A stretch of DNA of 64,000 nt from Paenibacillus sp. FSL H8-0537 (GTDB lineage Bacteria > Bacillota > Bacilli > Paenibacillales > Paenibacillaceae), in NCBI RefSeq assembly GCF_038051995.1, contig NZ_CP150290.1:15001-79000 (forward strand), read 5' to 3'. The notes beneath the pieces are model-generated. The model ran no database searches. It was not told where the DNA came from and saw only the letters and a list, made by a program, of their open reading frames with translations. Made by a program: the position numbers and the translations under genes. Shown here piece after piece: positions 1 through 64,000 of the stretch; the first letter of the stretch is position 1, and each line of letters begins with the position of its first letter.

Positions 1-1683
<1,683 letters not shown>

Positions 1684-1758
1684 AAACAACACGCTAAATG
1701 TTTTAAACTTTGTCTTTCGCATCCAGTTTTGAGGGTAGCAATACCCGTACGCAATCCG

Positions 1759-1875
1759 TTTGGTGGCGATGGCGGAGGGGAACCACGCGTTCCCATCCCG
1801 AACACGACCGTTAAGCCCTCCAGCGCCGATGGTACTTGGACCGCAGGGTCCTGGGAGAGTAGGACGTCGCCAAGC
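1759..1875 (+). rRNA. rrf: 5S ribosomal RNA
   Basis: A 117-nt sequence starting TTTGGTGGCGAT and ending GTCGCCAAGC matches the Bacilli 5S rRNA pattern, including the central CCGAACACG loop and closing complementary ends. It lies 75 nt after the 23S gene, as expected for the end of an rRNA operon. No tRNA genes follow it. Confidence 0.97.
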
Positions 1876-1880
1876 ACGAG

Positions 1881-1914
1881 AAGCCTGTCGCAGTTTGCGG
1901 CAGGCTTTTTGTTT
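1881..1914 (+). terminator. Rho-independent terminator of the rRNA operon
   Basis: A GC-rich hairpin (AAGCCTGTCGC, loop AGTTT, GCGGCAGGCTT) is followed directly by a T-rich tract, 5 nt after 5S. It ends the rRNA transcript. Confidence 0.9.
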
Positions 1915-1956
1915 CGTTTTTTAACAAAACCTTATGAATTTGAGGTTTAATATACA

Positions 1957-2005
1957 TAAAAAGAAGCTGATCCTCCATTTCTGGCTGAGGAACAGCTTCT
2001 TTTTA
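1957..2005 (-). terminator. Bidirectional terminator for the minus-strand membrane-protein gene
   Basis: An inverted repeat with arms AAAAGAAGCTG and CAGCTTCTTTT carries A and T runs on its outer flanks, so it can terminate in both directions. It lies between 5S and the convergent gene at 2042-2572. Confidence 0.75.
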
Positions 2006-2041
2006 ATGATAATAAATATAATGCAGCTATGAAGTAGCAAG

Positions 2042-2572
2042 TTAACGGTGGTAGTACGAGGCTTCGTATTTTCCTAGACGGAGAATGCCTTCTTTTTTTT
2101 GCTTGCGGAAGGTAACGGATAATAGGAGGCGTGGAACGATGAGCCACAGATGCCAACAGATGATGCTGATCATGAGCGATTCCGAAATCCATGGATATAA
2201 GATGCCTGTCCCGCAAAGTCCTATCCAGAACAACTGGCGATGTACGCGGCGAAAAAGCTGAAGCTTAATATCGTTGGCAGGCTTAAAGCCGAACCAAGGT
2301 GGCGTGATACCCCAGACCCAGCGGCGATCAGCTGCCTCATCCACTCGAATAAAGGTTAGCAGCAAGATAATGAGATGAATGACCTGAATGACTGCAAAGC
2401 CGAACAACCAGCTGAAAAGTCCATCTCTTCCATACATAATAAGCTGAAAAGCCACGAATATAACCGCAATAAGGATATGGCTTTGGACAAGCTCTGGCCT
2501 AACGATTTTGCGTTTAACGAGCTGGTATTGATAAATCGTTGCAGCTTGCTGCTCAGATAATGATTGACGCAT
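2042..2572 (-). CDS. Hypothetical integral membrane protein
   Basis: A 176-aa protein of no family I can name. About four hydrophobic segments are visible: roughly residues 31-47 and 52-75, a hydrophobic stretch near 112-130, and one near 133-155. Charged lysine/arginine-rich stretches lie at the N-terminus and between segments, so it is probably a small inner-membrane protein. A GGAGGG ribosome site lies 11 nt upstream of the ATG on the minus strand. It faces the rRNA operon, shares a terminator with it, and has no operon partner. Function unknown. Confidence 0.7.
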   Translation of the reverse strand: MRQSLSEQQAATIYQYQLVKRKIVRPELVQSHILIAVIFVAFQLIMYGRDGLFSWLFGFAVIQVIHLIILLLTFIRVDEAADRRWVWGITPPWFGFKPANDIKLQLFRRVHRQLFWIGLCGTGILYPWISESLMISIICWHLWLIVPRLLLSVTFRKQKKEGILRLGKYEASYYHR

Positions 2573-2723
2573 CTTTCTAACATCCCTCCATAACGTTCAA
2601 GCCTGTCCTATATATATCGGTTAATTAGAGTCTTCCCGCGATAGCATACGGGTAATTTTGTATTCACCATCTGGGCTCTCGCGGCATACGATATATAAAT
2701 ATTTGAAATGGGCTATGAAACAA

Positions 2724-2754
2724 GTTTAAAAAGCTAGAATATATGCCATAATAG
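2724..2754 (+). promoter_or_regulatory. Candidate sigma-F promoter of gin
   Basis: GTTTAA at 2724-2729 and GCCATAATAG at 2745-2754 resemble the forespore sigma-F -35 and -10 elements with about 15-16 bp between them. In B. subtilis, gin (csfB) is transcribed by sigma-F. The match is moderate. Confidence 0.4.
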
Positions 2755-2788
2755 TAGCTATAGAGTTGGGATGAAAGGCGGGATTCAA

Positions 2789-2980
2789 ATGCTTGAAAAT
2801 CATCAGCTTCATTGTATTATATGCGGTGAGCATAAAGCCGAAGGTGAAGGAATTCGCATCGTTACTGAATTTATATGCCAATCATGCGAAATTGAAATGG
2901 TGCAAACCGATGTTAAAGATGCTAAATATCCGTTCTTTATCCATCAGATGAAGCAAATCTTCATTGAAAAAAACGCTTGA
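2789..2980 (+). CDS. gin: Anti-sigma-G factor Gin (CsfB)
   Basis: A 63-aa zinc-binding protein with two CxxC pairs (Cys9/Cys12 and Cys30/Cys33), the pattern and length of Gin, the inhibitor that keeps sigma-G inactive in the forespore until engulfment is complete (known in B. subtilis). Position supports this: csfB sits upstream of yaaO and tmk in B. subtilis. An in-frame ATG at 2771 exists, but AAAGGCGGG at 2774-2782 is a good ribosome site for the ATG at 2789, so that start is preferred. A sigma-F-like promoter precedes it and a terminator follows directly. Confidence 0.85.
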   Translation: MLENHQLHCIICGEHKAEGEGIRIVTEFICQSCEIEMVQTDVKDAKYPFFIHQMKQIFIEKNA

Positions 2981-3014
2981 GCGAACTCTAACTAGAGAAT
3001 TCGCTCTTTTTTTC
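2979..3014 (+). terminator. Terminator after gin
   Basis: GAGCGAACTCT, loop AACT, AGAGAATTCGCTC, then a run of T. It starts at the gin stop codon, making gin monocistronic. Confidence 0.88.
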
Positions 3015-3081
3015 TTGAAATATAAGCATGTTCAAATCCTTTAAAATAGATTTAAGTTTATAGTGAAAGGAACGGCTATCT

Positions 3082-4611
3082 TTGATGCAACATGTACATG
3101 CTCCATTATATGAAATGCTGCTTAAACATACAGATTCGCAGCCGGTTAGTTTCCACGTACCTGGGCATCGCTACGGCCAGGCATTTAGAGTGGATAAGCC
3201 AGAGTTGGAAGGCGAAGGGCTGGAGCCCGTTTTTATAAAAGAAATGAAAGAGACTTTTGCAGCGATTATGAAGCTGGATGTGACAGAACTGTCCGCTACG
3301 GATGATTTGCATCATCCAGAGGGAGCCATTGCCGAAGCGCAAAGCTTGGCAGCACGCTGCTTTGGCGCGGAGGAAAGCTTTTTTCTCGTGGGAGGGAGCA
3401 CCTCTGGAAATCTAGCTATGCTGCTGGCTGTATGTGAGCCTGGGGATTATATTCTTGTACAGCGCAACGTGCATAAGTCAGTCATTAACGGCTTGAAGCT
3501 GGCGGGTGCCAGGGCGGTATTTATAATGCCGCAAATCGATGAATCAACAGGAATTGCGACGCAGCCTTCCCTAGCACAGGTAAAGATAACGATGGACTTA
3601 TACCCGCAGGCGAAAGCTGTATTTCTCAATAATCCGAATTACTATGGGATGAGCGTGAACCTCCAGCCTTATGCTGAAGCGATTCATCAGGGCGGCATGC
3701 TGCTGCTTGTCGATGAAGCACATGGTGCCCATTACGGCCTGCATCCTGAGCTGCCAGGCTCAGCGATTGCGGCCGGTGCTGATGCCGTCGTGCAGTCCAC
3801 TCATAAAACGCTCACTGCACTTACAATGGGAGCGATGCTACATGTGCAGGGGGAGCTTATTAACCGATTTGCAGTACGGGAAGCTTTAGCTACGATCCAA
3901 AGCTCAAGCCCTTCTTTTCCAATAATGGCCTCGCTCGATATTTCCCGTGCAATGATAGAGGCAGCAGGAGCTGAATGGTTTGAAGATGCTCTAGCTGCTG
4001 CGGCATATTTGCGTATGGGAATAGAAAAGAGCTGTGCGGCAATTGAGATATTAACACCGAATGCGGATAGGTTAGCAGTATCGCCTGCTTACAATCAATT
4101 AGATCCATTGCGAATTATAGTATGGGATCGAACGGGTACGTTAAGTGGTTTTGAAATATTGAAGCTGCTGGAACAGCAGGCGTGCTGGGCAGAAATGGCG
4201 GATACGCGCCATGTCGTTCTTTTGCTGGGGATAGCCATTCAGTTCGTGGACGTGGATCGTCTTATTCATGCCTGTCAGGCGATAGAGATGATTATCGCTT
4301 CTAAAGGACGGGTAATAGCTGAACAACCGCCTGCAAGAGCTGGGAGCCCTCTGTTTTTACCAAAATCGGTAGAGCCTATTACCTTCTCGAGAGCAAGTAT
4401 TGGGTTCGTGGTAAGAGTAAAGCTGGAAGATGCGGTAAATTGTAAGGCGGCAGAGATGGTCGTTCCTTATCCGCCAGGCATACCAATTGTATATCCCGGA
4501 GAACGGCTGACTGTGGAAATACTGGGCTATATAAAGGAGCTTGCAAGCAGTGGAGCGAAGTTCCAAGGAGCGGTAGATCCAGCCATGCAATCCATTGCAA
4601 TCGTGGAATAA
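3082..4611 (+). CDS. Orn/Lys/Arg decarboxylase family protein (YaaO/SpeA-like)
   Basis: A 509-aa PLP-dependent fold-type I decarboxylase. The N-terminus has the family's PVSFHVPGHRYG motif, followed by the SATDDLHHPEG segment. The PLP-binding region contains VDEAHGAHYG and STHKTLTAL, with the Schiff-base lysine near residue 242. The C-terminus has the PYPPGIPIVYPGE motif of the C-terminal subdomain. The family decarboxylates arginine, lysine or ornithine for polyamine synthesis; the substrate cannot be read from sequence. Its place between gin and tmk matches yaaO of B. subtilis. The start is either TTG 3082 or the adjacent ATG 3085, with GAAAGGA upstream. Confidence 0.88.
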   Translation: MMQHVHAPLYEMLLKHTDSQPVSFHVPGHRYGQAFRVDKPELEGEGLEPVFIKEMKETFAAIMKLDVTELSATDDLHHPEGAIAEAQSLAARCFGAEESFFLVGGSTSGNLAMLLAVCEPGDYILVQRNVHKSVINGLKLAGARAVFIMPQIDESTGIATQPSLAQVKITMDLYPQAKAVFLNNPNYYGMSVNLQPYAEAIHQGGMLLLVDEAHGAHYGLHPELPGSAIAAGADAVVQSTHKTLTALTMGAMLHVQGELINRFAVREALATIQSSSPSFPIMASLDISRAMIEAAGAEWFEDALAAAAYLRMGIEKSCAAIEILTPNADRLAVSPAYNQLDPLRIIVWDRTGTLSGFEILKLLEQQACWAEMADTRHVVLLLGIAIQFVDVDRLIHACQAIEMIIASKGRVIAEQPPARAGSPLFLPKSVEPITFSRASIGFVVRVKLEDAVNCKAAEMVVPYPPGIPIVYPGERLTVEILGYIKELASSGAKFQGAVDPAMQSIAIVE

Positions 4612-4719
4612 ATATGATTAAGCGGCAAAAGCTCGTATACAAGGGAAAGTCGCTTTGTTAAAATGGAAGTAAGCATTTCGCTGAAAAATTCAGTTTCATA
4701 GATTAGGAGTTACGAACCG

Positions 4720-5346
4720 TTGAATAAGGGTATTTTCATTACAATAGAAGGCGGCGAAGGAGCGGGGAAAACGACACTGATTGAACAGCTTGCGCATAAG
4801 ATGCAGCAGCAGGGCATAGCAGTGTTGACCACTCGTGAGCCGGGAGGCATTCCTATTGCGGAGAAGATCCGATCGGTCATACTGGATCGGAATCATACCG
4901 CAATGGATGCTAGGACAGAAGCACTCTTGTATGCGGCTTCAAGGCGACAGCATCTTGTAGAGAAGGTCATGCCAGCACTTACAGCAGGCAAGCTTGTTAT
5001 TTGCGACCGTTTCGTGGACAGCAGCCTAGCCTATCAGGGACATGCGCGCGGACTTGGCATGGAAGAGGTATGGTCGATTAACCAGTTTGCAATTGAAGGT
5101 GCGATGCCGCAGCTCACGATTTACATGGATGTGACGCCAGATGTAGGTCTTGCCCGTATTGGACAATCGGATGAGCGTGAGATTAATCGGCTTGATTTGG
5201 AGGAAATCGCTTTTCATGAGCGAGTAAGGGAAGGTTATTTTATATTGCTGAAGAAGTTTCCTGAACGAATAGTCCGAGTCGATGCGAATCAGGAGCCGGA
5301 TATTGTGCTCAACGATGTTTTGACCGCAATAGAGAGCCGGATCTAG
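4720..5346 (+). CDS. tmk: Thymidylate kinase (dTMP kinase)
   Basis: A 208-aa kinase that phosphorylates dTMP to dTDP for DNA synthesis. The P-loop GGEGAGKTT is at residues 11-19, the DR(F/Y) motif is in [14 protein letters not shown], and TREPGG follows the P-loop region. Length fits the family. It starts at TTG with AGGAG upstream. It is first of a run of closely spaced genes (tmk, darA, yaaR, holB, ricT, yabA) in the same order as in B. subtilis. Confidence 0.96.
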
Positions 5347-5371
5347 CATTTTTTGGATAAAGCAGAGTTAA

Positions 5372-5743
<372 letters not shown>

Positions 5744-5759
5744 TTGGACGTGATAACGG

Positions 5760-6203
5760 ATGAAAATTGATCAAGGCTTTCGTCCGCTTGGGGCAAATCG
5801 CGCGAATAACGACCTAGCTTCCAAGCAGCCGCAGATGAAGAGCTTCGGCGATGTTATGGTTCAGCAGGAAGCACAGCGGACACAAGAGCAGTTGCAGCAG
5901 AAGCTGCAGGACATTCATAGGCAGGGCGATCATTTATCCAGAGTGATGACGGTGCGCGAATTAAAGCTGTACCGCCAGATGGTAAAGAAATTTCTGGAGG
6001 ACACCGTTAGGCGCGGTATCGGGCTTAAAGAGCTGAGAGGCTTTGACCGCCGAGGCCGCACGAAGCGCTATAAGCTGCTTGACGAGATTGATGCAGAGCT
6101 CGTTAACATGGCTGAGGAGCTGCTGGAGACCGAAGAAGGGCGTATTGAATTGCTAGCCCGAATTGGTGAAGTGCGTGGCATGCTGATTAATTTATTGTTT
6201 TAG
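5760..6203 (+). CDS. yaaR: YaaR family protein (DUF327)
   Basis: A 147-aa protein matching the YaaR family in length, order and sequence character: a charged, mostly helical protein with an N-terminal glutamine-rich stretch and a conserved MTVRELKLYRQMVKKFLE segment. Function is not established. It lies 16 nt after darA and 39 nt before holB and is probably co-transcribed with both. Confidence 0.88.
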   Translation: MKIDQGFRPLGANRANNDLASKQPQMKSFGDVMVQQEAQRTQEQLQQKLQDIHRQGDHLSRVMTVRELKLYRQMVKKFLEDTVRRGIGLKELRGFDRRGRTKRYKLLDEIDAELVNMAEELLETEEGRIELLARIGEVRGMLINLLF

Positions 6204-6242
6204 GTCGGGAAGGCTACGATCGAGGAAGGAATATTTGAGCTT

Positions 6243-7220
6243 ATGAGCATGGAGCAGCTAACCGGTCAATGGAAAGCGAAGCGTATTTTACAGCATGCGC
6301 TGCAAAGCGGTAAAGTATCGCATGCTTATTTATTTTATGGACCGAAGGGCAGTGGCAGACTGGCGATGGTGGAAGCTTTCGCTAAAGCATTATTCTGTAC
6401 AAGCGGTGGAGATGATGCCTGTGGCCACTGCTTGGAATGCCGCAAGTTCGATAATAACAATCAGCAGGATATGATTCGGATCGCTCCGGAAGGTCAGTCG
6501 ATTAAGATTGATCAAATTCGTGAGCTGCAGCGGGAGCTTGGACTGCGGGGCAGCGGGGCGAAACGAAAAGTATACATGATTGAGCGAGTAGAGACGATGA
6601 CGCTTCAAGCGGCAAACAGCCTACTGAAATTTTTGGAGGAGCCGCTATCCCCTGTTGTAGCGATATTAATAACCGATAATGGACAAGCTGTTCTGCCGAC
6701 CATTCGTTCGCGCACACAGTGGGTGCCGTTCCTCCCAATGTCTTCCGCCGAGATGCTTCAAACGTTAACAAATGAAGGACTGCCCTCCATTCTTGCCCGC
6801 GCAGCTGTACAGCTGAGCTCAGGATTGGACGGTGCTAGGGAAATCATCCAGCAGAATCAGTTTGCAGAAATCCGAAACGTAGTGATACAATTAGGGAAGG
6901 ACAGTCTGACCCGATTCACCGCGGCAATGATTACCGTCCAGCAGCAGTTCATTAAGAAGGATATTGGTGAAGATCCACAGCTGCTGTTATCTCTGTTTGT
7001 ATTATGGTTTAAGGACATGATTAAATTTCAGGCCGGAAGGCAAGAAGATATTGTATATATAGATCAGTTGGAATGGATAAGCAAGCATGCATTCAGCCGG
7101 CCAGTTGAAGGCTGGGTCACTTGCATGGAGCACACACTCGAAGCAAGCAAGCGTATTCGGTCGAATGTATCTGCTCAACTCGCATTAGAGCAATTAATGG
7201 TAAACTTACAGGAGGGCTAA
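6243..7220 (+). CDS. holB: DNA polymerase III delta' subunit
   Basis: A 325-aa AAA+ clamp-loader subunit. The P-loop is the degenerate GPKGSGR (residues 33-39), lacking the lysine needed for ATP hydrolysis, as is normal for delta'. Four cysteines (52, 60, 63, 66) form the zinc module of the family. SRC-like SRTQW and LLKFLEEP motifs are visible. It opens the beta clamp together with tau/gamma and delta. GAGGAAGGA lies upstream; an alternative ATG is at 6249. Confidence 0.95.
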   Translation: MSMEQLTGQWKAKRILQHALQSGKVSHAYLFYGPKGSGRLAMVEAFAKALFCTSGGDDACGHCLECRKFDNNNQQDMIRIAPEGQSIKIDQIRELQRELGLRGSGAKRKVYMIERVETMTLQAANSLLKFLEEPLSPVVAILITDNGQAVLPTIRSRTQWVPFLPMSSAEMLQTLTNEGLPSILARAAVQLSSGLDGAREIIQQNQFAEIRNVVIQLGKDSLTRFTAAMITVQQQFIKKDIGEDPQLLLSLFVLWFKDMIKFQAGRQEDIVYIDQLEWISKHAFSRPVEGWVTCMEHTLEASKRIRSNVSAQLALEQLMVNLQEG

Positions 7221-7224
7221 ATCC

Positions 7225-8028
7225 TTGTATAATGTCGTGGGTGTCCGCTTTAAGAAAGCGGGTAAGATTTATTACTTTGATCCAGCCCTGCATCCCGTTG
7301 ACAAGGACCAGCATGTCATTGTTGAGACGGCCAGGGGGATCGAGTATGGCAAAGTAGTGGTTGGACAAAAGCAAGTCGGTGAATCGGATGTTGTCCTTCC
7401 GTTAAAGCGCGTTATACGAATCGCCAGCGACGTGGATGCGAAGGTGGTAGAAGAGAATCGTTCTGCTGCTCAAGCTGCATTCTCAACCTGTTCAGACAAA
7501 ATAAAAGACCATCAGCTGAAGATGAAGCTGGTTGATGTCGAATTTACGTTCGATCGCAACAAGATCATTTTTTATTTTACAGCTGAGGGCAGGGTGGATT
7601 TTCGCGAGCTTGTGAAAGACTTGGCTAGCGTATTTCGTACCCGGATCGAGCTGCGGCAAATCGGGGTTCGCGACGAGGCGAAGATGCTTGGCGGCATTGG
7701 ACCATGTGGGCGGATATTATGCTGCTCCTCATGGCTGGGCGATTTCGAGCCAGTCTCAATCAAGATGGCGAAGGATCAGAATTTGTCGCTCAATCCGACA
7801 AAGATCTCTGGTTTATGCGGCCGCTTGATGTGCTGCTTGAAATACGAGCATGACAATTATGAAAGCTCGAGAGAAGAGCTTCCAGCCATCGGTAAAATCG
7901 TTATCACTTCGCTTGGTGAAGGCAAGGTAACGGGAATCAATGTTGGTTCCAAAACCGTGTACGTGCACTTGTTTGAAGTTTCGGGGAAACCGAAGGAACT
8001 TCCGTTAGACGATGTCATTTTGAAATGA
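7225..8028 (+). CDS. ricT: RicT (YaaT), PSP1-domain subunit of the Y-complex
   Basis: A 267-aa PSP1-domain protein. In B. subtilis RicT acts with RicA and RicF to steer RNase Y mRNA maturation and affects competence, biofilm formation and sporulation. The conserved cysteine-rich segments GPCGRILCCSSWLG and GLCGRLMCCLKYE are present; these cysteines are linked to Fe-S binding in the Ric complex. It starts at TTG, 5 nt after the holB stop, with GGAGGGC upstream, so it is translationally close-coupled to holB. Confidence 0.94.
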   Translation: MYNVVGVRFKKAGKIYYFDPALHPVDKDQHVIVETARGIEYGKVVVGQKQVGESDVVLPLKRVIRIASDVDAKVVEENRSAAQAAFSTCSDKIKDHQLKMKLVDVEFTFDRNKIIFYFTAEGRVDFRELVKDLASVFRTRIELRQIGVRDEAKMLGGIGPCGRILCCSSWLGDFEPVSIKMAKDQNLSLNPTKISGLCGRLMCCLKYEHDNYESSREELPAIGKIVITSLGEGKVTGINVGSKTVYVHLFEVSGKPKELPLDDVILK

Positions 8029-8122
8029 CAGCATTAAGAACAATTCATAGCATGTCCAAACGACCAAGCGCAATGCTTACAGCTAAGGTGCAAGACGATG
8101 CTTGAAGCTCTGGGGTGGGAAC

Positions 8123-8569
8123 TTGGAGAAAAAAGAGATTTTTGTTCAAATGGATCAGCTTGATAGCCAAATGGGCGAGTTTCATCGCCAAGTTGGGGAT
8201 CTGAAGCTGCGAGTGAAGGAACTGCTTGAAGAGAATAAGCGGTTAAGCATGGAAAACCATCAGCTGCGCAAAATTTTGAAACGGGAAACTGTTCCGCCAC
8301 AAGTGGAGGAGCCTTTGCCAGTCAAGGCAGCAGGAGCTTCAAAATCAGCTGCGGGCAAGACGATGGGGACGAGCACAAAGGTAGAGCAGCAGGCAGAAGC
8401 AGCCGATCTGTTCACCTCTGCGGAAGATGCAGCTGCATATTCCGTAGGAGAAGGGCATGATAATTTGGCCAGACTTTACCATGAAGGCTTTCATATCTGC
8501 AATGTCTATTATGGGCATTTGCGGACAGAAGGAGATTGTCTCTTCTGCTTATCCTTCTTAAATAAATAA
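8123..8569 (+). CDS. yabA: Replication initiation control protein YabA
   Basis: A 148-aa protein. The N-terminal half ([18 protein letters not shown] onward) is a coiled coil for tetramerisation. The C-terminal zinc-binding part [18 protein letters not shown]...[12 protein letters not shown] binds DnaA and DnaN in B. subtilis and limits replication initiation. The start at TTG 8123 aligns with the B. subtilis MDKKELF start and has GGGGTGGGA upstream; an earlier TTG at 8102 is unlikely. About 30 residues longer than the B. subtilis protein because of an alanine-rich linker near residues 60-110. Confidence 0.93.
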
Positions 8570-8642
8570 TGCAATCGGTCAACACTATGCCGTCCTTGCT
8601 AAGAGGACGGTATCTTTATGTCAAGGGAGCAGTGGGAAAGTC

Positions 8643-9347
8643 GTGGAAGATCAAATCAAGCTGGAAGCCAATGAACGATTGGACGATTTAATGATGGATA
8701 CCGGACTGCGAATTATCCAGAGCAGGGAAGTATTCAGCTTTTCAACTGATGCAGTACTGCTTTCCAACTTCGCAAGCATTCCGAAGAAAGGAAAGATTAT
8801 TGACCTTTGTACAGGGAATGGAGTCATTCCATTGTTACTGACAGGGCGGACGAAAGCGCAAATTGATGCGGTGGAAATTCAGCCTAGACTTGCAGATATG
8901 GCTAGGCGGAGCGTTAGCCTGAATGGGCTGGAGCAGCAAATTAATATTGTAGAAGCTGATTTGCGACATTTTGCAGCGAATAAAGCGATTTATGGAACTT
9001 ATGATGCGGTGACGGTAAACCCACCTTATATGTCGGCTGAAGCAGGCGACTCTAATGAAAATGAGCATTATGCGATTGCCAGGCACGAGGTGCATGGCAC
9101 CTTGCAGGATATTGTTGAAGCATGCTCAAGACTTGTGCGTCCAGCTGGAAAGGTCGCTATGGTTCACCGCCCATCACGCTTTGTAGAAATTATTGAGACG
9201 ATGCGCAAGTATAAGCTGGAGCCGAAGCGGGTACAGTTCATTCATCCGAATAAAAATGGCGAAGCGAATATGGTGCTTATTGAGGCTATGCGTGATGGAA
9301 GACCAGAGCTGAGGCTGCTGCCGCCGATTATGGTATATGATACTTAG
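8643..9347 (+). CDS. trmN6: tRNA1(Val) A37 N6-methyltransferase (YabB/TrmN6)
   Basis: A 234-aa Rossmann-fold SAM-dependent methyltransferase. Motif I is IIDLCTGNGVIPLLL, the acidic motif II is VEIQPRLADMARR, and the catalytic NPPY motif (VNPPYM) marks an N6-adenine methyltransferase. Position between yabA and rsmI matches yabB. It starts at GTG. The small GIY-YIG gene yazA, found between yabB and rsmI in B. subtilis, is absent: only 31 nt separate the two genes here. Confidence 0.9.
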   Translation: MEDQIKLEANERLDDLMMDTGLRIIQSREVFSFSTDAVLLSNFASIPKKGKIIDLCTGNGVIPLLLTGRTKAQIDAVEIQPRLADMARRSVSLNGLEQQINIVEADLRHFAANKAIYGTYDAVTVNPPYMSAEAGDSNENEHYAIARHEVHGTLQDIVEACSRLVRPAGKVAMVHRPSRFVEIIETMRKYKLEPKRVQFIHPNKNGEANMVLIEAMRDGRPELRLLPPIMVYDT

Positions 9348-9378
9348 CCTAGTGGAATGCTAGAAGGAGGGCTCAACA

Positions 9379-10257
9379 ATGTTTGTACAAAAAAGCTTTA
9401 GCGGGCCACAGCAAAATGGTGCCGGGACGTTATATTTAGTCGGAACACCAATCGGAAACTTAGAGGATATGACCTTTCGCGCGATTCGCACGTTGAAAGA
9501 AGTTGATCTTATAGCTGCCGAGGATACGAGACAGACACGTAAGCTTCTTTCCCATTTTGAAATTGCGACACGCCTTGTCAGCTATCATGAACATAATAAG
9601 CAAGCGAGTGGCACTGAGCTTATAAGATTACTGCAAGAGGGCCAATCCATTGCTCTTGTAAGCGACGCGGGGCTGCCTGCTGTCTCCGATCCCGGTGCGG
9701 ATTTAGTAGCCGAGGCGGTGGAGCAGGGTATTTTTGTCGTTCCGATTCCTGGTGCAAATGCGGCCTTGTCGGCTTTAATTGTATCCGGCTTGCCAACGGA
9801 GCGTTTTATGTTTGCGGGATTTCCGCCGCGCGAGAAACGGTCGCTTGCGAAGTGGCTGCTTCAGCTTCATGCACAGGAAGGCACCTTGATGCTGTATGAG
9901 TCGCCGCATCGCTTACGAAAGACACTGGAGGCCATACTGGAGCATCTGGGAGATCGCCGCATCGCGATGGTGCGGGAGCTGACGAAACGTTTTGAAGAAA
10001 TGGTGCGTGGGACAGTAACGGAATGTATCGCTTGGATTGAGGAAAATCCGCCTTTAGGGGAGTACTGTCTTATAATAGAAGGAAGTAACTCGGATGAGAA
10101 TACGGGGGAACTTGCTGCCGCTTGGTGGGCGGAGCTGAGCATGGAAGAGCATGTGCAGCATTATGAAGCAGAGCTTGGACGTAAGGATGCGATTAAAAAG
10201 GCGGCTACAGATCGTGGTCTATCAAAACGTGATGTTTATAATGAAGTAAACCGCTAG
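9379..10257 (+). CDS. rsmI: 16S rRNA C1402 2'-O-methyltransferase RsmI
   Basis: A 292-aa tetrapyrrole-methylase-fold enzyme that methylates the ribose of C1402 in 16S rRNA. Family signatures are LYLVGTPIGNLEDMTFRA near residue 14, AAEDTRQTRKLL, VSDAGLPAVSDPG, and the Y-E-S-P-H-R motif. AGAAGGAGGG precedes the ATG. Length is normal. It is followed by the convergent abrB with a shared intergenic hairpin. Confidence 0.95.
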   Translation: MFVQKSFSGPQQNGAGTLYLVGTPIGNLEDMTFRAIRTLKEVDLIAAEDTRQTRKLLSHFEIATRLVSYHEHNKQASGTELIRLLQEGQSIALVSDAGLPAVSDPGADLVAEAVEQGIFVVPIPGANAALSALIVSGLPTERFMFAGFPPREKRSLAKWLLQLHAQEGTLMLYESPHRLRKTLEAILEHLGDRRIAMVRELTKRFEEMVRGTVTECIAWIEENPPLGEYCLIIEGSNSDENTGELAAAWWAELSMEEHVQHYEAELGRKDAIKKAATDRGLSKRDVYNEVNR

Positions 10258-10269
10258 AAAAACAAAAAA

Positions 10270-10314
10270 TAGAGAAAAAAAGACCTTCCTGGCCGGGTTC
10301 TAGCGCAGGAAGGC
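10270..10314 (-). terminator. Terminator of abrB (minus strand)
   Basis: CCTTCCT...AGGAAGG arms around a 16-nt loop, with an A run on the plus-strand 5' side (TTTTTTT on the minus strand). The T run lies after the hairpin only on the minus strand, so it terminates abrB rather than rsmI. Confidence 0.75.
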
Positions 10315-10376
10315 AATAAGGAGTATTAAAAGGTTAGAATTAACTAGTTGAATAAGGTTATTATAACCTATTTTTT

Positions 10377-10631
10377 TTATTTTGTCACAGGTGAAGGCAT
10401 TTCTGATAAACAAATGTGACAAACAATTTTTCCTTTGAAGTAAGATACGTTCTCAGCGTTACCACAGAAGATACAAGCTGGCTCGTATTTCTTCAACATA
10501 ATGCGCTCGCCGTCTACATAAATCTCTAGTGCATCTTTCTCTCCGATACCAAGCGTACGGCGAAGCTCGATAGGAATAACAACGCGACCTAATTCATCAA
10601 CCTTACGGACAATACCTGTGGACTTCATCAT
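10377..10631 (-). CDS. abrB: AbrB-family transition-state regulator with zinc-ribbon-like C-terminus
   Basis: An 84-aa DNA-binding protein. Residues 1-50 (KSTGIVRKVDELGRVVIPIE) are nearly identical to the swapped-hairpin DNA-binding domain of B. subtilis AbrB, which represses stationary-phase genes. Instead of the AbrB multimerisation tail, the C-terminus has two CxxC pairs (CIFC and CHIC), suggesting a zinc-bound dimerisation module. Position after rsmI matches abrB. GAGGGG lies 12 nt before the ATG. A consensus sigma-A promoter and a Spo0A-type box precede it. Confidence 0.9.
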   Translation of the reverse strand: MMKSTGIVRKVDELGRVVIPIELRRTLGIGEKDALEIYVDGERIMLKKYEPACIFCGNAENVSYFKGKIVCHICLSEMPSPVTK

Positions 10632-10674
10632 AATAATTTGTTTCCCCTCTCATCAAAAAGTGTATTCGTCACTT

Positions 10675-10882
10675 TTCGACATAGTTTCTCTTTTTATGTC
10701 TACTATAATACCAACGTTTCCCATAATAGTCAACTGAAATTATTGAAGAAAAATGCAGCTACTAAGGGAATTTGACTATATAGTAAGGTCATATTACTCT
10801 TACTATAGAATACAACAGCTTCGACATTTTGGAAACTGTTTTGCGACATTCTTCGACATATTTTTTACTTTTTTATGTCGAA
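10675..10882. promoter_or_regulatory. Cluster of Spo0A (0A) boxes between abrB and the HD gene
   Basis: The 0A box core TTCGACA/TGTCGAA occurs at 10675-10681 (in the abrB leader), 10820-10826, 10852-10858 and, inverted, 10876-10882; TGCGACA at 10842-10848 is a one-mismatch copy. The last two full boxes form the palindrome TTCGACATA...TATGTCGAA with a 13-bp spacer. In B. subtilis, Spo0A~P represses abrB through boxes downstream of its promoter, and one box here has that placement. The other three to four lie directly before the HD-domain gene. Confidence 0.65.
10702..10733 (-). promoter_or_regulatory. Sigma-A promoter of abrB
   Basis: Read on the minus strand: TTGACT (10733-10728), a 17-bp spacer, then TATTAT (10710-10705). 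The predicted transcription start is near 10698, leaving a leader of about 65 nt that contains a Spo0A-type box. Confidence 0.7.
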
Positions 10883-10911
10883 CCAGAGAACAAAAGGAGT
10901 TGATTTGTTGA

Positions 10912-12207
10912 ATGAACCGACAGCTATCGGAGGAAAAGGTGTTTAAGGACCCCGTTCATAAATATATTTATGTTCAGGATCAGACAATATGGGATTTAAT
11001 CAACACGAAGGAGTTTCAAAGATTACGGCGTATACGGCAGCTTGGAACCTCTTATCTCACTTTTCATGGCGCTGAACACAGCCGATTCTCCCATTCCCTT
11101 GGCGTGTATGAAATCACTAGAAAAATTATTTCACAATTCGAGCGCAATGGTTTTCCCGGCTGGCCGCAGGAGGAGCGGCTGTTGGCGCTTTGCGCTGCTC
11201 TGCTGCATGACGTTGGTCACGGGCCATTTTCCCATTCGTTGGAGCAAGTATTCGATACCCATCACGAGCAGTGGACCTGCAGCATTCTGCTCGAGGATAC
11301 CGAGGTCAATCGTGTACTACGAAATGTAGCAGACGACTTTCCTGAACATGTAACTGCTGTTATTAATAAGACTTATCCAAATCCAATTGTCAGCGGGTTG
11401 ATTTCCAGCCAGCTTGATGCGGACCGTATGGACTATTTATTGAGGGATGCCTATTTTACAGGCGTTAATTACGGCAACTTTGACCTGGAGCGGATTTTGC
11501 GCGTGCTCCGTCCTATAGATGGAAAGATCGTTGTTAAAGAAAGCGGCATGCACGCCGTAGAGCATTATTTGATGTCCCGCTATCAAATGTATTGGCAAAT
11601 TTATTTTCATCCGGTGACGAGAAGCTCGGAAATCATCCTTAGACAAATATTTCGTAGAGCGAAGGAGCTTTATGAGGGTGGCTATGCTTTTGGCTGGATG
11701 CCGGAGCCGCTGAAACGGCTGCTTGACGGGACAATTGCAGTTAAACAATATTTGAAGCTGGATGAGGCCTATTTGCAGACGGCCTTTACAGAATGGGGCG
11801 ACGAAGGCGATGAGCTGCTCGCAGAGCTATGTGATCGTTTTCTGACGCGTCGCCTATATAAATACATTATGCTGGATAAACCGGATATTAGCCTCTTTAA
11901 TGAAGTAAGACAACAATTTGCAGCGATCGGATTGAATCCGGATTACCATATGGAAATTGATTTTCCATTTGATCAACCATATGATGTGTATCAGCCTGAT
12001 ACGAAAAAAGGCGGAAAAGAGGAAAAGACACCGATTTTGTTAATGGACGGGTATGAGGCTGTCAGTGAAATTTCCACGAAATCCGACATCATTCGTTCCA
12101 TCACTGGGCTTCATCAGGGCCAGTCCCATTTGTATTATCCGGAAGAGAAGCTGCGCGCTTCCGCTGATCAATTAAGCGATAAAGTACGAAAGTTATTTAA
12201 AATATAG
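10912..12207 (+). CDS. HD-domain phosphohydrolase (YwfO-like)
   Basis: A 431-aa HD-superfamily metal-dependent phosphohydrolase of the dGTPase-like/YwfO type. Metal ligands are visible as EHSRFSHS (His61), the HD pair in LLHDVGHGPFSHS (residues 99-100) and the downstream Asp in QLDADRMDYLLRD. Members hydrolyse dNTPs or related nucleotides; the substrate here is not determined. AAAGGAG precedes ATG 10912. It occupies the abrB-tatD interval where B. subtilis has metS. Upstream Spo0A-type boxes suggest transition-state control. A hairpin overlaps its stop codon. Confidence 0.85.
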   Translation: MNRQLSEEKVFKDPVHKYIYVQDQTIWDLINTKEFQRLRRIRQLGTSYLTFHGAEHSRFSHSLGVYEITRKIISQFERNGFPGWPQEERLLALCAALLHDVGHGPFSHSLEQVFDTHHEQWTCSILLEDTEVNRVLRNVADDFPEHVTAVINKTYPNPIVSGLISSQLDADRMDYLLRDAYFTGVNYGNFDLERILRVLRPIDGKIVVKESGMHAVEHYLMSRYQMYWQIYFHPVTRSSEIILRQIFRRAKELYEGGYAFGWMPEPLKRLLDGTIAVKQYLKLDEAYLQTAFTEWGDEGDELLAELCDRFLTRRLYKYIMLDKPDISLFNEVRQQFAAIGLNPDYHMEIDFPFDQPYDVYQPDTKKGGKEEKTPILLMDGYEAVSEISTKSDIIRSITGLHQGQSHLYYPEEKLRASADQLSDKVRKLFKI

Positions 12208-12272
12208 GAAAGTATATGATTTTGCCATACTTTCTCTATATTTCTCGGACGGCTTTCGACCGCTTCACCTTA
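12199..12272 (+). repeat. Hairpin plus repeat core (copy A of a dispersed element)
   Basis: A long hairpin (AAATATAG, GAAAGTAT, 11-nt loop, ATACTTTC, CTATATTT; 12199-12243) overlaps the stop codon of the HD gene. It is followed by a core starting GGACGGC and ending TTCACC. The same arrangement recurs near 53754 and, with a diverged hairpin, near 51467; the core alone occurs near 33131. The hairpin may also end transcription. Confidence 0.6.
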
Positions 12273-12302
12273 AACTATAATATAGAAGGAGTTTGCTGAG
12301 CT

Positions 12303-13076
12303 ATGATTTCTTTATTCGACACACACACGCATTTGGACTCCCCGCATTTTGACGAAGACCGCGAAGCCGTTATCGAAAGAGCGCGTGCAGCAGGGGTGGA
12401 TTTAATGGTCAATATTGGTTTTAATAGGGAAACGATTCCAACTACGCTTGCACTTGCAGAAAAATATGATTTTATATACGCCGCGGTCGGCTGGCATCCC
12501 GTTGACAGCATAGATATGCTGCCAGAGGATCTTAATTGGATTGAGGATCTGTGTTCTAATCCCAAAGTGGTAGCCATTGGCGAAATCGGACTGGATTACC
12601 ATTGGGATACGTCCCCTAAGGACGTACAACACCGTGTATTTCGCGAGCAAATTCGATTAGCCAAAAAGCTGAAAAAACCAATTATTATTCATAATCGCGA
12701 TGCTCATGAGGATGTTGTCAAGCTACTGAAGGAGGAAAATGCATCTGAAGTCGGAGGCATTATGCATTGTTTTTCCGGGAGTCCAGAAACGGCTCAAAAA
12801 TGCCTAGATATGAACTTCTATATTTCGTTCGGTGGACCGCTTACATTCAAAAATGCAAGGGTGCCAAAAGAGGTGCTTGCGATGGTTCCGAGTGACCGAA
12901 TTTTGATCGAAACGGATGCTCCATATTTGACCCCACATCCATTCCGTGGGAAACGAAATGAGACGTCTTATGTGTCGCTCGTTGCGGAAGCGGCAGCAGA
13001 AATATTAGGAAAATCAGTGGCCGAAATCGCCAATTTGACGACCGAAAACGGTAAAAAATGTTTTGGAATTGAGTAA
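12303..13076 (+). CDS. tatD: TatD-family metal-dependent deoxyribonuclease (YabD)
   Basis: A 257-aa TIM-barrel hydrolase. The metal site is seen as FDTHTHLD (residues 5-12), GEIGLDYHW, IIHNRDAH, MHCFSG and the C-terminal ETDAPYLTPHPFRG. Family members are 3'-5' DNases linked to DNA repair. AGAAGGAG precedes the ATG. Gene order tatD-yabE-rnmV-ksgA matches B. subtilis. Confidence 0.93.
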   Translation: MISLFDTHTHLDSPHFDEDREAVIERARAAGVDLMVNIGFNRETIPTTLALAEKYDFIYAAVGWHPVDSIDMLPEDLNWIEDLCSNPKVVAIGEIGLDYHWDTSPKDVQHRVFREQIRLAKKLKKPIIIHNRDAHEDVVKLLKEENASEVGGIMHCFSGSPETAQKCLDMNFYISFGGPLTFKNARVPKEVLAMVPSDRILIETDAPYLTPHPFRGKRNETSYVSLVAEAAAEILGKSVAEIANLTTENGKKCFGIE

Positions 13077-13198
13077 AAACGGCTATAAAAGCGAGAATAA
13101 GTGACCTTTCCGGCGATAAAACTAATTTTTCATGCTGAAATAGACTCTCTTTTCCGTAAATATCCTAAAATTTCGCTTAAATCGGTTTTTATCTGATC

Positions 13199-13228
13199 TT
13201 TACAATTAGGCTCCGATGAAGGTATGAT
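13199..13228 (+). promoter_or_regulatory. Candidate sigma-A promoter upstream of the c-di-AMP riboswitch
   Basis: TTTACA (13199-13204), 18-bp spacer, TATGAT (13223-13228), about 40 nt upstream of the aptamer. Confidence 0.5.
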
Positions 13229-13267
13229 TCATTTCAGAGCTTTAAATTTTTGTATTGGATTTCCAGT

Positions 13268-13460
13268 TTGCGCTTAATCTTCGAACTTTGGAGAGCGGGG
13301 GAACCAGGCACGATGCTGTGAGGAAATTGCGGATCACATTGCACGCGCACTTGAATTTCTTCTAGGGGTGAATTTGGCGGGGATTGCCATGAGCATTCTT
13401 CCGACGATAGGGCAGCTCTCTTGCCCGAACCCGACAGCTAACCTCGTAAGCGTTTATAGA
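13268..13460 (+). promoter_or_regulatory. Cyclic di-AMP riboswitch (ydaO/yuaA class)
   Basis: The class's conserved blocks occur in order: GGGGGAACC (13297-13305), GGGGTGAAT (13365-13373) and CCCGAACCCGACAGCTAACC (13424-13443), followed by TCGTAAGCG. The closing stem pairs CGCTTA (13271-13276) with TAAGCG (13447-13452). This class binds c-di-AMP and usually shuts off genes for cell-wall hydrolases and osmolyte or potassium transport. The downstream gene is the cell-wall protein yabE and a terminator sits between them, consistent with an off switch. It explains most of the 636-nt gap after tatD; nothing else was recognised there apart from the promoter and terminator. Confidence 0.92.
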
Positions 13461-13513
13461 GAGTGATCAACCTCGTGCATCCACCATTCCTGAATAGTCT
13501 ATTCGACGTTCCC

Positions 13514-13560
13514 GGGAAGCCACGATACAGATCCTCTGTCGACGGGCTTTCTTTTTATTT
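13514..13560 (+). terminator. Riboswitch expression-platform terminator
   Basis: GAAGCC...GGGCTTTC with an inner ACAGA/TCTGT stem, followed by a T-rich tract. It lies after the c-di-AMP aptamer and before yabE, as expected for ligand-dependent termination. Confidence 0.75.
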
Positions 13561-13712
13561 TTGAATATTGGGTAAACCGTCGTCATAGGGTAAATCTAGG
13601 AGGTTGCAGAGGAAATATACTGGAGCGTGCTATAAGCACGCCAATATACTATAGTCGCGTCAATGGTATCATGCGTAATTCGACGGCGGGGCTATGAAGG
13701 AGGACCGATGAA

Positions 13713-14858
13713 GTGGGCATTATTCAAGCAAGTGAGACCCATGGGAAACGATCATCCAGCATGTCTTTCGCATTGCGATGGAAGCGTGAAAACTTGCGTT
13801 TGATTCTTTTGAGTACTACGATCTCAATCGCTATGACTTTCATGTTTTTGGTGTTGTTGTACGGATCGGCTGACAAAAGCGTATCCGTAGTAGTGAATGG
13901 ACAAGAAACTGTTGTTTCAACGAAGCAATGGGTCCTGCAACGCCTACTGGATGAACAAGCTATTACAATTGGCCCGCATGACGAGGTATCTGTACCTCTG
14001 AATACGGCAGTAAAGGAAGGGGACCGCTTTGAAATTAAGCATGCGGTACCGCTACTTGTAAAAGCTGATGGCAAGACATCAACGGTGTACACGACAGAGA
14101 AAACCGTGCAGGCAGCGATAAAGAAATTAAATATTCCTGTTGAAGATGATGATAAAGTATTACCTTCGCTTGGCTCGGGCGTCAGCGCGGATATGACCGT
14201 AACGGTCATTCGCGTCGATACGAAGCTTGGCAAGTCGTCCAGCACAACACCGTTCACCATTGTGAAGAAGGAAGATCCGAACCTGGAAGTAGGCAAGGAG
14301 AAGGTTGTGCAGACGGGCAAAGAAGGCGTCGTAACGATCAAAATTGAGAAGCAGTTCGAAGATGGCGTGCTAGTCTCCAAGAAAGTGGTAGACAAGGTAG
14401 TCGAATCGGCTGCGGTTAATCAGGTCGTTGCAATCGGTACGAAAAAGCCGGAGCCTAAGGTTACTGTGCTGTCCACAGCGACAACCAGCAACAATGTAAC
14501 GGTAGACGGCACCACGCTCACATCCAAAAAGGTGCTTAGCAACGTCACCTTGACGGCTTATTCAGCTGGCTTAGCTTCGACGGGCAAGAGCGAAGGCCAC
14601 CCGGATTACGGTATTACGGCTTCAGGTGCTAAAGTATCGGAAGGACGGACGATTGCCGTGGACCCGGATGTCATTCCACTCGGTTGGTGGGTGTACATCG
14701 AAGGTATTGGTTTCCGCCGCGCTGAAGATACCGGAAGTGCGATCAAGGGCAGTAAGATCGATGTGTATTTTGACAGTGAAAAGCAAGCTAATCAATTCGG
14801 GAAGAAAAAAGGTTTTACCGTCTATGTGATTGGTCCTAATAAGCCATCTCTTAGCTAA
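13713..14858 (+). CDS. yabE: YabE-like cell-wall protein (DUF348, G5 and 3D domains)
   Basis: A 381-aa exported protein. A single membrane segment (about residues 30-52) is followed by ubiquitin-like DUF348 repeats (about 57-165), a G5 domain (about 172-250) and a C-terminal 3D domain (about 280-375). The 3D domain has the catalytic-type Asp residues in GSKIDVYFDS and related motifs. It resembles actinobacterial resuscitation-promoting factors and probably cleaves peptidoglycan. It starts at GTG 13713 with AAGGAGG 9 nt upstream. Control by the upstream c-di-AMP riboswitch is inferred from position and terminator. Confidence 0.9.
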   Translation: MGIIQASETHGKRSSSMSFALRWKRENLRLILLSTTISIAMTFMFLVLLYGSADKSVSVVVNGQETVVSTKQWVLQRLLDEQAITIGPHDEVSVPLNTAVKEGDRFEIKHAVPLLVKADGKTSTVYTTEKTVQAAIKKLNIPVEDDDKVLPSLGSGVSADMTVTVIRVDTKLGKSSSTTPFTIVKKEDPNLEVGKEKVVQTGKEGVVTIKIEKQFEDGVLVSKKVVDKVVESAAVNQVVAIGTKKPEPKVTVLSTATTSNNVTVDGTTLTSKKVLSNVTLTAYSAGLASTGKSEGHPDYGITASGAKVSEGRTIAVDPDVIPLGWWVYIEGIGFRRAEDTGSAIKGSKIDVYFDSEKQANQFGKKKGFTVYVIGPNKPSLS

Positions 14859-14925
14859 TTAGCATCAGTTCTTTATGGATTGTGCTCTAGTTTATCGCAA
14901 TCATAAGCTAAATATGACAGGTTAC

Positions 14926-14955
14926 GGAAGAGGCCTTGCCTCTTCTTTTTGTTTG
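14926..14955 (+). terminator. Terminator after yabE
   Basis: GAAGAGG, loop CCTTG, CCTCTTC followed by TTTTT. Confidence 0.85.
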
Positions 14956-15090
14956 CGTAAGATTCGCTTGAATAGCTAATTGGGGGTATAATAAAACAGA
15001 CGCGAATGAGCGGGTTGTTGTTGCAGCAATCGCCCATTCTTTTGAAATATATGCATGTATAAGTTTCCCTTTGCGAAAGGATTGTTCGAT

Positions 15091-15639
15091 GTGATCAAGG
15101 AAATGATTGTAGTAGAAGGCAAAGAGGATACGGTGGCGATTAAGCGGGCCGTTGAAGCCGATACGATAGAGACGAATGGATCGGCCATTGGCGAGGATGT
15201 GCTGCGGCGCATTGCGCTGGCACAGGAGCGCCGTGGCGTTATTATATTTACAGATCCGGACCATGCAGGAGAGCGTATTCGCAAAATCGTCGCTCAGCGC
15301 GTGCCGGGCTGCAAGCATGCTTTTTTACCGCAGGAGCTGGCCTCCTATAAAGGGGATATCGGCATTGAGAATGCGGCTCCTGATGCAATCAGGCAGGCGC
15401 TCTCGGAGCTGCGGACAGAAACGGCTGCAAGCGTGGGGGCCATTACTTGGGATGATTTGATGGCGGCTGGCTTAATCGTGCATGAGGAAGCGGCGAAGCG
15501 GCGGCTGGTTATGGGCAAGCTGCTGGGCATCGGCTACGCTAACGGGAAGCAGTTCTATAAGCGCTGCACAAGCTTTTGCATTACGCGCGAGGAGTTTGAG
15601 AAGGCGCTGCAAGCCATGGAACAACAGGAACAGGGGTGA
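15091..15639 (+). CDS. rnmV: Ribonuclease M5 (5S rRNA maturation)
   Basis: A 182-aa Toprim-domain nuclease that trims 5S rRNA precursors in Bacilli. The Toprim glutamate is in IVVEGKEDTVAIK, the DxD motif is FTDPDHAGERIR, and ETNGSAI is typical of RNase M5. Start GTG 15091 gives the family-normal N-terminus with GAAAGG 10 nt upstream; an ATG at 15055 would add 12 residues. It is followed after 9 nt by ksgA, the conserved partner. Confidence 0.93.
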   Translation: MIKEMIVVEGKEDTVAIKRAVEADTIETNGSAIGEDVLRRIALAQERRGVIIFTDPDHAGERIRKIVAQRVPGCKHAFLPQELASYKGDIGIENAAPDAIRQALSELRTETAASVGAITWDDLMAAGLIVHEEAAKRRLVMGKLLGIGYANGKQFYKRCTSFCITREEFEKALQAMEQQEQG

Positions 15640-15642
15640 TGA

Positions 15643-16563
<921 letters not shown>

Positions 16564-16570
16564 ATAAAGA

Positions 16571-16614
16571 TGGGCGCCGCCGGGCAATAGCTCCGGGGCG
16601 CCCGTTTGATTTTT
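16571..16614 (+). terminator. Terminator after ksgA
   Basis: GGGCGCC...GGGCGCCC hairpin followed by a T-rich stretch, 8 nt after the ksgA stop. Confidence 0.85.
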
Positions 16615-16618
16615 CCGC

Positions 16619-16646
16619 ACACTACACGCCATTTGCCCATAGGATA
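16619..16646 (+). promoter_or_regulatory. Candidate sigma-K promoter of yabG
   Basis: An AC dinucleotide at 16619-16620 and CATAGGATA at 16638-16646, spaced 17 bp, fit the sparse mother-cell sigma-K consensus (AC...CATANNNTA). yabG is sigma-K dependent in B. subtilis. Confidence 0.45.
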
Positions 16647-16666
16647 GACGAAGAGGTGATTTACCT

Positions 16667-17557
16667 ATGGAGCAAGGGGAGCTGGTCGTCCGCAAATCGT
16701 ATGGCGGTGACGTGCTATTCCGCGTAGAAGCTGTTCGAACGGATCATGCCCTGTTGAAAGGCACGGATTACCGATTGCTTGCGGATGCACCGATTCCTGA
16801 TTTATCGGTTGTTCGCGATCCAAAGAAAGAAAAAGCTACGCAGCTGGTCCGAGTGAAAGTAAATGACTCGCTCAGCCGCATACGTCAGCAGCATGAGCAA
16901 ATGGCCGTTCAGGTGAAGGCGGATATTCGGCATGCGATGCCACAAAGCCAGCCTTTCTTCGAGGTGCCCGGCAAAGTGCTGCATTTGGACGGTGACGGCA
17001 ATTATTTGCGTAAAAGCATGCAGCTGTACCAGACGATGAACGTACCGGCGCATGGCGTGCATGCGCATGAGTCACAAATGGCTGATTTGCTTTATCGGCT
17101 GCTGCCTCAAGTGAAGCCGGACATTGTGGTCATTACGGGGCATGACGGCGTGCTGAAAACAAGGCTGGAAGCAGATCTACACAGCCTGAGCAGCTATAAA
17201 AACTCGCAGAGCTTCTATAACGCGGTCCGCGTAGCGCGGGATTACGAGAAGAATCGCGACGGCCTTGTCGTCATTGCAGGAGCGTGCCAGTCGCATTTTG
17301 AAGCGCTGCTGCAAGCCGGCTCGAACTTCGCAAGCTCGCCCGGGAGAATTTTGATTCATGCGTTAGACCCGGTATACATTGCAATCAAAGCAAGCTATAC
17401 GTCCATACGCGATACCATTAACCTGGCAGATGTCATTCATGGCACGATCAGCGGTATTGATGGCGTAGGCGGCATTGAGACGCTGGGAAGGTACCGCATT
17501 GGCTTGCCAAAGCCTAAAATTAAGGCAGCAGAGTCATCCTTGCAAAGCATTTCTTAA
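16667..17557 (+). CDS. yabG: Sporulation-specific protease YabG
   Basis: A 296-aa protein of the YabG family (about 290 aa in B. subtilis). It acts in the mother cell and processes spore coat proteins. Typical segments are FFEVPGKVLHLDGD near residue 100, the ITGHDG motif near 162, and GACQSHFEALLQAGSNFASS near 204. AAGAGGTGA precedes the ATG. Position ksgA-yabG-veg matches B. subtilis. Confidence 0.93.
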   Translation: MEQGELVVRKSYGGDVLFRVEAVRTDHALLKGTDYRLLADAPIPDLSVVRDPKKEKATQLVRVKVNDSLSRIRQQHEQMAVQVKADIRHAMPQSQPFFEVPGKVLHLDGDGNYLRKSMQLYQTMNVPAHGVHAHESQMADLLYRLLPQVKPDIVVITGHDGVLKTRLEADLHSLSSYKNSQSFYNAVRVARDYEKNRDGLVVIAGACQSHFEALLQAGSNFASSPGRILIHALDPVYIAIKASYTSIRDTINLADVIHGTISGIDGVGGIETLGRYRIGLPKPKIKAAESSLQSIS

Positions 17558-17662
17558 CAAATGGCCGAGTGCAGTTGAGACTCGCAACCGTTCTCGGCTC
17601 CATTGATTTTATAATTTTTCGATAAATTATTCATGGAATGATAAAAATGGATGAAAACACCG

Positions 17663-17733
17663 TTGACAATTAAATAAGTTGACTGATATAATATTTTGCT
17701 TTGTTTGACAACCCCTCTCCATTTTGTTATAAT
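17663..17733 (+). promoter_or_regulatory. Two tandem sigma-A promoters before veg
   Basis: P1: TTGACA (17663-17668), 18 bp, TATAAT (17687-17692). P2: TTGACA (17705-17710), 17 bp, TATAAT (17728-17733), a perfect consensus. B. subtilis veg is also known for very strong vegetative promoters. Confidence 0.88.
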
Positions 17734-17760
17734 GGACAAGGAAAGAGGTGGTAGTGGACA

Positions 17761-18030
17761 ATGGCAAAAAATGCCCTACTGGATATAAAACGCAATTTGG
17801 AAGCTCATGTGGGCTCCAAGATTCGTCTGCGAGCAAATGGCGGTCGTCGTAAGACCGTTGAGCGCACCGGTGTGTTGGAAGAAACCTACCCTTCTGTTTT
17901 CATTGTTAAACTGGATCAGGAATCGCAGTCATTCAAGCGTGTTTCCTACAGTTATGCGGATATACTGACGGAGTCGGTGGAAGTGACCGTATGCAATGAT
18001 GAAGGTCAAGTCCGAATTACCCAGACATAA
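17761..18030 (+). CDS. veg: Veg protein
   Basis: An 89-aa protein with the Veg signature ([36 protein letters not shown]). In B. subtilis Veg is abundant in vegetative cells and stimulates biofilm gene expression through SinR; its biochemical activity is not settled. AAAGAGGTGGTAG precedes the ATG. Flanked by strong promoters and its own terminator. Confidence 0.95.
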
Positions 18031-18063
18031 CATCAGATCTATAGATGCCGGTAGGCTATACTA

Positions 18064-18099
18064 AACGCGGAGACGACAGTTCTTCGCGTTTTTTTTCAT
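18064..18099 (+). terminator. Terminator after veg
   Basis: AACGCG...CGCGTT stem with internal AGA/TCT pairing followed by eight T. Confidence 0.85.
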
Positions 18100-18134
18100 T
18101 TTCCAAGCTGGAAGCGGTCGGTTGGTGGTCAAGC

Positions 18135-18163
18135 GTATAGGGCGGCTGGGTTGTCGCATACTA
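18135..18163 (+). promoter_or_regulatory. Sigma-G promoter of sspF
   Basis: GTATA (18135-18139), 17 bp, CATACTA (18157-18163) is a close match to the forespore sigma-G consensus, upstream of a spore-DNA-protein gene that sigma-G is known to transcribe. Confidence 0.65.
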
Positions 18164-18204
18164 AGGGGGCATAACCAATTCAGCAGCATGGGAGGACCTC
18201 ACGC

Positions 18205-18393
18205 ATGAGCCGTAGAAGACGCAGTGTAATGTCCGAGGAATTGAAGTATGAGCTGGCAAAGGATCTAGGTTTTTATGATACGGTGCAAAAAGAAGGCTGG
18301 GGCGGCATTCGCGCCAAAGATGCTGGCAATATGGTCAAGCGGGCGATCCAGATGGCGGAGCAAGCCGCGGCAAATGGAATCAATCGCCCTTAA
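18205..18393 (+). CDS. sspF: Small acid-soluble spore protein (SspF type)
   Basis: A 62-aa alpha/beta-type SASP relative. The [20 protein letters not shown] segment and the [18 protein letters not shown] segment match SspF (about 61 aa), a DNA-binding protein of the forespore. GGGAGGACC precedes the ATG. Gene order veg-sspF-ispE matches B. subtilis. It has its own sigma-G promoter and terminator. Confidence 0.93.
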
Positions 18394-18432
18394 CTGGGCA
18401 CCTGGAATGCAACGCAAAAACGGCAATAATCG

Positions 18433-18481
18433 GCTAAGAGTCGCCGCTCTGTATATGAGCGGCAGGACTCTTAGCTTTTCT
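18433..18481 (+). terminator. Terminator after sspF
   Basis: A long two-part stem, GCTAAGAGT/ACTCTTAGC and GCCGCTC/GAGCGGC, followed by TTTTCTT. Confidence 0.88.
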
Positions 18482-18537
18482 TCTGCCCGTTTGCTATAAT
18501 ATTGGATAAGTTAATGATAGGAACGGGAGAGCTTAGG

Positions 18538-19392
18538 ATGAAAATTTATGAAAAAGCTCCGGCTAAAATCAATTTGTTGCTCGATGTGCTTCGCAAGCGT
18601 GAAGATGGCTTCCACGAGGTCGAGATGATCATGACGATGGTAGACCTTGCAGACCGTCTCGAAATGCAGGAGCTGCCGCGCGACACGATTATCATATCGA
18701 GCCAGGCCGGCTACATACCTTTAGATGAGAAGAACCTGGCGTTTCAGGCAGCGCGGCTTATTAAAGACCGCTATGATGTGCGTAAAGGTGTATATATTCA
18801 TTTGGACAAAAAGATTCCGGTTGCCGCTGGCCTTGCTGGCGGCAGCAGCGACGCGGCAGCAGCCCTTAGAGGGCTGAACAGGCTGTGGCAGCTGAACATC
18901 CCTGAGCAAGAGCTGTGCACGCTTGGAGCGGAGCTTGGCTCCGACGTTCCGTTCTGCGTAACCGGCGGGACTGCCATCGCTACCGGACGCGGCGAGCGTC
19001 TGGAGCCGATCGAAAGTCCGCCGCAGTGCTGGGTCGTCCTTGCGAAGCCCCCAATCAATGTTTCCACTGCAGACGTGTATGGCAAGTTTCGAGTAGCGGG
19101 CATTGACCAGCATCCGTCTGCTGCCGACATGGTGTCAGCTATTCAGCGCGGTTCCTTCGCCGATGTGTGTGGGGGACTTGGCAATGTGCTGGAATCGGTA
19201 ACGCTTGATCTATATCCGGAGGTGCGCCAGCTCAAGGAAAGCATGATTCGTCTCGGAGCGGATGGCGTGTTAATGTCAGGCAGCGGGCCGACGGTATTCG
19301 GGCTAGTATCGAAAGAAGGTAAGCTTCCGCGTATTTATAATGGGCTGCGCGGTTTTTGCAAGGAAGTTTACGTGGTAAGAATGCTAACATAA
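18538..19392 (+). CDS. ispE: 4-diphosphocytidyl-2-C-methyl-D-erythritol kinase
   Basis: A 284-aa GHMP kinase of the MEP isoprenoid pathway, phosphorylating CDP-methylerythritol. The ATP-binding GHMP motif [17 protein letters not shown] lies near residues 96-112; LGSDVPFC and the C-terminal [10 protein letters not shown] are typical. ATG 18538 ([13 protein letters not shown]) is the family-normal start with GGGAGAG upstream; an earlier TTG at 18502 is rejected. Confidence 0.95.
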
Positions 19393-19475
19393 AAGTGACG
19401 TTTTCCTTGATTAAATCCGTATAAAAATGTTATATTAACATTATAATATTCGGATTTTAGCAGGGGGAGAATTCC

Positions 19476-20306
19476 TTGAAAAAGTTAAAACGCAGCGCAA
19501 GACTGGTAGAGATGACGCAATACCTGCTAAGTCGCCCACATACGTTAATCTCGCTAACAGCTTTTGCGGACCGCTATCAGTCAGCCAAATCATCGATTAG
19601 CGAGGATCTGGCGATCATTAAAGAAGTATTTGAAGAAGAGGGCATTGGCGAGCTTAACACCCTTGCGGGCGCCGCAGGCGGCGTAAAGTTCGCACCGAAG
19701 ATGCATGCCTCTGATGCACGCGACATTATGAATAATATTTGCCGTCAGCTGGAGCAGCCTGAACGGGTGCTCCCTGGCGGTTATTTGTATATGACGGATA
19801 TGCTTGGCCAGCCTGAGCTGCTGGCTGATATCGGCCGCATGTTTGCGACCGCTTTTGCCGCGAGGAAAATTGATGTCATTATGACGGTAGAGACGAAGGG
19901 CATCCCGCTCGCTTACGCAACGGCTGCCTGCCTGAATCTGCCCGTCGTTATCGTACGCCGAGATAATAAGGTGACGGAAGGCTCTGCGGTTAGCATCAAT
20001 TACGTCTCTGGCTCTAATAAACGCATTCAGACGATGTCGCTTGCTAGGCGGGCACTTAAGGAGCAGTCCCGCGTGCTTATTATTGATGACTTCATGAAAG
20101 CAGGCGGCACCATTCAAGGGATGATGGATCTGCTCTTTGAATTCAAGGCGACCGTTGCCGGCGTTGGCGTCTTTGTAGAATCGGGCGAGGTGGAGCTCGA
20201 AGAACGACTGCTTGAAGATTATGTGTCGTTAGCGAAGCTGACGGCCGTAGATTTGAAGACCAAGCAGACGACAGTCATACCAGGCAATTATTTTCGCACA
20301 GAATAA
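19476..20306 (+). CDS. purR: Purine operon repressor PurR
   Basis: A 276-aa regulator (about 285 aa in B. subtilis). An N-terminal winged helix (residues about 1-74) is fused to a phosphoribosyltransferase-like domain. The PRPP-binding loop is VLIIDDFMKAGGTIQGM near residues 203-219. It represses purine synthesis genes and is released by PRPP. It starts at TTG with AGGGGGAGA upstream. Followed after 29 nt by yabJ, as in B. subtilis. Confidence 0.95.
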   Translation: MKKLKRSARLVEMTQYLLSRPHTLISLTAFADRYQSAKSSISEDLAIIKEVFEEEGIGELNTLAGAAGGVKFAPKMHASDARDIMNNICRQLEQPERVLPGGYLYMTDMLGQPELLADIGRMFATAFAARKIDVIMTVETKGIPLAYATAACLNLPVVIVRRDNKVTEGSAVSINYVSGSNKRIQTMSLARRALKEQSRVLIIDDFMKAGGTIQGMMDLLFEFKATVAGVGVFVESGEVELEERLLEDYVSLAKLTAVDLKTKQTTVIPGNYFRTE

Positions 20307-20335
20307 CGATTATTACTAAAGAAGGGTTGGAATAA

Positions 20336-20737
20336 ATGATGTCACAGCATTTAGAACCGAAGGTTATTGCAACAGATAAGGCGCCTGCCGCTATCGGACC
20401 TTATTCACAAGCGATTCAGCTTGGAGGACTTCTTTTTACATCGGGGCAAATTCCGCTTAACGCAGCTGGCGAGCTTGTGACGGGCGATATTACGGTGCAG
20501 GCGAACCAAGTATTCCGCAACCTGGAGGCTGTGCTTGCCGAAGCAGGAGCAACACTGCAAAATGTAGTGAAGGCAACTGTCTTTATGAAGGACATGAACC
20601 AGTTTGTGGCGATGAATGAAGTGTATGCTTCTTACTTTGGCGACCACAAACCAGCACGTTCCGCAGTAGAAGTAGCAAGGCTTCCGAAGGATGTCCTTGT
20701 CGAAATTGAAGTGATTGCAGCGATTCCTGTCGAATAG
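20336..20737 (+). CDS. yabJ: RidA family enamine/imine deaminase (YabJ)
   Basis: A 133-aa YjgF/YER057c/UK114 family protein. It hydrolyses reactive 2-aminoacrylate-type intermediates; in B. subtilis yabJ lies in the purR operon. Signature residues include the AIGPYSQAI segment, FTSGQIPL, and the C-terminal [20 protein letters not shown] with the catalytic Arg. Start is one of two adjacent ATG codons (20336 or 20339). Confidence 0.94.
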
Positions 20738-20800
20738 CGTCAGATAAAATTCAAATAGAAAATTTTTTTAAAAATATGCATGTTTTTTCCAAAATAGGAG

Positions 20801-20828
20801 AAGGAATTGGCACAAAAATGTGGAATAT
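20801..20828 (+). promoter_or_regulatory. Sigma-H promoter of spoVG
   Basis: AAGGAATT (20801-20808) and GGAATAT (20822-20828) match the sigma-H consensus, preceded by a very AT-rich tract (about 20745-20780) like the enhancer region of B. subtilis spoVG, whose promoter is the textbook sigma-H promoter. In that species AbrB represses it. Confidence 0.72.
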
Positions 20829-20866
20829 TACACCAAGTCCCAGATAGGCAAAGGTGGTGAACACAA

Positions 20867-21154
20867 GTGCAAATTACTGATGTAAGACTCCGCCGTGTCA
20901 ATTCGGAAGGTCGCATGAAGGCTATTGCTTCCATCACGATTGACAACGAATTCGTCGTTCACGATATCCGTGTAATCGACGGAAACAATGGAATGTTTGT
21001 TGCAATGCCGAGCAAGCGTACCCCCGATGGAGAATTCCGAGATATCGCTCATCCGATTTCTTCGACCACTCGGGAGAAAATTCAAGCTGCCGTACTCGCT
21101 GAGTACGAGCGCGCTGCAACGGAAGAAGAAGTGGCCATTGAAGAGGGTGCTTAA
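20867..21154 (+). CDS. spoVG: Septation/RNA-binding regulator SpoVG
   Basis: A 95-aa protein nearly identical in pattern to SpoVG across Firmicutes ([39 protein letters not shown]). It affects asymmetric division and is a site-specific nucleic-acid-binding protein in several species. It starts at GTG with AAAGGTGGTGA upstream. Flanked by a sigma-H-type promoter and a terminator. Confidence 0.96.
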
Positions 21155-21199
21155 TAGCAGCTTCGTTAAAGGGCAAAAATCAGTATCTGCATGAGGAGA

Positions 21200-21232
21200 T
21201 AAGGGGGCCAAGGGGGCTCCCTTTTCTTTTTG
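21200..21232 (+). terminator. Terminator after spoVG
   Basis: AAGGGGGC, loop, GCTCCCTT (one G-T pair) followed by TTTCTTTTT. Confidence 0.8.
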
Positions 21233-21382
21233 CCCAAGATGGGATATATTCTTGTAGATAGATGGATGCGGCAGGCCATATATATAATAGGACAACAAAG
21301 ATTCAGAGCCTGGTAGAGAAAAGCGGTTTTCATGTTGCAGGCGCTTGTGCTCACTAGACTTTTAACTTGGGAGGAATAGCAA

Positions 21383-22783
21383 TTGAAAGTAATGGCGATT
21401 GTGCTTGCAGCAGGTCAAGGCAAGCGGATGAAATCCAAACGATATAAAGTGCTTCATCACGTATGTGGCAAACCGATGGTAGGCCATGTGCTGGATACGG
21501 TAAAACAGGCGGCTAGCGAGCGGACGGTTGTCATCGTTGGCCATGGCGCAGAGACGGTTAAAGCTTATTTGGGCGAGCAGGCGGAATATGTGCTGCAGGA
21601 ACAGCAGCTAGGTACGGGCCATGCGGTGCGTCAAGCTGAAGCGCTGATTGGCGCAGAAGACGGCAAAACGATCGTTATTTGCGGCGATACGCCGCTGGTG
21701 CGTGCAGAGACGATTCAGGCGATGCTGGCTTTGCAGCAGTCGAGCGGAGCGGCGGCAACGGTGCTGACGGCTTCTTTCGTTGATCCGACAGGCTATGGCC
21801 GGATCATTCGCGGCGAGAGCGGCGAGGTTGAGAGAATCGTCGAGCAGAAGGATTGCACGCCAGAGGAAGCAGCGACGAAGGAAATTAATACGGGTACGTA
21901 TGTGTTTGATAACCGCAAGCTGTTCGAGGCGCTAGCCAAGGTAACAAGCAATAATGCCCAAGGCGAGTTTTATTTGACCGATGTCATTGGCATATTCCGC
22001 CAGGCGGGCGAGTCCGTTCAAGGCTATTGCACAGAGGATACGGCGGAAGCGATCGGCATTAATGACCGTGTAGCGCTTGCTGAAGCGGAAGGCTTGATGC
22101 GGGCGCGCATTAACCGCAAGCATTTAATTGAAGGCGTTACGATTATTGATACAGCATCAACTTATATAGAAGCAGATGTGCAAATTGGTGCCGACACGGT
22201 TATATACTCAGGCACAGTGCTGCGCGGTTCTACGGTTATTGGCGAGGATTGCATCATTGGGCCAAATGCGGATATTCAGGATTCGGTCATCGGAGACGGC
22301 GTTAGCGTTAAATATTCGGTTATCGCCGAATCAGAAGTCGGCAATAAAAGCTCGGTTGGGCCATACGCGAATTTGCGTCCCGGCTCCAAGCTGGGCGAAG
22401 ACTGCAAAATCGGCGATTTTGTCGAGCTGAAAAATGCTACGCTTGGCGACGGCAGCAAGGTATCGCATTTGAGCTATGTGGGCGATGCAGTAGTCGGTAA
22501 AGACGTGAACATCGGCTGCGGCGCGATAACGGTCAATTACGACGGCTTCAATAAGTCGGTGACGGAAATCGGCGATGGCGCGTTTGTCGGCAGCAACGTT
22601 AATTTAATTGCTCCTGTGAAGATTGGCGACGGCGCTTTTGTCGTTGCTGGCTCGACGATTACAAAGGATGTGCCAGCAGGCGATCTAGCGGTTGCGCGTG
22701 CCCGTCAGGAGAACAAGGAAGGCTACGCCGAGAAGATTCGTAATCGTGCGAAAGCGAAGAAGGATAAGAGCAAGAAGGGTTGA
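21383..22783 (+). CDS. glmU: Bifunctional GlcNAc-1-phosphate uridyltransferase / GlcN-1-phosphate acetyltransferase
   Basis: A 466-aa enzyme making UDP-GlcNAc for peptidoglycan. N-terminal uridyltransferase: LAAGQGKRMKSKRYKVLH near residue 6, QQLGTGHAV, and CGDTPLV. C-terminal left-handed beta-helix of hexapeptide repeats from about residue 250, with GPYANLRPG and VNYDG acetyltransferase motifs. It starts at TTG with GGGAGGA upstream. In B. subtilis prs follows glmU; here ctc follows directly after 129 nt. Confidence 0.96.
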   Translation: MKVMAIVLAAGQGKRMKSKRYKVLHHVCGKPMVGHVLDTVKQAASERTVVIVGHGAETVKAYLGEQAEYVLQEQQLGTGHAVRQAEALIGAEDGKTIVICGDTPLVRAETIQAMLALQQSSGAAATVLTASFVDPTGYGRIIRGESGEVERIVEQKDCTPEEAATKEINTGTYVFDNRKLFEALAKVTSNNAQGEFYLTDVIGIFRQAGESVQGYCTEDTAEAIGINDRVALAEAEGLMRARINRKHLIEGVTIIDTASTYIEADVQIGADTVIYSGTVLRGSTVIGEDCIIGPNADIQDSVIGDGVSVKYSVIAESEVGNKSSVGPYANLRPGSKLGEDCKIGDFVELKNATLGDGSKVSHLSYVGDAVVGKDVNIGCGAITVNYDGFNKSVTEIGDGAFVGSNVNLIAPVKIGDGAFVVAGSTITKDVPAGDLAVARARQENKEGYAEKIRNRAKAKKDKSKKG

Positions 22784-22851
22784 TTGTATATCACGGCGAC
22801 GCGAAAGCTGCCTCAAAAGCTGCCCTAAAAAAGGAAGCACCGTTCAGGTTT

Positions 22852-22877
22852 GTTTATTTTTTGGCTAAATAGGGTAA
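22852..22877 (+). promoter_or_regulatory. Sigma-B-type promoter candidate before ctc
   Basis: GTTTAT (22852-22857), 14-bp spacer, GGGTAA (22872-22877) matches the sigma-B consensus GTTTAW-N12-15-GGGWAW. In B. subtilis ctc is a classic sigma-B target. Confidence 0.5.
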
Positions 22878-22912
22878 AGCTATATGGAATATCACTTTTC
22901 TAGGAGGTTTCC

Positions 22913-23563
22913 ATGATGTCTAACTCGATGAATGCCGAAACAAGAACTGCTCTTACAAACGGTGAGCTGCGCTCCCTGAGACAGCGGGGCAAAGTGCCAG
23001 CCGTCGTATATGGCAAACAGCTGTCCCAATCTACATCTGTTTTGCTTGAAGAGAAAGAATTGCTGGCTTTGCTCCGTTCGCATCCAAAGGCCGTACTGGA
23101 ACTGAATATTCCATCCCATGGCAAAAAGCCGGTTATGATAACGGATGTACAGCGTGATCCGGTATCGCGCCAAGTGCTGCATGTGGATTTTCATCAAATT
23201 AACATGAATGAAGAAGTGAAGACGCAGGTTCGTATCGACTTCCTGGGTGAAGCGAACGGGGTGAAGGAAGGCGGCATTTTGCAGGTGATGCTCCATGAGC
23301 TTGAGGTGCAGTGCTTGCCGGGCAGCATTCCGGATTCCATTGAGCTGAACGTGGCGGATTTGGAGATGGGCAGCAACCTGCTCGTCAGCGATATCGAGGT
23401 GCCGAGCGGTGTAGAAGTGAAGTCCGATCCCGAGCAGGTCGTTGTGACCGTGCTGGCTCCTCAGAAGGAAATTTCCGAAGAGGAAGCAGCGGAATCGGCA
23501 GCCGAGTCGTTTGCTCACGAGGTACGCTCCGAGGATGCGAAAGAGGTTGGCAGCAGCTCGTAG
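22913..23563 (+). CDS. ctc: 50S ribosomal protein L25 / general stress protein Ctc
   Basis: A 216-aa protein with an N-terminal L25 5S-rRNA-binding domain (residues about 8-95, including LRQRGKVPAVVYGK) and a C-terminal TL5/Ctc beta domain (about 100-190), then an acidic tail. Ctc binds 5S rRNA in the ribosome under stress in B. subtilis. TAGGAGG precedes ATG 22913; ATG 22916 is also possible. A sigma-B-like promoter lies upstream. pth, its B. subtilis neighbour, is 8.6 kb away here. Confidence 0.94.
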   Translation: MMSNSMNAETRTALTNGELRSLRQRGKVPAVVYGKQLSQSTSVLLEEKELLALLRSHPKAVLELNIPSHGKKPVMITDVQRDPVSRQVLHVDFHQINMNEEVKTQVRIDFLGEANGVKEGGILQVMLHELEVQCLPGSIPDSIELNVADLEMGSNLLVSDIEVPSGVEVKSDPEQVVVTVLAPQKEISEEEAAESAAESFAHEVRSEDAKEVGSSS

Positions 23564-23678
23564 CCTGCAGGCTCGCAGCTCCTAGCTCGTAACGGGTAGG
23601 ACAAGCGCGACCGGCAGCTTCTGCTGGATCATTATTATATAGGTATTGAAGAAACGTTGCCACACGATAAAAGCGGCT

Positions 23679-23717
23679 AGCGGCTCCATGCATTTGCATG
23701 GGGCCGCTTTTTGTTTG
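23679..23717 (+). terminator. Terminator after ctc
   Basis: AGCGGC-T-CCATGC / GCATGG-G-GCCGCT hairpin followed by TTTTTG. No gene is seen in the 235 nt between ctc and the next coding sequence. Confidence 0.88.
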
Positions 23718-23798
23718 TCCGTTAAGGTAGTTGCCCTCAAGCGTCAATGCAATGGATGGCAGCGCCTCGCGACGCCAACATTGAGACGTAGGGCATGC

Positions 23799-24338
23799 TC
23801 AGTTACCTTTTTCAAAAAAGGCTCCCGCCTTGAGCTGGTCCACGAATTGCTGGAGCCAAGCGTAATATTGCACAGCATGCCGCAGCTTCTGCAAATCCTC
23901 CAGGCAGCGCATACGCTCCTCCTCGCTCGTCTTCATGTCCAGAATCAGCTCGCTGAGCAGCGGAATAGTCGATTCGGCCGCTTCTGTCATGACATCCACT
24001 TCGTGCTGAAGCTTTGAGGTGAAAAAGTTTTGGAACGTTTTGAAAAAATCGGTCTCCGCCTGATACAGATCCTGCCGCTCCCGCTTCTCTGGCAGCTTCA
24101 TAATCATTTGCGATGACATTAACGAGCGCACAGCGTAGCTCATGTTGCTTTTGCTCATATTCATATGCGCCTTCATCTCATCGAGCGTCATCGGCTTATC
24201 CTCGAAAAACATAATGCCATATAATTGTCCGAACGAATAGTTCGCCCCGTATAAATTCATCGTTTGCGCGATTGCGTCAATCATCGTTTGGCGCAAGGCC
24301 AGCCGCTGCGTTTCCTGCTCCTCCGTATGGTCTGGCAT
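23799..24338 (-). CDS. GbsR/OpcR-type MarR-family transcriptional regulator
   Basis: A 179-aa winged-helix protein resembling GbsR, the choline-responsive repressor of glycine-betaine genes. The segment FGQLYGIMFFEDKPMTLDEM and the recognition-helix region MNMSKSNMSYAVRSLM are characteristic, with the helical dimerisation tail ending in YYAWLQQF. GGAGG lies 6 nt before ATG 24338; ATG 24344 would leave no spacing. It is divergent from the ABC importer operon at 24564 and is the likely local regulator; the effector is unknown. Confidence 0.8.
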   Translation of the reverse strand: MPDHTEEQETQRLALRQTMIDAIAQTMNLYGANYSFGQLYGIMFFEDKPMTLDEMKAHMNMSKSNMSYAVRSLMSSQMIMKLPEKRERQDLYQAETDFFKTFQNFFTSKLQHEVDVMTEAAESTIPLLSELILDMKTSEEERMRCLEDLQKLRHAVQYYAWLQQFVDQLKAGAFFEKGN

Positions 24339-24563
24339 AACCATCCTCCATTTCTCCCGTCTGCCTCTTGTCCATATTATAGCGAACTCTTAAAAATCCA
24401 GCTTTATATTTGTATCTTTACAAGAAATTAAGCTGGTGATGACGATGCGTTAATAGTTCTACGACATAATGAGTATACAATAAATATTGAATTCATAGAT
24501 TTTTATTTCGGTAAAACGGCTAAATGGGTCATTAATTAAATTTTTATTGAATGGAGAGTTTAG

Positions 24564-25448
24564 GTGTTGAAACGGACAGGATGGTTGAACGAGTTAAAAG
24601 CAGTGCTGTTTACGCTGCCGGCAATGATTCCGATTACGGTCTTCTGGCTGGCGCCGCTGGTGTATGTCTTTTATTTGAGCTTTGTGGAATGGGACTTTAT
24701 GAGTCCGGATAAGCTGTTCGTCGGCTTGGACAATTATGTATATTTGCTGCAAAATCCCGCCTTCTACCAGTCGCTGAGGGTGACGCTTCTATTCTGTCTC
24801 GGCAGTGTGCTGCCTATTATGGCAGGCGGGCTGGGGCTGGCGCTGCTGCTGGGGCGCTCGCTTAAGGGCTCCGCTCTGTATCGGACGCTGGTATTTGCGC
24901 CCTGGGTAACGCCAACGGTGGCCGTGTCAATCGTCTGGTCATGGATATTAGAGCCTAAGGTGGGGCTTGGCAATACGATTCTAGGGGCGATTGGGCTTCC
25001 GGCAATTGGCTGGCTGCAAGACCCCAAATGGGCATTGGTCGGGGTGCTGCTGGTAGGCATCTGGAAATCGGTTGGATGGGCGATGATCTTCTACATTGTA
25101 GCGCTGCGAAGTGTACCGACGGATATGCTGGAGGCGGCAGGGCTGGATGGAGCAGGGGCTGTTCAAAAATTTCTGCACGTAACGCTGCCGCTTATCTCGC
25201 CAACAACGTTCTTCCTGTTCGTTGTGCAGACGATCGAGGCGCTGCAGGCTTACGATTCCATTAATGTATTGACGCAGGGCGGTCCATCAGGCTCGACTCG
25301 GACGCTGCTGTATCTGTATTACCAATCGGCCTTCGAATCATTCCAGGTTGGCGAAGCGTCGTCGATTTCTATCGTTATGATCGTCATTTGCGTTCTATTG
25401 TCCGTTCTATCCTTCACGGTCAGCCGCAAAATGGTGCATTACAACTAG
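24564..25448 (+). CDS. Sugar-type ABC transporter permease (MalF/UgpA-like)
   Basis: A 294-aa inner-membrane permease with about six transmembrane segments. The CUT1-family EAA loop is EAAGLDGAGAVQKFLHVTLP near residues 192-211. It starts at GTG 24564 (TTG 24567 also possible). It forms an importer with the next two genes. No ATPase is encoded in this operon, which is usual for CUT1 systems sharing one MsmK/UgpC-type ATPase. Confidence 0.88.
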   Translation: MLKRTGWLNELKAVLFTLPAMIPITVFWLAPLVYVFYLSFVEWDFMSPDKLFVGLDNYVYLLQNPAFYQSLRVTLLFCLGSVLPIMAGGLGLALLLGRSLKGSALYRTLVFAPWVTPTVAVSIVWSWILEPKVGLGNTILGAIGLPAIGWLQDPKWALVGVLLVGIWKSVGWAMIFYIVALRSVPTDMLEAAGLDGAGAVQKFLHVTLPLISPTTFFLFVVQTIEALQAYDSINVLTQGGPSGSTRTLLYLYYQSAFESFQVGEASSISIVMIVICVLLSVLSFTVSRKMVHYN

Positions 25449-25471
25449 CTAATAGGGAGGAATTTGGAGTT

Positions 25472-26311
25472 ATGAAGGCTGTTTACCAAGCAGGGCTGGC
25501 GCTGCGGCATATTAGCTTGCTGGCTATTGCGCTCGCAATGGCATTTCCATTCTATTGGATGATGACAAGCGCGCTGAAGACAAACGATGAGATTTGGCAG
25601 TTTCCACCGACATTATGGCCGGAGGTGCCGTTATGGAGCAATTATGTGGAGGCGTGGCTTGCAGCACCCTTCGGTCAATACATTGCCAACAGCGTAATGG
25701 TTGCGGGCGCCATTGTCCTTTTGCAAATTATTAATTCAGCGATGATGGCTTACGCTTTGACCCATATGAGATTTCGGTTAAAAGGTTTTTTGACCAGCAT
25801 TATTATGCTCGGTTACATGATTCCAAGCACAGCGGTGTATTTGCCCAGCTATATGATTTTATCCAAGCTCTATTTGCTGGATTCATATGCGGGCCTGATT
25901 ATATCAAACGCGGTCAGCGTCTTCTCGATCTTTCTCATCAGACAGGCCTTTCTGCAAGTGTCGCATGAGATGGTGGAGGCCGGGCAAATCGATGGGGCTT
26001 CGCACAGCCGAATTTTATGGACGATTATGGTGCCGCTGACCCGTGCCTCGTTCGTAGTGCTTGCGCTCATTACGTTCATCTCGCAGTACAACAATTATTT
26101 TTGGCCGATGCTTATTACGAAAAATCCCGATCTCCAGCTCGTGTCGGCGGGACTGCGCAGCTTTTTCGTGGAAGGGGGTGCTTACGGGCTGAAATGGCCG
26201 CTCATTATGGCGGCAAGCTCTTTCACGATTATTCCGCTCTTGCTGCTGTTTCTGTTCGCCCAGCGGACGATTATGCAGAGTGTTAACTTATCTTCTGGCA
26301 TTAAGGGGTAG
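25472..26311 (+). CDS. Sugar-type ABC transporter permease (MalG/UgpE-like)
   Basis: A 279-aa second permease of the importer, with six predicted membrane helices and the EAA loop EAGQIDGASHSRILWTIMVP. GGGAGGAA lies upstream of ATG 25472; a longer in-frame reading from 25388 overlaps the previous gene and is rejected. Spacing of 23 nt indicates co-transcription. Confidence 0.88.
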   Translation: MKAVYQAGLALRHISLLAIALAMAFPFYWMMTSALKTNDEIWQFPPTLWPEVPLWSNYVEAWLAAPFGQYIANSVMVAGAIVLLQIINSAMMAYALTHMRFRLKGFLTSIIMLGYMIPSTAVYLPSYMILSKLYLLDSYAGLIISNAVSVFSIFLIRQAFLQVSHEMVEAGQIDGASHSRILWTIMVPLTRASFVVLALITFISQYNNYFWPMLITKNPDLQLVSAGLRSFFVEGGAYGLKWPLIMAASSFTIIPLLLLFLFAQRTIMQSVNLSSGIKG

Positions 26312-26351
26312 CTTTAAGCAATTAAAATAATAAAAAGTGGAGGAATGGACC

Positions 26352-27710
26352 ATGTTGAAAAAAATGAAATGGGTGAGCACGATGTCGCTCACACTTGCAA
26401 TGGTGACGCTTAGCGCATGTGGACAGACGGCAGGCACGCAGACGGGTGGAGCGGGCAGCAGCAGTACGCCTCAGCAATCGGCAGCAGCCTCGGAGGCGCC
26501 GAAAGCGCCGGTGCAAATTGAGTTTTGGTATGGCCTTGGCGGCAAGCTGGGCGAAAATGTAGAAGCCATTATTAAGAAATTCAATGAATCGCAAAGCGAG
26601 GTCATCGTCAAAGGTGTAGTTCAAGCGGATTACAATGAAACGGAGCAAAAGCTTCAGGCAGCTATTGCGGCTGGACAGCCTCCCGCTGCGGTGCTGGCCT
26701 CCAATGTGGATTGGGCGGCTAAAGGGTATTTTGAGCCGCTGGATGACTATATCGCCGCTGCGCCAGATTTTAAGAAAGAGGATTTTATCCAAACGTTTCT
26801 AGAGCAAGGACAAGTAGCAGGCAAGCAGTATTTTATGCCGATGTATGGTACGACTCAGCTCATGTATTATCGCTTGGACACTTTCGAGAAAGCGGGCATC
26901 AAGCCGGAGGATATCAAAACGTGGGAGGACCTTGCGGCAGCGGCTGAGAAAATGGCGGTGAAGGAAGGCGGCAAAACGACCTTCTATGGCTGGGAACCGA
27001 TGTGGGGCGCAGACAATATGATTGATGCGACGCTCAGCAAGGGCGGCAAAATTTTGAGCGATGACGGAAAGACGGTTGTATTCGATTCGCCGGAATGGAT
27101 TGAGACATGGGATTTATTCCGCAAATGGCTGCATGAAGATAAAACGATGGCGATTCACTCCGGTGGACAAGGCTGGGAGTACTGGTATAAAACGATTGAT
27201 GATGTAATGAAAGGCCAAGCGGCAGGCTATACGGGTTCAAGCGGTGACCAAGGCGATCTGGATTTCAGCATCGTTGGCGCTATGCAGCAGCCGGGCTGGG
27301 AAGGCGTAGGCGAAGGCAAGCCAGTCGCTCGGGCAATTATGGCGGGCGTTCCTGCAAAAGCGAAGGATGAGCAGAAGGAAGCGGCCTTTAAATGGCTGTC
27401 GTTCTTCACGGGAAGCGAAAATACGGCATCGTGGTCGATGAACACAGGTTACATTGCGGTACGTTTATCTGCACAAGATGATCCAGCTTTCAAGGCATTC
27501 AGCGAAACAAATCCACAAATTAAAGTCCCTTTGCAGCAAGCGTCGCACGGCTCGAAGCCATTCCTTGACCCGACAGGCGGCAAAATCAGCGATGCGCTGA
27601 CTGTTGCGGCTGATCAGGTGCAAATCGAGAATATTTCGGCAGAGAAGGCGCTGAAGCAGGCTAAGGAAACCGCGCAGCGTGAGCTGGATAAAGCGTTGAA
27701 GGGCAAATAA
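26352..27710 (+). CDS. Extracellular solute-binding lipoprotein (family 1)
   Basis: A 452-aa binding protein. The signal peptide ends in the lipobox LSAC, giving a lipid-anchored Cys; a Ser/Gly/Ala linker follows. The mature part has the family-1 fold (IEFWYGLGGKLGENVEAIIKK; QYFMPMYGTTQLMYY). These proteins bind sugars or glycerol-phosphate-like compounds for CUT1 importers. GTGGAGG precedes ATG 26352. The ligand cannot be read from sequence; the phosphatase-like downstream genes hint at a phosphorylated substrate. Confidence 0.87.
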   Translation: MLKKMKWVSTMSLTLAMVTLSACGQTAGTQTGGAGSSSTPQQSAAASEAPKAPVQIEFWYGLGGKLGENVEAIIKKFNESQSEVIVKGVVQADYNETEQKLQAAIAAGQPPAAVLASNVDWAAKGYFEPLDDYIAAAPDFKKEDFIQTFLEQGQVAGKQYFMPMYGTTQLMYYRLDTFEKAGIKPEDIKTWEDLAAAAEKMAVKEGGKTTFYGWEPMWGADNMIDATLSKGGKILSDDGKTVVFDSPEWIETWDLFRKWLHEDKTMAIHSGGQGWEYWYKTIDDVMKGQAAGYTGSSGDQGDLDFSIVGAMQQPGWEGVGEGKPVARAIMAGVPAKAKDEQKEAAFKWLSFFTGSENTASWSMNTGYIAVRLSAQDDPAFKAFSETNPQIKVPLQQASHGSKPFLDPTGGKISDALTVAADQVQIENISAEKALKQAKETAQRELDKALKGK

Positions 27711-27713
27711 GCG

Positions 27714-28610
27714 ATGATGGATCGTGTAGCTCGTCTAGCTGGAAGGGAAGATGGCATAGAGCAGGAACAACAGCGAAGTCAGGAACAGCAGCGAAATCAG
27801 GAAAAAGCGCAAGGGAAGCAGCATACAGTTGCTAGCCTTAAGGTTGACGACGGCAAGCCTTGTGACGTTGAAGCCATTCTTTTTGATAAAGATGGAACGA
27901 TTATTGATTTTGTCTCGATGTGGGGGAATTGGAGCGAGCTGCTGGCGAGTCGTTATACGGCGCGCCTTGCGGCTAAAGGCTTGCTGCTGTCCAAAGGGAT
28001 GTTCCCCTCCCTCTGGGGTACCAGCCTTGATGCGGCTGGGAATGTATGCGCGTATGACCGCAACGGTCCGCTTGCGATGGGGACGATGAATGACTTGTAT
28101 GCCATTGCAGCCTTGCAAGGCTATAAGCTCGGCTTGTCTTGGGGAGAATCGATGCAGCTAGTGAGGGAAAGCAAGGAAGAGGCTGATTTGGAGCTGAAAA
28201 GACGAAAATCTGCCATCCCGCTTACGGGCGTTGTCCCTTTTATTGAACAGTGCAAAAAGGCAGGGCTGAAGCTCGGCATCGTCACGGCTGATGATACCGA
28301 AGCGGCGCGAGAGCATTTGGAGTGGATGGGGCTGCTGCCCTATTTCTCCGTCGTTATAGGAGCGGATCTCGTGCCGCGCAGCAAGCCGTTTCCCGATATG
28401 CTGGAGCTGGCTTGCCAGGAGCTTGGTGTTGTCCCTTCGTCGATCGCTATTATTGGCGATACCGATGGCGATATGAGAATGGGGCAGGCAGCAGGGGCGG
28501 CATTATGTATCGGTATAGCGAATCAGGCCGCGAGCGTGCTTCCCTCGGCGGATGTCATCATTGCTTCCTATTCGCAGCTTGTTGTGGAGGAAGCTCATAC
28601 TGAAGGGTGA
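27714..28610 (+). CDS. HAD-family hydrolase with glutamine-rich N-terminus
   Basis: A 298-aa haloacid-dehalogenase-type phosphatase. Motif I is LFDKDGTIID (nucleophile Asp followed by DGT), motif II is LGIVTADDTEAA, motif III is PRSKPFP with its lysine, and motif IV is IIGDTDGDMRMG. Around 40 N-terminal residues rich in Gln, Glu and Arg precede the domain and look like low-complexity extension. It follows the binding-protein gene after 3 nt. Phosphatase activity is inferred; substrate unknown. Confidence 0.83.
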   Translation: MMDRVARLAGREDGIEQEQQRSQEQQRNQEKAQGKQHTVASLKVDDGKPCDVEAILFDKDGTIIDFVSMWGNWSELLASRYTARLAAKGLLLSKGMFPSLWGTSLDAAGNVCAYDRNGPLAMGTMNDLYAIAALQGYKLGLSWGESMQLVRESKEEADLELKRRKSAIPLTGVVPFIEQCKKAGLKLGIVTADDTEAAREHLEWMGLLPYFSVVIGADLVPRSKPFPDMLELACQELGVVPSSIAIIGDTDGDMRMGQAAGAALCIGIANQAASVLPSADVIIASYSQLVVEEAHTEG

Positions 28611-28617
28611 GTAAATA

Positions 28618-28962
28618 GTGGGCTATCTATGGCTGGCACTGGCGATTGTGCTGGAGTTGTCGGGAACAATATCGATGAAACTATCGGCGAGCTTTACGCG
28701 CGTGGTGCCGTCGATTGCTATGTTTATTTTTTATGGAAGCAGCTTTACCTGCCTGAACTTTGCCCTGCGTTATATGCATGTAAGCGTTGCGTATGCGGTA
28801 TGGTCAGGTGTAGGCATTACGCTCATTACAGGGGCCGGCTATATTTGGTTCGGCGAGCGAATCCCGCTTTCGGCTCTGCTATGGGTCGGAGTCATCGTCA
28901 TCGGGGTTGTCGGACTGAATATGAGCATTAGCGCGCATGGCGCGGCGGTTAGAGGAAATTAA
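28618..28962 (+). CDS. Small multidrug resistance (SMR) family transporter
   Basis: A 114-aa protein with four transmembrane helices and the conserved membrane glutamate at residue 13 (LELSGTISMKLS). The SMR family exports cationic drugs; some members export guanidinium. GTG start 8 nt after the HAD gene. Position in an importer operon is unusual; coupling to the operon's chemistry is not clear. Confidence 0.85.
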   Translation: MGYLWLALAIVLELSGTISMKLSASFTRVVPSIAMFIFYGSSFTCLNFALRYMHVSVAYAVWSGVGITLITGAGYIWFGERIPLSALLWVGVIVIGVVGLNMSISAHGAAVRGN

Positions 28963-29024
28963 TGGAGCTAGAGCAGCGAAGCAGCTAAGGTTAAGGAAGC
29001 AATGCAGCAAAGGGAGTTTTAATA

Positions 29025-29939
29025 ATGAAGAAGGTTAGTTTGTGGTGTGAAAAGGATACGGCGCCTAACCTCGGCGAGCCGCTGATGTTTTTTCAAGTCA
29101 TTACGGATACGCATGTAACGGTTGACCCGAATCATGTGCATAATCAGCAATTCGAGCGCGCGCTTATGGATATTCAGGAACGGGCGGCAGCTTCGGGCAG
29201 CGCTGGTATTATGCATGCTGGCGATATTACGGATCATGGGGAAGAAGCGGAATATGTACAGTTTTCAGCGATAGTCGAGCGTGTGAAGCAGAACGGCAAG
29301 CTTCCGCCTGTGCTTTATACGATTGGCAACCATGATACGTGGAAGGATTGGGAGCAAGGGCAGGAGCTTGGAAGCTTCAAGCATTTTACGGGAATGGACA
29401 GTGTTTATTATGATCGCTGGATCGCGGGCAGCCATTTTATTTTTCTCGGGTCGGAGACACAGACTCCTAAAAATGCGGAGCTATCCAGCACGCAGCTGGC
29501 ATGGCTTGGAGAGAAGCTGGAGGAGCATCGCGGGGATTCGCGTCCCGTATTCCTATTTCTTCATCAGCCGCTGAAAAATACCGTTGCCGGATCGCTGGAG
29601 GAGCAGGAGTGGTACGGCGTGAATCAGGACGAAGAGCTGCGTGAGGTGCTGGCCGGCTGGCCGCAGGTGATTTTGTTCACCGGGCACACCCACTGGGAAC
29701 TGGGTGCGCCGCATACGGTGTTTGATGGGCAAGGCGAGATCGCGACCATGTTCAACGCGGCATCCGTCGCGTATTTATGGACGGATGAGGATGCGCATAA
29801 GGCTGGCAGCCAAGGCTATTATATTGAAGTCTACGAGCAGGGCGTGCGTGTCCGAGGCCGTGATTTTGTGGCGCGCCAGTGGATGGAAGCCCAGGACTAT
29901 TTTGTGCATAACGGTCATCCGGGTGAAAAAGAAAGCTAG
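29025..29939 (+). CDS. Calcineurin-like metallophosphoesterase
   Basis: A 304-aa metallophosphoesterase. The five-motif pattern is visible: ITDTH, HAGDITDHG, IGNHDTW, LHQP and FTGHTHWELG. No signal peptide is seen, so it is probably cytoplasmic, acting on an imported phosphodiester or phosphomonoester. GGGAG lies upstream. It is the last gene of the importer operon and its stop codon overlaps the stop of the convergent WG-repeat gene by 4 nt. Confidence 0.87.
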   Translation: MKKVSLWCEKDTAPNLGEPLMFFQVITDTHVTVDPNHVHNQQFERALMDIQERAAASGSAGIMHAGDITDHGEEAEYVQFSAIVERVKQNGKLPPVLYTIGNHDTWKDWEQGQELGSFKHFTGMDSVYYDRWIAGSHFIFLGSETQTPKNAELSSTQLAWLGEKLEEHRGDSRPVFLFLHQPLKNTVAGSLEEQEWYGVNQDEELREVLAGWPQVILFTGHTHWELGAPHTVFDGQGEIATMFNAASVAYLWTDEDAHKAGSQGYYIEVYEQGVRVRGRDFVARQWMEAQDYFVHNGHPGEKES

Positions 29940-31078
29940 CTCCGCCATTTTTCGTCTTCAATATTGTTCCAAACGATGACGCCTGTCTTATTGATATAAG
30001 CATGCATAGCAGGCGTTTTCGTTTTGGAATTTTCACGGAGCTCGACGACAGCCAGCTCTCCCCGGAACGGCTCGGCATAGCTATATGCAGCCGTCGGTTT
30101 GATCGCATAAGCACCTTGCTGATTGATATAGCCAAAGGATGAGCCTGCTTGAACAGGGGCTAGTCCGTTTGAGAAAGGGCCACCGGAACTTACGTTCATG
30201 GTTGCTCTTTTTCCTTGTTTATTAATGAAAAAGGATTTGCCGTTGCGTTCAACGTAGGCAAGGCCCTCTGAGAAAGGCTGAGCAGCGGTGTAATTAGGCT
30301 CGAACAGAAACTCGCCGCTCTTGTTAATAAAGCCGTAGGTGTCTCCAGAAGACACGCGTGCAGCGCCCTCTGTAAATGAATCGGCATAGTTGAAGCGCGC
30401 AGGAATAACGAGCTTTCCGGTTTGATCAATAAACCCGTATTTGATTGTCACGCCTTCCTTGCTTTTTTTTAAGTAGCCCACTAAAGCCATACCATCTGAA
30501 AAATTGGTTGCACTGCTGAATTGATAAGGAATAACGAGTTTGCCATCCGTATTAATATAGCCGCTGCCTTTACCTATGGTTACGATGGCGAGCCCTTCGG
30601 AAAATTCACGGGCTTTATGAAAAATAGGCTCGGTTATTTTTTCACCCTTGGCATTCAAATAACCATACTTCTTGTGCAGCTGTCCATCTGCTCCCTTAAC
30701 TTGCTCCTTGTATATGACACGCTCATTCTGCATAATGCCGACGCAGCGCGTCTGAGGGCATTCAAAAAGCTTTGTTCCTTCAGCCGAAAAATAGATGATC
30801 GTCTTCTGTTTATTGTCAGTAACTTGGACGGGTTCATTCGACTTTAAGGAGAAGGAACGCGAGCCGCCGTCGTATACGGGCTCAATGACGATTTTCCCGC
30901 TTTGATTAATGTAGCCGTATTTGCCGTCCTTTTTAATCAAATACAAATAATTGCGGGCTTCAGCCGTCGGTTTCGTCTCCTTTTGCGAACCAGTGTCTTC
31001 CGCACCGCTGGCAGATACCGTGCCTGTAATCAGGCTGGTGATGATGGCAAACATAAGTAATGTACGAAATAACCGCAT
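29936..31078 (-). CDS. Secreted WG-repeat protein
   Basis: A 380-aa protein with a signal peptide (MRLFRTLLMFAIITSLITGT) and about seven WG-type repeats with the pattern YGYINQSGKIVIEPVYD, FSEGLAIV, GYINTDGKLVIP. These repeats fold as small beta units and usually occur in extracellular proteins of unknown function. The start at 31078 has GAGAGGA about 9 nt upstream; an upstream in-frame extension to 31216 is not favoured. Confidence 0.83.
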   Translation of the reverse strand: MRLFRTLLMFAIITSLITGTVSASGAEDTGSQKETKPTAEARNYLYLIKKDGKYGYINQSGKIVIEPVYDGGSRSFSLKSNEPVQVTDNKQKTIIYFSAEGTKLFECPQTRCVGIMQNERVIYKEQVKGADGQLHKKYGYLNAKGEKITEPIFHKAREFSEGLAIVTIGKGSGYINTDGKLVIPYQFSSATNFSDGMALVGYLKKSKEGVTIKYGFIDQTGKLVIPARFNYADSFTEGAARVSSGDTYGFINKSGEFLFEPNYTAAQPFSEGLAYVERNGKSFFINKQGKRATMNVSSGGPFSNGLAPVQAGSSFGYINQQGAYAIKPTAAYSYAEPFRGELAVVELRENSKTKTPAMHAYINKTGVIVWNNIEDEKWRS

Positions 31079-31184
31079 ATGCTCATTTCCTCTCTTGTAG
31101 CTCGTATGGTTGGATATGGGATTATTTTCCCTATGTTTAATGGACGTTGTTGTGGTGAGATAGGTTGCAGCGGCAACATCATAG

Positions 31185-31355
31185 CTTGGTGCAAGCAATG
31201 ATGTATGGTCAGTCAACAGTGCAGCTGCTCAAAAAATTGCAGCACAAATTTCATTTGGTTCAAATCCAGAGCATGACAATGCTCACCTTGGTGCCAATAA
31301 CGAACAAATTCTCAAAAAACCTCATTACCTGCAACAAAATTATTTGTTAGAGTAG
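31185..31355 (+). pseudogene. C-terminal remnant of a lost protein
   Basis: A 56-codon open stretch without a start codon, closed by TAG at 31353-31355 and preceded in frame by stops at 31182 and 31161. It encodes a protein-like sequence (VNSAAAQKIAAQISFGSN, HLGANNEQILKK, PHYLQQNYLLE) with balanced composition. It lies just upstream of a small AT-rich gene. This looks like the tail of a larger gene whose 5' part has been deleted; a polymorphic-toxin C-terminus is one possibility. The rest of this 375-nt gap holds nothing I recognise. Confidence 0.4.
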
Positions 31356-31453
31356 GGGTAGGAGTAGGAGGACATTCCTTCTATAACTAAATCTAAATAG
31401 TCTAAGTAGGTTTGAGCTGCACAGACTATTCAGATATCTTAGGAGGTAATTTT

Positions 31454-31855
31454 ATGTGTTATTTCATGTATGCAGCTACGGATAATGAGCTCAATAGTGA
31501 TATTTTTCATGAATACAACAGGAAGTACAACATTTATATAGAGGATATTACAGCTTACGTTCCTGAGAGAATGAAGGATTATGTTTATTATTCTATAAAC
31601 AGACAGTGTGCATGTGATTTTTATTCATCAGATGCAAGAAGAAATAATGAGAAAGAACTCTTAGCGCTATTAACATTAATAAAACAATCAGGAAGCTTGA
31701 TATTTTGCATTGTAGATGATGGGAATAATAAGTATGAAGGAATAAGTTTGCAAAAAGTTATGGAGAGCTTTCCTGATGAGGAGCTAACTTTAGATGATTT
31801 TTTAAACAGGTACCCTATAGCGTTAAAACCTAACCATGTATACAAGGTTTCATAA
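31454..31855 (+). CDS. Hypothetical small AT-rich gene (possible orphan immunity gene)
   Basis: A 133-aa acidic cytoplasmic protein starting MCYFMYAATDNELNSD with a strong AGGAGG 8 nt upstream. No family recognised. Its composition is clearly more AT-rich than its neighbours, suggesting recent transfer. Placed about 100 nt after the coding remnant at 31185-31355, it could be the immunity partner of a deleted toxin; this is inference from size, charge and position only. Confidence 0.65.
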   Translation: MCYFMYAATDNELNSDIFHEYNRKYNIYIEDITAYVPERMKDYVYYSINRQCACDFYSSDARRNNEKELLALLTLIKQSGSLIFCIVDDGNNKYEGISLQKVMESFPDEELTLDDFLNRYPIALKPNHVYKVS

Positions 31856-31992
31856 ATATAGAGTATGTGAAAAAAGTAAAGAACCAGACCGCGTGAATTT
31901 TATAAACTTATATATCACACGAATAGAATGGATAACTAAAAACAATTTCAGTCTGTTTCTTTAAGATTACAGGGACGATAGTGAAATGAGCC

Positions 31993-32040
31993 GCCTGATG
32001 GCCTGCTGGGATGACCCTGCTGGCGGTCAGGCTTTTTTTC
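31993..32040 (+). terminator. Terminator before pth
   Basis: GCCTGA...TCAGGC stem with further internal pairing, followed by seven T. It separates the accessory segment from pth. Confidence 0.8.
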
Positions 32041-32160
32041 ACGTGGAACATTTTTTGTGAAAGGGGGCTGCAATATATTGACCGCAATGAAGGAAAATAA
32101 GGTAAAATGGAGAACATAACAATCGATAAGGATCGAGACAGCAAGGAGTGAAAGACCGCT

Positions 32161-32721
32161 ATGAAATGGATTGTGGGACTCGGCAACCCTGGATCGCAAT
32201 ATCAGGGCACGAGGCACAACGTTGGATTTATGGTTATTGATGAGCTCGCACGGCGATGGGGCATCCAAGTGACGCAAAGTAAATGCAAAGCGCTGATTGG
32301 CGAGGGCAATGTGAATGGTACGAAGGTTGTGCTGATCAAGCCGATGACGTATATGAATTTATCTGGTGAGTCGGTGCGTTCGTTCATCGATTATTTTAAA
32401 TCCGATGTGACCGAAGGGCTCGTCGTATACGATGATCTCGATACAGAGGTTGGGCGTATCCGTCTTCGTTTCCAAGGTGGCCCCGGCGGACATAATGGTA
32501 TTAAATCTCTTATTGCGCATTTAGGCACGCAGACGTTTGACCGGATTCGCATGGGGATTACACGTCCGCAGCCCGGCGGCAACATCGCCGACTACGTGTT
32601 GTCCAATTTTCCGAAAAACGAGCAGGAGCAGTTGAAAACGATGATTGATCAGGCTTGCGATGCAGCGGAGTTTTCACTGAAAGCGTCGTTCGAGGAGACG
32701 ATGGCGAAGTTTAATCGCTAA
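32161..32721 (+). CDS. pth: Peptidyl-tRNA hydrolase
   Basis: A 186-aa enzyme that releases tRNA from prematurely dropped peptidyl-tRNA. Catalytic-type residues are seen in GLGNPGSQY (Asn9), TRHNVGF (His19), PMTYMNLSG and YDDLD (Asp near 93), and GGHNGIKSL. B. subtilis spoVC is the orthologue. AAGGAGTGA precedes the ATG. Followed by fin and mfd in the conserved order. Confidence 0.96.
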   Translation: MKWIVGLGNPGSQYQGTRHNVGFMVIDELARRWGIQVTQSKCKALIGEGNVNGTKVVLIKPMTYMNLSGESVRSFIDYFKSDVTEGLVVYDDLDTEVGRIRLRFQGGPGGHNGIKSLIAHLGTQTFDRIRMGITRPQPGGNIADYVLSNFPKNEQEQLKTMIDQACDAAEFSLKASFEETMAKFNR

Positions 32722-32787
32722 TTTGGTGAAAAAGGCCAAGCTGTTCATGCCGTGCTGGCTCTTTTTCCCGATACTGCTATAGAACAT

Positions 32788-32816
32788 GCGTAAAATAGGC
32801 TAAAGCCGGGCATACT
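32788..32816 (+). promoter_or_regulatory. Forespore-type (sigma-F/sigma-G) promoter of fin
   Basis: GCGTA (32788-32792), 15 bp, GGGCATACT (32808-32816) fits the sigma-F pattern. B. subtilis fin is transcribed by sigma-F. Confidence 0.5.
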
Positions 32817-32849
32817 GAAGGGTATAACCATTCTTCAGGAGGCATACAT

Positions 32850-33083
32850 ATGGCTGTAAACTATATTTGCAAACACTGCCGTACGGCTATAGGGACGATT
32901 GCAGGCGGTGGCGAAATTACCGAGCAGCAGCTCGGTTTCGATTTCTTGACCCTTGAAGAGCGCAGCGATATAATTACGTATGACCAGCACGGAGACGTGA
33001 CGGTTAAGGTGATTTGCGATTATTGCCGGGAAGCGCTAGAGGCGAATCCTGAGCTGAGCTTAATCGCGAGCCCGTTGCAGTAG
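32850..33083 (+). CDS. fin: Anti-sigma-F factor Fin (YabK)
   Basis: A 77-aa zinc-binding protein with CKHC (Cys7/Cys10) and CDYC (Cys56/Cys59) pairs, matching Fin in size and in its place between pth and mfd. In B. subtilis Fin lowers sigma-F activity so that sigma-G can take over in the forespore. TCAGGAGG precedes the ATG. Confidence 0.92.
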   Translation: MAVNYICKHCRTAIGTIAGGGEITEQQLGFDFLTLEERSDIITYDQHGDVTVKVICDYCREALEANPELSLIASPLQ

Positions 33084-33130
33084 AGGGTAAGTCATTTGAA
33101 AGCAGCTTGTAAAGGGCATTGAATGAAACA

Positions 33131-33169
33131 CGCCGCGCCACCAAGGACGGCGACAGCCGTTTCACCTTG
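33131..33169 (+). repeat. Copy D of the dispersed GGACGGCGACAGCC core
   Basis: The core GCGCCACCAAGGACGGCGAC followed by AGCCGTTTCACCTTG recurs, with substitutions, near 12247, 51524 and 53821. Confidence 0.5.
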
Positions 33170-33249
33170 AGCTCACAAGTAATGTAAGGCCTTGGCGGCT
33201 GGCTGAGGCTTCTTTTCGATGATAGCGATTCATACATGCAAAGCGTAGA

Positions 33250-33276
33250 GCTCACCTTTTTAGGTGGGCGGTTTTG
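33250..33276 (+). terminator. Terminator between fin and mfd
   Basis: GCTCACCT, loop TTTT, AGGTGGGC, then GGTTTT. The T tract is short, so termination may be partial. Confidence 0.55.
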
Positions 33277-33332
33277 CTTGAAATTTAAGAGTTTATAAGG
33301 GGTCTGTTTATAGAAATGGGGTGCCGAGACGA

Positions 33333-36300
33333 TTGAAAGCGTTAATACAGGCTTTTGCGGCTGATCCGGATGTGCAGTCCATAATAGCCGGAATCCGTTC
33401 AGGAATGCGCGAGCAAATGGTATCAGGGCTTGCTGGTTCATCCAGACAAGTGCTAATGGCCGCAGTGAAAGAAGAGATAGACCGTCCGATGCTTGTCGTG
33501 ACACATAATATGTTTTCAGCGCAGAAAATTGCGGAGGATCTTCAGGAATGCTTCTCCTCGGATACTGTGCTGCTCTATCCCGCTAATGAGCTGGTAGCTG
33601 CCGAATCGGCGATCTCTAGTCCTGAGACGCTGGCGCAGCGAATGGACGTGCTGATCAAGCTGTCCGAAGGCTTCCGCGGGATTGTTGTCGTGCCATTTTC
33701 CGGTGTGCGGCGCTACTTGCCTGTACGCGGCGTTATGGCAGAGGCGAAAATTACGATTAGCGTAGGCGATGTTCTGCCGATTGACAGCTTCCTGCGAAAA
33801 ATGACCGGGCTGGGCTACATTCGCGTAGACCGCGTTGAATCTCGTGGTGAAATGAGCGTACGCGGGGGAATCGTCGATTTTTACCCGTTGACTGAGGCTT
33901 CCGCTTACCGGATTGAATGGTTCGGAGATGATGTCGATTCCATTCGGACATTTGACGCCGCTGACCAGCGGTCGCAAGGCAATATGCAGACGTATACGGT
34001 TCCGCCGTGCCAGGAAATTGTTGCGAGCGCAGAGCGCTTTGCATCAGCAGCTAGCCATGCGGCGGCCTTGCTGGAGCAGCAGCTTGGCAAAATGTCCGAT
34101 CGTACGGCGAAGGAGCGCCTTCGCTTGGAAATCGGCAGCGAACTGGAGAAGCTGCGCGAGCATATGTATTTCACCGATATTTATAAATATATTTCCCTGC
34201 TGTATCCGGAACGCCAGACCATTATGGATTATATGGCGGAAGATACGCTGCTTATTATGGATGAGCCTACCCGCTTGATCGAAACGGCGAAGCAGCTGGA
34301 GCGTGATGAGGCGGAATGGGCGACCCATTTGCTGCAAAGCGGCAAATCGCTGCCAGGCTTTGAGCTTGCGTGCAAGTCGGAGGAAGTTTTGTATGGTAAG
34401 CGGTTTCCTACCTTGTTCTTATCCCTGTTTTTAAGGCAAATTCCGCATTCGCAGCCGCAAAATATTCTCAATATGACGAGCCGGGCGATGCAAAACTTCC
34501 ACGGACAAATGAATGTGCTCAAGGCTGAGATGGACCGCTGGCGCAAAATTGGGGCTAACGTGCTCATGCTGGCCGGAAATGCGGAACGCATGGAGCGCAT
34601 GCGCCGCGTGCTGTTCGATTACAATATTGAGCCGCCTACGCTGCTGGAAGGCAACCTGCAATCTGGTTTCGAGCTGCCCTCTTCGCATCTGGTCGTCATT
34701 ACAGAAGGAGAGATGTTCTCCCAGAAGCAGCGCAAGGCGCGCCGTATCGACAAGAAGATAGACAATGCCGAGCGGATCAAGAGCTATACCGAGCTGAAGG
34801 TTGGCGACTATGTCGTGCATCAGAACCATGGCATCGGCAAATATGTCGGCATCGGAACGCTGGAAATTGCGGGCATTCATAAGGACTATTTGCACATCGT
34901 ATACGCAGGCGGAGATAAGCTCTCTGTTCCGATTGAACAAGTCGATATGATTCAGAAATATGTCGGCAATGAGGAAAAAGAGCCGAAGATCAATAAGCTG
35001 GGCGGCAGCGAGTGGACAAGGGCGAAAAGCAAGGTGCAGTCGTCGGTTAAGGACATTGCCGATGACTTGATCAAGCTGTATGCGCAGCGCCAATCGGCGC
35101 CGGGCTTCGCCTTTGGACAGGATACCGCTTACCAGAACGAGTTTGAGGAAATGTTTCCTTACGATGAGACGCGGGATCAGCTGCGTGCCATCGAGGAAAT
35201 CAAACGGGATATGGAGAAGCCGATGCCAATGGATCGTTTGCTATGCGGCGATGTGGGCTACGGCAAGACGGAGGTTGCTGTACGGGCCGCATTTAAGGCG
35301 GCTATTGAGGGCAAGCAGGTTGCGATTCTCGTGCCGACTACCATTCTTGCGCAGCAGCACTATGAGACGTTCCGCGAGCGTTTCTCCGGGTATCCGTTCA
35401 ATATTCAAGTGCTGAGTCGTTTCCGCTCCCGCAAGGAGCAAAACGATACGATGAAGGGCCTCAAAGCCGGTACCGTCGATGTTGTCATTGGCACGCACAG
35501 GCTGCTGTCGCAGGACATTGTGTTCAAGGATCTGGGCCTGCTGATTGTCGATGAGGAGCAGCGGTTTGGTGTATCGCATAAAGAGAAGCTCAAGAAGCTG
35601 AAAAATAACGTCGATGTGCTGACGCTTACGGCAACACCGATTCCGCGTACCCTGCATATGTCGATGCTGGGCGTTCGCGATTTATCGGTTATTGAGACGC
35701 CGCCAGAAAATCGTTTCCCAGTACAGACGTATGTGGTCGAATACAACACTGCGCTTGTCAGAGAGTCGATTGAGCGTGAATTAGCCCGTGGCGGCCAAGT
35801 CTATTACTTGTACAATCGCGTTCAGGGAATCTACCAAATGGCGGAGTTGATTTCAGAGCTGGTGCCGGATGCGAAGGTAGCGGTCGGCCATGGGCAAATG
35901 TCGGAGCAGGAGCTGGAGAAGACGATACTCGACTTCCTCGACGGCGAATCCGATGTGCTGGTCAGCACGAGCATTATTGAGACGGGCGTTGATATTCCGA
36001 ACGTCAATACGCTCATTGTCCATGATTCGGATAAAATGGGCCTGTCGCAGCTTTATCAGCTGCGGGGACGGGTTGGCCGCTCCAATCGGATCGCATATGC
36101 CTATTTCACCTACCAGCGCGATAAGGTGCTGACGGAAGTCGCAGAGAAACGTCTGCAATCCATTAAGGAGTTTACGGAGCTTGGCTCCGGGTTCAAAATC
36201 GCGATGCGCGACCTTGCGATTCGCGGTGCCGGCAACTTGCTGGGCGCAGAGCAGCATGGTTTTATTGCGTCGGTCGGCTTTGACTTGTACTCGCAAATGC

Positions 36301-36860
36301 TTGCCGATGAGATTGGCAAGCGCAAGGCGGAGCTCGATGGCGCTCCTGTGCAGGAAAGTAGAGTCGTCAGTACGCTCATTGATGTCAGCGTAGATGCTTA
36401 CCTGCCATCCGATTATATTTATGACAGCATTCAGAAGATTGAGATTTACAAGAAGGTGGCATCCGTTCGCTCCTTCGATGAGGCGGAGGATTTGACCGAG
36501 GAAATCATCGACCGTTTCGGCAATCTGCCGCAGGCGGTAGATAATCTGATGACGGTGGCAAAATTGAAGGTGTATGGCGCGATGTATGGCATTGAGCAGA
36601 TTAGCCAGCGCAATGATGAACTCGTCGTTCGATATGCTGCCGCCGAGAAGAAGAGGATCGATAGAAAGCAGGTCGACAAGCTGTGCCTGCATTTTGAAAA
36701 TCGCTTCCACCAAGGCAGCTCGCTGGAGGACAATCCGGTAGTTACCCTTCGAGGCAAAGGACTGGATATGGATCAGCGTCTGCTGCTGCTTGAGCAGTTC
36801 TTGAAGCGTTACGCTGATGCACGAATTGTGAAGGAGGAGCTGCAGGATACAGCTCCTTGA
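33333..36860 (+). CDS. mfd: Transcription-repair coupling factor Mfd
   Basis: A 1175-aa translocase that removes stalled RNA polymerase and recruits UvrAB. Order: UvrB-homology region (residues about 30-350), RNA-polymerase-interacting domain (VGDYVVHQNHGIGKYVG, near 490), RecG-like translocase with Walker A GDVGYGKTEVA, Walker B DEEQRFG and TATPIPRTL, and the C-terminal TRCF domain. TTG 33333 gives the family-normal N-terminus with GGGGTG upstream; GTG 33321 is the alternative. Confidence 0.95.
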   Translation: MKALIQAFAADPDVQSIIAGIRSGMREQMVSGLAGSSRQVLMAAVKEEIDRPMLVVTHNMFSAQKIAEDLQECFSSDTVLLYPANELVAAESAISSPETLAQRMDVLIKLSEGFRGIVVVPFSGVRRYLPVRGVMAEAKITISVGDVLPIDSFLRKMTGLGYIRVDRVESRGEMSVRGGIVDFYPLTEASAYRIEWFGDDVDSIRTFDAADQRSQGNMQTYTVPPCQEIVASAERFASAASHAAALLEQQLGKMSDRTAKERLRLEIGSELEKLREHMYFTDIYKYISLLYPERQTIMDYMAEDTLLIMDEPTRLIETAKQLERDEAEWATHLLQSGKSLPGFELACKSEEVLYGKRFPTLFLSLFLRQIPHSQPQNILNMTSRAMQNFHGQMNVLKAEMDRWRKIGANVLMLAGNAERMERMRRVLFDYNIEPPTLLEGNLQSGFELPSSHLVVITEGEMFSQKQRKARRIDKKIDNAERIKSYTELKVGDYVVHQNHGIGKYVGIGTLEIAGIHKDYLHIVYAGGDKLSVPIEQVDMIQKYVGNEEKEPKINKLGGSEWTRAKSKVQSSVKDIADDLIKLYAQRQSAPGFAFGQDTAYQNEFEEMFPYDETRDQLRAIEEIKRDMEKPMPMDRLLCGDVGYGKTEVAVRAAFKAAIEGKQVAILVPTTILAQQHYETFRERFSGYPFNIQVLSRFRSRKEQNDTMKGLKAGTVDVVIGTHRLLSQDIVFKDLGLLIVDEEQRFGVSHKEKLKKLKNNVDVLTLTATPIPRTLHMSMLGVRDLSVIETPPENRFPVQTYVVEYNTALVRESIERELARGGQVYYLYNRVQGIYQMAELISELVPDAKVAVGHGQMSEQELEKTILDFLDGESDVLVSTSIIETGVDIPNVNTLIVHDSDKMGLSQLYQLRGRVGRSNRIAYAYFTYQRDKVLTEVAEKRLQSIKEFTELGSGFKIAMRDLAIRGAGNLLGAEQHGFIASVGFDLYSQMLADEIGKRKAELDGAPVQESRVVSTLIDVSVDAYLPSDYIYDSIQKIEIYKKVASVRSFDEAEDLTEEIIDRFGNLPQAVDNLMTVAKLKVYGAMYGIEQISQRNDELVVRYAAAEKKRIDRKQVDKLCLHFENRFHQGSSLEDNPVVTLRGKGLDMDQRLLLLEQFLKRYADARIVKEELQDTAP

Positions 36861-36937
36861 TTTCCTGTAAATTCGCAATAGGGCCCACATATCTGTTACA
36901 ATACAATCAACTTTATGATTTGAGAGGAGATTTATTA

Positions 36938-38095
36938 ATGTTGCACAACACACGCAAATCGACATGGCGCAGAATGGCTCTGCTCGTAGTCGCGGCCGTG
37001 CTGGTCATGTCGGTTTTGGCGGCTTGCGGCTCGAAGAAAGAAGAAGGAAACGGTACAGCGTTCAGCGGTACAAGCGAAGGAGCGACTGTTGCTACTTATA
37101 AAGGCGATGGCAAAGTAACAGAGGCTGAATTCAACAAGTATTTGGCGGTATTTAATTTCTTGCAGCCAGGCTATGAGTCCGTAACGGCTCTGCCACAATT
37201 CCAGGAGCAATTGCTGCAGCAGTACATTGCTTACAAAATTTTGGCGGCTCAAGCAAGCGAAGAAACGGTGAAGCAGGCTGCTACAGATACGGACAAGCAG
37301 TTTGCGGATTTTGAAGCGGCACTGGAGCAGCAAGCCGAACTGAAAACGCAGCTGGAAGCGAAAAAAATCACGAACAGCGATGTAAAAACCTACATGAAGC
37401 TGATGCTGGTAGTCGTAGATCACATGAAATCCAAAGTGACCGACGAGGAGCTTAAGAAAGAGTTCGAAACGAATATTGCCAAATATTCGACTGTGACGCT
37501 CCGTCATATTCTAGTTGCTACTTCCGAGACAGATCCGGAAACGAAAGAAACGAAGGAACTGCGCACGAAAGCAGAAGCGCTGAAAATCGCCAAAGAAGTA
37601 AAAGCGAAGCTGGATGAAGGCGGCGACTGGGCGGCTCTTGCTAAGGTCTATTCAGATGATCCAGGATCGAAAGAGTCTGGCGGCCAATATGCAAATGCAA
37701 AGCCAGGCGACTGGGTTGAAAACTTCAAAAATGCTGCTATGACGCAAAAAATCGGCGTTATCGGCGATCCAGTAGAAACCGAATACGGCTATCATGTCAT
37801 TCTGGTTGAGAAACGCGATGAGCTGACGTATGACAAGCTTGATGATACGACGAAAGAAGCAGTAGAGAGTGCTGTAGCTTACAGCCACATGAGCACTTTC
37901 ATGAGCGAAGATATGAAAAATCAAGAAGTGAAAATTACGCTGCCAGAGCAATCTCCTGCACCAGGTGCAGAGCAATCCCCAGCAGCAAGCGACGATGCGA
38001 AAGCAACTGATGATGCTGCGGCATCGCAAGAGCCGGCTGCATCGGCTTCACCTAGCGCATCGGTAGAACCGTCCGCATCGCCTGCAGCGAAGTAA
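36938..38095 (+). CDS. PrsA-like peptidyl-prolyl isomerase lipoprotein
   Basis: A 385-aa lipid-anchored foldase. The signal peptide ends in the lipobox LAAC. A SurA/PrsA N-terminal helical region is followed by a parvulin rotamase domain (VTLRHILVATSE ... EYGYHVILVEKRDE, about residues 185-290). The C-terminal tail is rich in Pro, Ala, Ser and Glu and is probably disordered. It helps fold exported proteins outside the membrane. AGAGGAGA precedes ATG 36938. Its own terminator follows. Confidence 0.88.
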   Translation: MLHNTRKSTWRRMALLVVAAVLVMSVLAACGSKKEEGNGTAFSGTSEGATVATYKGDGKVTEAEFNKYLAVFNFLQPGYESVTALPQFQEQLLQQYIAYKILAAQASEETVKQAATDTDKQFADFEAALEQQAELKTQLEAKKITNSDVKTYMKLMLVVVDHMKSKVTDEELKKEFETNIAKYSTVTLRHILVATSETDPETKETKELRTKAEALKIAKEVKAKLDEGGDWAALAKVYSDDPGSKESGGQYANAKPGDWVENFKNAAMTQKIGVIGDPVETEYGYHVILVEKRDELTYDKLDDTTKEAVESAVAYSHMSTFMSEDMKNQEVKITLPEQSPAPGAEQSPAASDDAKATDDAAASQEPAASASPSASVEPSASPAAK

Positions 38096-38135
38096 TAAAC
38101 GCCTATCGCACATGCGATGAGTGTATAGAATAAGC

Positions 38136-38180
38136 AAAATCCCCATGTCCAGCTAACTAGCTGGGCATGGGGATTTTTGC
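38136..38180 (+). terminator. Bidirectional terminator between the foldase and AraC genes
   Basis: AAATCCCCATG-TCCAGCT-AACT-AGCTGGG-CATGGGGATTTTT, a long perfect-looking hairpin with A and T runs on both sides between convergent genes. Confidence 0.9.
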
Positions 38181-38202
38181 TGTGTACGCTTGGTGCGCGC
38201 GT

Positions 38203-39087
38203 TTAGCCATGCGAGAAGCGCTGGCGGTATTGGCGCGGCGAGAGCCCCTCATAGCGCGAGAAGCAGGAGGTGAAATAGGCAGGCTGATTGAAGCCGACCT
38301 CCTCGCCAATGCGGGCGACTGCAAGGTCGGTTTGAAGCAGAAGCAGCTTCGCCTGTTCCAAGCGGAAGCGCATTAAATAATCGAAGGGCGCGCAGCCGAA
38401 CTCTTTTTGCATGCATCTGGCAATGTAGACGGAATGGAAGTTAACCGCCTCGCTTAGCTCCTGCGCCGTTATGTTATCGCGGTAGTGCTCACGCAAATAC
38501 GAGGCGGCTTGCTCGGCACAATGCGCGGAGGGAGAAGGTCCGGCTACCTCCAAGGAGGCAGACAGCTGCTCCATAATTTCTTGAAAAGCGAGCTGCTGCT
38601 TCCATTTGACGCCGGAAATATGATCATTCGTATTCAGCTGCACGAGCTGCCGCAGCAGGCTGTCCATACGCGTAGGCTGGAGCAGCCTCGCAAATTGCGG
38701 GAGTTGTTTTGTAAAGGTTGGCATCGTGTAAAAGTTATTGTTTTGTATACGCTCGAGGCTGCTGCCGCCAGGCTGTTGATCGGCGAGCCTTTCTGAAACA
38801 CTCCATGCTCCGGTCGTCTGAAAATGTATCCAGTAGTAAGCCGTGGTTTCTTGGCAGGCCTTCGTCGCGTAATGGTAGGCATCAGGCCGCAAAATGAGCG
38901 CATGACCACCACGCACCTCATATTCTCGCTCTTCTTCCCCGATATAAAGGCAGCCCTTATTCACGACGAGCAGGTCGAACACGCCAATATTTTTTCTGCT
39001 CGGGTGCTTTCGTCCTGCCGGGGCGATGGAAAGACCGCCTATAATGTAATGGGGAAGCGGGGGAATCGTCAAATGAATCATCGTCAT
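38203..39087 (-). CDS. AraC-family transcriptional regulator
   Basis: A 294-aa regulator. The N-terminal cupin-type sensor domain (residues about 15-150) is followed by two helix-turn-helix motifs at the C-terminus (YLREHYRDNITAQELSEAVN; LLLQTDLAVARIGEEVGF; family ending SPRQYRQRF). GGAGGAGG precedes the ATG on the minus strand. It is divergent from the MATE transporter at 39246 and may control it; the ligand is unknown, although this cupin type often senses sugars. Confidence 0.88.
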   Translation of the reverse strand: MTMIHLTIPPLPHYIIGGLSIAPAGRKHPSRKNIGVFDLLVVNKGCLYIGEEEREYEVRGGHALILRPDAYHYATKACQETTAYYWIHFQTTGAWSVSERLADQQPGGSSLERIQNNNFYTMPTFTKQLPQFARLLQPTRMDSLLRQLVQLNTNDHISGVKWKQQLAFQEIMEQLSASLEVAGPSPSAHCAEQAASYLREHYRDNITAQELSEAVNFHSVYIARCMQKEFGCAPFDYLMRFRLEQAKLLLLQTDLAVARIGEEVGFNQPAYFTSCFSRYEGLSPRQYRQRFSHG

Positions 39088-39245
39088 ATGGCCGTGCCTC
39101 CTCCTTGTCTTGAAGTTTGTATTTTAATAGTTTCGGTTTTGAAAATGATACATCATGCTCAGTATAGCATCTATAATTTGAGAAGACGAATGACATAAGA
39201 GCAACGGATGAGCGAGTAAGGCTGGCTCCAGAGGGAGATAGGAAA

Positions 39246-40646
39246 ATGGCAGTAACGAACAAAAAATTATCGCTGTGGCTGCTGGCATGGCCGATTTTTA
39301 TTGAGTTGTTTTTACAATTTTTGCTTGGCGCAGCAGACACGCTGATGGTAAGCCGGATATCCGATCAGGCGGTTGCCGTTGTAGGATTCTCCAATCAGCT
39401 GTTTCAGGCGCTCACGACGCTGTTTATTACAGTGGCCAGCGGGGCAGGCATACTCATTGCCCAAAAGCTGGGATCACGCAAAAACGAGGAGGCCCGAACG
39501 ATTGCGATAATGGCGGTCAGTGTGAGCGGCATTATCGGGATTGGGCTGAGCGTCGTACTATATACGATGCCGGGGCAAATCGCTTCGCTCCTTAAGCTGC
39601 CGGAGCATTTGATGCCGCTTGCTGAAACTTATATTTCTATCGTAGGCGGGGGCATGGTGCTCATTTCCTTGATGGCAGCACTTAGCACGGCGATTCGGAA
39701 CACCGGCAATACGAAGGGACCGATGTATACAGCCATTGGCATGAACATTATACATGTCGTTCTCAACTATGCGTTTATTTTTGGCGCCTTCGGCTTCCCG
39801 GAATGGGGGTTGAAAGGGGTAGCGATATCGACGGTCATCTGTCGTTTGCTTGCCGTCACGGTGCTGTTTGTTATGTTCATGCATGCTTTTGAACGTACGA
39901 TTCGGGTTCGAGATCTTGCAAATTTCAGCCGCAAGCTGTTTGGTGATGTGCTGCGAATCGGTTGGCCGCTTGGCGTCAATATGTCCTGCTGGGTATTTAC
40001 ACAGCTGCTTATTTATACGTTTTTGGCGATGCTCGGCACGACCGAGCTGGCGGCTCGGACGTATTTAAATACACTGGAATCGTTTTGCTTCATGCTGGGG
40101 TATTCCATTGCTTTGGCGGTGCAAATTCAAATTGCTCATTTGTTTGGAGCCGGCCGAATGAAAGAAGCGTATGGCATAGCGTATCGCGCCATGTGGATCG
40201 GGCTTGCCATCGTTACGGTCAATGCCACGCTTATCTTCCTATTCGGCAAGCAGCTGCTCGGATTATTTACGGAAAATCGCGAAATTATAGCGCTCGGCGT
40301 CTCGCTGCTAGGCCTCAACCTCATTTTGCAGCCAGGAAAAATGGTCAATATGGCGATGGGGAATGCGCTAAATGCAGTCGGTGACACAAGGTTTACGATG
40401 TGGAGCTCGCTAATCTCCATGTGGCTCATTGCAACGGCGCTCGCCTACTGGGTCGGCATCGAGCTTGGCTGGGGGCTGCTCGGCATTTATGCTTGCATGA
40501 TTTTGGATGAGTACATTCGGGGTGCGCTAGCTCTATTTCGCTGGCGGGGGCGGAAATTTCTGCTCAAAGCCGAGCTGCAGAATGAGCTGGAGCATAAGGC
40601 TGTACAAGGTACTGTAGCAGCAGGCTCGGGCGCACTTGCAAAGTGA
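39246..40646 (+). CDS. MATE-family efflux transporter
   Basis: A 466-aa integral membrane protein with 12 predicted helices in two repeats. The N-terminus (LAWPIFIELFLQFLLGAADT) and the MVSRISDQAVAVVGFSNQ segment are typical MATE signatures. MATE proteins export cationic drugs or metabolites using Na+ or H+. AGGAAA precedes the ATG. Divergent from araC-type regulator. Confidence 0.9.
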   Translation: MAVTNKKLSLWLLAWPIFIELFLQFLLGAADTLMVSRISDQAVAVVGFSNQLFQALTTLFITVASGAGILIAQKLGSRKNEEARTIAIMAVSVSGIIGIGLSVVLYTMPGQIASLLKLPEHLMPLAETYISIVGGGMVLISLMAALSTAIRNTGNTKGPMYTAIGMNIIHVVLNYAFIFGAFGFPEWGLKGVAISTVICRLLAVTVLFVMFMHAFERTIRVRDLANFSRKLFGDVLRIGWPLGVNMSCWVFTQLLIYTFLAMLGTTELAARTYLNTLESFCFMLGYSIALAVQIQIAHLFGAGRMKEAYGIAYRAMWIGLAIVTVNATLIFLFGKQLLGLFTENREIIALGVSLLGLNLILQPGKMVNMAMGNALNAVGDTRFTMWSSLISMWLIATALAYWVGIELGWGLLGIYACMILDEYIRGALALFRWRGRKFLLKAELQNELEHKAVQGTVAAGSGALAK

Positions 40647-40745
40647 AGACAGGTTCAAAATGTTGGAGTGGCGTTTTAGGCCATTGCATGACAAAGCTAG
40701 ATGTAGATGTGCCAACAAGAGTTGGAATCAATAAACAAGGAATAG

Positions 40746-40778
40746 CAGCTATGCGCTAAGCGTGTAGCTGTTTTTTTA
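40746..40778 (+). terminator. Terminator after the MATE gene
   Basis: CAGCTA...TAGCTG stem followed by seven T, about 100 nt after the stop codon. Confidence 0.75.
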
Positions 40779-40851
40779 TGCTTGAGAACAAGAGCTGCGA
40801 ATGAACAATAGGCATCATCCTTAGTAAAAGCGATTTTGAAGTCTAATTGTA

Positions 40852-40868
40852 TGTTAGATAAAATAACT
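40852..40868 (+). promoter_or_regulatory. GlnR/TnrA-type box, distal, upstream of urtA
   Basis: TGTTAGATAAAATAACT matches the TGTNANAWWWTMTNACA consensus at 15 of 17 positions. It is centred about 175 bp before the predicted urtA transcription start. Confidence 0.45.
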
Positions 40869-40987
40869 TAAACATGAAGAGGAAAGCGAGTCAAAACGCA
40901 TATGAGGCATTGGAATCATATTTAAACTGAATAAATATGTCATAAAAACAAATTTATTGTCGAATAAAACAGAAAAAGAAAAAGTTG

Positions 40988-41004
40988 TGTTAGATATATT
41001 GACA
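40988..41004 (+). promoter_or_regulatory. GlnR/TnrA-type box overlapping the urtA -35 element
   Basis: TGTTAGATATATTGACA has the full TGTNA-N7-TNACA core. Its last six bases are the -35 element of the urtA promoter. Confidence 0.55.
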
Positions 41005-41028
41005 TGAGATAAAATGCCAATCTATAAT
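40999..41028 (+). promoter_or_regulatory. Sigma-A promoter of the urt operon
   Basis: TTGACA (40999-41004), 18 bp, TATAAT (41023-41028). The rest of the 490-nt gap between the MATE gene and urtA holds a terminator, two nitrogen-regulator-type boxes and a leader inverted repeat. Confidence 0.75.
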
Positions 41029-41035
41029 GAACCTG

Positions 41036-41086
41036 CGAACGTTCCCTCTGGACGAACGATTTATACATAATTTCTCTTAACGTTCG
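41036..41086 (+). promoter_or_regulatory. Inverted repeat in the urtA leader
   Basis: CGAACGTT (41036-41043) and AACGTTCG (41079-41086) are perfect 8-bp inverted copies 35 bp apart, starting at the predicted transcription start; a third partial copy (CGAACGA) lies at 41053. It may be an operator or leader hairpin; no T tract long enough for a terminator follows. Confidence 0.4.
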
Positions 41087-41136
41087 GTTTTAGCTATCTC
41101 TTATACAAATAATGCTTAACTTAGGGGAGTGGAGAA

Positions 41137-42399
41137 ATGAAAAACAGAAATTTCATTCAAGCGGGGATTATCGTATTGTTTATTAGCCTAATTGTATCGG
41201 CATGCGGGGGAAATAAAGAGACGGCCTCGACAACACCTTCGGAAACGGCGGGGGGAAGCGATGGGTCTGCGTCGTCAGATGGCATTAAGGTAGGTATTCT
41301 TCACTCGCTTAGCGGTACGATGGCGATTAGTGAAGTGTCAGTAAGAGATGCAGAGCTGATGGCCATTGAAGAAATTAATGCAGCAGGCGGCGTGCTGGGC
41401 AAGCAAATTGTTCCGGTCGTGGAAGATGGAGCATCGGATTGGCCGACCTTTGCCGAGAAAGCCCGCAAGCTGATTTCCGAGGATAAGGTGGCGACGGTGT
41501 TCGGGGGATGGACCTCCTCAAGCCGTAAGGCAATGAAGCCGGTATTCGAGGAATTGAACGGCTTGCTCTGGTATCCGGTGCAATATGAGGGGCTGGAGGC
41601 ATCGCCAAACATTTTCTATACGGGAGCGACGACGAACCAGCAGATTGTGCCGGCTGTAGACTGGCTGCTCGAAAATCGCGGCAAAAAAATGTATCTGCTC
41701 GGCTCCGATTATGTATTTCCGCGCACGGCTAATCTGATTATTAAAGAGCAGCTCAAGGCTAAGGGCGGCGAGCTGGTAGGCGAGGAATATACGCCGCTTG
41801 GACATACGGATTACAGTACCATTATTAGCAAAATCAAAGAAGCGAAGCCGGACATCGTTTTTAATACGCTGAATGGCGACAGCAACGTCGCTTTCTTCAA
41901 GCAGTTGAAGGATGCAGGCATTTCTGCCCAGGATTTGACGACATTGTCAGTATCGGTAGCGGAGGAGGAAATCCGCGGCATTGGGGTTGATGTGCTGGAA
42001 GGGCATTTGGCGGCATGGAACTACTATCAGACGACAGATACGCCGGCCAATGCGGCTTTTGTAGCCAATTATAAGAAGAAATACGGGGAGGATCGGGTGA
42101 CGGCTGACCCTATTGAGGCTGGATACACAGCGGTGTATTTGTGGAAGGCGGCCGTAGAGAAGGCGGGCTCCACTGATGTTGCCAAAGTAAAGGAAGCGGC
42201 GAAGGAGCTGGACTGGGATGCGCCGGAAGGCAAGGTACGCATTGACGGGGAGACGCAGCATATTTACAAAACGGTAAGGATTGGCGAGGTTCAAGCGGAT
42301 GGACAGTTCAAGGAGCTGTGGAATTCTGGCGAAGCGGTGAAGCCGGACCCTTATTTGAAAAGCTATGAATGGGCAGCGAGCATTCAGCCATCCGAATAG
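41137..42399 (+). CDS. urtA: Urea-type ABC transporter substrate-binding lipoprotein UrtA
   Basis: A 420-aa LivJ/UrtA-type periplasmic-binding-fold lipoprotein. Signal peptide ends in VSAC. Mature protein has [53 protein letters not shown] and [14 protein letters not shown], all characteristic of urea/short-chain-amide binding proteins. GGGGAGTGGAG precedes the ATG. First gene of urtABCDE. No urease genes are in the window, so use of urea as nitrogen source here is inference. Confidence 0.92.
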
Positions 42400-42507
42400 A
42401 AAGCTTAGGCGCATGCTCTCGGAATGCTTGCGGGCATGAAATGCCTACCTATTGCAGCAGCGGGATAATGGCGATGGCGCAAGCCATCGCAGGAGGTGGA
42501 GAGCGGG

Positions 42508-43413
42508 ATGGACGTATTTATTTTGCAGCTGTTCAATGGCATTAGCGTAAGCTCGATATTGCTGCTGATTGCACTGGGGCTGGCGATTACATTTGGCTTA
42601 ATGAAGGTCATTAATATGGCCCATGGCGAGCTGATTATGATTGGCGCTTATTCCACCTATTTGACGCAAAATCTGTTTCACGCCTATATGCCGGGCTCCT
42701 GGTTCAACTGGTACTTTGTTCTATCGATTCCAGCGAGCTTCCTGATTGCATTTTTGTTTGGACTTCTGCTTGAAGTCAGTCTGATTCGCCATCTGTATGG
42801 CAGGCCGCTTGACAGCTTGCTTGCAACCTGGGGCGTTGGCCTTGTGCTTCAGCAGCTGGCACGGTCCATTTTCGGCGCTCCCAATGTGGCGGTGACCAGC
42901 CCATCTTGGCTGAATGGCGGCATGCGCATATTGAACGATCTCGTGCTTCCATACAAAAGGCTGTTCATCGTCGGCTTGGTCGCGGCCTGTCTGATCGCCA
43001 TGTACTTCTATATTTACCGCAGCCTTGAAGGCAGGCGCATGCGTGCCGTTATGCAAAATCGCGATATGGCGGCATGCCTTGGCGTATCGACCCGTCGCGT
43101 AGACGCAATGACCTTTGCGATTGGCTCAGGCATTGCAGGAATTGCGGGCTGTGCTCTAACGCTGTTAGGGCCGATTGGGCCTTCTCTGGGCACCTATTAT
43201 ATTGTTGATGCATTCATGGTTGTCGTGCTTGGGGGTGTCGGCAAGCTGGTTGGTACAGTGCTTGGCGCGCTCGGCATCGGCGTGTTTAATACAATGTTTG
43301 AATATTGGACGAATGCTTCGCTCGGCAAGGTGCTGGTGTTCCTGTGTATCGTGGCATTTCTGCAATGGCGTCCTTCCGGGTTTGTGGCAATGCGCACACG
43401 CTCGCTTGATTAA
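42508..43413 (+). CDS. urtB: Urea ABC transporter permease UrtB
   Basis: A 301-aa LivH-type permease with about eight membrane helices. The segment [19 protein letters not shown] near residue 34 and [18 protein letters not shown] are family signatures. AGGAGGTGG lies 9 nt before ATG 42508; a GTG at 42496 is less likely. Pairs with UrtC. Confidence 0.92.
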
Positions 43414-43433
43414 TAGAGAAAGGGGTGATGGGT

Positions 43434-44525
43434 GTGAAAATAGAGCAGCGAAGGTTATCACCCCAGCGTTTGTGGATTTTGGCAGGTTATGCAGCTGCGG
43501 CCGTGGCGTTGTTCTCGGCGCCGATGTTTTTAAGTGATTTTCGCCTCAACCTGCTGGCAAAATTTCTTGCTTTTGCTATTGTGGCGCTGGGGCTGGACTT
43601 AATTTGGGGCTACACGGGCATTCTTAGTCTGGGCCATGGCATTTTCTTCGGGATCGGTGCCTATGCGATGGCGATGTACTTGAAGCTGGAGGCAAGCGGC
43701 GGGAAGCTGCCGGATTTTATGGGCTGGAGCGGGCTCAAGGAGCTGCCGCTGTTCTGGCAGCCATTCAGCAGCTTTGGCTTTGCGGTAGCTATGGGTATTG
43801 TCATGCCCGCGCTGCTGGCGCTATTTCTCGGCTTTTTCACCTTTCGCAATCGCATTCGCGGTGTATATTTCACGATTTTGACGCAGGCATTGGTCATTAT
43901 TACGACGACGCTGCTCGTCGGACAGCAGGCTTTTACAGGCGGGACGAACGGCGTAACGGGGTTTGGCAAAATATTAGGCGCTTCGCTCGCCTCCCCTGAT
44001 ACGAAGCGAATTTTATATTTTGTTACGGTGCTGGTGTTGATTGCGGTTTTTGTAGCATGCCGTTATGTCGTCGGCAGCCGCTTCGGCAAGGTGCTCCGCG
44101 CCATTCGCGATGGAGAAAATCGCGTGCGCTTCATCGGTTACAACCCTGCGATGTATCAAATGGCTATTTTCACTTTATCTGCCGCGTTTGCGGGTATCGC
44201 GGGCATGCTGTTTGTGCTCCATGTTGGCATTATTTCGCCTTCCATGATGGGCATCGTGCCCTCCATTGAAATGGTGCTGTGGGTGGCCATTGGCGGGCGC
44301 GGCACATTAATTGGAGCGGCGCTGGGCGCTGTATTGCTCAATTGGGCAAAAAGCGAATTCAGCACCTCCTATCCCGAGGGCTGGACGTATTTTCTCGGCG
44401 CAATGTTTGTCATCGTTGTAGTATTCCTGCCGAATGGCCTAACGGGACTGCTTGGCAAAATCAAGCTCGGCAAAAAACGGAGGGTGACGAAAAATGAGCC
44501 AACCATCGAGTATCCTGCAATGTAA
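43434..44525 (+). CDS. urtC: Urea ABC transporter permease UrtC
   Basis: A 363-aa LivM-type permease with about nine to ten membrane segments ([36 protein letters not shown]). GTG 43434 has AAAGGGG at a normal distance; ATG 43428 is too close to it. The 3' end overlaps urtD by 32 nt, which fits tight translational coupling. Confidence 0.9.
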
Positions 44526-45273
44526 TGACGTGACGGTGGAATTTGACGGTTTTAAAGCGATTCAGGGCATGAGCCTCAACTTGGAAAAAGGGGAGCTGCG
44601 CTTCCTGATCGGTCCGAACGGCGCGGGCAAAACGACGATGCTGGATGTTATTTGCGGCAAAGTCCGTCCATCAACGGGGCAGGTCACATTCAATGGCGAT
44701 ATCGATATTACGCGAAAAAAAGAGCATCAAATTGCCGAGCTGGGCATCGGGCGCAAGTTCCAGGCTCCTTCGATTTTCCCCTCCATGACCGTGCTGGAAA
44801 ATCTGGAGATCGCACTGCGTCAGCGGCGCGGCGTGTTCGCTACACTGTTTGCGAGGGTGCAGGCAGAAGAACAGAAGCGGATGAGACGGCAGCTGGAGAT
44901 GATCGGGCTGTCCGATCAAGAGGATAGCCGTGCAGGCGGGCTGTCGCATGGCGAGAAGCAGTGGCTGGAAATCGGCATGATGCTGCTGCAGGAGCCGGAT
45001 ATTTTGCTGCTCGATGAGCCGGTGGCTGGGATGACCGATAAGGAGACGGATAAGACGGGGGAGCTGCTTCAGGAAATTGCCCGGGAACGCTCCGTCGTCG
45101 TCGTCGAGCATGATATGGAGTTTGTGCGCAGCTTTGCGAGCAAGGTGACGGTCATGCATGAAGGCAAGCTGCTCAAGGAAGGCACGATGGAGGATGTGCA
45201 GCGGGATGATCGGGTAGCCGAAGTGTATTTGGGGAAAAGGCGGGATGCGGATGCTAGCCGTTCGACAGCTTGA
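44494..45273 (+). CDS. urtD: Urea ABC transporter ATPase UrtD
   Basis: A 259-aa LivG-type ATPase. Walker A is GPNGAGKTT (near residue 40), the signature motif reads [12 protein letters not shown], which is the normal UrtD/LivG variant of LSGGQ, and Walker B is [20 protein letters not shown] lies upstream within urtC. Overlaps urtE. Confidence 0.93.
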
Positions 45274-45964
45274 GGCCGGGTACGGGGAAAGCATTATTTT
45301 GCGCGATGTATCCTTAAAGGTGGAGCCGGGTCAGGTTGTATGCCTACTCGGTCGTAACGGCGTCGGGAAAACGACGTTGATGAAAAGCATTATGGGGCTG
45401 CTGAAAGCGCGGCAGGGTACGGTGGCTTATAAAGGCGTGGATCTGACGAAGCGCGCACCGGGCAGAAGGGCGAAGAGCGGCATGGGATACGTGCCGCAGG
45501 GAAGAGAGATTTTCGGACAGCTCACGGTATACGAAAATATTTTGATCGGCTTGGAGGCTGCGCCGCGCGAGGGGCGAGGGCGTGGACAGGCGAATATGAT
45601 CCCGCCCGCTGCCATTGCGAAATTTCCGGTGCTGCCGGAAATGTATGCGCGGCGCGGCGGCGATCTCAGCGGCGGACAGCAGCAGCAGCTTGCTTTCGCC
45701 AGAGCGCTCGCTTCGCAGCCCTCTCTGCTGCTGCTCGATGAGCCTTGCGAGGGCATTCAGCCCTCCATCGTGGATGATATCCGCGAGGTCATTCGTTCCA
45801 TTAAGGCGGATGGCCAGACGGCGATCCTGCTCGTTGAGCAGAGCCTCGATTTTGTAAAAAGCGTAGGCGATTATTTTTATATTTTGGAAAAGGGCGCTAT
45901 CGCTTGGGAAGGAACGCTCGCGCAGTTGAGCAACGACGTGATCAAGAAATATTTGACGGTATAA
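45251..45964 (+). CDS. urtE: Urea ABC transporter ATPase UrtE
   Basis: A 237-aa LivF-type ATPase. Walker A GRNGVGKTT, signature LSGGQQQQLAFARAL, Walker B LLLDEPCEGIQPS; the EGIQPSIV segment is typical of UrtE. ATG 45251 has AAAAGGCGGG at good spacing; ATG 45245 is the alternative. Last gene of the operon, followed by a strong terminator. Confidence 0.93.
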   Translation: MLAVRQLEAGYGESIILRDVSLKVEPGQVVCLLGRNGVGKTTLMKSIMGLLKARQGTVAYKGVDLTKRAPGRRAKSGMGYVPQGREIFGQLTVYENILIGLEAAPREGRGRGQANMIPPAAIAKFPVLPEMYARRGGDLSGGQQQQLAFARALASQPSLLLLDEPCEGIQPSIVDDIREVIRSIKADGQTAILLVEQSLDFVKSVGDYFYILEKGAIAWEGTLAQLSNDVIKKYLTV

Positions 45965-46042
45965 TACCACGATTCATCTCATACCTCGATTTTGACAGCC
46001 CCGCCTCAAATCAGATAATAAGGGATAAAAGAGAAAAAAGAG

Positions 46043-46097
46043 AAAAGCCTACTTCTCTAAAGGTGAAAGCTGCTTTTTAGAGAGGTAAGCCTTTTTC
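46043..46097 (+). terminator. Bidirectional terminator after urtE
   Basis: AAAGCCTACTTCTCTAAA pairs with TTTTTAGAGAGGTAAGCC around a 12-nt loop, with A and T runs outside. It serves urtE and the convergent FecCD-type gene. Confidence 0.88.
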
Positions 46098-46139
46098 TGT
46101 ATTCTTATGATGATTGTCGATGTCTATCCTGTCTGTGTC

Positions 46140-47159
46140 CTACGTCTTCATTTTGCGATAATGCTTCCACAATATAATAATGAATAATGGAATGGCAACG
46201 GCATTGGTAGTGTGGGCAATCGGTATATCGCCAAGGGGCGATAAGGATTTGCTTAAAATGCTTAAGAGTAATAATACAATCGCTCCAATAATGGCTGAGC
46301 CCGGAATAATGATTCGGTAATCATTGCCGCACCATTTGCTCAGCAGGGCAGATGCTATCAGGCCTATACAAGCTACTGGGCCGACAAGCCAAACGGCAAG
46401 ACCGGTCATAAGAATAACGACTGCGGCGGATAGGCCATATACAACAGCTCCAGCTGCTCTTACTCCATAAAAATGCTTAGAAATAAAGAAGGATAGCCCT
46501 ACAGCAGCGACCAAGGCGACAATAATGAGTGAAGCTAAGGCGTAAGAGCTTTTTCCTGTAATGTATACACCGCTTACTGCTGTTAATACTGCACTAATAT
46601 CGTAACGGTCATTGGCGTATAGGCGAACAAGCAAAATAGTGAAATGGGCAGCTGTTCCAAGGAATGCTCCGGCAAAAATAAACTGCATCGAGGATGGCGG
46701 GATTTTGAGAAAGCGCGTCATCCCATACATGATGATGCAGCCAGTCAAACAGCCGGCGATACTGAGAGCAGCCGTGACGATGGGAATAGAAGTGGAAGCC
46801 TCTTCACTAAAAATAAACGGCCAAGCTAAAAATAGAGCAAGACTCGACATTTCGGTGAGACCAAAAGTCGTGGGCGCAGCCAAGCGATTACGCATGAGGC
46901 CTTGAAGAATAGCTGCGGAAGCGGCGAGGCCGGCTCCTGCTAATGTCAGGGCTACTGCACTTGGAAGCCGATATTCGCTCATTATCATAAATGCTTTTGA
47001 ATCCCAGTCTTTATGAATGAGGGCATCGGCGAAATCACTGAGGCCAACACCTATAAAGCCCGTGGCTAAATGCCAAGCAAAACAAGCAATCACCAAAATA
47101 GGCCCTAAAATAAACAAGGCAGACACAAACAGTGGATTCGCTTTCGTACGTGTGGTCAT
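46140..47159 (-). CDS. FecCD-family ABC transporter permease, orphan
   Basis: A 339-aa permease of the iron-siderophore/vitamin B12 type with about nine to ten membrane helices. The family motif appears as YRLPSAVALTLAGAGLAASA and LQGLMRNRLAAPTTFGLTE, where the usual RNPLA is RNRLA. No binding protein, ATPase or second permease gene lies nearby, so partners must be elsewhere or the gene is decaying. GGAAGGA lies 11 nt before the ATG. Confidence 0.82.
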   Translation of the reverse strand: MTTRTKANPLFVSALFILGPILVIACFAWHLATGFIGVGLSDFADALIHKDWDSKAFMIMSEYRLPSAVALTLAGAGLAASAAILQGLMRNRLAAPTTFGLTEMSSLALFLAWPFIFSEEASTSIPIVTAALSIAGCLTGCIIMYGMTRFLKIPPSSMQFIFAGAFLGTAAHFTILLVRLYANDRYDISAVLTAVSGVYITGKSSYALASLIIVALVAAVGLSFFISKHFYGVRAAGAVVYGLSAAVVILMTGLAVWLVGPVACIGLIASALLSKWCGNDYRIIIPGSAIIGAIVLLLLSILSKSLSPLGDIPIAHTTNAVAIPLFIIILWKHYRKMKT

Positions 47160-47256
47160 GAATCAGTAGTCCTTCCTGAAAAAATCTGTTTTCCTTTATA
47201 TCGGAAATATAGAGGGAATATTACACCCGGACTGTTCATCACCTTAGTAGGTCGGC

Positions 47257-49089
47257 TTATTTCCCGAGCCATTGCCTCAGCAACTGGGCAGTATGCTCTG
47301 GGTGGGAGATCGGAAAATGATGCCCGTAAGGAAGGTTATCCATGTGCAAGTGGCGGTAGCGATCAGGCAGCTGATAGTTCCGTTCCTGTTCTCCCCATAA
47401 AATATGAACCTTCTTCTCATCCCACTGTTCCGGCGTTAGCTGAAAGCTTTGCGGATGCGTCAACTCGCGCAATAGCTCGGCAAGTGTTTTCCTTACCCGC
47501 GGTGAGCGCAGCTCATCTTGGACATAACGGGTATATTCGGCTGGAATTTGTGCCTCTGATTCGAAGCAGCTTTGCTTAATCAGCGACCTGATTAGTGCGG
47601 CCTCACTCATGCGTGAGAGTGCCATTTCCGTAAGCCAGCGCTGCTTATACATGGATGGTGCCGGATGAAAAACGGGCTGCAGCAGTCCAAGCGCTTGAAT
47701 TCGTTCTGGCAGACGCTCCATGACTTTGGCGGCAAGGAGTGCTCCATAAGAATGCCCGATTAAGGTAACGGGAGCATCCATTGCTGCAATGGCTTCTATA
47801 AGGCTCTCCAAGTGGCCATCAATTACATTGGACTTATGGTGATAGGGGCTTCTGCCTAGCCCAGGAAGGTCAGGGAGCCAGACGTTGGCATTCTGAAAAT
47901 GATGGGCTAGAGGAATCAGGCAATCCGCTCCGCTAAAGGTGCCAGGTATGAACAAAATCGGATTTCCGCTTTTGTTGTTATTGTGCAATGCAGTCATATT
48001 GCCTAGCTTGCCCTGATTGTAGCCCTTATGCGCCGTCACTGAATGCGAGAGGCGAAAATCGAGGTCAGCGATTGTATGGCGCAAAGCAGACGGCGTCACC
48101 GTGTAGTCCAGCGCATATTTTTGTTGAATATATCGGGCGGATTCGAGCGAATAAGAATCGTCTACGACAAAGCTCAGTGATTCCTGGGGAATGCCCAGTT
48201 TGCCGCCCAGTGGGCTTCCGAGCACTTTGGATAAGACGCCAAGCGGTAGAGAGCCGACGGGCTTGGCTACGCGAAGCTCCTTGGCCATCGTTGTAATAAG
48301 CTGCATCATATTAGGGTTGTCTTCCTTCGCTTGCAACAAATAATACGTTTGGCTGATAGGTTGCTCTTCTTGGGCAAGTGCGGCGAGAAAGGCGGCGGCG
48401 TGATCAAGGTGGAACAGGGGCAGCCAATATTTTTCGCCTCCCGGGACAAGGGCCATCAGTTTTCTGCGTGCAGCATCAACGAGAACGCCGAGACCACCGA
48501 GCTGCTCTGTCTCTCCTGTTGCGGAATCGCCGATGACGACGCCGGGGTGGACGACGGACAGGGGGTAGCCTTGTTCGACGCTTTGCTCCCGCAGGTGAAG
48601 GTCGGCGAGGAACTTGGCCTGCTCATAAGGCGGCTCATGGTTTAAAGTTGCAAGGGCCTGCTCTTTCTGCGATAGATCCTCATTGCGGAACGGGCTTTTA
48701 AAGCCGACCAAGTGGATAAAATGGCGCAGCGTCGTCTCCGCATGAATAAGCGAGGCTATTTCAGCCATATGCTGCGAGGCTTGTAAAAACACCAGCTTAG
48801 CCTGTTCGTCGCTCAGTCTGATATCCATAGGGCCACCCGCATGAATAATGACCTCTGCTGTTTTCACCCTCGCCAAATCTTCTTTGCTCAAGCCCAATAA
48901 AGGCTGTGTCAAATCGCCGCATACCGGCTTAATGAACTCGTTATGCCGAAGGTTCAGCTTGTCCAAAAGCTGCTCATATTTGCTTAAAGAACGAACGAGA
49001 ACGGTTACGTGCTGCTTGGTTTGTGCAAGGGCCTGTATGAATCGTTGTCCAATAAATCCTGTGCCGCCTGTAACAAATAAATGTGTCAT
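47257..49089 (-). CDS. SDR (NAD(P)-binding) and alpha/beta-hydrolase fusion protein
   Basis: A 610-aa two-domain protein. Residues about 1-365 form an extended short-chain dehydrogenase/epimerase-type domain: Rossmann motif VTGGTGFIGQRF near residue 6, YEQAK with the catalytic-type Tyr and Lys, and VHPGVVIGD. Residues about 375-610 form an alpha/beta hydrolase: oxyanion FIPGTFSG, nucleophile elbow GHSYGA, and a late His in YGHHFPISHPEH. The domain order suggests sequential oxidoreduction and ester/thioester hydrolysis, but the substrate is unknown. Controlled by the adjacent TetR gene; operator-like palindromes precede both genes. Confidence 0.82.
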   Translation of the reverse strand: MTHLFVTGGTGFIGQRFIQALAQTKQHVTVLVRSLSKYEQLLDKLNLRHNEFIKPVCGDLTQPLLGLSKEDLARVKTAEVIIHAGGPMDIRLSDEQAKLVFLQASQHMAEIASLIHAETTLRHFIHLVGFKSPFRNEDLSQKEQALATLNHEPPYEQAKFLADLHLREQSVEQGYPLSVVHPGVVIGDSATGETEQLGGLGVLVDAARRKLMALVPGGEKYWLPLFHLDHAAAFLAALAQEEQPISQTYYLLQAKEDNPNMMQLITTMAKELRVAKPVGSLPLGVLSKVLGSPLGGKLGIPQESLSFVVDDSYSLESARYIQQKYALDYTVTPSALRHTIADLDFRLSHSVTAHKGYNQGKLGNMTALHNNNKSGNPILFIPGTFSGADCLIPLAHHFQNANVWLPDLPGLGRSPYHHKSNVIDGHLESLIEAIAAMDAPVTLIGHSYGALLAAKVMERLPERIQALGLLQPVFHPAPSMYKQRWLTEMALSRMSEAALIRSLIKQSCFESEAQIPAEYTRYVQDELRSPRVRKTLAELLRELTHPQSFQLTPEQWDEKKVHILWGEQERNYQLPDRYRHLHMDNLPYGHHFPISHPEHTAQLLRQWLGK

Positions 49090-49148
49090 AATTTTGCTCC
49101 TTCTATATAAATCATTTTGTAAGTTAAAAGGGGATTACCGTCTAAAAA

Positions 49149-49168
49149 TTAGTACTTATTAGTACTAA
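49149..49168 (-). promoter_or_regulatory. Probable TetR operator before the fusion gene
   Basis: TTAGTACTTATTAGTACTAA contains the perfect palindrome TTAGTACTAA (49159-49168) plus a second TTAGTAC half-site. The same half-site occurs before the tetR gene. Confidence 0.6.
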
Positions 49169-49182
49169 AATGATTAAAAAAA

Positions 49183-49758
49183 TTACTTTAGCAAGGCTGC
49201 TAAAGCATGAAACGCATGTGTAACTGTATTTGGGTTCTGGCTGGCATGCTGCAAAAATAAAGCTCCCTCAATCGTAGACAGCATAAGTGCGGCGGTTGGT
49301 TCGACCGGCAAGTCGGGCTTGAGCTCTTTGCGCGATATTCCCTCGTGCAGCAATTGTTCGATAAAGGAAAGCTGGCTTTGGAAAAAGCGGCGGAACTGCT
49401 CGCGGAACGGTCCGTTCTCCAGCGGCGCCTGCGTATAGAGGGTCAGAAATGGGCAGCCGCCAAGGCAGTGCGCATCCTGCTCGGTCAATAGCCAGGCGAG
49501 CTTATCCAGACGCTCAAGTACAGGTAGATCATTTTGCCTGCCAATGTGCTCGAACAAGCTTGCATATTGGTTGATCATCCGTTCAATAATGGCGGACAGC
49601 AGCTCTTCTTTGCTTTTGAAATAATAATAGATGTTCGTTTTGGACACTTTGCTGGCAGCTACGATGTCATCCATGCTCGTAACCAAATAACCTTTGCTCA
49701 AAAATAGCTGTTGGGCCGCATGCAAGGCGACCTCGCGGTTGGATTGTTTTGTTTTCAT
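49183..49758 (-). CDS. TetR-family transcriptional regulator
   Basis: A 191-aa repressor. The N-terminal helix-turn-helix (AAQQLFLSKGYLVTSMDDIV ... SKTNIYYYFKSKEELL, residues about 12-60) is typical; the C-terminal ligand domain has no recognised inducer. It is transcribed toward the fusion gene 93 nt downstream. Shared TTAGTAC-type palindromes suggest that it represses itself and the fusion gene. Confidence 0.9.
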   Translation of the reverse strand: MKTKQSNREVALHAAQQLFLSKGYLVTSMDDIVAASKVSKTNIYYYFKSKEELLSAIIERMINQYASLFEHIGRQNDLPVLERLDKLAWLLTEQDAHCLGGCPFLTLYTQAPLENGPFREQFRRFFQSQLSFIEQLLHEGISRKELKPDLPVEPTAALMLSTIEGALFLQHASQNPNTVTHAFHALAALLK

Positions 49759-49780
49759 ATTAGTACTGTATAGGACTAAT
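49759..49780 (-). promoter_or_regulatory. Probable TetR autoregulatory operator
   Basis: ATTAGTACTG and its imperfect inverted copy TAGGACTAAT (22 bp in all) lie directly before the tetR start codon, matching the half-sites at 49149-49168. Confidence 0.6.
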
Positions 49781-49848
49781 ATTAATTTGTCAATGATTGC
49801 AGATACGCAGATTTGTTTTATAGAGACTTTATACCATTGTTAAATCTA

Positions 49849-49865
49849 TGTTAGTTATTGTTACA
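49849..49865 (+). promoter_or_regulatory. GlnR/TnrA-type box upstream of ansA (distal)
   Basis: TGTTAGTTATTGTTACA has the full TGTNA-N7-TNACA core, 52 bp upstream of a second box. Confidence 0.5.
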
Positions 49866-49900
49866 CAACTAGGTATAAAGTCACTTGTTCTATTTTTATA

Positions 49901-49917
49901 TGTGAGATAATATAACG
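49901..49917 (+). promoter_or_regulatory. GlnR/TnrA-type box upstream of ansA (proximal)
   Basis: TGTGAGATAATATAACG matches 16 of 17 consensus positions. It overlaps a possible promoter (TTGTTC 49885-49890, 17 bp, TAATAT 49908-49913); a second -10-like TATAAT lies at 49928-49933. Confidence 0.5.
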
Positions 49918-49956
49918 CAATAGAGATTATAATATAGTTAAGTGGAGGGAACCAAG

Positions 49957-51132
49957 ATGATGCTGTCTATTAAAAGGATGACTGTTTTTTCGCTTTCTGC
50001 CATTATCGCACTCGTAACATTTATTTCTCCTGTAGGAGCCGCTGAGGCTGCTGTCCAGGCAATTACTTTCCCAGAGGTGCCTGCTTCCTTTCAAAAATCG
50101 AAGCTCCCTAACATTTTGGTTATTGGTACAGGCGGTACAATTGCTGGACAATCGACTGATGAGACAAGCTTTCAAACGTACCGTGCGGGTACGCTTTTAA
50201 TTAAAGATATGGTGAAGAGCCTGCCGAATCTGGATAAGATGGCGGACGTTGAGACTGTGCAATTTGGCAACAAAGGCTCATCGGCTTATCTGATGGACGA
50301 TCTGGCAAGCCTGTCGATGACAGTGGATGCAGCGTTGAAGAAATACGACGGTGTAGTCGTTACGACGGGTACGGATACGATGGAAGAGATCGGTTATTTC
50401 CTCGACCTTACGGTCCGCAGCTCGAAGCCGGTTGTCATTACGGGTTCTATGCGTCCGTGGACGGTAATCGGAAGCGATGCTCCAGCGAACTTGTTCAATG
50501 CAATCAAGCTGGCGGCAAGCGGCAAGACGAAGAAATTCGGCACGGTGCTTATGCTGAATGATGAAATTCATGCTGTGCGTGAAGTGACGAAAACAAATGC
50601 ACTTCGTCTCGACACGTTCGAATCGCCTGGATTTGGTCCACTCGGCTATATTGACGAATCGATCATTCAAATTTACCGTGTGCCAACAAGAGCGCTGAAA
50701 ACCGACGCAGAGTGGGCGACGCCATTTGATCTGTCCAAGCTGCCGAAGGCGGGCTTCTCGAAGGTTGAAATTGCTTATTCGTATCAAGGTGCTGGCGGTG
50801 AGGCTATTAAAGGCTTCGTAGACGGCGGTGCAAAAGGGATTGTTACAGCGGGTACGGGAGCTGGCGGCATTTCCGCTGCAATGAGAGAAGAGCGTACGAA
50901 AGCGATTGAAAAAGGCGTTATTTTCGTAACGACGACAAGAACCGGATCGGGCAATATTTACGGCGGCAGCGAGGGGATTTTAGCAGGAGACAATTTGAAT
51001 GCGGCTCATGCTCGTATCCTGCTTATGCTGACTCTGACGTATACAAGCGATTTCCCGACTATGCAAAAATGGTTCACAGTTTATGGTGCACTGGAAGTGC
51101 CTGCAGATACAGCGGTGAAAGCTGCTGCATAA
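49957..51132 (+). CDS. ansZ: Secreted L-asparaginase (type II)
   Basis: A 391-aa asparaginase with a signal peptide (hydrophobic residues about 9-28, cleavage after the AEA region). The two catalytic threonine motifs are present: IGTGGTIAG near residue 54 and VVTTGTDTMEE near 132, plus the lysine-containing ITGSMRP region. It hydrolyses asparagine to aspartate and ammonia outside the cell. GTGGAGGG precedes ATG 49957. Two nitrogen-regulator-type boxes lie upstream, in line with TnrA control of ansZ in B. subtilis. Confidence 0.92.
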   Translation: MMLSIKRMTVFSLSAIIALVTFISPVGAAEAAVQAITFPEVPASFQKSKLPNILVIGTGGTIAGQSTDETSFQTYRAGTLLIKDMVKSLPNLDKMADVETVQFGNKGSSAYLMDDLASLSMTVDAALKKYDGVVVTTGTDTMEEIGYFLDLTVRSSKPVVITGSMRPWTVIGSDAPANLFNAIKLAASGKTKKFGTVLMLNDEIHAVREVTKTNALRLDTFESPGFGPLGYIDESIIQIYRVPTRALKTDAEWATPFDLSKLPKAGFSKVEIAYSYQGAGGEAIKGFVDGGAKGIVTAGTGAGGISAAMREERTKAIEKGVIFVTTTRTGSGNIYGGSEGILAGDNLNAAHARILLMLTLTYTSDFPTMQKWFTVYGALEVPADTAVKAAA

Positions 51133-51157
51133 TAGAAAGCATTTTGGATGAGAATAA

Positions 51158-51174
51158 CGTAAATTAATGTGACA
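51158..51174 (+). promoter_or_regulatory. GlnR-type site I of the first guanidine operon
   Basis: CGTAAATTAATGTGACA matches the TGTNA-N7-TNACA core at 9 of 10 defined bases and is centred 15 bp before the -35 element, about 51 bp before the predicted start. Confidence 0.5.
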
Positions 51175-51180
51175 TGAGTA

Positions 51181-51210
51181 TTGACAGGGTGTTGGGCGCC
51201 CTACTATAAT
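51181..51210 (+). promoter_or_regulatory. Sigma-A promoter of the first guanidine operon
   Basis: TTGACA (51181-51186), 18 bp, TATAAT (51205-51210). Predicted start near 51217, about 65 nt before the riboswitch. Confidence 0.8.
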
Positions 51211-51219
51211 ACAGATAAA

Positions 51220-51236
51220 TGTAAGGTTATCTAACA
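51220..51236 (+). promoter_or_regulatory. GlnR-type site II of the first guanidine operon
   Basis: TGTAAGGTTATCTAACA has the full core (16 of 17 consensus positions) and lies just downstream of the predicted start, centred near +11. Confidence 0.65.
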
Positions 51237-51279
51237 AAAGATCATATAGTTCCTATGCTGGCTGTACACATCGGGAACG

Positions 51280-51415
51280 ACAAGCTGTCTAGGGTTCCGT
51301 TGACAGGTCGCAAGCGTGCCTCGCGTCTTATCAAGTCTGGTCCAAGAGACGGCGTACGGCGAGTGCGCATCCATTGAGGGATGGCGGCAAGCGCTGTATA
51401 ACACGGAAGGATAAA
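51280..51415 (+). promoter_or_regulatory. Guanidine-I riboswitch (ykkC) before the ABC importer genes
   Basis: Conserved ykkC-class blocks appear in order: CTAGGGTTCCG (51289-51299), TCTGGTCCAAGAGAC (51336-51350), and ACACGGAAGGATAAAAGCC at the 3' end (51401-51419). This class binds guanidinium and turns genes on by blocking a terminator. It fills most of the 477-nt gap between the asparaginase and the binding-protein gene. Confidence 0.95.
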
Positions 51416-51455
51416 AGCCTGGGAGATCACAATCTCCCGGGCTTTTGTTTTTTTT
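51413..51455 (+). terminator. Expression-platform terminator of riboswitch 1
   Basis: AAAAGCCTGGGAGAT pairs with ATCTCCCGGGCTTTT around a 4-nt loop, followed by a long T tract. Its 5' arm overlaps the aptamer's 3' end, as needed for switching. Confidence 0.9.
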
Positions 51456-51466
51456 AGAAATATAAA

Positions 51467-51557
51467 AATGTATGAGTTACACGCTTATACATGCTTATAT
51501 TTCACCCGCGAAACGGTAGCTTTGCCGCCAGAGGATGGCGACAGCTGTTACGCTTAG
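51467..51557 (+). repeat. Copy C of the dispersed hairpin-plus-core repeat
   Basis: A diverged hairpin (AAATATA...TATATTT) is followed by GCGAAACGGTAGCTTTGCCG and GAGGATGGCGACAGC. It closely matches copy B at 53754-53855. Confidence 0.6.
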
Positions 51558-51609
51558 CCCAATCTCTGGTTATTCAGGAGTTGGAGCGTTAAAGACAAGG
51601 GGTGGGACA

Positions 51610-52626
51610 ATGAGACAGTCGTGGAAGGTTTGGCTCTTGGGGTTGCTTGTCGTGTCGATGTTTGTTGTTGTGGGTTGTGGTAGTTCAGGTGGCAAAGCGG
51701 GAGAAGGAGGAGCGGGTGAGCCGATTACAATTGCCCTGAGTCCGTGGCCGGGTTGGTATATGTGGTATGTAGCTGAGGAAAAAGGTTTTTTTGAAAAGCA
51801 CGGAGTCAACGTAAAGCTGGAGTTTTTCCCGGTGTACAGCGACTCGCTGCAAGCTTTGGCAACGGGAAGGGTAGATGCAAACAGCCAGACGCTGAGCGAT
51901 ACGCTCGCTCCTTTTTCAAAGGGAATTCCGCTTAAAGCGGTTCTGGTCAACGATAACTCCTTCGGCGGCGATGCTATTGTCAGCAAACCGGAAATCCAGT
52001 CCATACAGGATTTGAAGGGGAAAACAGTTGCGACGGAGCTTGGTACTGTCGATCATTTGCTGCTGCTGACTGCCTTGGCGCAAAATGGCATGAAGGAAGA
52101 AGATGTGAACTACGTCAATATGACTGTAAATGATGCGGGCCCAGCTTTTATTTCCGGAAAGTCTGATGCTTCTGTTCTATGGGAGCCGTTCCAGACAATT
52201 GCGGTGAAGGAAGGAAAGGGCAAGGTGTTGTTCTCCTCTAAAGATACGCCGGGACTTATACCGGATTTGCTTGTGTTTCGTGAAGAGGTTGTGCAGAAGC
52301 GTTCCGCTGAAGTGCAGAAGGTTGTGGATGCCTGGTTCGATGCGCTTGCGTATTATGAGGCGAATCAGGAAGAGGTGCTGAAGCTGCTGGCGACCAAGGC
52401 GGAGACGACTCCGGAGGATCTCAAGTTGGGGTTTGATGGCATCAAGCTGTTCTCTCAAGCGGATAATCTTCACGCCTTCGAGAAGCGTGATGAATATACC
52501 TCGCTTGAATATACGGCGGGACAGACGGCGGGTTTCTTGCGCGGACTCGATATGGTCGGTGACATTGATGACGTGAGCGGACTGTTCGACGCGCAATTCG
52601 TCAAAAATACATCAGCAGGGAAGTGA
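51610..52626 (+). CDS. NitT/TauT-type substrate-binding lipoprotein (putative guanidine importer)
   Basis: A 338-aa NMT1/SsuA-like binding protein with lipobox VVGC. Mature protein starts near EPITIALSPWPGWYMWYVAE and contains GRVDANSQTLSDTLAP and KTVATELGTVDHLLLL, typical of the nitrate/taurine/aliphatic-sulfonate import family. ATG 51610 has GGGGTGGGA upstream; a longer reading from 51535 is rejected. Control by a guanidine-I riboswitch points to guanidine or a related compound as ligand; transport itself is inference. Confidence 0.88.
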   Translation: MRQSWKVWLLGLLVVSMFVVVGCGSSGGKAGEGGAGEPITIALSPWPGWYMWYVAEEKGFFEKHGVNVKLEFFPVYSDSLQALATGRVDANSQTLSDTLAPFSKGIPLKAVLVNDNSFGGDAIVSKPEIQSIQDLKGKTVATELGTVDHLLLLTALAQNGMKEEDVNYVNMTVNDAGPAFISGKSDASVLWEPFQTIAVKEGKGKVLFSSKDTPGLIPDLLVFREEVVQKRSAEVQKVVDAWFDALAYYEANQEEVLKLLATKAETTPEDLKLGFDGIKLFSQADNLHAFEKRDEYTSLEYTAGQTAGFLRGLDMVGDIDDVSGLFDAQFVKNTSAGK

Positions 52627-53432
52627 TGACGATGGAGGCAGTTCGGCGGCGGAAGCCGCATCGGATACAGATTTTTAAAGATATTGGCTCCCGGGCGTTT
52701 ATGATTACGGCTAGCTGCTCTTTTCTGCTCCTTCTGCTGCTGTGGTCGCTGCTTAGCTATACGGAGGCTGTGAACCCTGTATTTTTGCCGAAGCCGCATG
52801 TCGTGCTTGCGACCTTTATAGAGCTGCTCGGCAGCTCTGATTATTGGAATCATATTGGCGTTAGCTTATTTCGCGTTATGTCAGGCTTCCTGTTGGCATG
52901 TGCGCTAGGCATTCCTATCGGAATATTGGCTGGAACGTTCAAATTCGGCGAAGCGCTAATAGAGCCTCCGATGGAATTTATCCGCTACATGCCAGCGGTT
53001 GCTTTTATTCCGCTTATTATGGTTTGGGCGGGGATTGGCGAGTGGGCCAAGGTATTGCTTATTTTTATCGGCTGTTTCTTCCAGCTCGTGCTGATGGTGG
53101 CTGACAATACGCGAAGGGTGTCGCAGGATTTGCTGCAAGCTTCCTTCACGCTTGGGGCGGGGCGCTGGAAGGCAATCGAGACGGTGCTCATACCGGCGAT
53201 CCAACCGCAATTAATGCATACGATGCGGCTTATTCTCGGCTGGGCGTGGACGTATCTAGTTGTGGCGGAGCTGGTTGCTGTCAACAGCGGGCTTGGATAT
53301 GCCATCATGAAGGCGCAGCGATTTTTGAATACGGAGGAGATTTTTGTAGGTATTTTCGTTATTGGGCTGCTGGGCTTGATCAGCGATCGCATTTTTGCCT
53401 TTTTGAACCGCAGATTGTTCCCTTGGGTATAG
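52626..53432 (+). CDS. NitT/TauT-type ABC transporter permease (putative guanidine importer)
   Basis: A 268-aa permease with six predicted membrane helices and the EAA-like loop SQDLLQASFTLGAGRWKAIE near residue 160. It overlaps the binding-protein stop codon by 1 nt (ATG 52626; ATG 52632 is better spaced from AGGGAAG and is the alternative). No ATPase gene follows; the matching SsuB/TauB-type ATPase is 9.5 kb downstream at 62925 under the same kind of promoter. Confidence 0.87.
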   Translation: MTMEAVRRRKPHRIQIFKDIGSRAFMITASCSFLLLLLLWSLLSYTEAVNPVFLPKPHVVLATFIELLGSSDYWNHIGVSLFRVMSGFLLACALGIPIGILAGTFKFGEALIEPPMEFIRYMPAVAFIPLIMVWAGIGEWAKVLLIFIGCFFQLVLMVADNTRRVSQDLLQASFTLGAGRWKAIETVLIPAIQPQLMHTMRLILGWAWTYLVVAELVAVNSGLGYAIMKAQRFLNTEEIFVGIFVIGLLGLISDRIFAFLNRRLFPWV

Positions 53433-53753
53433 GGTTTGATGACGGAGGTTCCGTTATTTTAGCTTTTGATCCTATTTCGGGACGTAAGCGGACAGGAGAT
53501 CCGCTATCTTCCTAATAACCTCTTCAAGATGGCTTTTGGCAGCGCATTAGCTGCTCCTGAGTCCGCTGCCTAGCCATAAGCCTTGATTCTGTTGAAATAG
53601 CGGCTGCTGTGTCCGCCAAGTATTTCTTTGTGCAGGGTGTGAACCCCTGAAACGAAGATTGCGATTCCTAGTTGAAAAAAAGAATATCAGTGCCTGCTGT
53701 ATACGAAGCTCGCAGTCCGAGAGGAAGAATTCCTTGAGGCCTGTGGGCTTTTT
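53433..53753. other. Intergenic region with repeat-like sequence, no gene seen
   Basis: No credible coding sequence. Near 53449-53516 two short related segments occur (ACGGAGGTTCCGTTATTTTA and GCGGACAGGAGATCCGCTAT), the kind of short imperfect repeats found between genes. A weak hairpin (AGGCC...GGGCTTTTTTT, about 53736-53756) may end the permease transcript. Confidence 0.4.
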
Positions 53754-53855
53754 TTAAAATATAGGAAAGTATATGATTTTCCCATCCTTTCTCTATATTT
53801 CAACGCGAAACGATAGCTTTGCCGCCAGAGGATGGTTTCAGCCATTTGCGCTTGT
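53754..53855 (+). repeat. Copy B of the dispersed hairpin-plus-core repeat
   Basis: The hairpin AAATATAGGAAAG...CTTTCTCTATATTT is nearly identical to copy A at 12199-12243 and is followed by GCGAAACGATAGCTTTGCCG and GAGGATGG, shared with copy C at 51507-51540. Confidence 0.65.
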
Positions 53856-53922
53856 TTGCATATAAATGTAAAAAGTGATATCATAAATATATCAAATTAA
53901 TACTAAAGGGGTGTTCTGACAG

Positions 53923-54795
53923 ATGAAAGAGTTCAAAGCTTGGCATGTAAATGGATTTTTGGCATTGCTGGTTGGCGTACTGTCGCTTGTTGGGGGAATC
54001 ATTCTGATTGTGTTTGGCGCATCGGGCGTACAGCCGGACTTCCTTTCGATTATTGCGGGTGGATTGCTGATACTTGTTTTTATTATCGCTTCGTCCTCGC
54101 TGACGATTGTGCAGCCGAATGAAGCGAAGGTCATTACCTTTTTTGGAAAATATATCGGTACGGTAAGAACAGCAGGGCTGTGGATGACGCTTCCGCTGAC
54201 GAACAAGCAGAAGGTATCGCTTAAAGTGCGCAACTTTAACAGCCATACGCTGAAGGTCAATGATGCCGACGGCAATCCGATTGAAATTGGGGCGGTTGTT
54301 GTGTTTAAAGTAACGGACACGTCCCGTGCGAGCTTCGATGTCGACAATTATGAGCGTTTCGTGGAAATTCAAAGCGAGACGGCTGTTCGCCACACGGCGG
54401 CACAGCACCCATATGATACGCATACGGATGAGAACGCGATGTCTCTGAGAGGCAATTCCGAGGAAGTGGCAGAAGAGCTGCTCAAGGAGCTGCAAAGCAG
54501 GCTTGCTGTTGCGGGAGTTGAAGTAATAGAGACGCGGCTGACGCATCTGGCTTACGCCCCGGAAATTGCTAGTGCAATGCTGCAAAGGCAGCAAGCAACA
54601 GCGATTGTGGCAGCTCGCCAGAAAATCGTTGAAGGCGCGGTTGGTATGGTGGATGCGGCATTGAAGCAATTGGAGGATAGTGGAATTGAGCTGGACGTGG
54701 AGCGGCGTGCGGCGATGGTCAACAATCTGATGGTGGCGATCGTATCGGATCGTTCTGCCACGCCGGTCATTAATACCGGGTCTTTGTACACGTAG
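53923..54795 (+). CDS. SPFH/Band 7 domain membrane protein
   Basis: A 290-aa stomatin/prohibitin-like protein. Two hydrophobic segments at the N-terminus (about residues 11-33 and 38-60) anchor it; the SPFH domain follows (LTIVQPNEAKVITFFGKYIG ... ), then a helical region rich in Ala and Arg (SAMLQRQQATAIVAARQKIV). Such proteins form oligomers in membrane microdomains. AAAGGGG lies upstream of ATG. It precedes a small ribbon-helix-helix gene by 13 nt. Confidence 0.88.
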   Translation: MKEFKAWHVNGFLALLVGVLSLVGGIILIVFGASGVQPDFLSIIAGGLLILVFIIASSSLTIVQPNEAKVITFFGKYIGTVRTAGLWMTLPLTNKQKVSLKVRNFNSHTLKVNDADGNPIEIGAVVVFKVTDTSRASFDVDNYERFVEIQSETAVRHTAAQHPYDTHTDENAMSLRGNSEEVAEELLKELQSRLAVAGVEVIETRLTHLAYAPEIASAMLQRQQATAIVAARQKIVEGAVGMVDAALKQLEDSGIELDVERRAAMVNNLMVAIVSDRSATPVINTGSLYT

Positions 54796-54808
54796 GGAGC
54801 TGTCGATA

Positions 54809-55009
54809 ATGGGAAAAGAAAAGAAAGCTTTTCCGCTCCGACTGAATCCTGACATTCACCGCGCTCTGGAGCAGTGGGCTAATGAGGAATTTCGCAGCGT
54901 CAATGGTCATATTGAGTTTTTGCTGCGCGAAGCGCTTAGTCGTTCGGGCAGGCTGCCGAAGCCGCGGCCAGCCGAGCCTCTGGGAAATGCCGGTGAGCCT
55001 AAGGAATAG
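54809..55009 (+). CDS. Arc/ribbon-helix-helix DNA-binding-like protein
   Basis: A 66-aa protein whose first 45 residues (FPLRLNPDIHRALEQWANEE, FRSVNGHIEFLLREAL) fit a ribbon-helix-helix fold of the Arc/CopG type. The tail is Pro-rich. It follows the SPFH gene after 13 nt and is probably co-transcribed; pairing of these two genes suggests local regulation or a shared role, but no toxin-antitoxin partner is seen. Confidence 0.75.
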   Translation: MGKEKKAFPLRLNPDIHRALEQWANEEFRSVNGHIEFLLREALSRSGRLPKPRPAEPLGNAGEPKE

Positions 55010-55072
55010 AGAGAAGCAGATAAAGAGCCTGATTATAGGTAAGAAACAAAGCCAAACAGCAGCTGCCGTTCA

Positions 55073-55405
55073 ATGACGATGGAGCTGCTGTTGAGATTTG
55101 GCTACAATGAGGGCGGACAGGTTATTAGGCATGTTTTGTTTGCTGTTGATTTGGTGCAGATGAAGGTCGTTCCTTATGAGAGTGCGGAGATGGGCGAAGT
55201 GTATATGTACACGCCGACTTGGCCTATCGTCGACTACCAGTGGATTGATAATAATCAGTTTTGGGTGGCCTCGGCTGATTTGCAATCATCTGAAGCTGAA
55301 TTTGAAGCTGTTCAAAATTGGTTGGCTTCAAGTGATAGGAATATCAAGAAGGTAACCATTTTGTTGAACCAAGAGGAGTTGTTAGACGCTTACTCGATGC
55401 CTTAG
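55073..55405 (+). CDS. Hypothetical protein
   Basis: A 110-aa soluble, acidic protein of no recognised family. Aromatic-rich middle section (YTPTWPIVDYQWIDNNQFWV). The start is ATG 55073 or 55079 and the ribosome site is weak. Located 63 nt after the ribbon-helix-helix gene. Confidence 0.55.
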   Translation: MTMELLLRFGYNEGGQVIRHVLFAVDLVQMKVVPYESAEMGEVYMYTPTWPIVDYQWIDNNQFWVASADLQSSEAEFEAVQNWLASSDRNIKKVTILLNQEELLDAYSMP

Positions 55406-55450
55406 AGCAGGAATGCTAAGGTGTCTAAAATCGGTGTGTCCTTTATATTA

Positions 55451-55467
55451 TGTTATGTTATCTAACA
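55451..55467 (+). promoter_or_regulatory. GlnR-type site I of the second guanidine operon
   Basis: TGTTATGTTATCTAACA has the full TGTNA-N7-TNACA core and is centred 15 bp before the -35 element, about 51 bp before the predicted start. Confidence 0.68.
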
Positions 55468-55473
55468 TTATTG

Positions 55474-55503
55474 TTGACAAATGATATTCAATAGTCATAT
55501 AAT
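55474..55503 (+). promoter_or_regulatory. Sigma-A promoter of the second guanidine operon
   Basis: TTGACA (55474-55479), 18 bp, TATAAT (55498-55503). Predicted start near 55510. Confidence 0.8.
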
Positions 55504-55511
55504 CTATTTAA

Positions 55512-55528
55512 CGTTAGGTTATATGACA
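55512..55528 (+). promoter_or_regulatory. GlnR-type site II of the second guanidine operon
   Basis: CGTTAGGTTATATGACA matches 9 of 10 core bases and is centred about +10, just downstream of the predicted start. Confidence 0.52.
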
Positions 55529-55566
55529 AATGAATATAGGTTTCCGTTGCAAAATATACTGGAAAC

Positions 55567-55706
55567 AAATCGCTGTCTAGGGTTCCGTTAGCTGCTGATG
55601 GGGTACGCCTCATCTGTTAATAGCTAAGTCTGGTCCGAGAGACGGCATGCAGTCGAATGCGAGTAATGCTGGCGCGAATCGCTGTATAACACGGAAGGAT
55701 AAAAGC
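55567..55706 (+). promoter_or_regulatory. Guanidine-I riboswitch (ykkC) before the guanidine degradation genes
   Basis: Blocks CTAGGGTTCCG (55577-55587), TCTGGTCCGAGAGAC (55629-55643) and ACACGGAAGGATAAAAGCC (55690-55708) are in the ykkC order. Guanidine binding is expected to turn the operon on. Together with the promoter and the two nitrogen-regulator-type sites it fills the 363-nt gap before the next gene. Confidence 0.95.
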
Positions 55707-55738
55707 CTGGGAGATCAAATCTCCCGGGCTTTTTTTAT
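55701..55738 (+). terminator. Expression-platform terminator of riboswitch 2
   Basis: AAAAGCCTGGGAGAT pairs with ATCTCCCGGGCTTTT over a short loop, followed by a T tract. Stem sequence is the same as at riboswitch 1. Confidence 0.9.
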
Positions 55739-55768
55739 TTATATTTACACGGGGAGGCGAAAGAGGGA

Positions 55769-56497
55769 ATGAGTGAAGAATGGAGCAAAACGATTGAAGC
55801 CGGAGGCAAGTGGTCGGGTGTTATTGGACGGGGGAAGCTTGTTCGTTTAACCGCCCTTGAAGGTGGGGCGAATGTGTCTGCCATGCTGTTCAGCGCTCAA
55901 GATTTGAATGAACGCTACAATATGCCAGATACACTCAAGGCGCAGCATACCTCACATCTAACGAAAGGGAATGTGCTGATGAGCGACAATGGACGTGCGA
56001 TGGTCAGTATTGTAGAGGATGGACTTGGCTGGCATGACCCGCTTGGCGGCTATACAAGCCGCGAGCTGACGGATGAGCGCTATGGCGCGACGACTTATCA
56101 GGCACTTCGAAATGGCTGGCTGCGAAGCGGGCAGGAAAATTTGGCGGTTGAGCTGGTGCGAAGCGGCATGGGTGTCAGGGATTTGATGCCGGTCATCAAC
56201 TGGTTTTCTAAAATCAGCTGCGATGAGCAGGGTGATATGCATTATGCCGAAAATCATTGCCTGGCAGGTGCTAGTGTGACGCTTCGAACAGAAATGGATG
56301 TGCTGCTGGTGCTGTCGAATACGCCTAATCCGCTTGATGCTAGAACGATTTATCCTTCGGTTCCGGTGGGGGTAGAAGTGTTCGCGGCTGAGACAGTAGA
56401 TCGAGAACATGACTATTGTGTAAATTATCGTGCGGAAAACCGCCGTGCGTTCGAAAATACGTGGGAATACAACCTTTTATGGGGAGGCGGATGGTGA
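55769..56497 (+). CDS. Urea-carboxylase-associated protein / carboxyguanidine deiminase subunit (first)
   Basis: A 242-aa DUF1989-family protein of the type always found with urea or guanidine carboxylase. Two such proteins together (CgdA and CgdB) are known to deiminate carboxyguanidine to allophanate. Visible conserved stretches are IGRGKLVRLTALEGGANVS near residue 19, MSDNGRAMVSIVEDGLGWHD and HYAENHCLAGASV. GGGGAGG lies some 15-20 nt upstream, with AGAGGGA closer to the ATG. It overlaps the next gene by 1 nt. Confidence 0.87.
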   Translation: MSEEWSKTIEAGGKWSGVIGRGKLVRLTALEGGANVSAMLFSAQDLNERYNMPDTLKAQHTSHLTKGNVLMSDNGRAMVSIVEDGLGWHDPLGGYTSRELTDERYGATTYQALRNGWLRSGQENLAVELVRSGMGVRDLMPVINWFSKISCDEQGDMHYAENHCLAGASVTLRTEMDVLLVLSNTPNPLDARTIYPSVPVGVEVFAAETVDREHDYCVNYRAENRRAFENTWEYNLLWGGGW

Positions 56498-57147
56498 TGG
56501 CAGCATTTAACTTGGTAGAAAGCTCGCGTAAGGCGGCGGAAGCTGTGTACAGTAAAACCATTTTGGCCGGCGATGGCTGGATGCATGATTTGCTGCCTGG
56601 ACAAGTGCTCAGAATTGTCGATCTCGAAGGTAATCAGGCGGCGGATACACTATTTTACGATGCGGATCAGCCGGAAGATCATTATAGCGCCATAGCAACG
56701 ATTGCAGGGCAAGCCAATGTGTATTTAACGGCAGGCTCGGTGCTGCGGGCAGAGTCGGGCAAGCCGCTCGTAACGATCGTTGCCGATACATGCGGACGCC
56801 ATGATACGATTGGCGGCTCCTGCTCTGCACAGAGCAACACGGTGAGATATGCCCATGAAAAACTGCATATGCACAACTGCCGCGATACGTTCATGCTCCA
56901 GCTGGCGAAACGGGAGGCTGGCTATACAAAGCGCGATTTGGCGCCTAATGTGAACTTTTTCATGAATGTGCCAGTAACAGCCGAGGGCGGCTTGCAGTTT
57001 GCGGACGGCGTATCCGCGCCTGGCTACTACGTAGAAATGCAATCGCATGGCAGGGTGACAGTGCTCATCAGCAACTGTCCGCAGTTGAACAATCCTTGCA
57101 ATGCCTATAACCCAACATCTGTGCAGGCACTAATCTGGAACGAATAA
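56497..57147 (+). CDS. Urea-carboxylase-associated protein / carboxyguanidine deiminase subunit (second)
   Basis: A 216-aa DUF1989 partner of the preceding protein. The LRIVDLEGNQAADTLFYDAD segment and the cysteine/histidine-rich DTCGRHDTIGGSCSA and HMHNCRD segments fit a metal-dependent deiminase. Start is ATG 56497, 9 nt after GGGGAGG, sharing a base with the previous stop (TGATG). A longer reading from 56416 is rejected. Confidence 0.87.
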   Translation: MAAFNLVESSRKAAEAVYSKTILAGDGWMHDLLPGQVLRIVDLEGNQAADTLFYDADQPEDHYSAIATIAGQANVYLTAGSVLRAESGKPLVTIVADTCGRHDTIGGSCSAQSNTVRYAHEKLHMHNCRDTFMLQLAKREAGYTKRDLAPNVNFFMNVPVTAEGGLQFADGVSAPGYYVEMQSHGRVTVLISNCPQLNNPCNAYNPTSVQALIWNE

Positions 57148-57170
57148 ATGAATGCGAAGGAGAGGTTGCT

Positions 57171-60100
57171 ATGTTTGCAAAGGTACTGATCGCAAATCGC
57201 GGCGCAATTGCCGTGAGAATCGAGCGCACGCTGCGCAAGCTAGGTGTTCAATCTGTCGCTGTCTATACGCAGGCGGATCAAGACAGCAGGCATGTCGATG
57301 ACGCCGATGAGGCGGTGTGGATCGGGGATGGGCCTGCCAAAGAAAGCTACTTGAATGCGGAGCTCATTCTTCAGACGGCGATAGCGTCAGGTGCGGAGGC
57401 GATTCATCCGGGCTATGGATTTTTGAGCGAAAATGCAGACTTTGCCCGTGCCTGTGCCGAACGCGGTATCGTATTCATCGGCCCGACCCCGGAGCAAATG
57501 GAGCAGTTTGGGCTTAAGCATTCCGCCAGAGAGCTGGCGCAGAAGGCTGGCGTGCCAATGCTGCCGGGAACCGACCTGATTGACAGTGTGGAGGAAGCAG
57601 TACTGCATGCACAGCAAATCGGATATCCGGTTATTCTGAAAAGCACGGCAGGCGGCGGCGGTATCGGCATGCGGGTGTGTGACGATGAGCAGGCGCTGCT
57701 TGCTGCCTATGAGGGTGTTCGTCATCTGGCGGAGACGAATTTCAAGAACGGCGGGATGTTTTTGGAAAAATACATCGCCAAGGCACGTCATGTCGAGGTG
57801 CAAATTTTCGGTAACAGCTACGGTGAGATTGTTGCACTTGGTGAACGGGATTGCTCCGTGCAGCGGCGCAATCAGAAGGTGTTGGAGGAAAGTCCGGCTC
57901 CCCATTTGCCCGCTGCCGTTCGCGCGGCCATGATGGAATCGGCAACGAGGCTTGCAGCCGAGGTGGGCTACCGCAGTGCGGGGACGGTGGAATATTTATA
58001 TGACCCCGAAACGGCTGCGTTTTATTTTCTCGAAGTGAACACACGGCTTCAGGTGGAGCATGGCGTGACGGAAGAGGTGCTTGGGCTCGATCTGGTGGAA
58101 TGGATGGTGCGGGAAGCGGCGGGTGAGCTGCGCGAGCTGCAATCATTAGTGGGGGAGCCGCAGGGACATAGCATTCAGGCTCGCATCTATGCGGAGGATT
58201 GCTTGCAGGGCTTCCGTCCAAGTGCGGGGCAGCTGGATCAAGCGAGATTTTCAGAGCAGGCGCGCAATGAAACATGGGTGAGGGACGGCATGACCATTAC
58301 GACGCTGTATGACCCGATGCTGGCAAAAATCATCGTGCATGGTGCGGATCGCGAGGATGCTCTGCGGAAGCTGGGTGGGGCGCTGGCGCAGACGCGGATG
58401 TACGGCCTGACGACGAATTTACAGTACGTGCAAGCGCTGCTTGCGGATGCAGCTTGCAAGGAGGGGCTTGTTTATACGCGGATGCTGGAGGATTTTGCGC
58501 CAGTTGAGCAAGCCATCGAGGTGCTGGACGGCGGCGTGCAGACGACGGTGCAGGATTGGCCCGGAAGAGTTGGACATTGGGATGTTGGTGTGCCGCCATG
58601 CGGACCGATGGACCCTTACTCGTTCCGCCTAGGCAACAAGCTGCTCGGCAATTCGGATCAGGCGGCGGGCCTTGAGCTGACGCTGCGTGGCGGTTCTTAT
58701 CGCTTCCGCGATGCGATGCGATTTTGCCTGACGGGTGCTGATATGCAGGCGAAGCTGGATGGCGAGCTTGTACCGCTGTATGCGCCTTTACTGGCGAAGG
58801 CGGGGCAGGTGCTCAGCTTCGGCGAGGCAGCCGCTGGGCTGCGGACGTATTTGCAGATTGCAGGCGGGCTGGATATGCCGCTCATTCTGGGCAGTGCCGC
58901 AACGTTTACGCTGGGCGGCTTTGGCGGTCATGGCGGCCGGGCGCTGCGAGCTGGTGATGTGCTGAGAGTTCACGGTGCTGGCAGCACGCTATCTCATGAA
59001 ATAGCGGTCTCTGAACGACTGCCGAAACAGCAATCTGAACAGCAATCTGAGCAGCTTTCTGAACAACGTTCGGAGCTGCCGCGAGACGGTTTATCCGTAC
59101 CGTTGGCAGAGGGGCTTCCTCCTGCTTACCGTCCGGCTATTGGGAGACAATGGACGATTGGTGTCATACCGGGACCGCATTGTACAGAGGAATTTTTGCG
59201 GCCGGAGTATTTAAAGCAATTAACCGATACGCAGTGGGAGGTTCACTTTAACAGCTCCCGTACAGGAGTGCGTTTAATTGGTCCTGCGCCGCTTTGGACT
59301 AGAGAGGATGGCGGAGAAGCGGGGCTGCATCCTTCGAATATTCACGACAATGCCTATGCTGTGGGAACGCTTGATTTGACGGGCGATATGCCGATTCTGC
59401 TGGGGCCCGATGGCCCGAGCCTGGGTGGTTTCGTATGCCCGGTCACGACGGCTTCCGCTGAGTTTTGGAAGCTGGGGCAGCTGCATCCCGGCGACAAGGT
59501 TTATTTTCAGCTATTGACGCTTGAAGAGGCTGATGCGCTGCGCGATGCGCAGGAAGCTAATTTGCGGGCGCTGGGTGAAGGAGACACGGCGTTTCTGCAA
59601 GAGCTGACGCTTCCTGAGCCTAGGAAGCAGTTGCTTTCTCCATCCTATCCGCTGCTCGTTAGCGAGGAGGCGGGGCGGCGGTTTCCTATCTCCATTCGGT
59701 GCAGCGGGGATGAAAATTTGCTCGTGGAATATGGCGAGCTGAAGCTGGACATTTTGCTCCGTTTTCAGGTGCATGTGCTGATGGAGGCGATTCGGGCGGA
59801 TGCTTCGCTTCCTGTACTCGATCTGACGCCGGGCATTCGCTCGCTGCAGGTGCATATCGATCGCACTCGCATCACGGCCTACGATGCTTGCCGCCGCTTG
59901 CTGGAGCTGGATAGCGCGCTGCCGCCGCTTGAAACCATTGAAGTTCCGTCGCGAATTGTCCGGCTCCCGCTTTCGTGGGATGATCCGTCCACGCAGCTGG
60001 CGATAGACCGCTATCAGCAAACGGTGCGTCCGGATGCTCCTTGGTGCCCAAGCAATATAGAGTTCATTCGGCGCATCAATGGTTTGGATGGTAGGCAGGA

Positions 60101-60920
60101 TGTGCAGCGAATCGTTTTCGATGCCAGTTATCTTGTGCTAGGTTTGGGCGATGTGTATTTGGGCGCACCTGTTGCGACGCCAATTGATCCGCGGCATCGT
60201 CTGGTGACGACTAAATATAATCCGGCGCGAACGTGGACGCCTGAAAATGCCGTCGGAATTGGCGGAGCTTACATGTGTGTCTATGGCATGGAAGGGCCGG
60301 GCGGCTATCAATTTGTTGGGCGCACGATTCAAATGTGGAACAAGCTGCGAACGACGAAGAGCTTTACGGCGGGCAAGCCGTGGCTGCTGCGGTTTTTTGA
60401 CCAAATTCAGTTTTATCCGGTTGCTGCGGATGAGTTGTTGAAGATGCGTGAAGACTTTCCACGCGGGCGCTTTGATGTCGAAATTACGGAGACAACCTTC
60501 GAGCTGAAAGACTATTTGGCGTTTCTCGCTTCTATTGAACAAGATGCGGAGTCGTTCCGTGCTACCCAGCAGGCTGCGTTCAAGGCCGAGCGCAAGAGCT
60601 GGAAGGCGCTAGGGCTTGCGGAATATGTCTCCGAGCAGGATGGCGCGGCTCAAAGCGAAGAAGAGGAGCTGCCTGCTGGGGCGGAGGCCATTCGCTGCAA
60701 TATGCCGGGAAGTGTGTGGAAGGTGCTTGTACAGCCGGGCGCTCGAGTGAAAAAGGGCGATACGCTTATTATTGTAGAAAGCATGAAAATGGAGTTTTCC
60801 CAGCAGGCATCCTGTGATGGGGTTGTTGCCTCGATCTATGTCAAGCCTGGTGATGAGGTTCATACCGGCCAGCTTGTTGCTGGCATTATGCAAGTCCAGA
60901 AAGAGGTGTCGCTCGTATGA
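57171..60920 (+). CDS. Biotin-dependent guanidine/urea carboxylase
   Basis: A 1249-aa multidomain carboxylase. Biotin carboxylase domain first (residues about 1-450; FAKVLIANRGAIAVRIER, HPGYGFLSENADFARAC, EVNTRLQVEHGVTE), then KipA/AHS2-like (about 465-800) and KipI/AHS1-like (about 830-1100) carboxyltransferase halves, then a biotinyl domain with the VESMKMEF motif (biotinylated Lys1206). It uses ATP and bicarbonate. The riboswitch and the two deiminase-type genes point to guanidine rather than urea. A Gln/Ser/Glu-rich insert of near-repeats (about residues 619-636) sits between domains. AGGAGAGG lies upstream. Confidence 0.9.
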   Translation: MFAKVLIANRGAIAVRIERTLRKLGVQSVAVYTQADQDSRHVDDADEAVWIGDGPAKESYLNAELILQTAIASGAEAIHPGYGFLSENADFARACAERGIVFIGPTPEQMEQFGLKHSARELAQKAGVPMLPGTDLIDSVEEAVLHAQQIGYPVILKSTAGGGGIGMRVCDDEQALLAAYEGVRHLAETNFKNGGMFLEKYIAKARHVEVQIFGNSYGEIVALGERDCSVQRRNQKVLEESPAPHLPAAVRAAMMESATRLAAEVGYRSAGTVEYLYDPETAAFYFLEVNTRLQVEHGVTEEVLGLDLVEWMVREAAGELRELQSLVGEPQGHSIQARIYAEDCLQGFRPSAGQLDQARFSEQARNETWVRDGMTITTLYDPMLAKIIVHGADREDALRKLGGALAQTRMYGLTTNLQYVQALLADAACKEGLVYTRMLEDFAPVEQAIEVLDGGVQTTVQDWPGRVGHWDVGVPPCGPMDPYSFRLGNKLLGNSDQAAGLELTLRGGSYRFRDAMRFCLTGADMQAKLDGELVPLYAPLLAKAGQVLSFGEAAAGLRTYLQIAGGLDMPLILGSAATFTLGGFGGHGGRALRAGDVLRVHGAGSTLSHEIAVSERLPKQQSEQQSEQLSEQRSELPRDGLSVPLAEGLPPAYRPAIGRQWTIGVIPGPHCTEEFLRPEYLKQLTDTQWEVHFNSSRTGVRLIGPAPLWTREDGGEAGLHPSNIHDNAYAVGTLDLTGDMPILLGPDGPSLGGFVCPVTTASAEFWKLGQLHPGDKVYFQLLTLEEADALRDAQEANLRALGEGDTAFLQELTLPEPRKQLLSPSYPLLVSEEAGRRFPISIRCSGDENLLVEYGELKLDILLRFQVHVLMEAIRADASLPVLDLTPGIRSLQVHIDRTRITAYDACRRLLELDSALPPLETIEVPSRIVRLPLSWDDPSTQLAIDRYQQTVRPDAPWCPSNIEFIRRINGLDGRQDVQRIVFDASYLVLGLGDVYLGAPVATPIDPRHRLVTTKYNPARTWTPENAVGIGGAYMCVYGMEGPGGYQFVGRTIQMWNKLRTTKSFTAGKPWLLRFFDQIQFYPVAADELLKMREDFPRGRFDVEITETTFELKDYLAFLASIEQDAESFRATQQAAFKAERKSWKALGLAEYVSEQDGAAQSEEEELPAGAEAIRCNMPGSVWKVLVQPGARVKKGDTLIIVESMKMEFSQQASCDGVVASIYVKPGDEVHTGQLVAGIMQVQKEVSLV

Positions 60921-62752
60921 CGGCTGTTACTTTTCCTGAAGTGCTCACGATGCAGTGGCTGCGTGAAAAATATACCACCAAGCAGCTTGCGCCTGAGGCG
61001 GTTATTGAAGAAATCATCAGCCGTTCCGAGCGAGATGCGGCTATGAATATCTGGATTACGCCGCCTTCTCTTATGCAGCTGCGCCCTTATCTGGAGCGGC
61101 TCGCGCTGCTTGATCCGGCACAAACGCCGCTCTGGGGCATCCCTTTCGCAGTCAAGGACAATATCGACGTTGCGGGCTTTCCGACAACGGCAGCTTGTGC
61201 GGAATTTGCCTATACGCCAGGCGAGAACGCCACTGTAGTGGAGCGTTTGGTTCAGGCGGGGGCTATCCCGCTAGGCAAAACCAACCTCGACCAATTTGCC
61301 ACCGGCTTGGTCGGCATGAGAAGCCCTTACGGCGAGGCGCATAATGCTTTGCGCCCCGAGCTGATCAGCGGCGGCTCGAGCTCCGGCTCGGCTGTCGCTG
61401 TTGCCCGCGGCCAAGCGGTATTCTCGCTTGGCACAGACACCGCTGGCTCCGGCCGTGTGCCTGCCGCGCTGAACGGGCTTGTCGGCTTTAAGCCGACCCT
61501 TGGCGCGTGGCCGACTAAGGGCGTCGTGCCTGCCTGCGCCAGTCTGGACTGTGTGACGGTATTCGCCCACAGTATAGATGATGCGCTCGCCGTGGACAGC
61601 TCCGCTCGCGGCCTGGATCCTGCCGATCCATGGTCAAGGGACGTTGTACGCTCTGCCAGTGGTCTGCCGTCCAAGCTGTATTTGCCTCAGGAACGTCCAG
61701 CCTTTTACGGACCATTCGCTGACGAATATGCCCGGGCATGGGAGGGCTCAATTCAGCAATTGCAAGCGCTTGGGATCTCCATTGAATATGTGGATTGCAG
61801 CTTGTTTGCAGAAGCGGCAGCTGAGTTGTATGAAGGTCCTTGGGTAGCGGAGCGCTGGGCTGATCTGAGCGAATTTATCGAAAGCCACCCTGGGGCTTTA
61901 GTGCCTGCAACGGAGCAGGTGCTTCGTTCGGGAGCGGCAGAGCGCCATACGGCAGCTTCTGTATTTGCTTCCATGCATCGCTTGCAGGCTTTCAAGCTGG
62001 CGGCGAAATTCCTGCTCGGTGATGCGGTGCTGGTAATGCCGACCTGTGGCGGAACGTGGACGCGGGAGCAGGTTCGCGAGCAGCCGATACAGACGAATAC
62101 GGCAATGGGAGCTTATACAAACCATTGCAATTTGCTTGATTTGAGCGCGGTTGCCCTTCCTTCGGGAGAGGCGGCGGAAAGGCTTCCTTTTGGCATAACG
62201 CTGTTCGCTTTAGCAGATCAAGAGCATTTGCTTGAAGGCTTGGGAAGATTGTATGCCGACCGGACAATGGAGTCTAGGTCGTCGGAACGAGCGAAATGCA
62301 GTCTGAATAACGCTATTGCAAAGGTGTCATCTGAAGCATCTGAAGCATTCGACTCCGATCAGACGACGCTCGTCGCTGTGTGTGGTCTCCATATGCGCGG
62401 ATTTGCTTTGGAGCAGCAAATGCTCGCCTTCGAAGCGAGCTTTGTCAGGGAAGCGAACACGGCGGCTAAGTACGAGCTGATCAAGCTCGATACGACGCCT
62501 GCAAAGCCTGGCATGATCAAGCTGGAGCAGGGCGGTGCATCGGTCGCGGTGGAGCTTTGGCGAATGCCGCTTTCGCGTTTCGGTGCGTTTGCAGCCCTTA
62601 TACCGGCACCTCTGGGGATAGGGAAAGTGGAGCTGGAAGGTGGTGAAGAGGTGCCAGGCTTCATCTGTGAAGGTTATGCTCTTGAGCGGGCGGAGCGGAT
62701 TTCTGAGTATGGCGGCTGGAGGGAATATCGGCGAGCAATGAGTCTAATGTAA
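60917..62752 (+). CDS. atzF: Allophanate hydrolase
   Basis: A 611-aa amidase-signature enzyme splitting allophanate into CO2 and two ammonia. The catalytic triad is visible: Lys80 (AVKDNIDVAG), cis-Ser154 (SGGSSSGSAV) and nucleophile Ser178 (DTAGSGRVPA). The C-terminal domain (about residues 470-611, PGMIKLEQGGASVAVELWRM, GFICEGYALE) is the small AtzF-type domain. It overlaps the carboxylase gene by 4 nt (ATGA). A nitrogen-regulator-type box overlaps its stop codon. Confidence 0.92.
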   Translation: MTAVTFPEVLTMQWLREKYTTKQLAPEAVIEEIISRSERDAAMNIWITPPSLMQLRPYLERLALLDPAQTPLWGIPFAVKDNIDVAGFPTTAACAEFAYTPGENATVVERLVQAGAIPLGKTNLDQFATGLVGMRSPYGEAHNALRPELISGGSSSGSAVAVARGQAVFSLGTDTAGSGRVPAALNGLVGFKPTLGAWPTKGVVPACASLDCVTVFAHSIDDALAVDSSARGLDPADPWSRDVVRSASGLPSKLYLPQERPAFYGPFADEYARAWEGSIQQLQALGISIEYVDCSLFAEAAAELYEGPWVAERWADLSEFIESHPGALVPATEQVLRSGAAERHTAASVFASMHRLQAFKLAAKFLLGDAVLVMPTCGGTWTREQVREQPIQTNTAMGAYTNHCNLLDLSAVALPSGEAAERLPFGITLFALADQEHLLEGLGRLYADRTMESRSSERAKCSLNNAIAKVSSEASEAFDSDQTTLVAVCGLHMRGFALEQQMLAFEASFVREANTAAKYELIKLDTTPAKPGMIKLEQGGASVAVELWRMPLSRFGAFAALIPAPLGIGKVELEGGEEVPGFICEGYALERAERISEYGGWREYRRAMSLM

Positions 62753-62764
62753 ATAAACCTAACA
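62748..62764 (+). promoter_or_regulatory. GlnR-type site I of the ATPase promoter
   Basis: TGTAAATAAACCTAACA has the full core and is centred 15 bp before the -35 element, about 51 bp before the predicted start. It overlaps the allophanate hydrolase stop codon. Confidence 0.62.
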
Positions 62765-62770
62765 TATAAA

Positions 62771-62800
62771 TTGACAAACCATAAAAAATTACGGTATTCT
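62771..62800 (+). promoter_or_regulatory. Sigma-A promoter of the ATPase gene
   Basis: TTGACA (62771-62776), 18 bp, TATTCT (62795-62800). Predicted start near 62807. Confidence 0.7.
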
Positions 62801-62809
62801 AATTGAAAT

Positions 62810-62826
62810 TGTTAGATTATCTAACA
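62810..62826 (+). promoter_or_regulatory. GlnR-type site II of the ATPase promoter
   Basis: TGTTAGATTATCTAACA is a perfect match to all 17 consensus positions and a perfect palindrome, centred near +11. Confidence 0.75.
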
Positions 62827-62924
62827 AAAGGGACGGCGGCTTAGCTAAATTCGCTGCCAGCCCGCTTGCTGGAATGTAAGCGGAGCAGGCGGCGCAAATT
62901 GAACGCTTTTGGAGGCGATCATAG

Positions 62925-63767
62925 TTGAATACAGCGACGGTAACAGCAAAGGAACAGCCGCAGGGGAAGGCACTGGCGCAAAAAGCGGAAGCTGCCGCTC
63001 CGGCAGCTGGCAGCGGAACGATTGAAATTCGCGATCTGCATAAGGTATACGAGACGAGAAAAAGCAGCTTTGAAGCGCTGCGCGATATTCAGCTCACCAT
63101 CGGCTCCAATGAATTTTTAACGATACTTGGCCCGTCCGGCTGCGGCAAATCTACGCTGCTTCGCATGGTCGCCGGGCTTGATGAGCCTTCGAGCGGCATG
63201 CTTGCCTTGGATGGAGAAGAAATCGTCGGCCCGGGCGCTGAGCGAGGCATGGTATTTCAGGGCTATACGCTGTTTCCGTGGCTGACGGTGCGTGAAAATA
63301 TTGAATATGGTCTCAAGCTGCAAGGGATACCAACACTTGCACGCCGTGCCATCTCCAATTATTGGCTCAAAATCATTCGTCTTGAGCGATTCGACAAGAC
63401 TTATCCAAAGCAGCTTTCTGGGGGCATGAAGCAGCGGGTTGCCATTGCCAGAGCGCTTGCCAATCGTCCAAAGGTACTGCTGATGGATGAGCCATTTGGC
63501 GCCTTGGATGCCCAGACAAAGCTGGAGATGCAGGAGATGCTGCTGGATGTGTGGCAAAAGGAGAAAACCACCGTGCTTTTCATTACGCACGATATTGATG
63601 AAGCGATCTTTCTGTCGCAGCGCATTGTCGTAATGGGGGCTGGCCCAGGGCGGATTTTAAAGCAATTTGAAGTGAATTTGCCTGCAGAGCGCTCGCCGGA
63701 GGTACGTGAGCACAAAGCGTTTTTAGCTTTAAAGCGGGAGCTTGCCGAACTGCTGAAGCATGATTGA
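62925..63767 (+). CDS. SsuB/TauB-type ABC transporter ATPase
   Basis: A 280-aa ATPase. Walker A GPSGCGKST near residue 69, signature LSGGMKQRVAIARAL, Walker B VLLMDEPFGALD, and the H-loop ITHDIDEAIF. An Ala/Lys/Gln-rich 35-residue N-terminal extension precedes the domain. It starts at TTG with GGAGGCG upstream. It is the type that would pair with the binding protein and permease at 51610-53432, and its promoter has the same two-site layout, but no riboswitch is seen in its 172-nt leader. Confidence 0.88.
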   Translation: MNTATVTAKEQPQGKALAQKAEAAAPAAGSGTIEIRDLHKVYETRKSSFEALRDIQLTIGSNEFLTILGPSGCGKSTLLRMVAGLDEPSSGMLALDGEEIVGPGAERGMVFQGYTLFPWLTVRENIEYGLKLQGIPTLARRAISNYWLKIIRLERFDKTYPKQLSGGMKQRVAIARALANRPKVLLMDEPFGALDAQTKLEMQEMLLDVWQKEKTTVLFITHDIDEAIFLSQRIVVMGAGPGRILKQFEVNLPAERSPEVREHKAFLALKRELAELLKHD

Positions 63768-63792
63768 TTTATTTTTAAAGGAGGAGTTAATG

Positions 63793-64000
63793 ATGGAGAA
63801 ACTGACTAGGGCTGTGCTGGAAGAGGATCAGAAAGATCAGCGGAATTTCCCTACTGCCGAGGTTCTCAAGGCTCGTCCCAAATTGCTTGCGGCTATGGCT
63901 TTGCTTGCTACCATCATGTTATTCAGGCATCCTGCCGCTCTTAATGGAGCGACAGGATGTTTTGCTTTTCGGGGAGAAGAAGGACAACAATCGGAGGCCC
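63793..64000 (+). CDS. Partial coding sequence with permease-like N-terminus, runs off window end
   Basis: Starts MEKLTRAVLEEDQKDQ at ATG 63793 (or 63790) with a strong AAAGGAGGAG just upstream, and stays open to the window end. Residues 30-43 (RPKLLAAMALLATI) look like the first membrane helix of an ABC permease, but the reading then passes through a terminator-like hairpin (63928-63970) into sequence unlike a membrane protein. It may be a permease gene truncated shortly after its first helix. Its real 3' end cannot be judged here. Confidence 0.4.
   Translation, partial: MEKLTRAVLEEDQKDQRNFPTAEVLKARPKLLAAMALLATIMLFRHPAALNGATGCFAFRGEEGQQSEA
63928..63970 (+). terminator. Terminator-like hairpin near the window end
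   Basis: CATCCTGCCGCTC and GAGCGACAGGATG pair with one mismatch around TTAATG, followed by TTTTGCTTTT. Confidence 0.6.

Follow-up and report, generated by a model that had tools for sequence, protein, structure and literature searches.

Paired GlnR-type boxes at guanidine promoters of Paenibacillus sp. FSL H8-0537 point to nitrogen control of guanidine uptake and breakdown

The three promoters of the guanidine cluster in Paenibacillus sp. FSL H8-0537 are very likely controlled by GlnR, and the best reading of their sequence is that GlnR probably activates them from a box at about -51 and represses them from a second box at about +11. GlnR-type sites at guanidine assimilation promoters had been proposed in a sequence-only reading of the window (the whole 64-kb stretch of DNA analysed); we found them to be conserved across Bacillales and linked to assimilation rather than export. 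It is a live question whether free guanidine is mainly a poison for export or a nitrogen source, and genomes offer a testable answer, in that sites for the nitrogen regulator accompany the genes for guanidine use but not those for its export.

The operator motif is TGTNAN7TNACA, which is symmetric and 17 bp long. The boxes and promoter cores are located in the window as follows:

51158..51174, + strand, upstream GlnR-type box of promoter 1, motif with one mismatch (C for the first T)
51181..51210, + strand, core of promoter 1 (TTGACA, 18 bp, TATAAT)
51220..51236, + strand, downstream GlnR-type box of promoter 1, perfect motif
55451..55467, + strand, upstream GlnR-type box of promoter 2, perfect
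55474..55503, + strand, core of promoter 2 (TTGACA, 18 bp, TATAAT)
55512..55528, + strand, downstream GlnR-type box of promoter 2, one mismatch (C for the first T)
62748..62764, + strand, upstream GlnR-type box of promoter 3, perfect, overlapping the end of the allophanate hydrolase gene
62771..62800, + strand, core of promoter 3 (TTGACA, 18 bp, TATTCT)
62810..62826, + strand, downstream GlnR-type box of promoter 3, perfect, no riboswitch behind it

All six sites are present where the sequence-only reading had placed them; four are perfect and two (51158 and 55512) carry one mismatch each, which it had not mentioned. The promoter that it described between the boxes was re-measured with the same outcome: the spacer between the -35 and the -10 is 18 bp in all three promoters, the centre of the upstream box precedes the first base of TTGACA by 15 bp in all three, with the box ending 6 bp before TTGACA, and the centre of the downstream box lies 23, 22 and 23 bp past the first base of the -10 in promoters 1, 2 and 3, the box starting 9, 8 and 9 bp after the -10 end, respectively. 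The two boxes of a pair are 61-62 bp apart. Within the window, six perfect motifs were found against 0.53 expected, a number that none of 100 shuffles reached; four are guanidine promoter sites and the remaining two precede urtA and an asparaginase gene.

The genes and RNA elements served by the three promoters are the following:

51278..51427, + strand, guanidine-I riboswitch aptamer behind promoter 1 (70.7 bits, cut-off 63)
within 51409-51450, terminator hairpin behind promoter 1, overlapping the 3' end of the aptamer (from folding)
51610..52626, + strand, ABC transporter substrate-binding protein of the SsuA family (start chosen by eye)
52623..53432, + strand, ABC transporter permease
55566..55715, + strand, guanidine-I riboswitch aptamer behind promoter 2 (72.9 bits)
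starting at about 55700, terminator hairpin behind promoter 2, overlapping the 3' end of the aptamer (from folding)
55769..56497, + strand, cgdA (UAAP1, TIGR03425)
56542..57147, + strand, cgdB (UAAP2, TIGR03424; start picked by eye in the ORF 56416-57147)
57171..60920, + strand, carboxylase of the urea carboxylase family (TIGR02712), read from its context as a guanidine carboxylase
60917..62752, + strand, allophanate hydrolase
62925..63767, + strand, ABC transporter ATP-binding protein

Promoter 1 leads through its riboswitch to the genes for the SsuA-family binding protein and the permease, promoter 2 through its riboswitch to cgdA, cgdB and the genes for the carboxylase and allophanate hydrolase, and promoter 3 to the transporter ATPase gene without a riboswitch. 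The carboxylase presumably acts on guanidine, because the riboswitches and the UAAP pair lie alongside it. At promoters 1 and 2 an RF00442 aptamer overlaps a terminator, which marks a guanidine-I riboswitch operon; in both, folding gives a strong hairpin followed by a U run at the 3' end, an overlap with the aptamer that would be the form of a guanidine on-switch. Behind promoter 3, a riboswitch search at a loose threshold returned two unrelated, far sub-threshold matches only. The putative nitrogen gate, said earlier to act in series with the guanidine riboswitch, is thus directly paired with it at promoters 1 and 2, and the pairing is absent at promoter 3.

In the mechanism that we propose, the boxes are GlnR operators through which guanidine uptake and breakdown would join the response to nitrogen limitation. 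When nitrogen is limiting, RNA polymerase would be helped by a GlnR dimer bound to the upstream box (about -51). When it is in excess, feedback-inhibited glutamine synthetase would stabilise GlnR, which would occupy the downstream box at the start of the transcript (about +11) and block transcription. Transcripts from promoters 1 and 2 would then meet the riboswitch terminator, such that full expression should need both low nitrogen and guanidine, whereas the ATPase gene behind promoter 3 would respond to the nitrogen gate alone.

A single GlnR gene (136 aa) was found in the genome, with a glutamine synthetase gene following it. Its DNA-binding domain matches that of B. subtilis GlnR (4r4e) at E 7.1e-33, versus 5.7e-14 for TnrA. 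The second-best genome match to GlnR is only 36% identical over 72 residues (E 8.5e-7), so there is no convincing TnrA in this genome. GlnR-type boxes also precede amtB, glnR, urtA and the asparaginase gene; at urtA the box overlaps the -35, and amtB has one perfect and one one-mismatch box 124 bp apart, a spacing like that of nif and unlike that of the guanidine promoters. As the genome holds ten MerR-domain genes and the downstream box lies inside the transcript, one may ask whether the palindromes belong to a different regulator, or to an RNA structure at the start of the transcript, with GlnR uninvolved. We regard this as hardly credible: the N7 spacing is of the GlnR/TnrA type, the next MerR match to GlnR is the distant one just given, the same motif stands before the four genes listed above, and boxes track the presence of GlnR across taxa (see below). 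An RNA hairpin at the downstream box was rejected, since the two downstream boxes folded fold no better than shuffles (z 0.05 and -0.37).

Conservation in orthologous promoters had been named beforehand as a check on the proposal, and it is extensive. We searched 295 genomes of the Paenibacillaceae, of which 97 have a UAAP1 gene above the curated cut-off, and compared the window with the 96 other clusters. A core-sequence rule gave 99 riboswitches in the 97 clusters, 76 before cgdA, 21 before the binding-protein gene and two before the ATPase gene. A perfect box lies at most 260 bp upstream in 86/99 of these riboswitch-led promoters, a count from related genomes that are not independent. Motifs with the spacer changed to N4, N5, N6, N8, N9 or N10 were found in 1, 4, 0, 1, 3 and 0 of the 99, the backwards motif in none and two permuted motifs in none and two, and control windows from the same loci had a perfect box in 43 of 6164 cases; the absence of the N6 version is a further point against a different regulator. 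By genus, the perfect box is present in 29/37 promoters of the window's genus and in 57/62 of nine other genera; by cluster, in 88/95 (a count that leaves out two clusters cut by contig ends), where five control motifs gave 0-4/95 in the same windows. The spacing was also said to be kept while the intervening sequence varies, and this holds across genera. Among the seven clusters without a perfect box, a one-mismatch box is present at the promoter in three and 213 bp before the gene in L120. Of the 13 riboswitch-led promoters that lack a perfect box, ten have no box or one-mismatch boxes only. Some riboswitches among these 13 exceptions are operon-internal.

We then consider where the boxes sit relative to the promoter, over 102 promoters (the 99 plus three ATPase promoters without a riboswitch). 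Measured against the best promoter, the start of the box precedes that of the -35 by exactly 23 bp in 41 of 118 perfect sites and by exactly 11 bp in 14; the resemblance of TNACA to TTGACA favours the 11-bp value but not the 23-bp one. Upstream and downstream boxes occur together in 28/102 promoters, an upstream box with one over the -10 in 2/102 and an upstream box only in 15/102. A box over the -35 is accompanied by a downstream box in 12/102 and stands alone in 6/102, the latter being weak assignments (L089 6783, for example, also reads as an upstream and downstream pair with one mismatch each). Perfect boxes in other or unassigned positions account for 29/102, one-mismatch boxes only for 3/102, and 7/102 have none. 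Because some family members have boxes over the -35 or the -10, the two-box form is one variant of a wider putative GlnR gate, and one logic does not fit the whole family.

The spacing itself could be what matters, if GlnR dimers were bridged to one another or via glutamine synthetase, so that 61-62 bp (about six turns) outweighed the single positions. Spacings of 61 and 62 bp are indeed the most frequent where at least one box of the pair is perfect (10 and 18 pairs). However, 47 and 48 bp recur (9 and 5) in promoters whose upstream box has moved 12 bp onto the -35 while the downstream box has hardly shifted relative to the -10 (+13 or +14, versus +14 or +15), hence each box is placed relative to the polymerase and not to the other; the authors of the nif study likewise report data that did not support looping (PMC6191146, in the part of the article available). 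We consider looping very improbable.

A more serious alternative, although still unlikely in our judgement, is that GlnR represses only: both boxes would be occupied in nitrogen excess and the promoter would be on by default, as at B. subtilis glnRA, with no activation. In its favour, each of the three promoters has the consensus -35, TTGACA; a box that covers the -35 in some relatives, or the -10 in permease promoters, looks like plain repression; and B. subtilis GlnR has been proposed as a repressor alone (PMC3412718, in the available part). A consensus -35 need not require an activator. Against repression alone, the upstream box stands outside the -35 at a fixed 23 bp (the 41 perfect sites) and is the only box in 15 promoters, the same distance is kept before a degenerate -35 in other Bacillales, and P. 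polymyxa GlnR activates nif from the upstream site (PMC6191146, as far as its available text goes). It is from the fixed -35 distance, the 15 upstream-only promoters and the degenerate -35 elsewhere that we read the upstream box as an activator site. The assignment of activator upstream and repressor downstream, made in the sequence-only reading, has therefore gained a position that is expected of an activator, the activity itself being predicted.

Outside the family we compared 80 named loci, whose taxon groups were assigned from record titles and whose Paenibacillaceae overlap the 97-cluster set. Perfect boxes were found in 31/37 promoters of Paenibacillaceae and 18/23 of other Bacillales, and in 1/16 of Clostridia, Negativicutes and Sulfobacillus, 0/1 of Actinobacteria and 0/23 of Gram-negatives. 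GlnR was present in 24/24 sampled Paenibacillaceae, 22 of them without a second match at E 1e-12. Outside the family, 35 of the 48 genomes were searched for it. Among 13 other Bacillales, 11 have it at E below 1e-30, Halalkalibacterium gave a weak match and Bacillus sp. JCM 19041 none, though a box is present there; nine of the 13 have more than one GlnR-like match, as TnrA would give. No GlnR was found in the 12 Clostridia/Negativicutes and nine Gram-negatives examined, and Sulfobacillus gave a weak match. The taxonomic distribution of the boxes is in line with that of GlnR.

TnrA-activated promoters of B. subtilis have their box at -49 to -51. Of the 23 promoters of other Bacillales, 18 were inspected from the box onwards; 11 of these have TATACT at +46 and three have it at +47, together with a degenerate hexamer at +23. 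In 0/23 did a second box, perfect or with one mismatch, lie 58-66 bp downstream. A box so placed, combined with a weak -35, has the look of an activator-dependent promoter. Where TnrA and GlnR share the work, an upstream box may suffice, and the GlnR-only Paenibacillaceae would often add a downstream box, though not as a rule, since 15 of their promoters are upstream-only.

How specific the compact layout is can be seen from a composite pattern (box, 6 bp, TTGACA, 18 bp, TANNNT, 9 bp, box, the first letter of the second box being free) searched with up to three mismatches in the 295 genomes, the scan of Paenibacillaceae for paired sites that had been suggested as a check. It returned 52 rows in 37 genomes, with the window, from which the pattern was derived, among the matches; the backwards pattern gave one match. 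At most one mismatch was seen at 41 places, 39 of which precede guanidine binding-protein, cgdA or ATPase genes. The other two are scars: in G043, a close relative, the cluster is lost and promoter 3 remains with the end of the ATPase gene, and in G103 the place is at the spoVT locus, and the ATPase gene that six relatives have there was not seen in G103. At this stringency the layout is confined to guanidine genes or their scars in 41/41 cases. Two or three mismatches were seen in 11 rows: the guanidine binding-protein promoter of L347, one reverse reading of a place already counted, and otherwise non-guanidine loci, including one NirB-like gene. Column information was calculated from 26 of the 39 composites, 13 at least 85% alike having been removed, and is biased where the pattern fixes the columns; a comparison is fair for the unselected columns only, which give 1.38 and 1.09 bits for the N7 centres and 0.38 for the 18-bp spacer.

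We also asked whether boxes accompany the riboswitch or the use of guanidine. In a set of 70 riboswitch loci, whose cgdA loci overlap the 99 promoters, a perfect box is present at 16/16 before cgdA, 0/44 before SMR exporters and 9/10 others; as the boxless tenth (L344) reads as an SMR exporter, exporters come to 0/45. The exporter locus L052, when properly anchored, also has no box. The nine others with a box are six amino-acid-permease-type genes of cgdA clusters (L037 assigned by reading, L108 by Pfam as the same gene, the rest by position), the permease of L335, and the riboswitches of L035 and L042, which are divergent from cgdA. At permease-type promoters the perfect box lies over the -10 (seven shown). 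Among 20 further riboswitches from genomes that also have cgdA, 18 precede exporters (0 perfect), one an amino-acid-permease-type gene (perfect) and one another binding protein (one-mismatch only). In all, a perfect box before exporter riboswitches of Paenibacillaceae was found in 0/63 and a one-mismatch site in 5/63; the 63 calls were re-checked by reading frame, and three tested by Pfam are SMR proteins. Boxes at import and breakdown genes and none at guanidine exporters suggest that cells of the Paenibacillus group treat guanidine as nitrogen food for times of shortage.

The B. subtilis gene ykkC, a guanidine-I riboswitch gene, we take to be an exporter gene. Its promoter has a TnrA box, in contrast to the 0/63 of Paenibacillaceae exporters, and an in vivo TnrA peak with no effect on expression, according to the available part of PMC4475385. 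This binding without effect is a counterpoint to a functional gate. The companion B. subtilis GlnR study does not name ykkC. In the open-licence literature examined, as far as its text was available, the TnrA report is the nearest published one; among the matches listed there (guanidine or urea carboxylase, riboswitch, GlnR, TnrA) no GlnR/TnrA gate on guanidine genes is described, in agreement with the earlier statement that no account of such a dual gate was known. Published guanidine carboxylase operons with a guanidine-I riboswitch share the riboswitch class and enzyme set of the window cluster (PMC12508155, PMC12186494, from the available portions). Besides transporters and enzymes, riboswitches are reviewed as the only known guanidine receptors, and the available text of that review does not contain nitrogen limitation, NtcA, TnrA or nitrogen regulation (PMC12186494).

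The closest model for the dual role is the nif promoter of P. polymyxa WLY78, where GlnR activates from the upstream and represses from the downstream of two sites 118 bp apart, site I being 58 bp upstream of the -35 (PMC6191146, in the part available). The analogy drawn in the sequence-only reading is sound in that two sites of the same motif family flank one promoter and the same single regulator would do both jobs; it does not extend to geometry, as the guanidine boxes are 61-62 bp apart and only 6 bp separate the upstream box from the -35. A riboswitch is a further difference at two of the three promoters. The P. polymyxa GlnR regulon comprises nitrogen genes with one or two sites (amtB-glnK, glnQHMP, ansZ and others), and several accepted sites begin with CGT, as do 51158 and 55512; guanidine, carboxylase or allophanate genes have 0 occurrences in the portion of the text available (PMC9948412).

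Over Bacillales, it seems somewhat better than an even chance that guanidine genes are split by the nitrogen gate, with importers and degraders under GlnR/TnrA plus riboswitch and the exporters (of Paenibacillaceae) under the riboswitch alone. Most Paenibacillaceae have GlnR but no TnrA; there GlnR would do both jobs at a compact promoter, activating from the box at -51 and repressing from the one at +11, in a layout found almost only at guanidine genes. In some lineages the upstream box would have shifted by 12 bp to cover the -35, so that dual control gave way to repression. The family is a natural set of promoters for relating the position of GlnR boxes to activation or repression.

Across the 7.0-Mb genome there are 97 perfect motifs versus 59 for the backwards control motif. 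Pairs 62 bp apart with up to three mismatches (20 versus 19 for the control) are uninformative alone, and the upstream module by itself (box, 6 bp, TTGACA) with up to two mismatches, at 68 places on both strands versus 32 for the control, was too noisy for naming a regulon. With at most one mismatch in total, a scan that covered the 62-bp spacing gave three pairs, namely promoters 1 and 3 and L184. The L184 pair lies between a divergent gene and a flavin reductase gene that by eye resembles the beginning of nitrite reductase NirB, Pfam giving reductase domains only.

The guanidine cluster has been lost from G043, a genome closely related to that of the window's species, and promoter 3 is retained there with both of its GlnR-type boxes (TGTNAN7TNACA) together with the end of the transporter ATPase gene (loci L385 and L387); these remnants are the scar of the lost cluster. 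A two-box promoter (box, -35, -10, box) is also found at the spoVT locus of genome G103 (L382, 167-245), where it lies ahead of a short leader and the guanidine ATPase gene is absent. Six relatives of G103 carry the ATPase gene at this locus, and the promoter in G103 is apparently an orphan.

Further GlnR-type boxes and other features of the window are as follows:

13261-13468, c-di-AMP riboswitch (84.7 bits)
40988-41004, perfect box overlapping the -35 of the promoter ahead of a urea-type ABC transporter operon
49849-49917, box pair (one perfect, one with one mismatch; 52 bp spacing) 5' of a type II asparaginase gene
53923-55405, two genes separating the two guanidine operons, one for an SPFH-type protein and the other for a small uncharacterised protein

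The position of the box at the urtA promoter is the one expected for simple repression; gene names in this operon, from urtA onwards, were assigned by eye. No clear promoter was found in the space between the two asparaginase-gene boxes. Apart from the pairs at guanidine promoters 1 and 3, the genome has a single box pair spaced by 62 bp with at most one mismatch (G000:C1:1706534-1706612); a gene for a NirB-like reductase lies on one side of it and a divergent gene on the other.

Among 16 promoters of Clostridia, Negativicutes and Sulfobacillus, a lone perfect box was detected, in Ruminiclostridium hungatei (L263, 5139); a search of that genome returned no GlnR match, and the box is possibly a chance occurrence.

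Three loci (L121, L128 and L129) each have three boxes 5' of cgdA, spaced by about 43-44 bp, with one mismatch in one of the nine boxes; the last box overlaps the -10 in two of these loci. The SPFH-type and small protein genes are also present in the nearest relative (L124).
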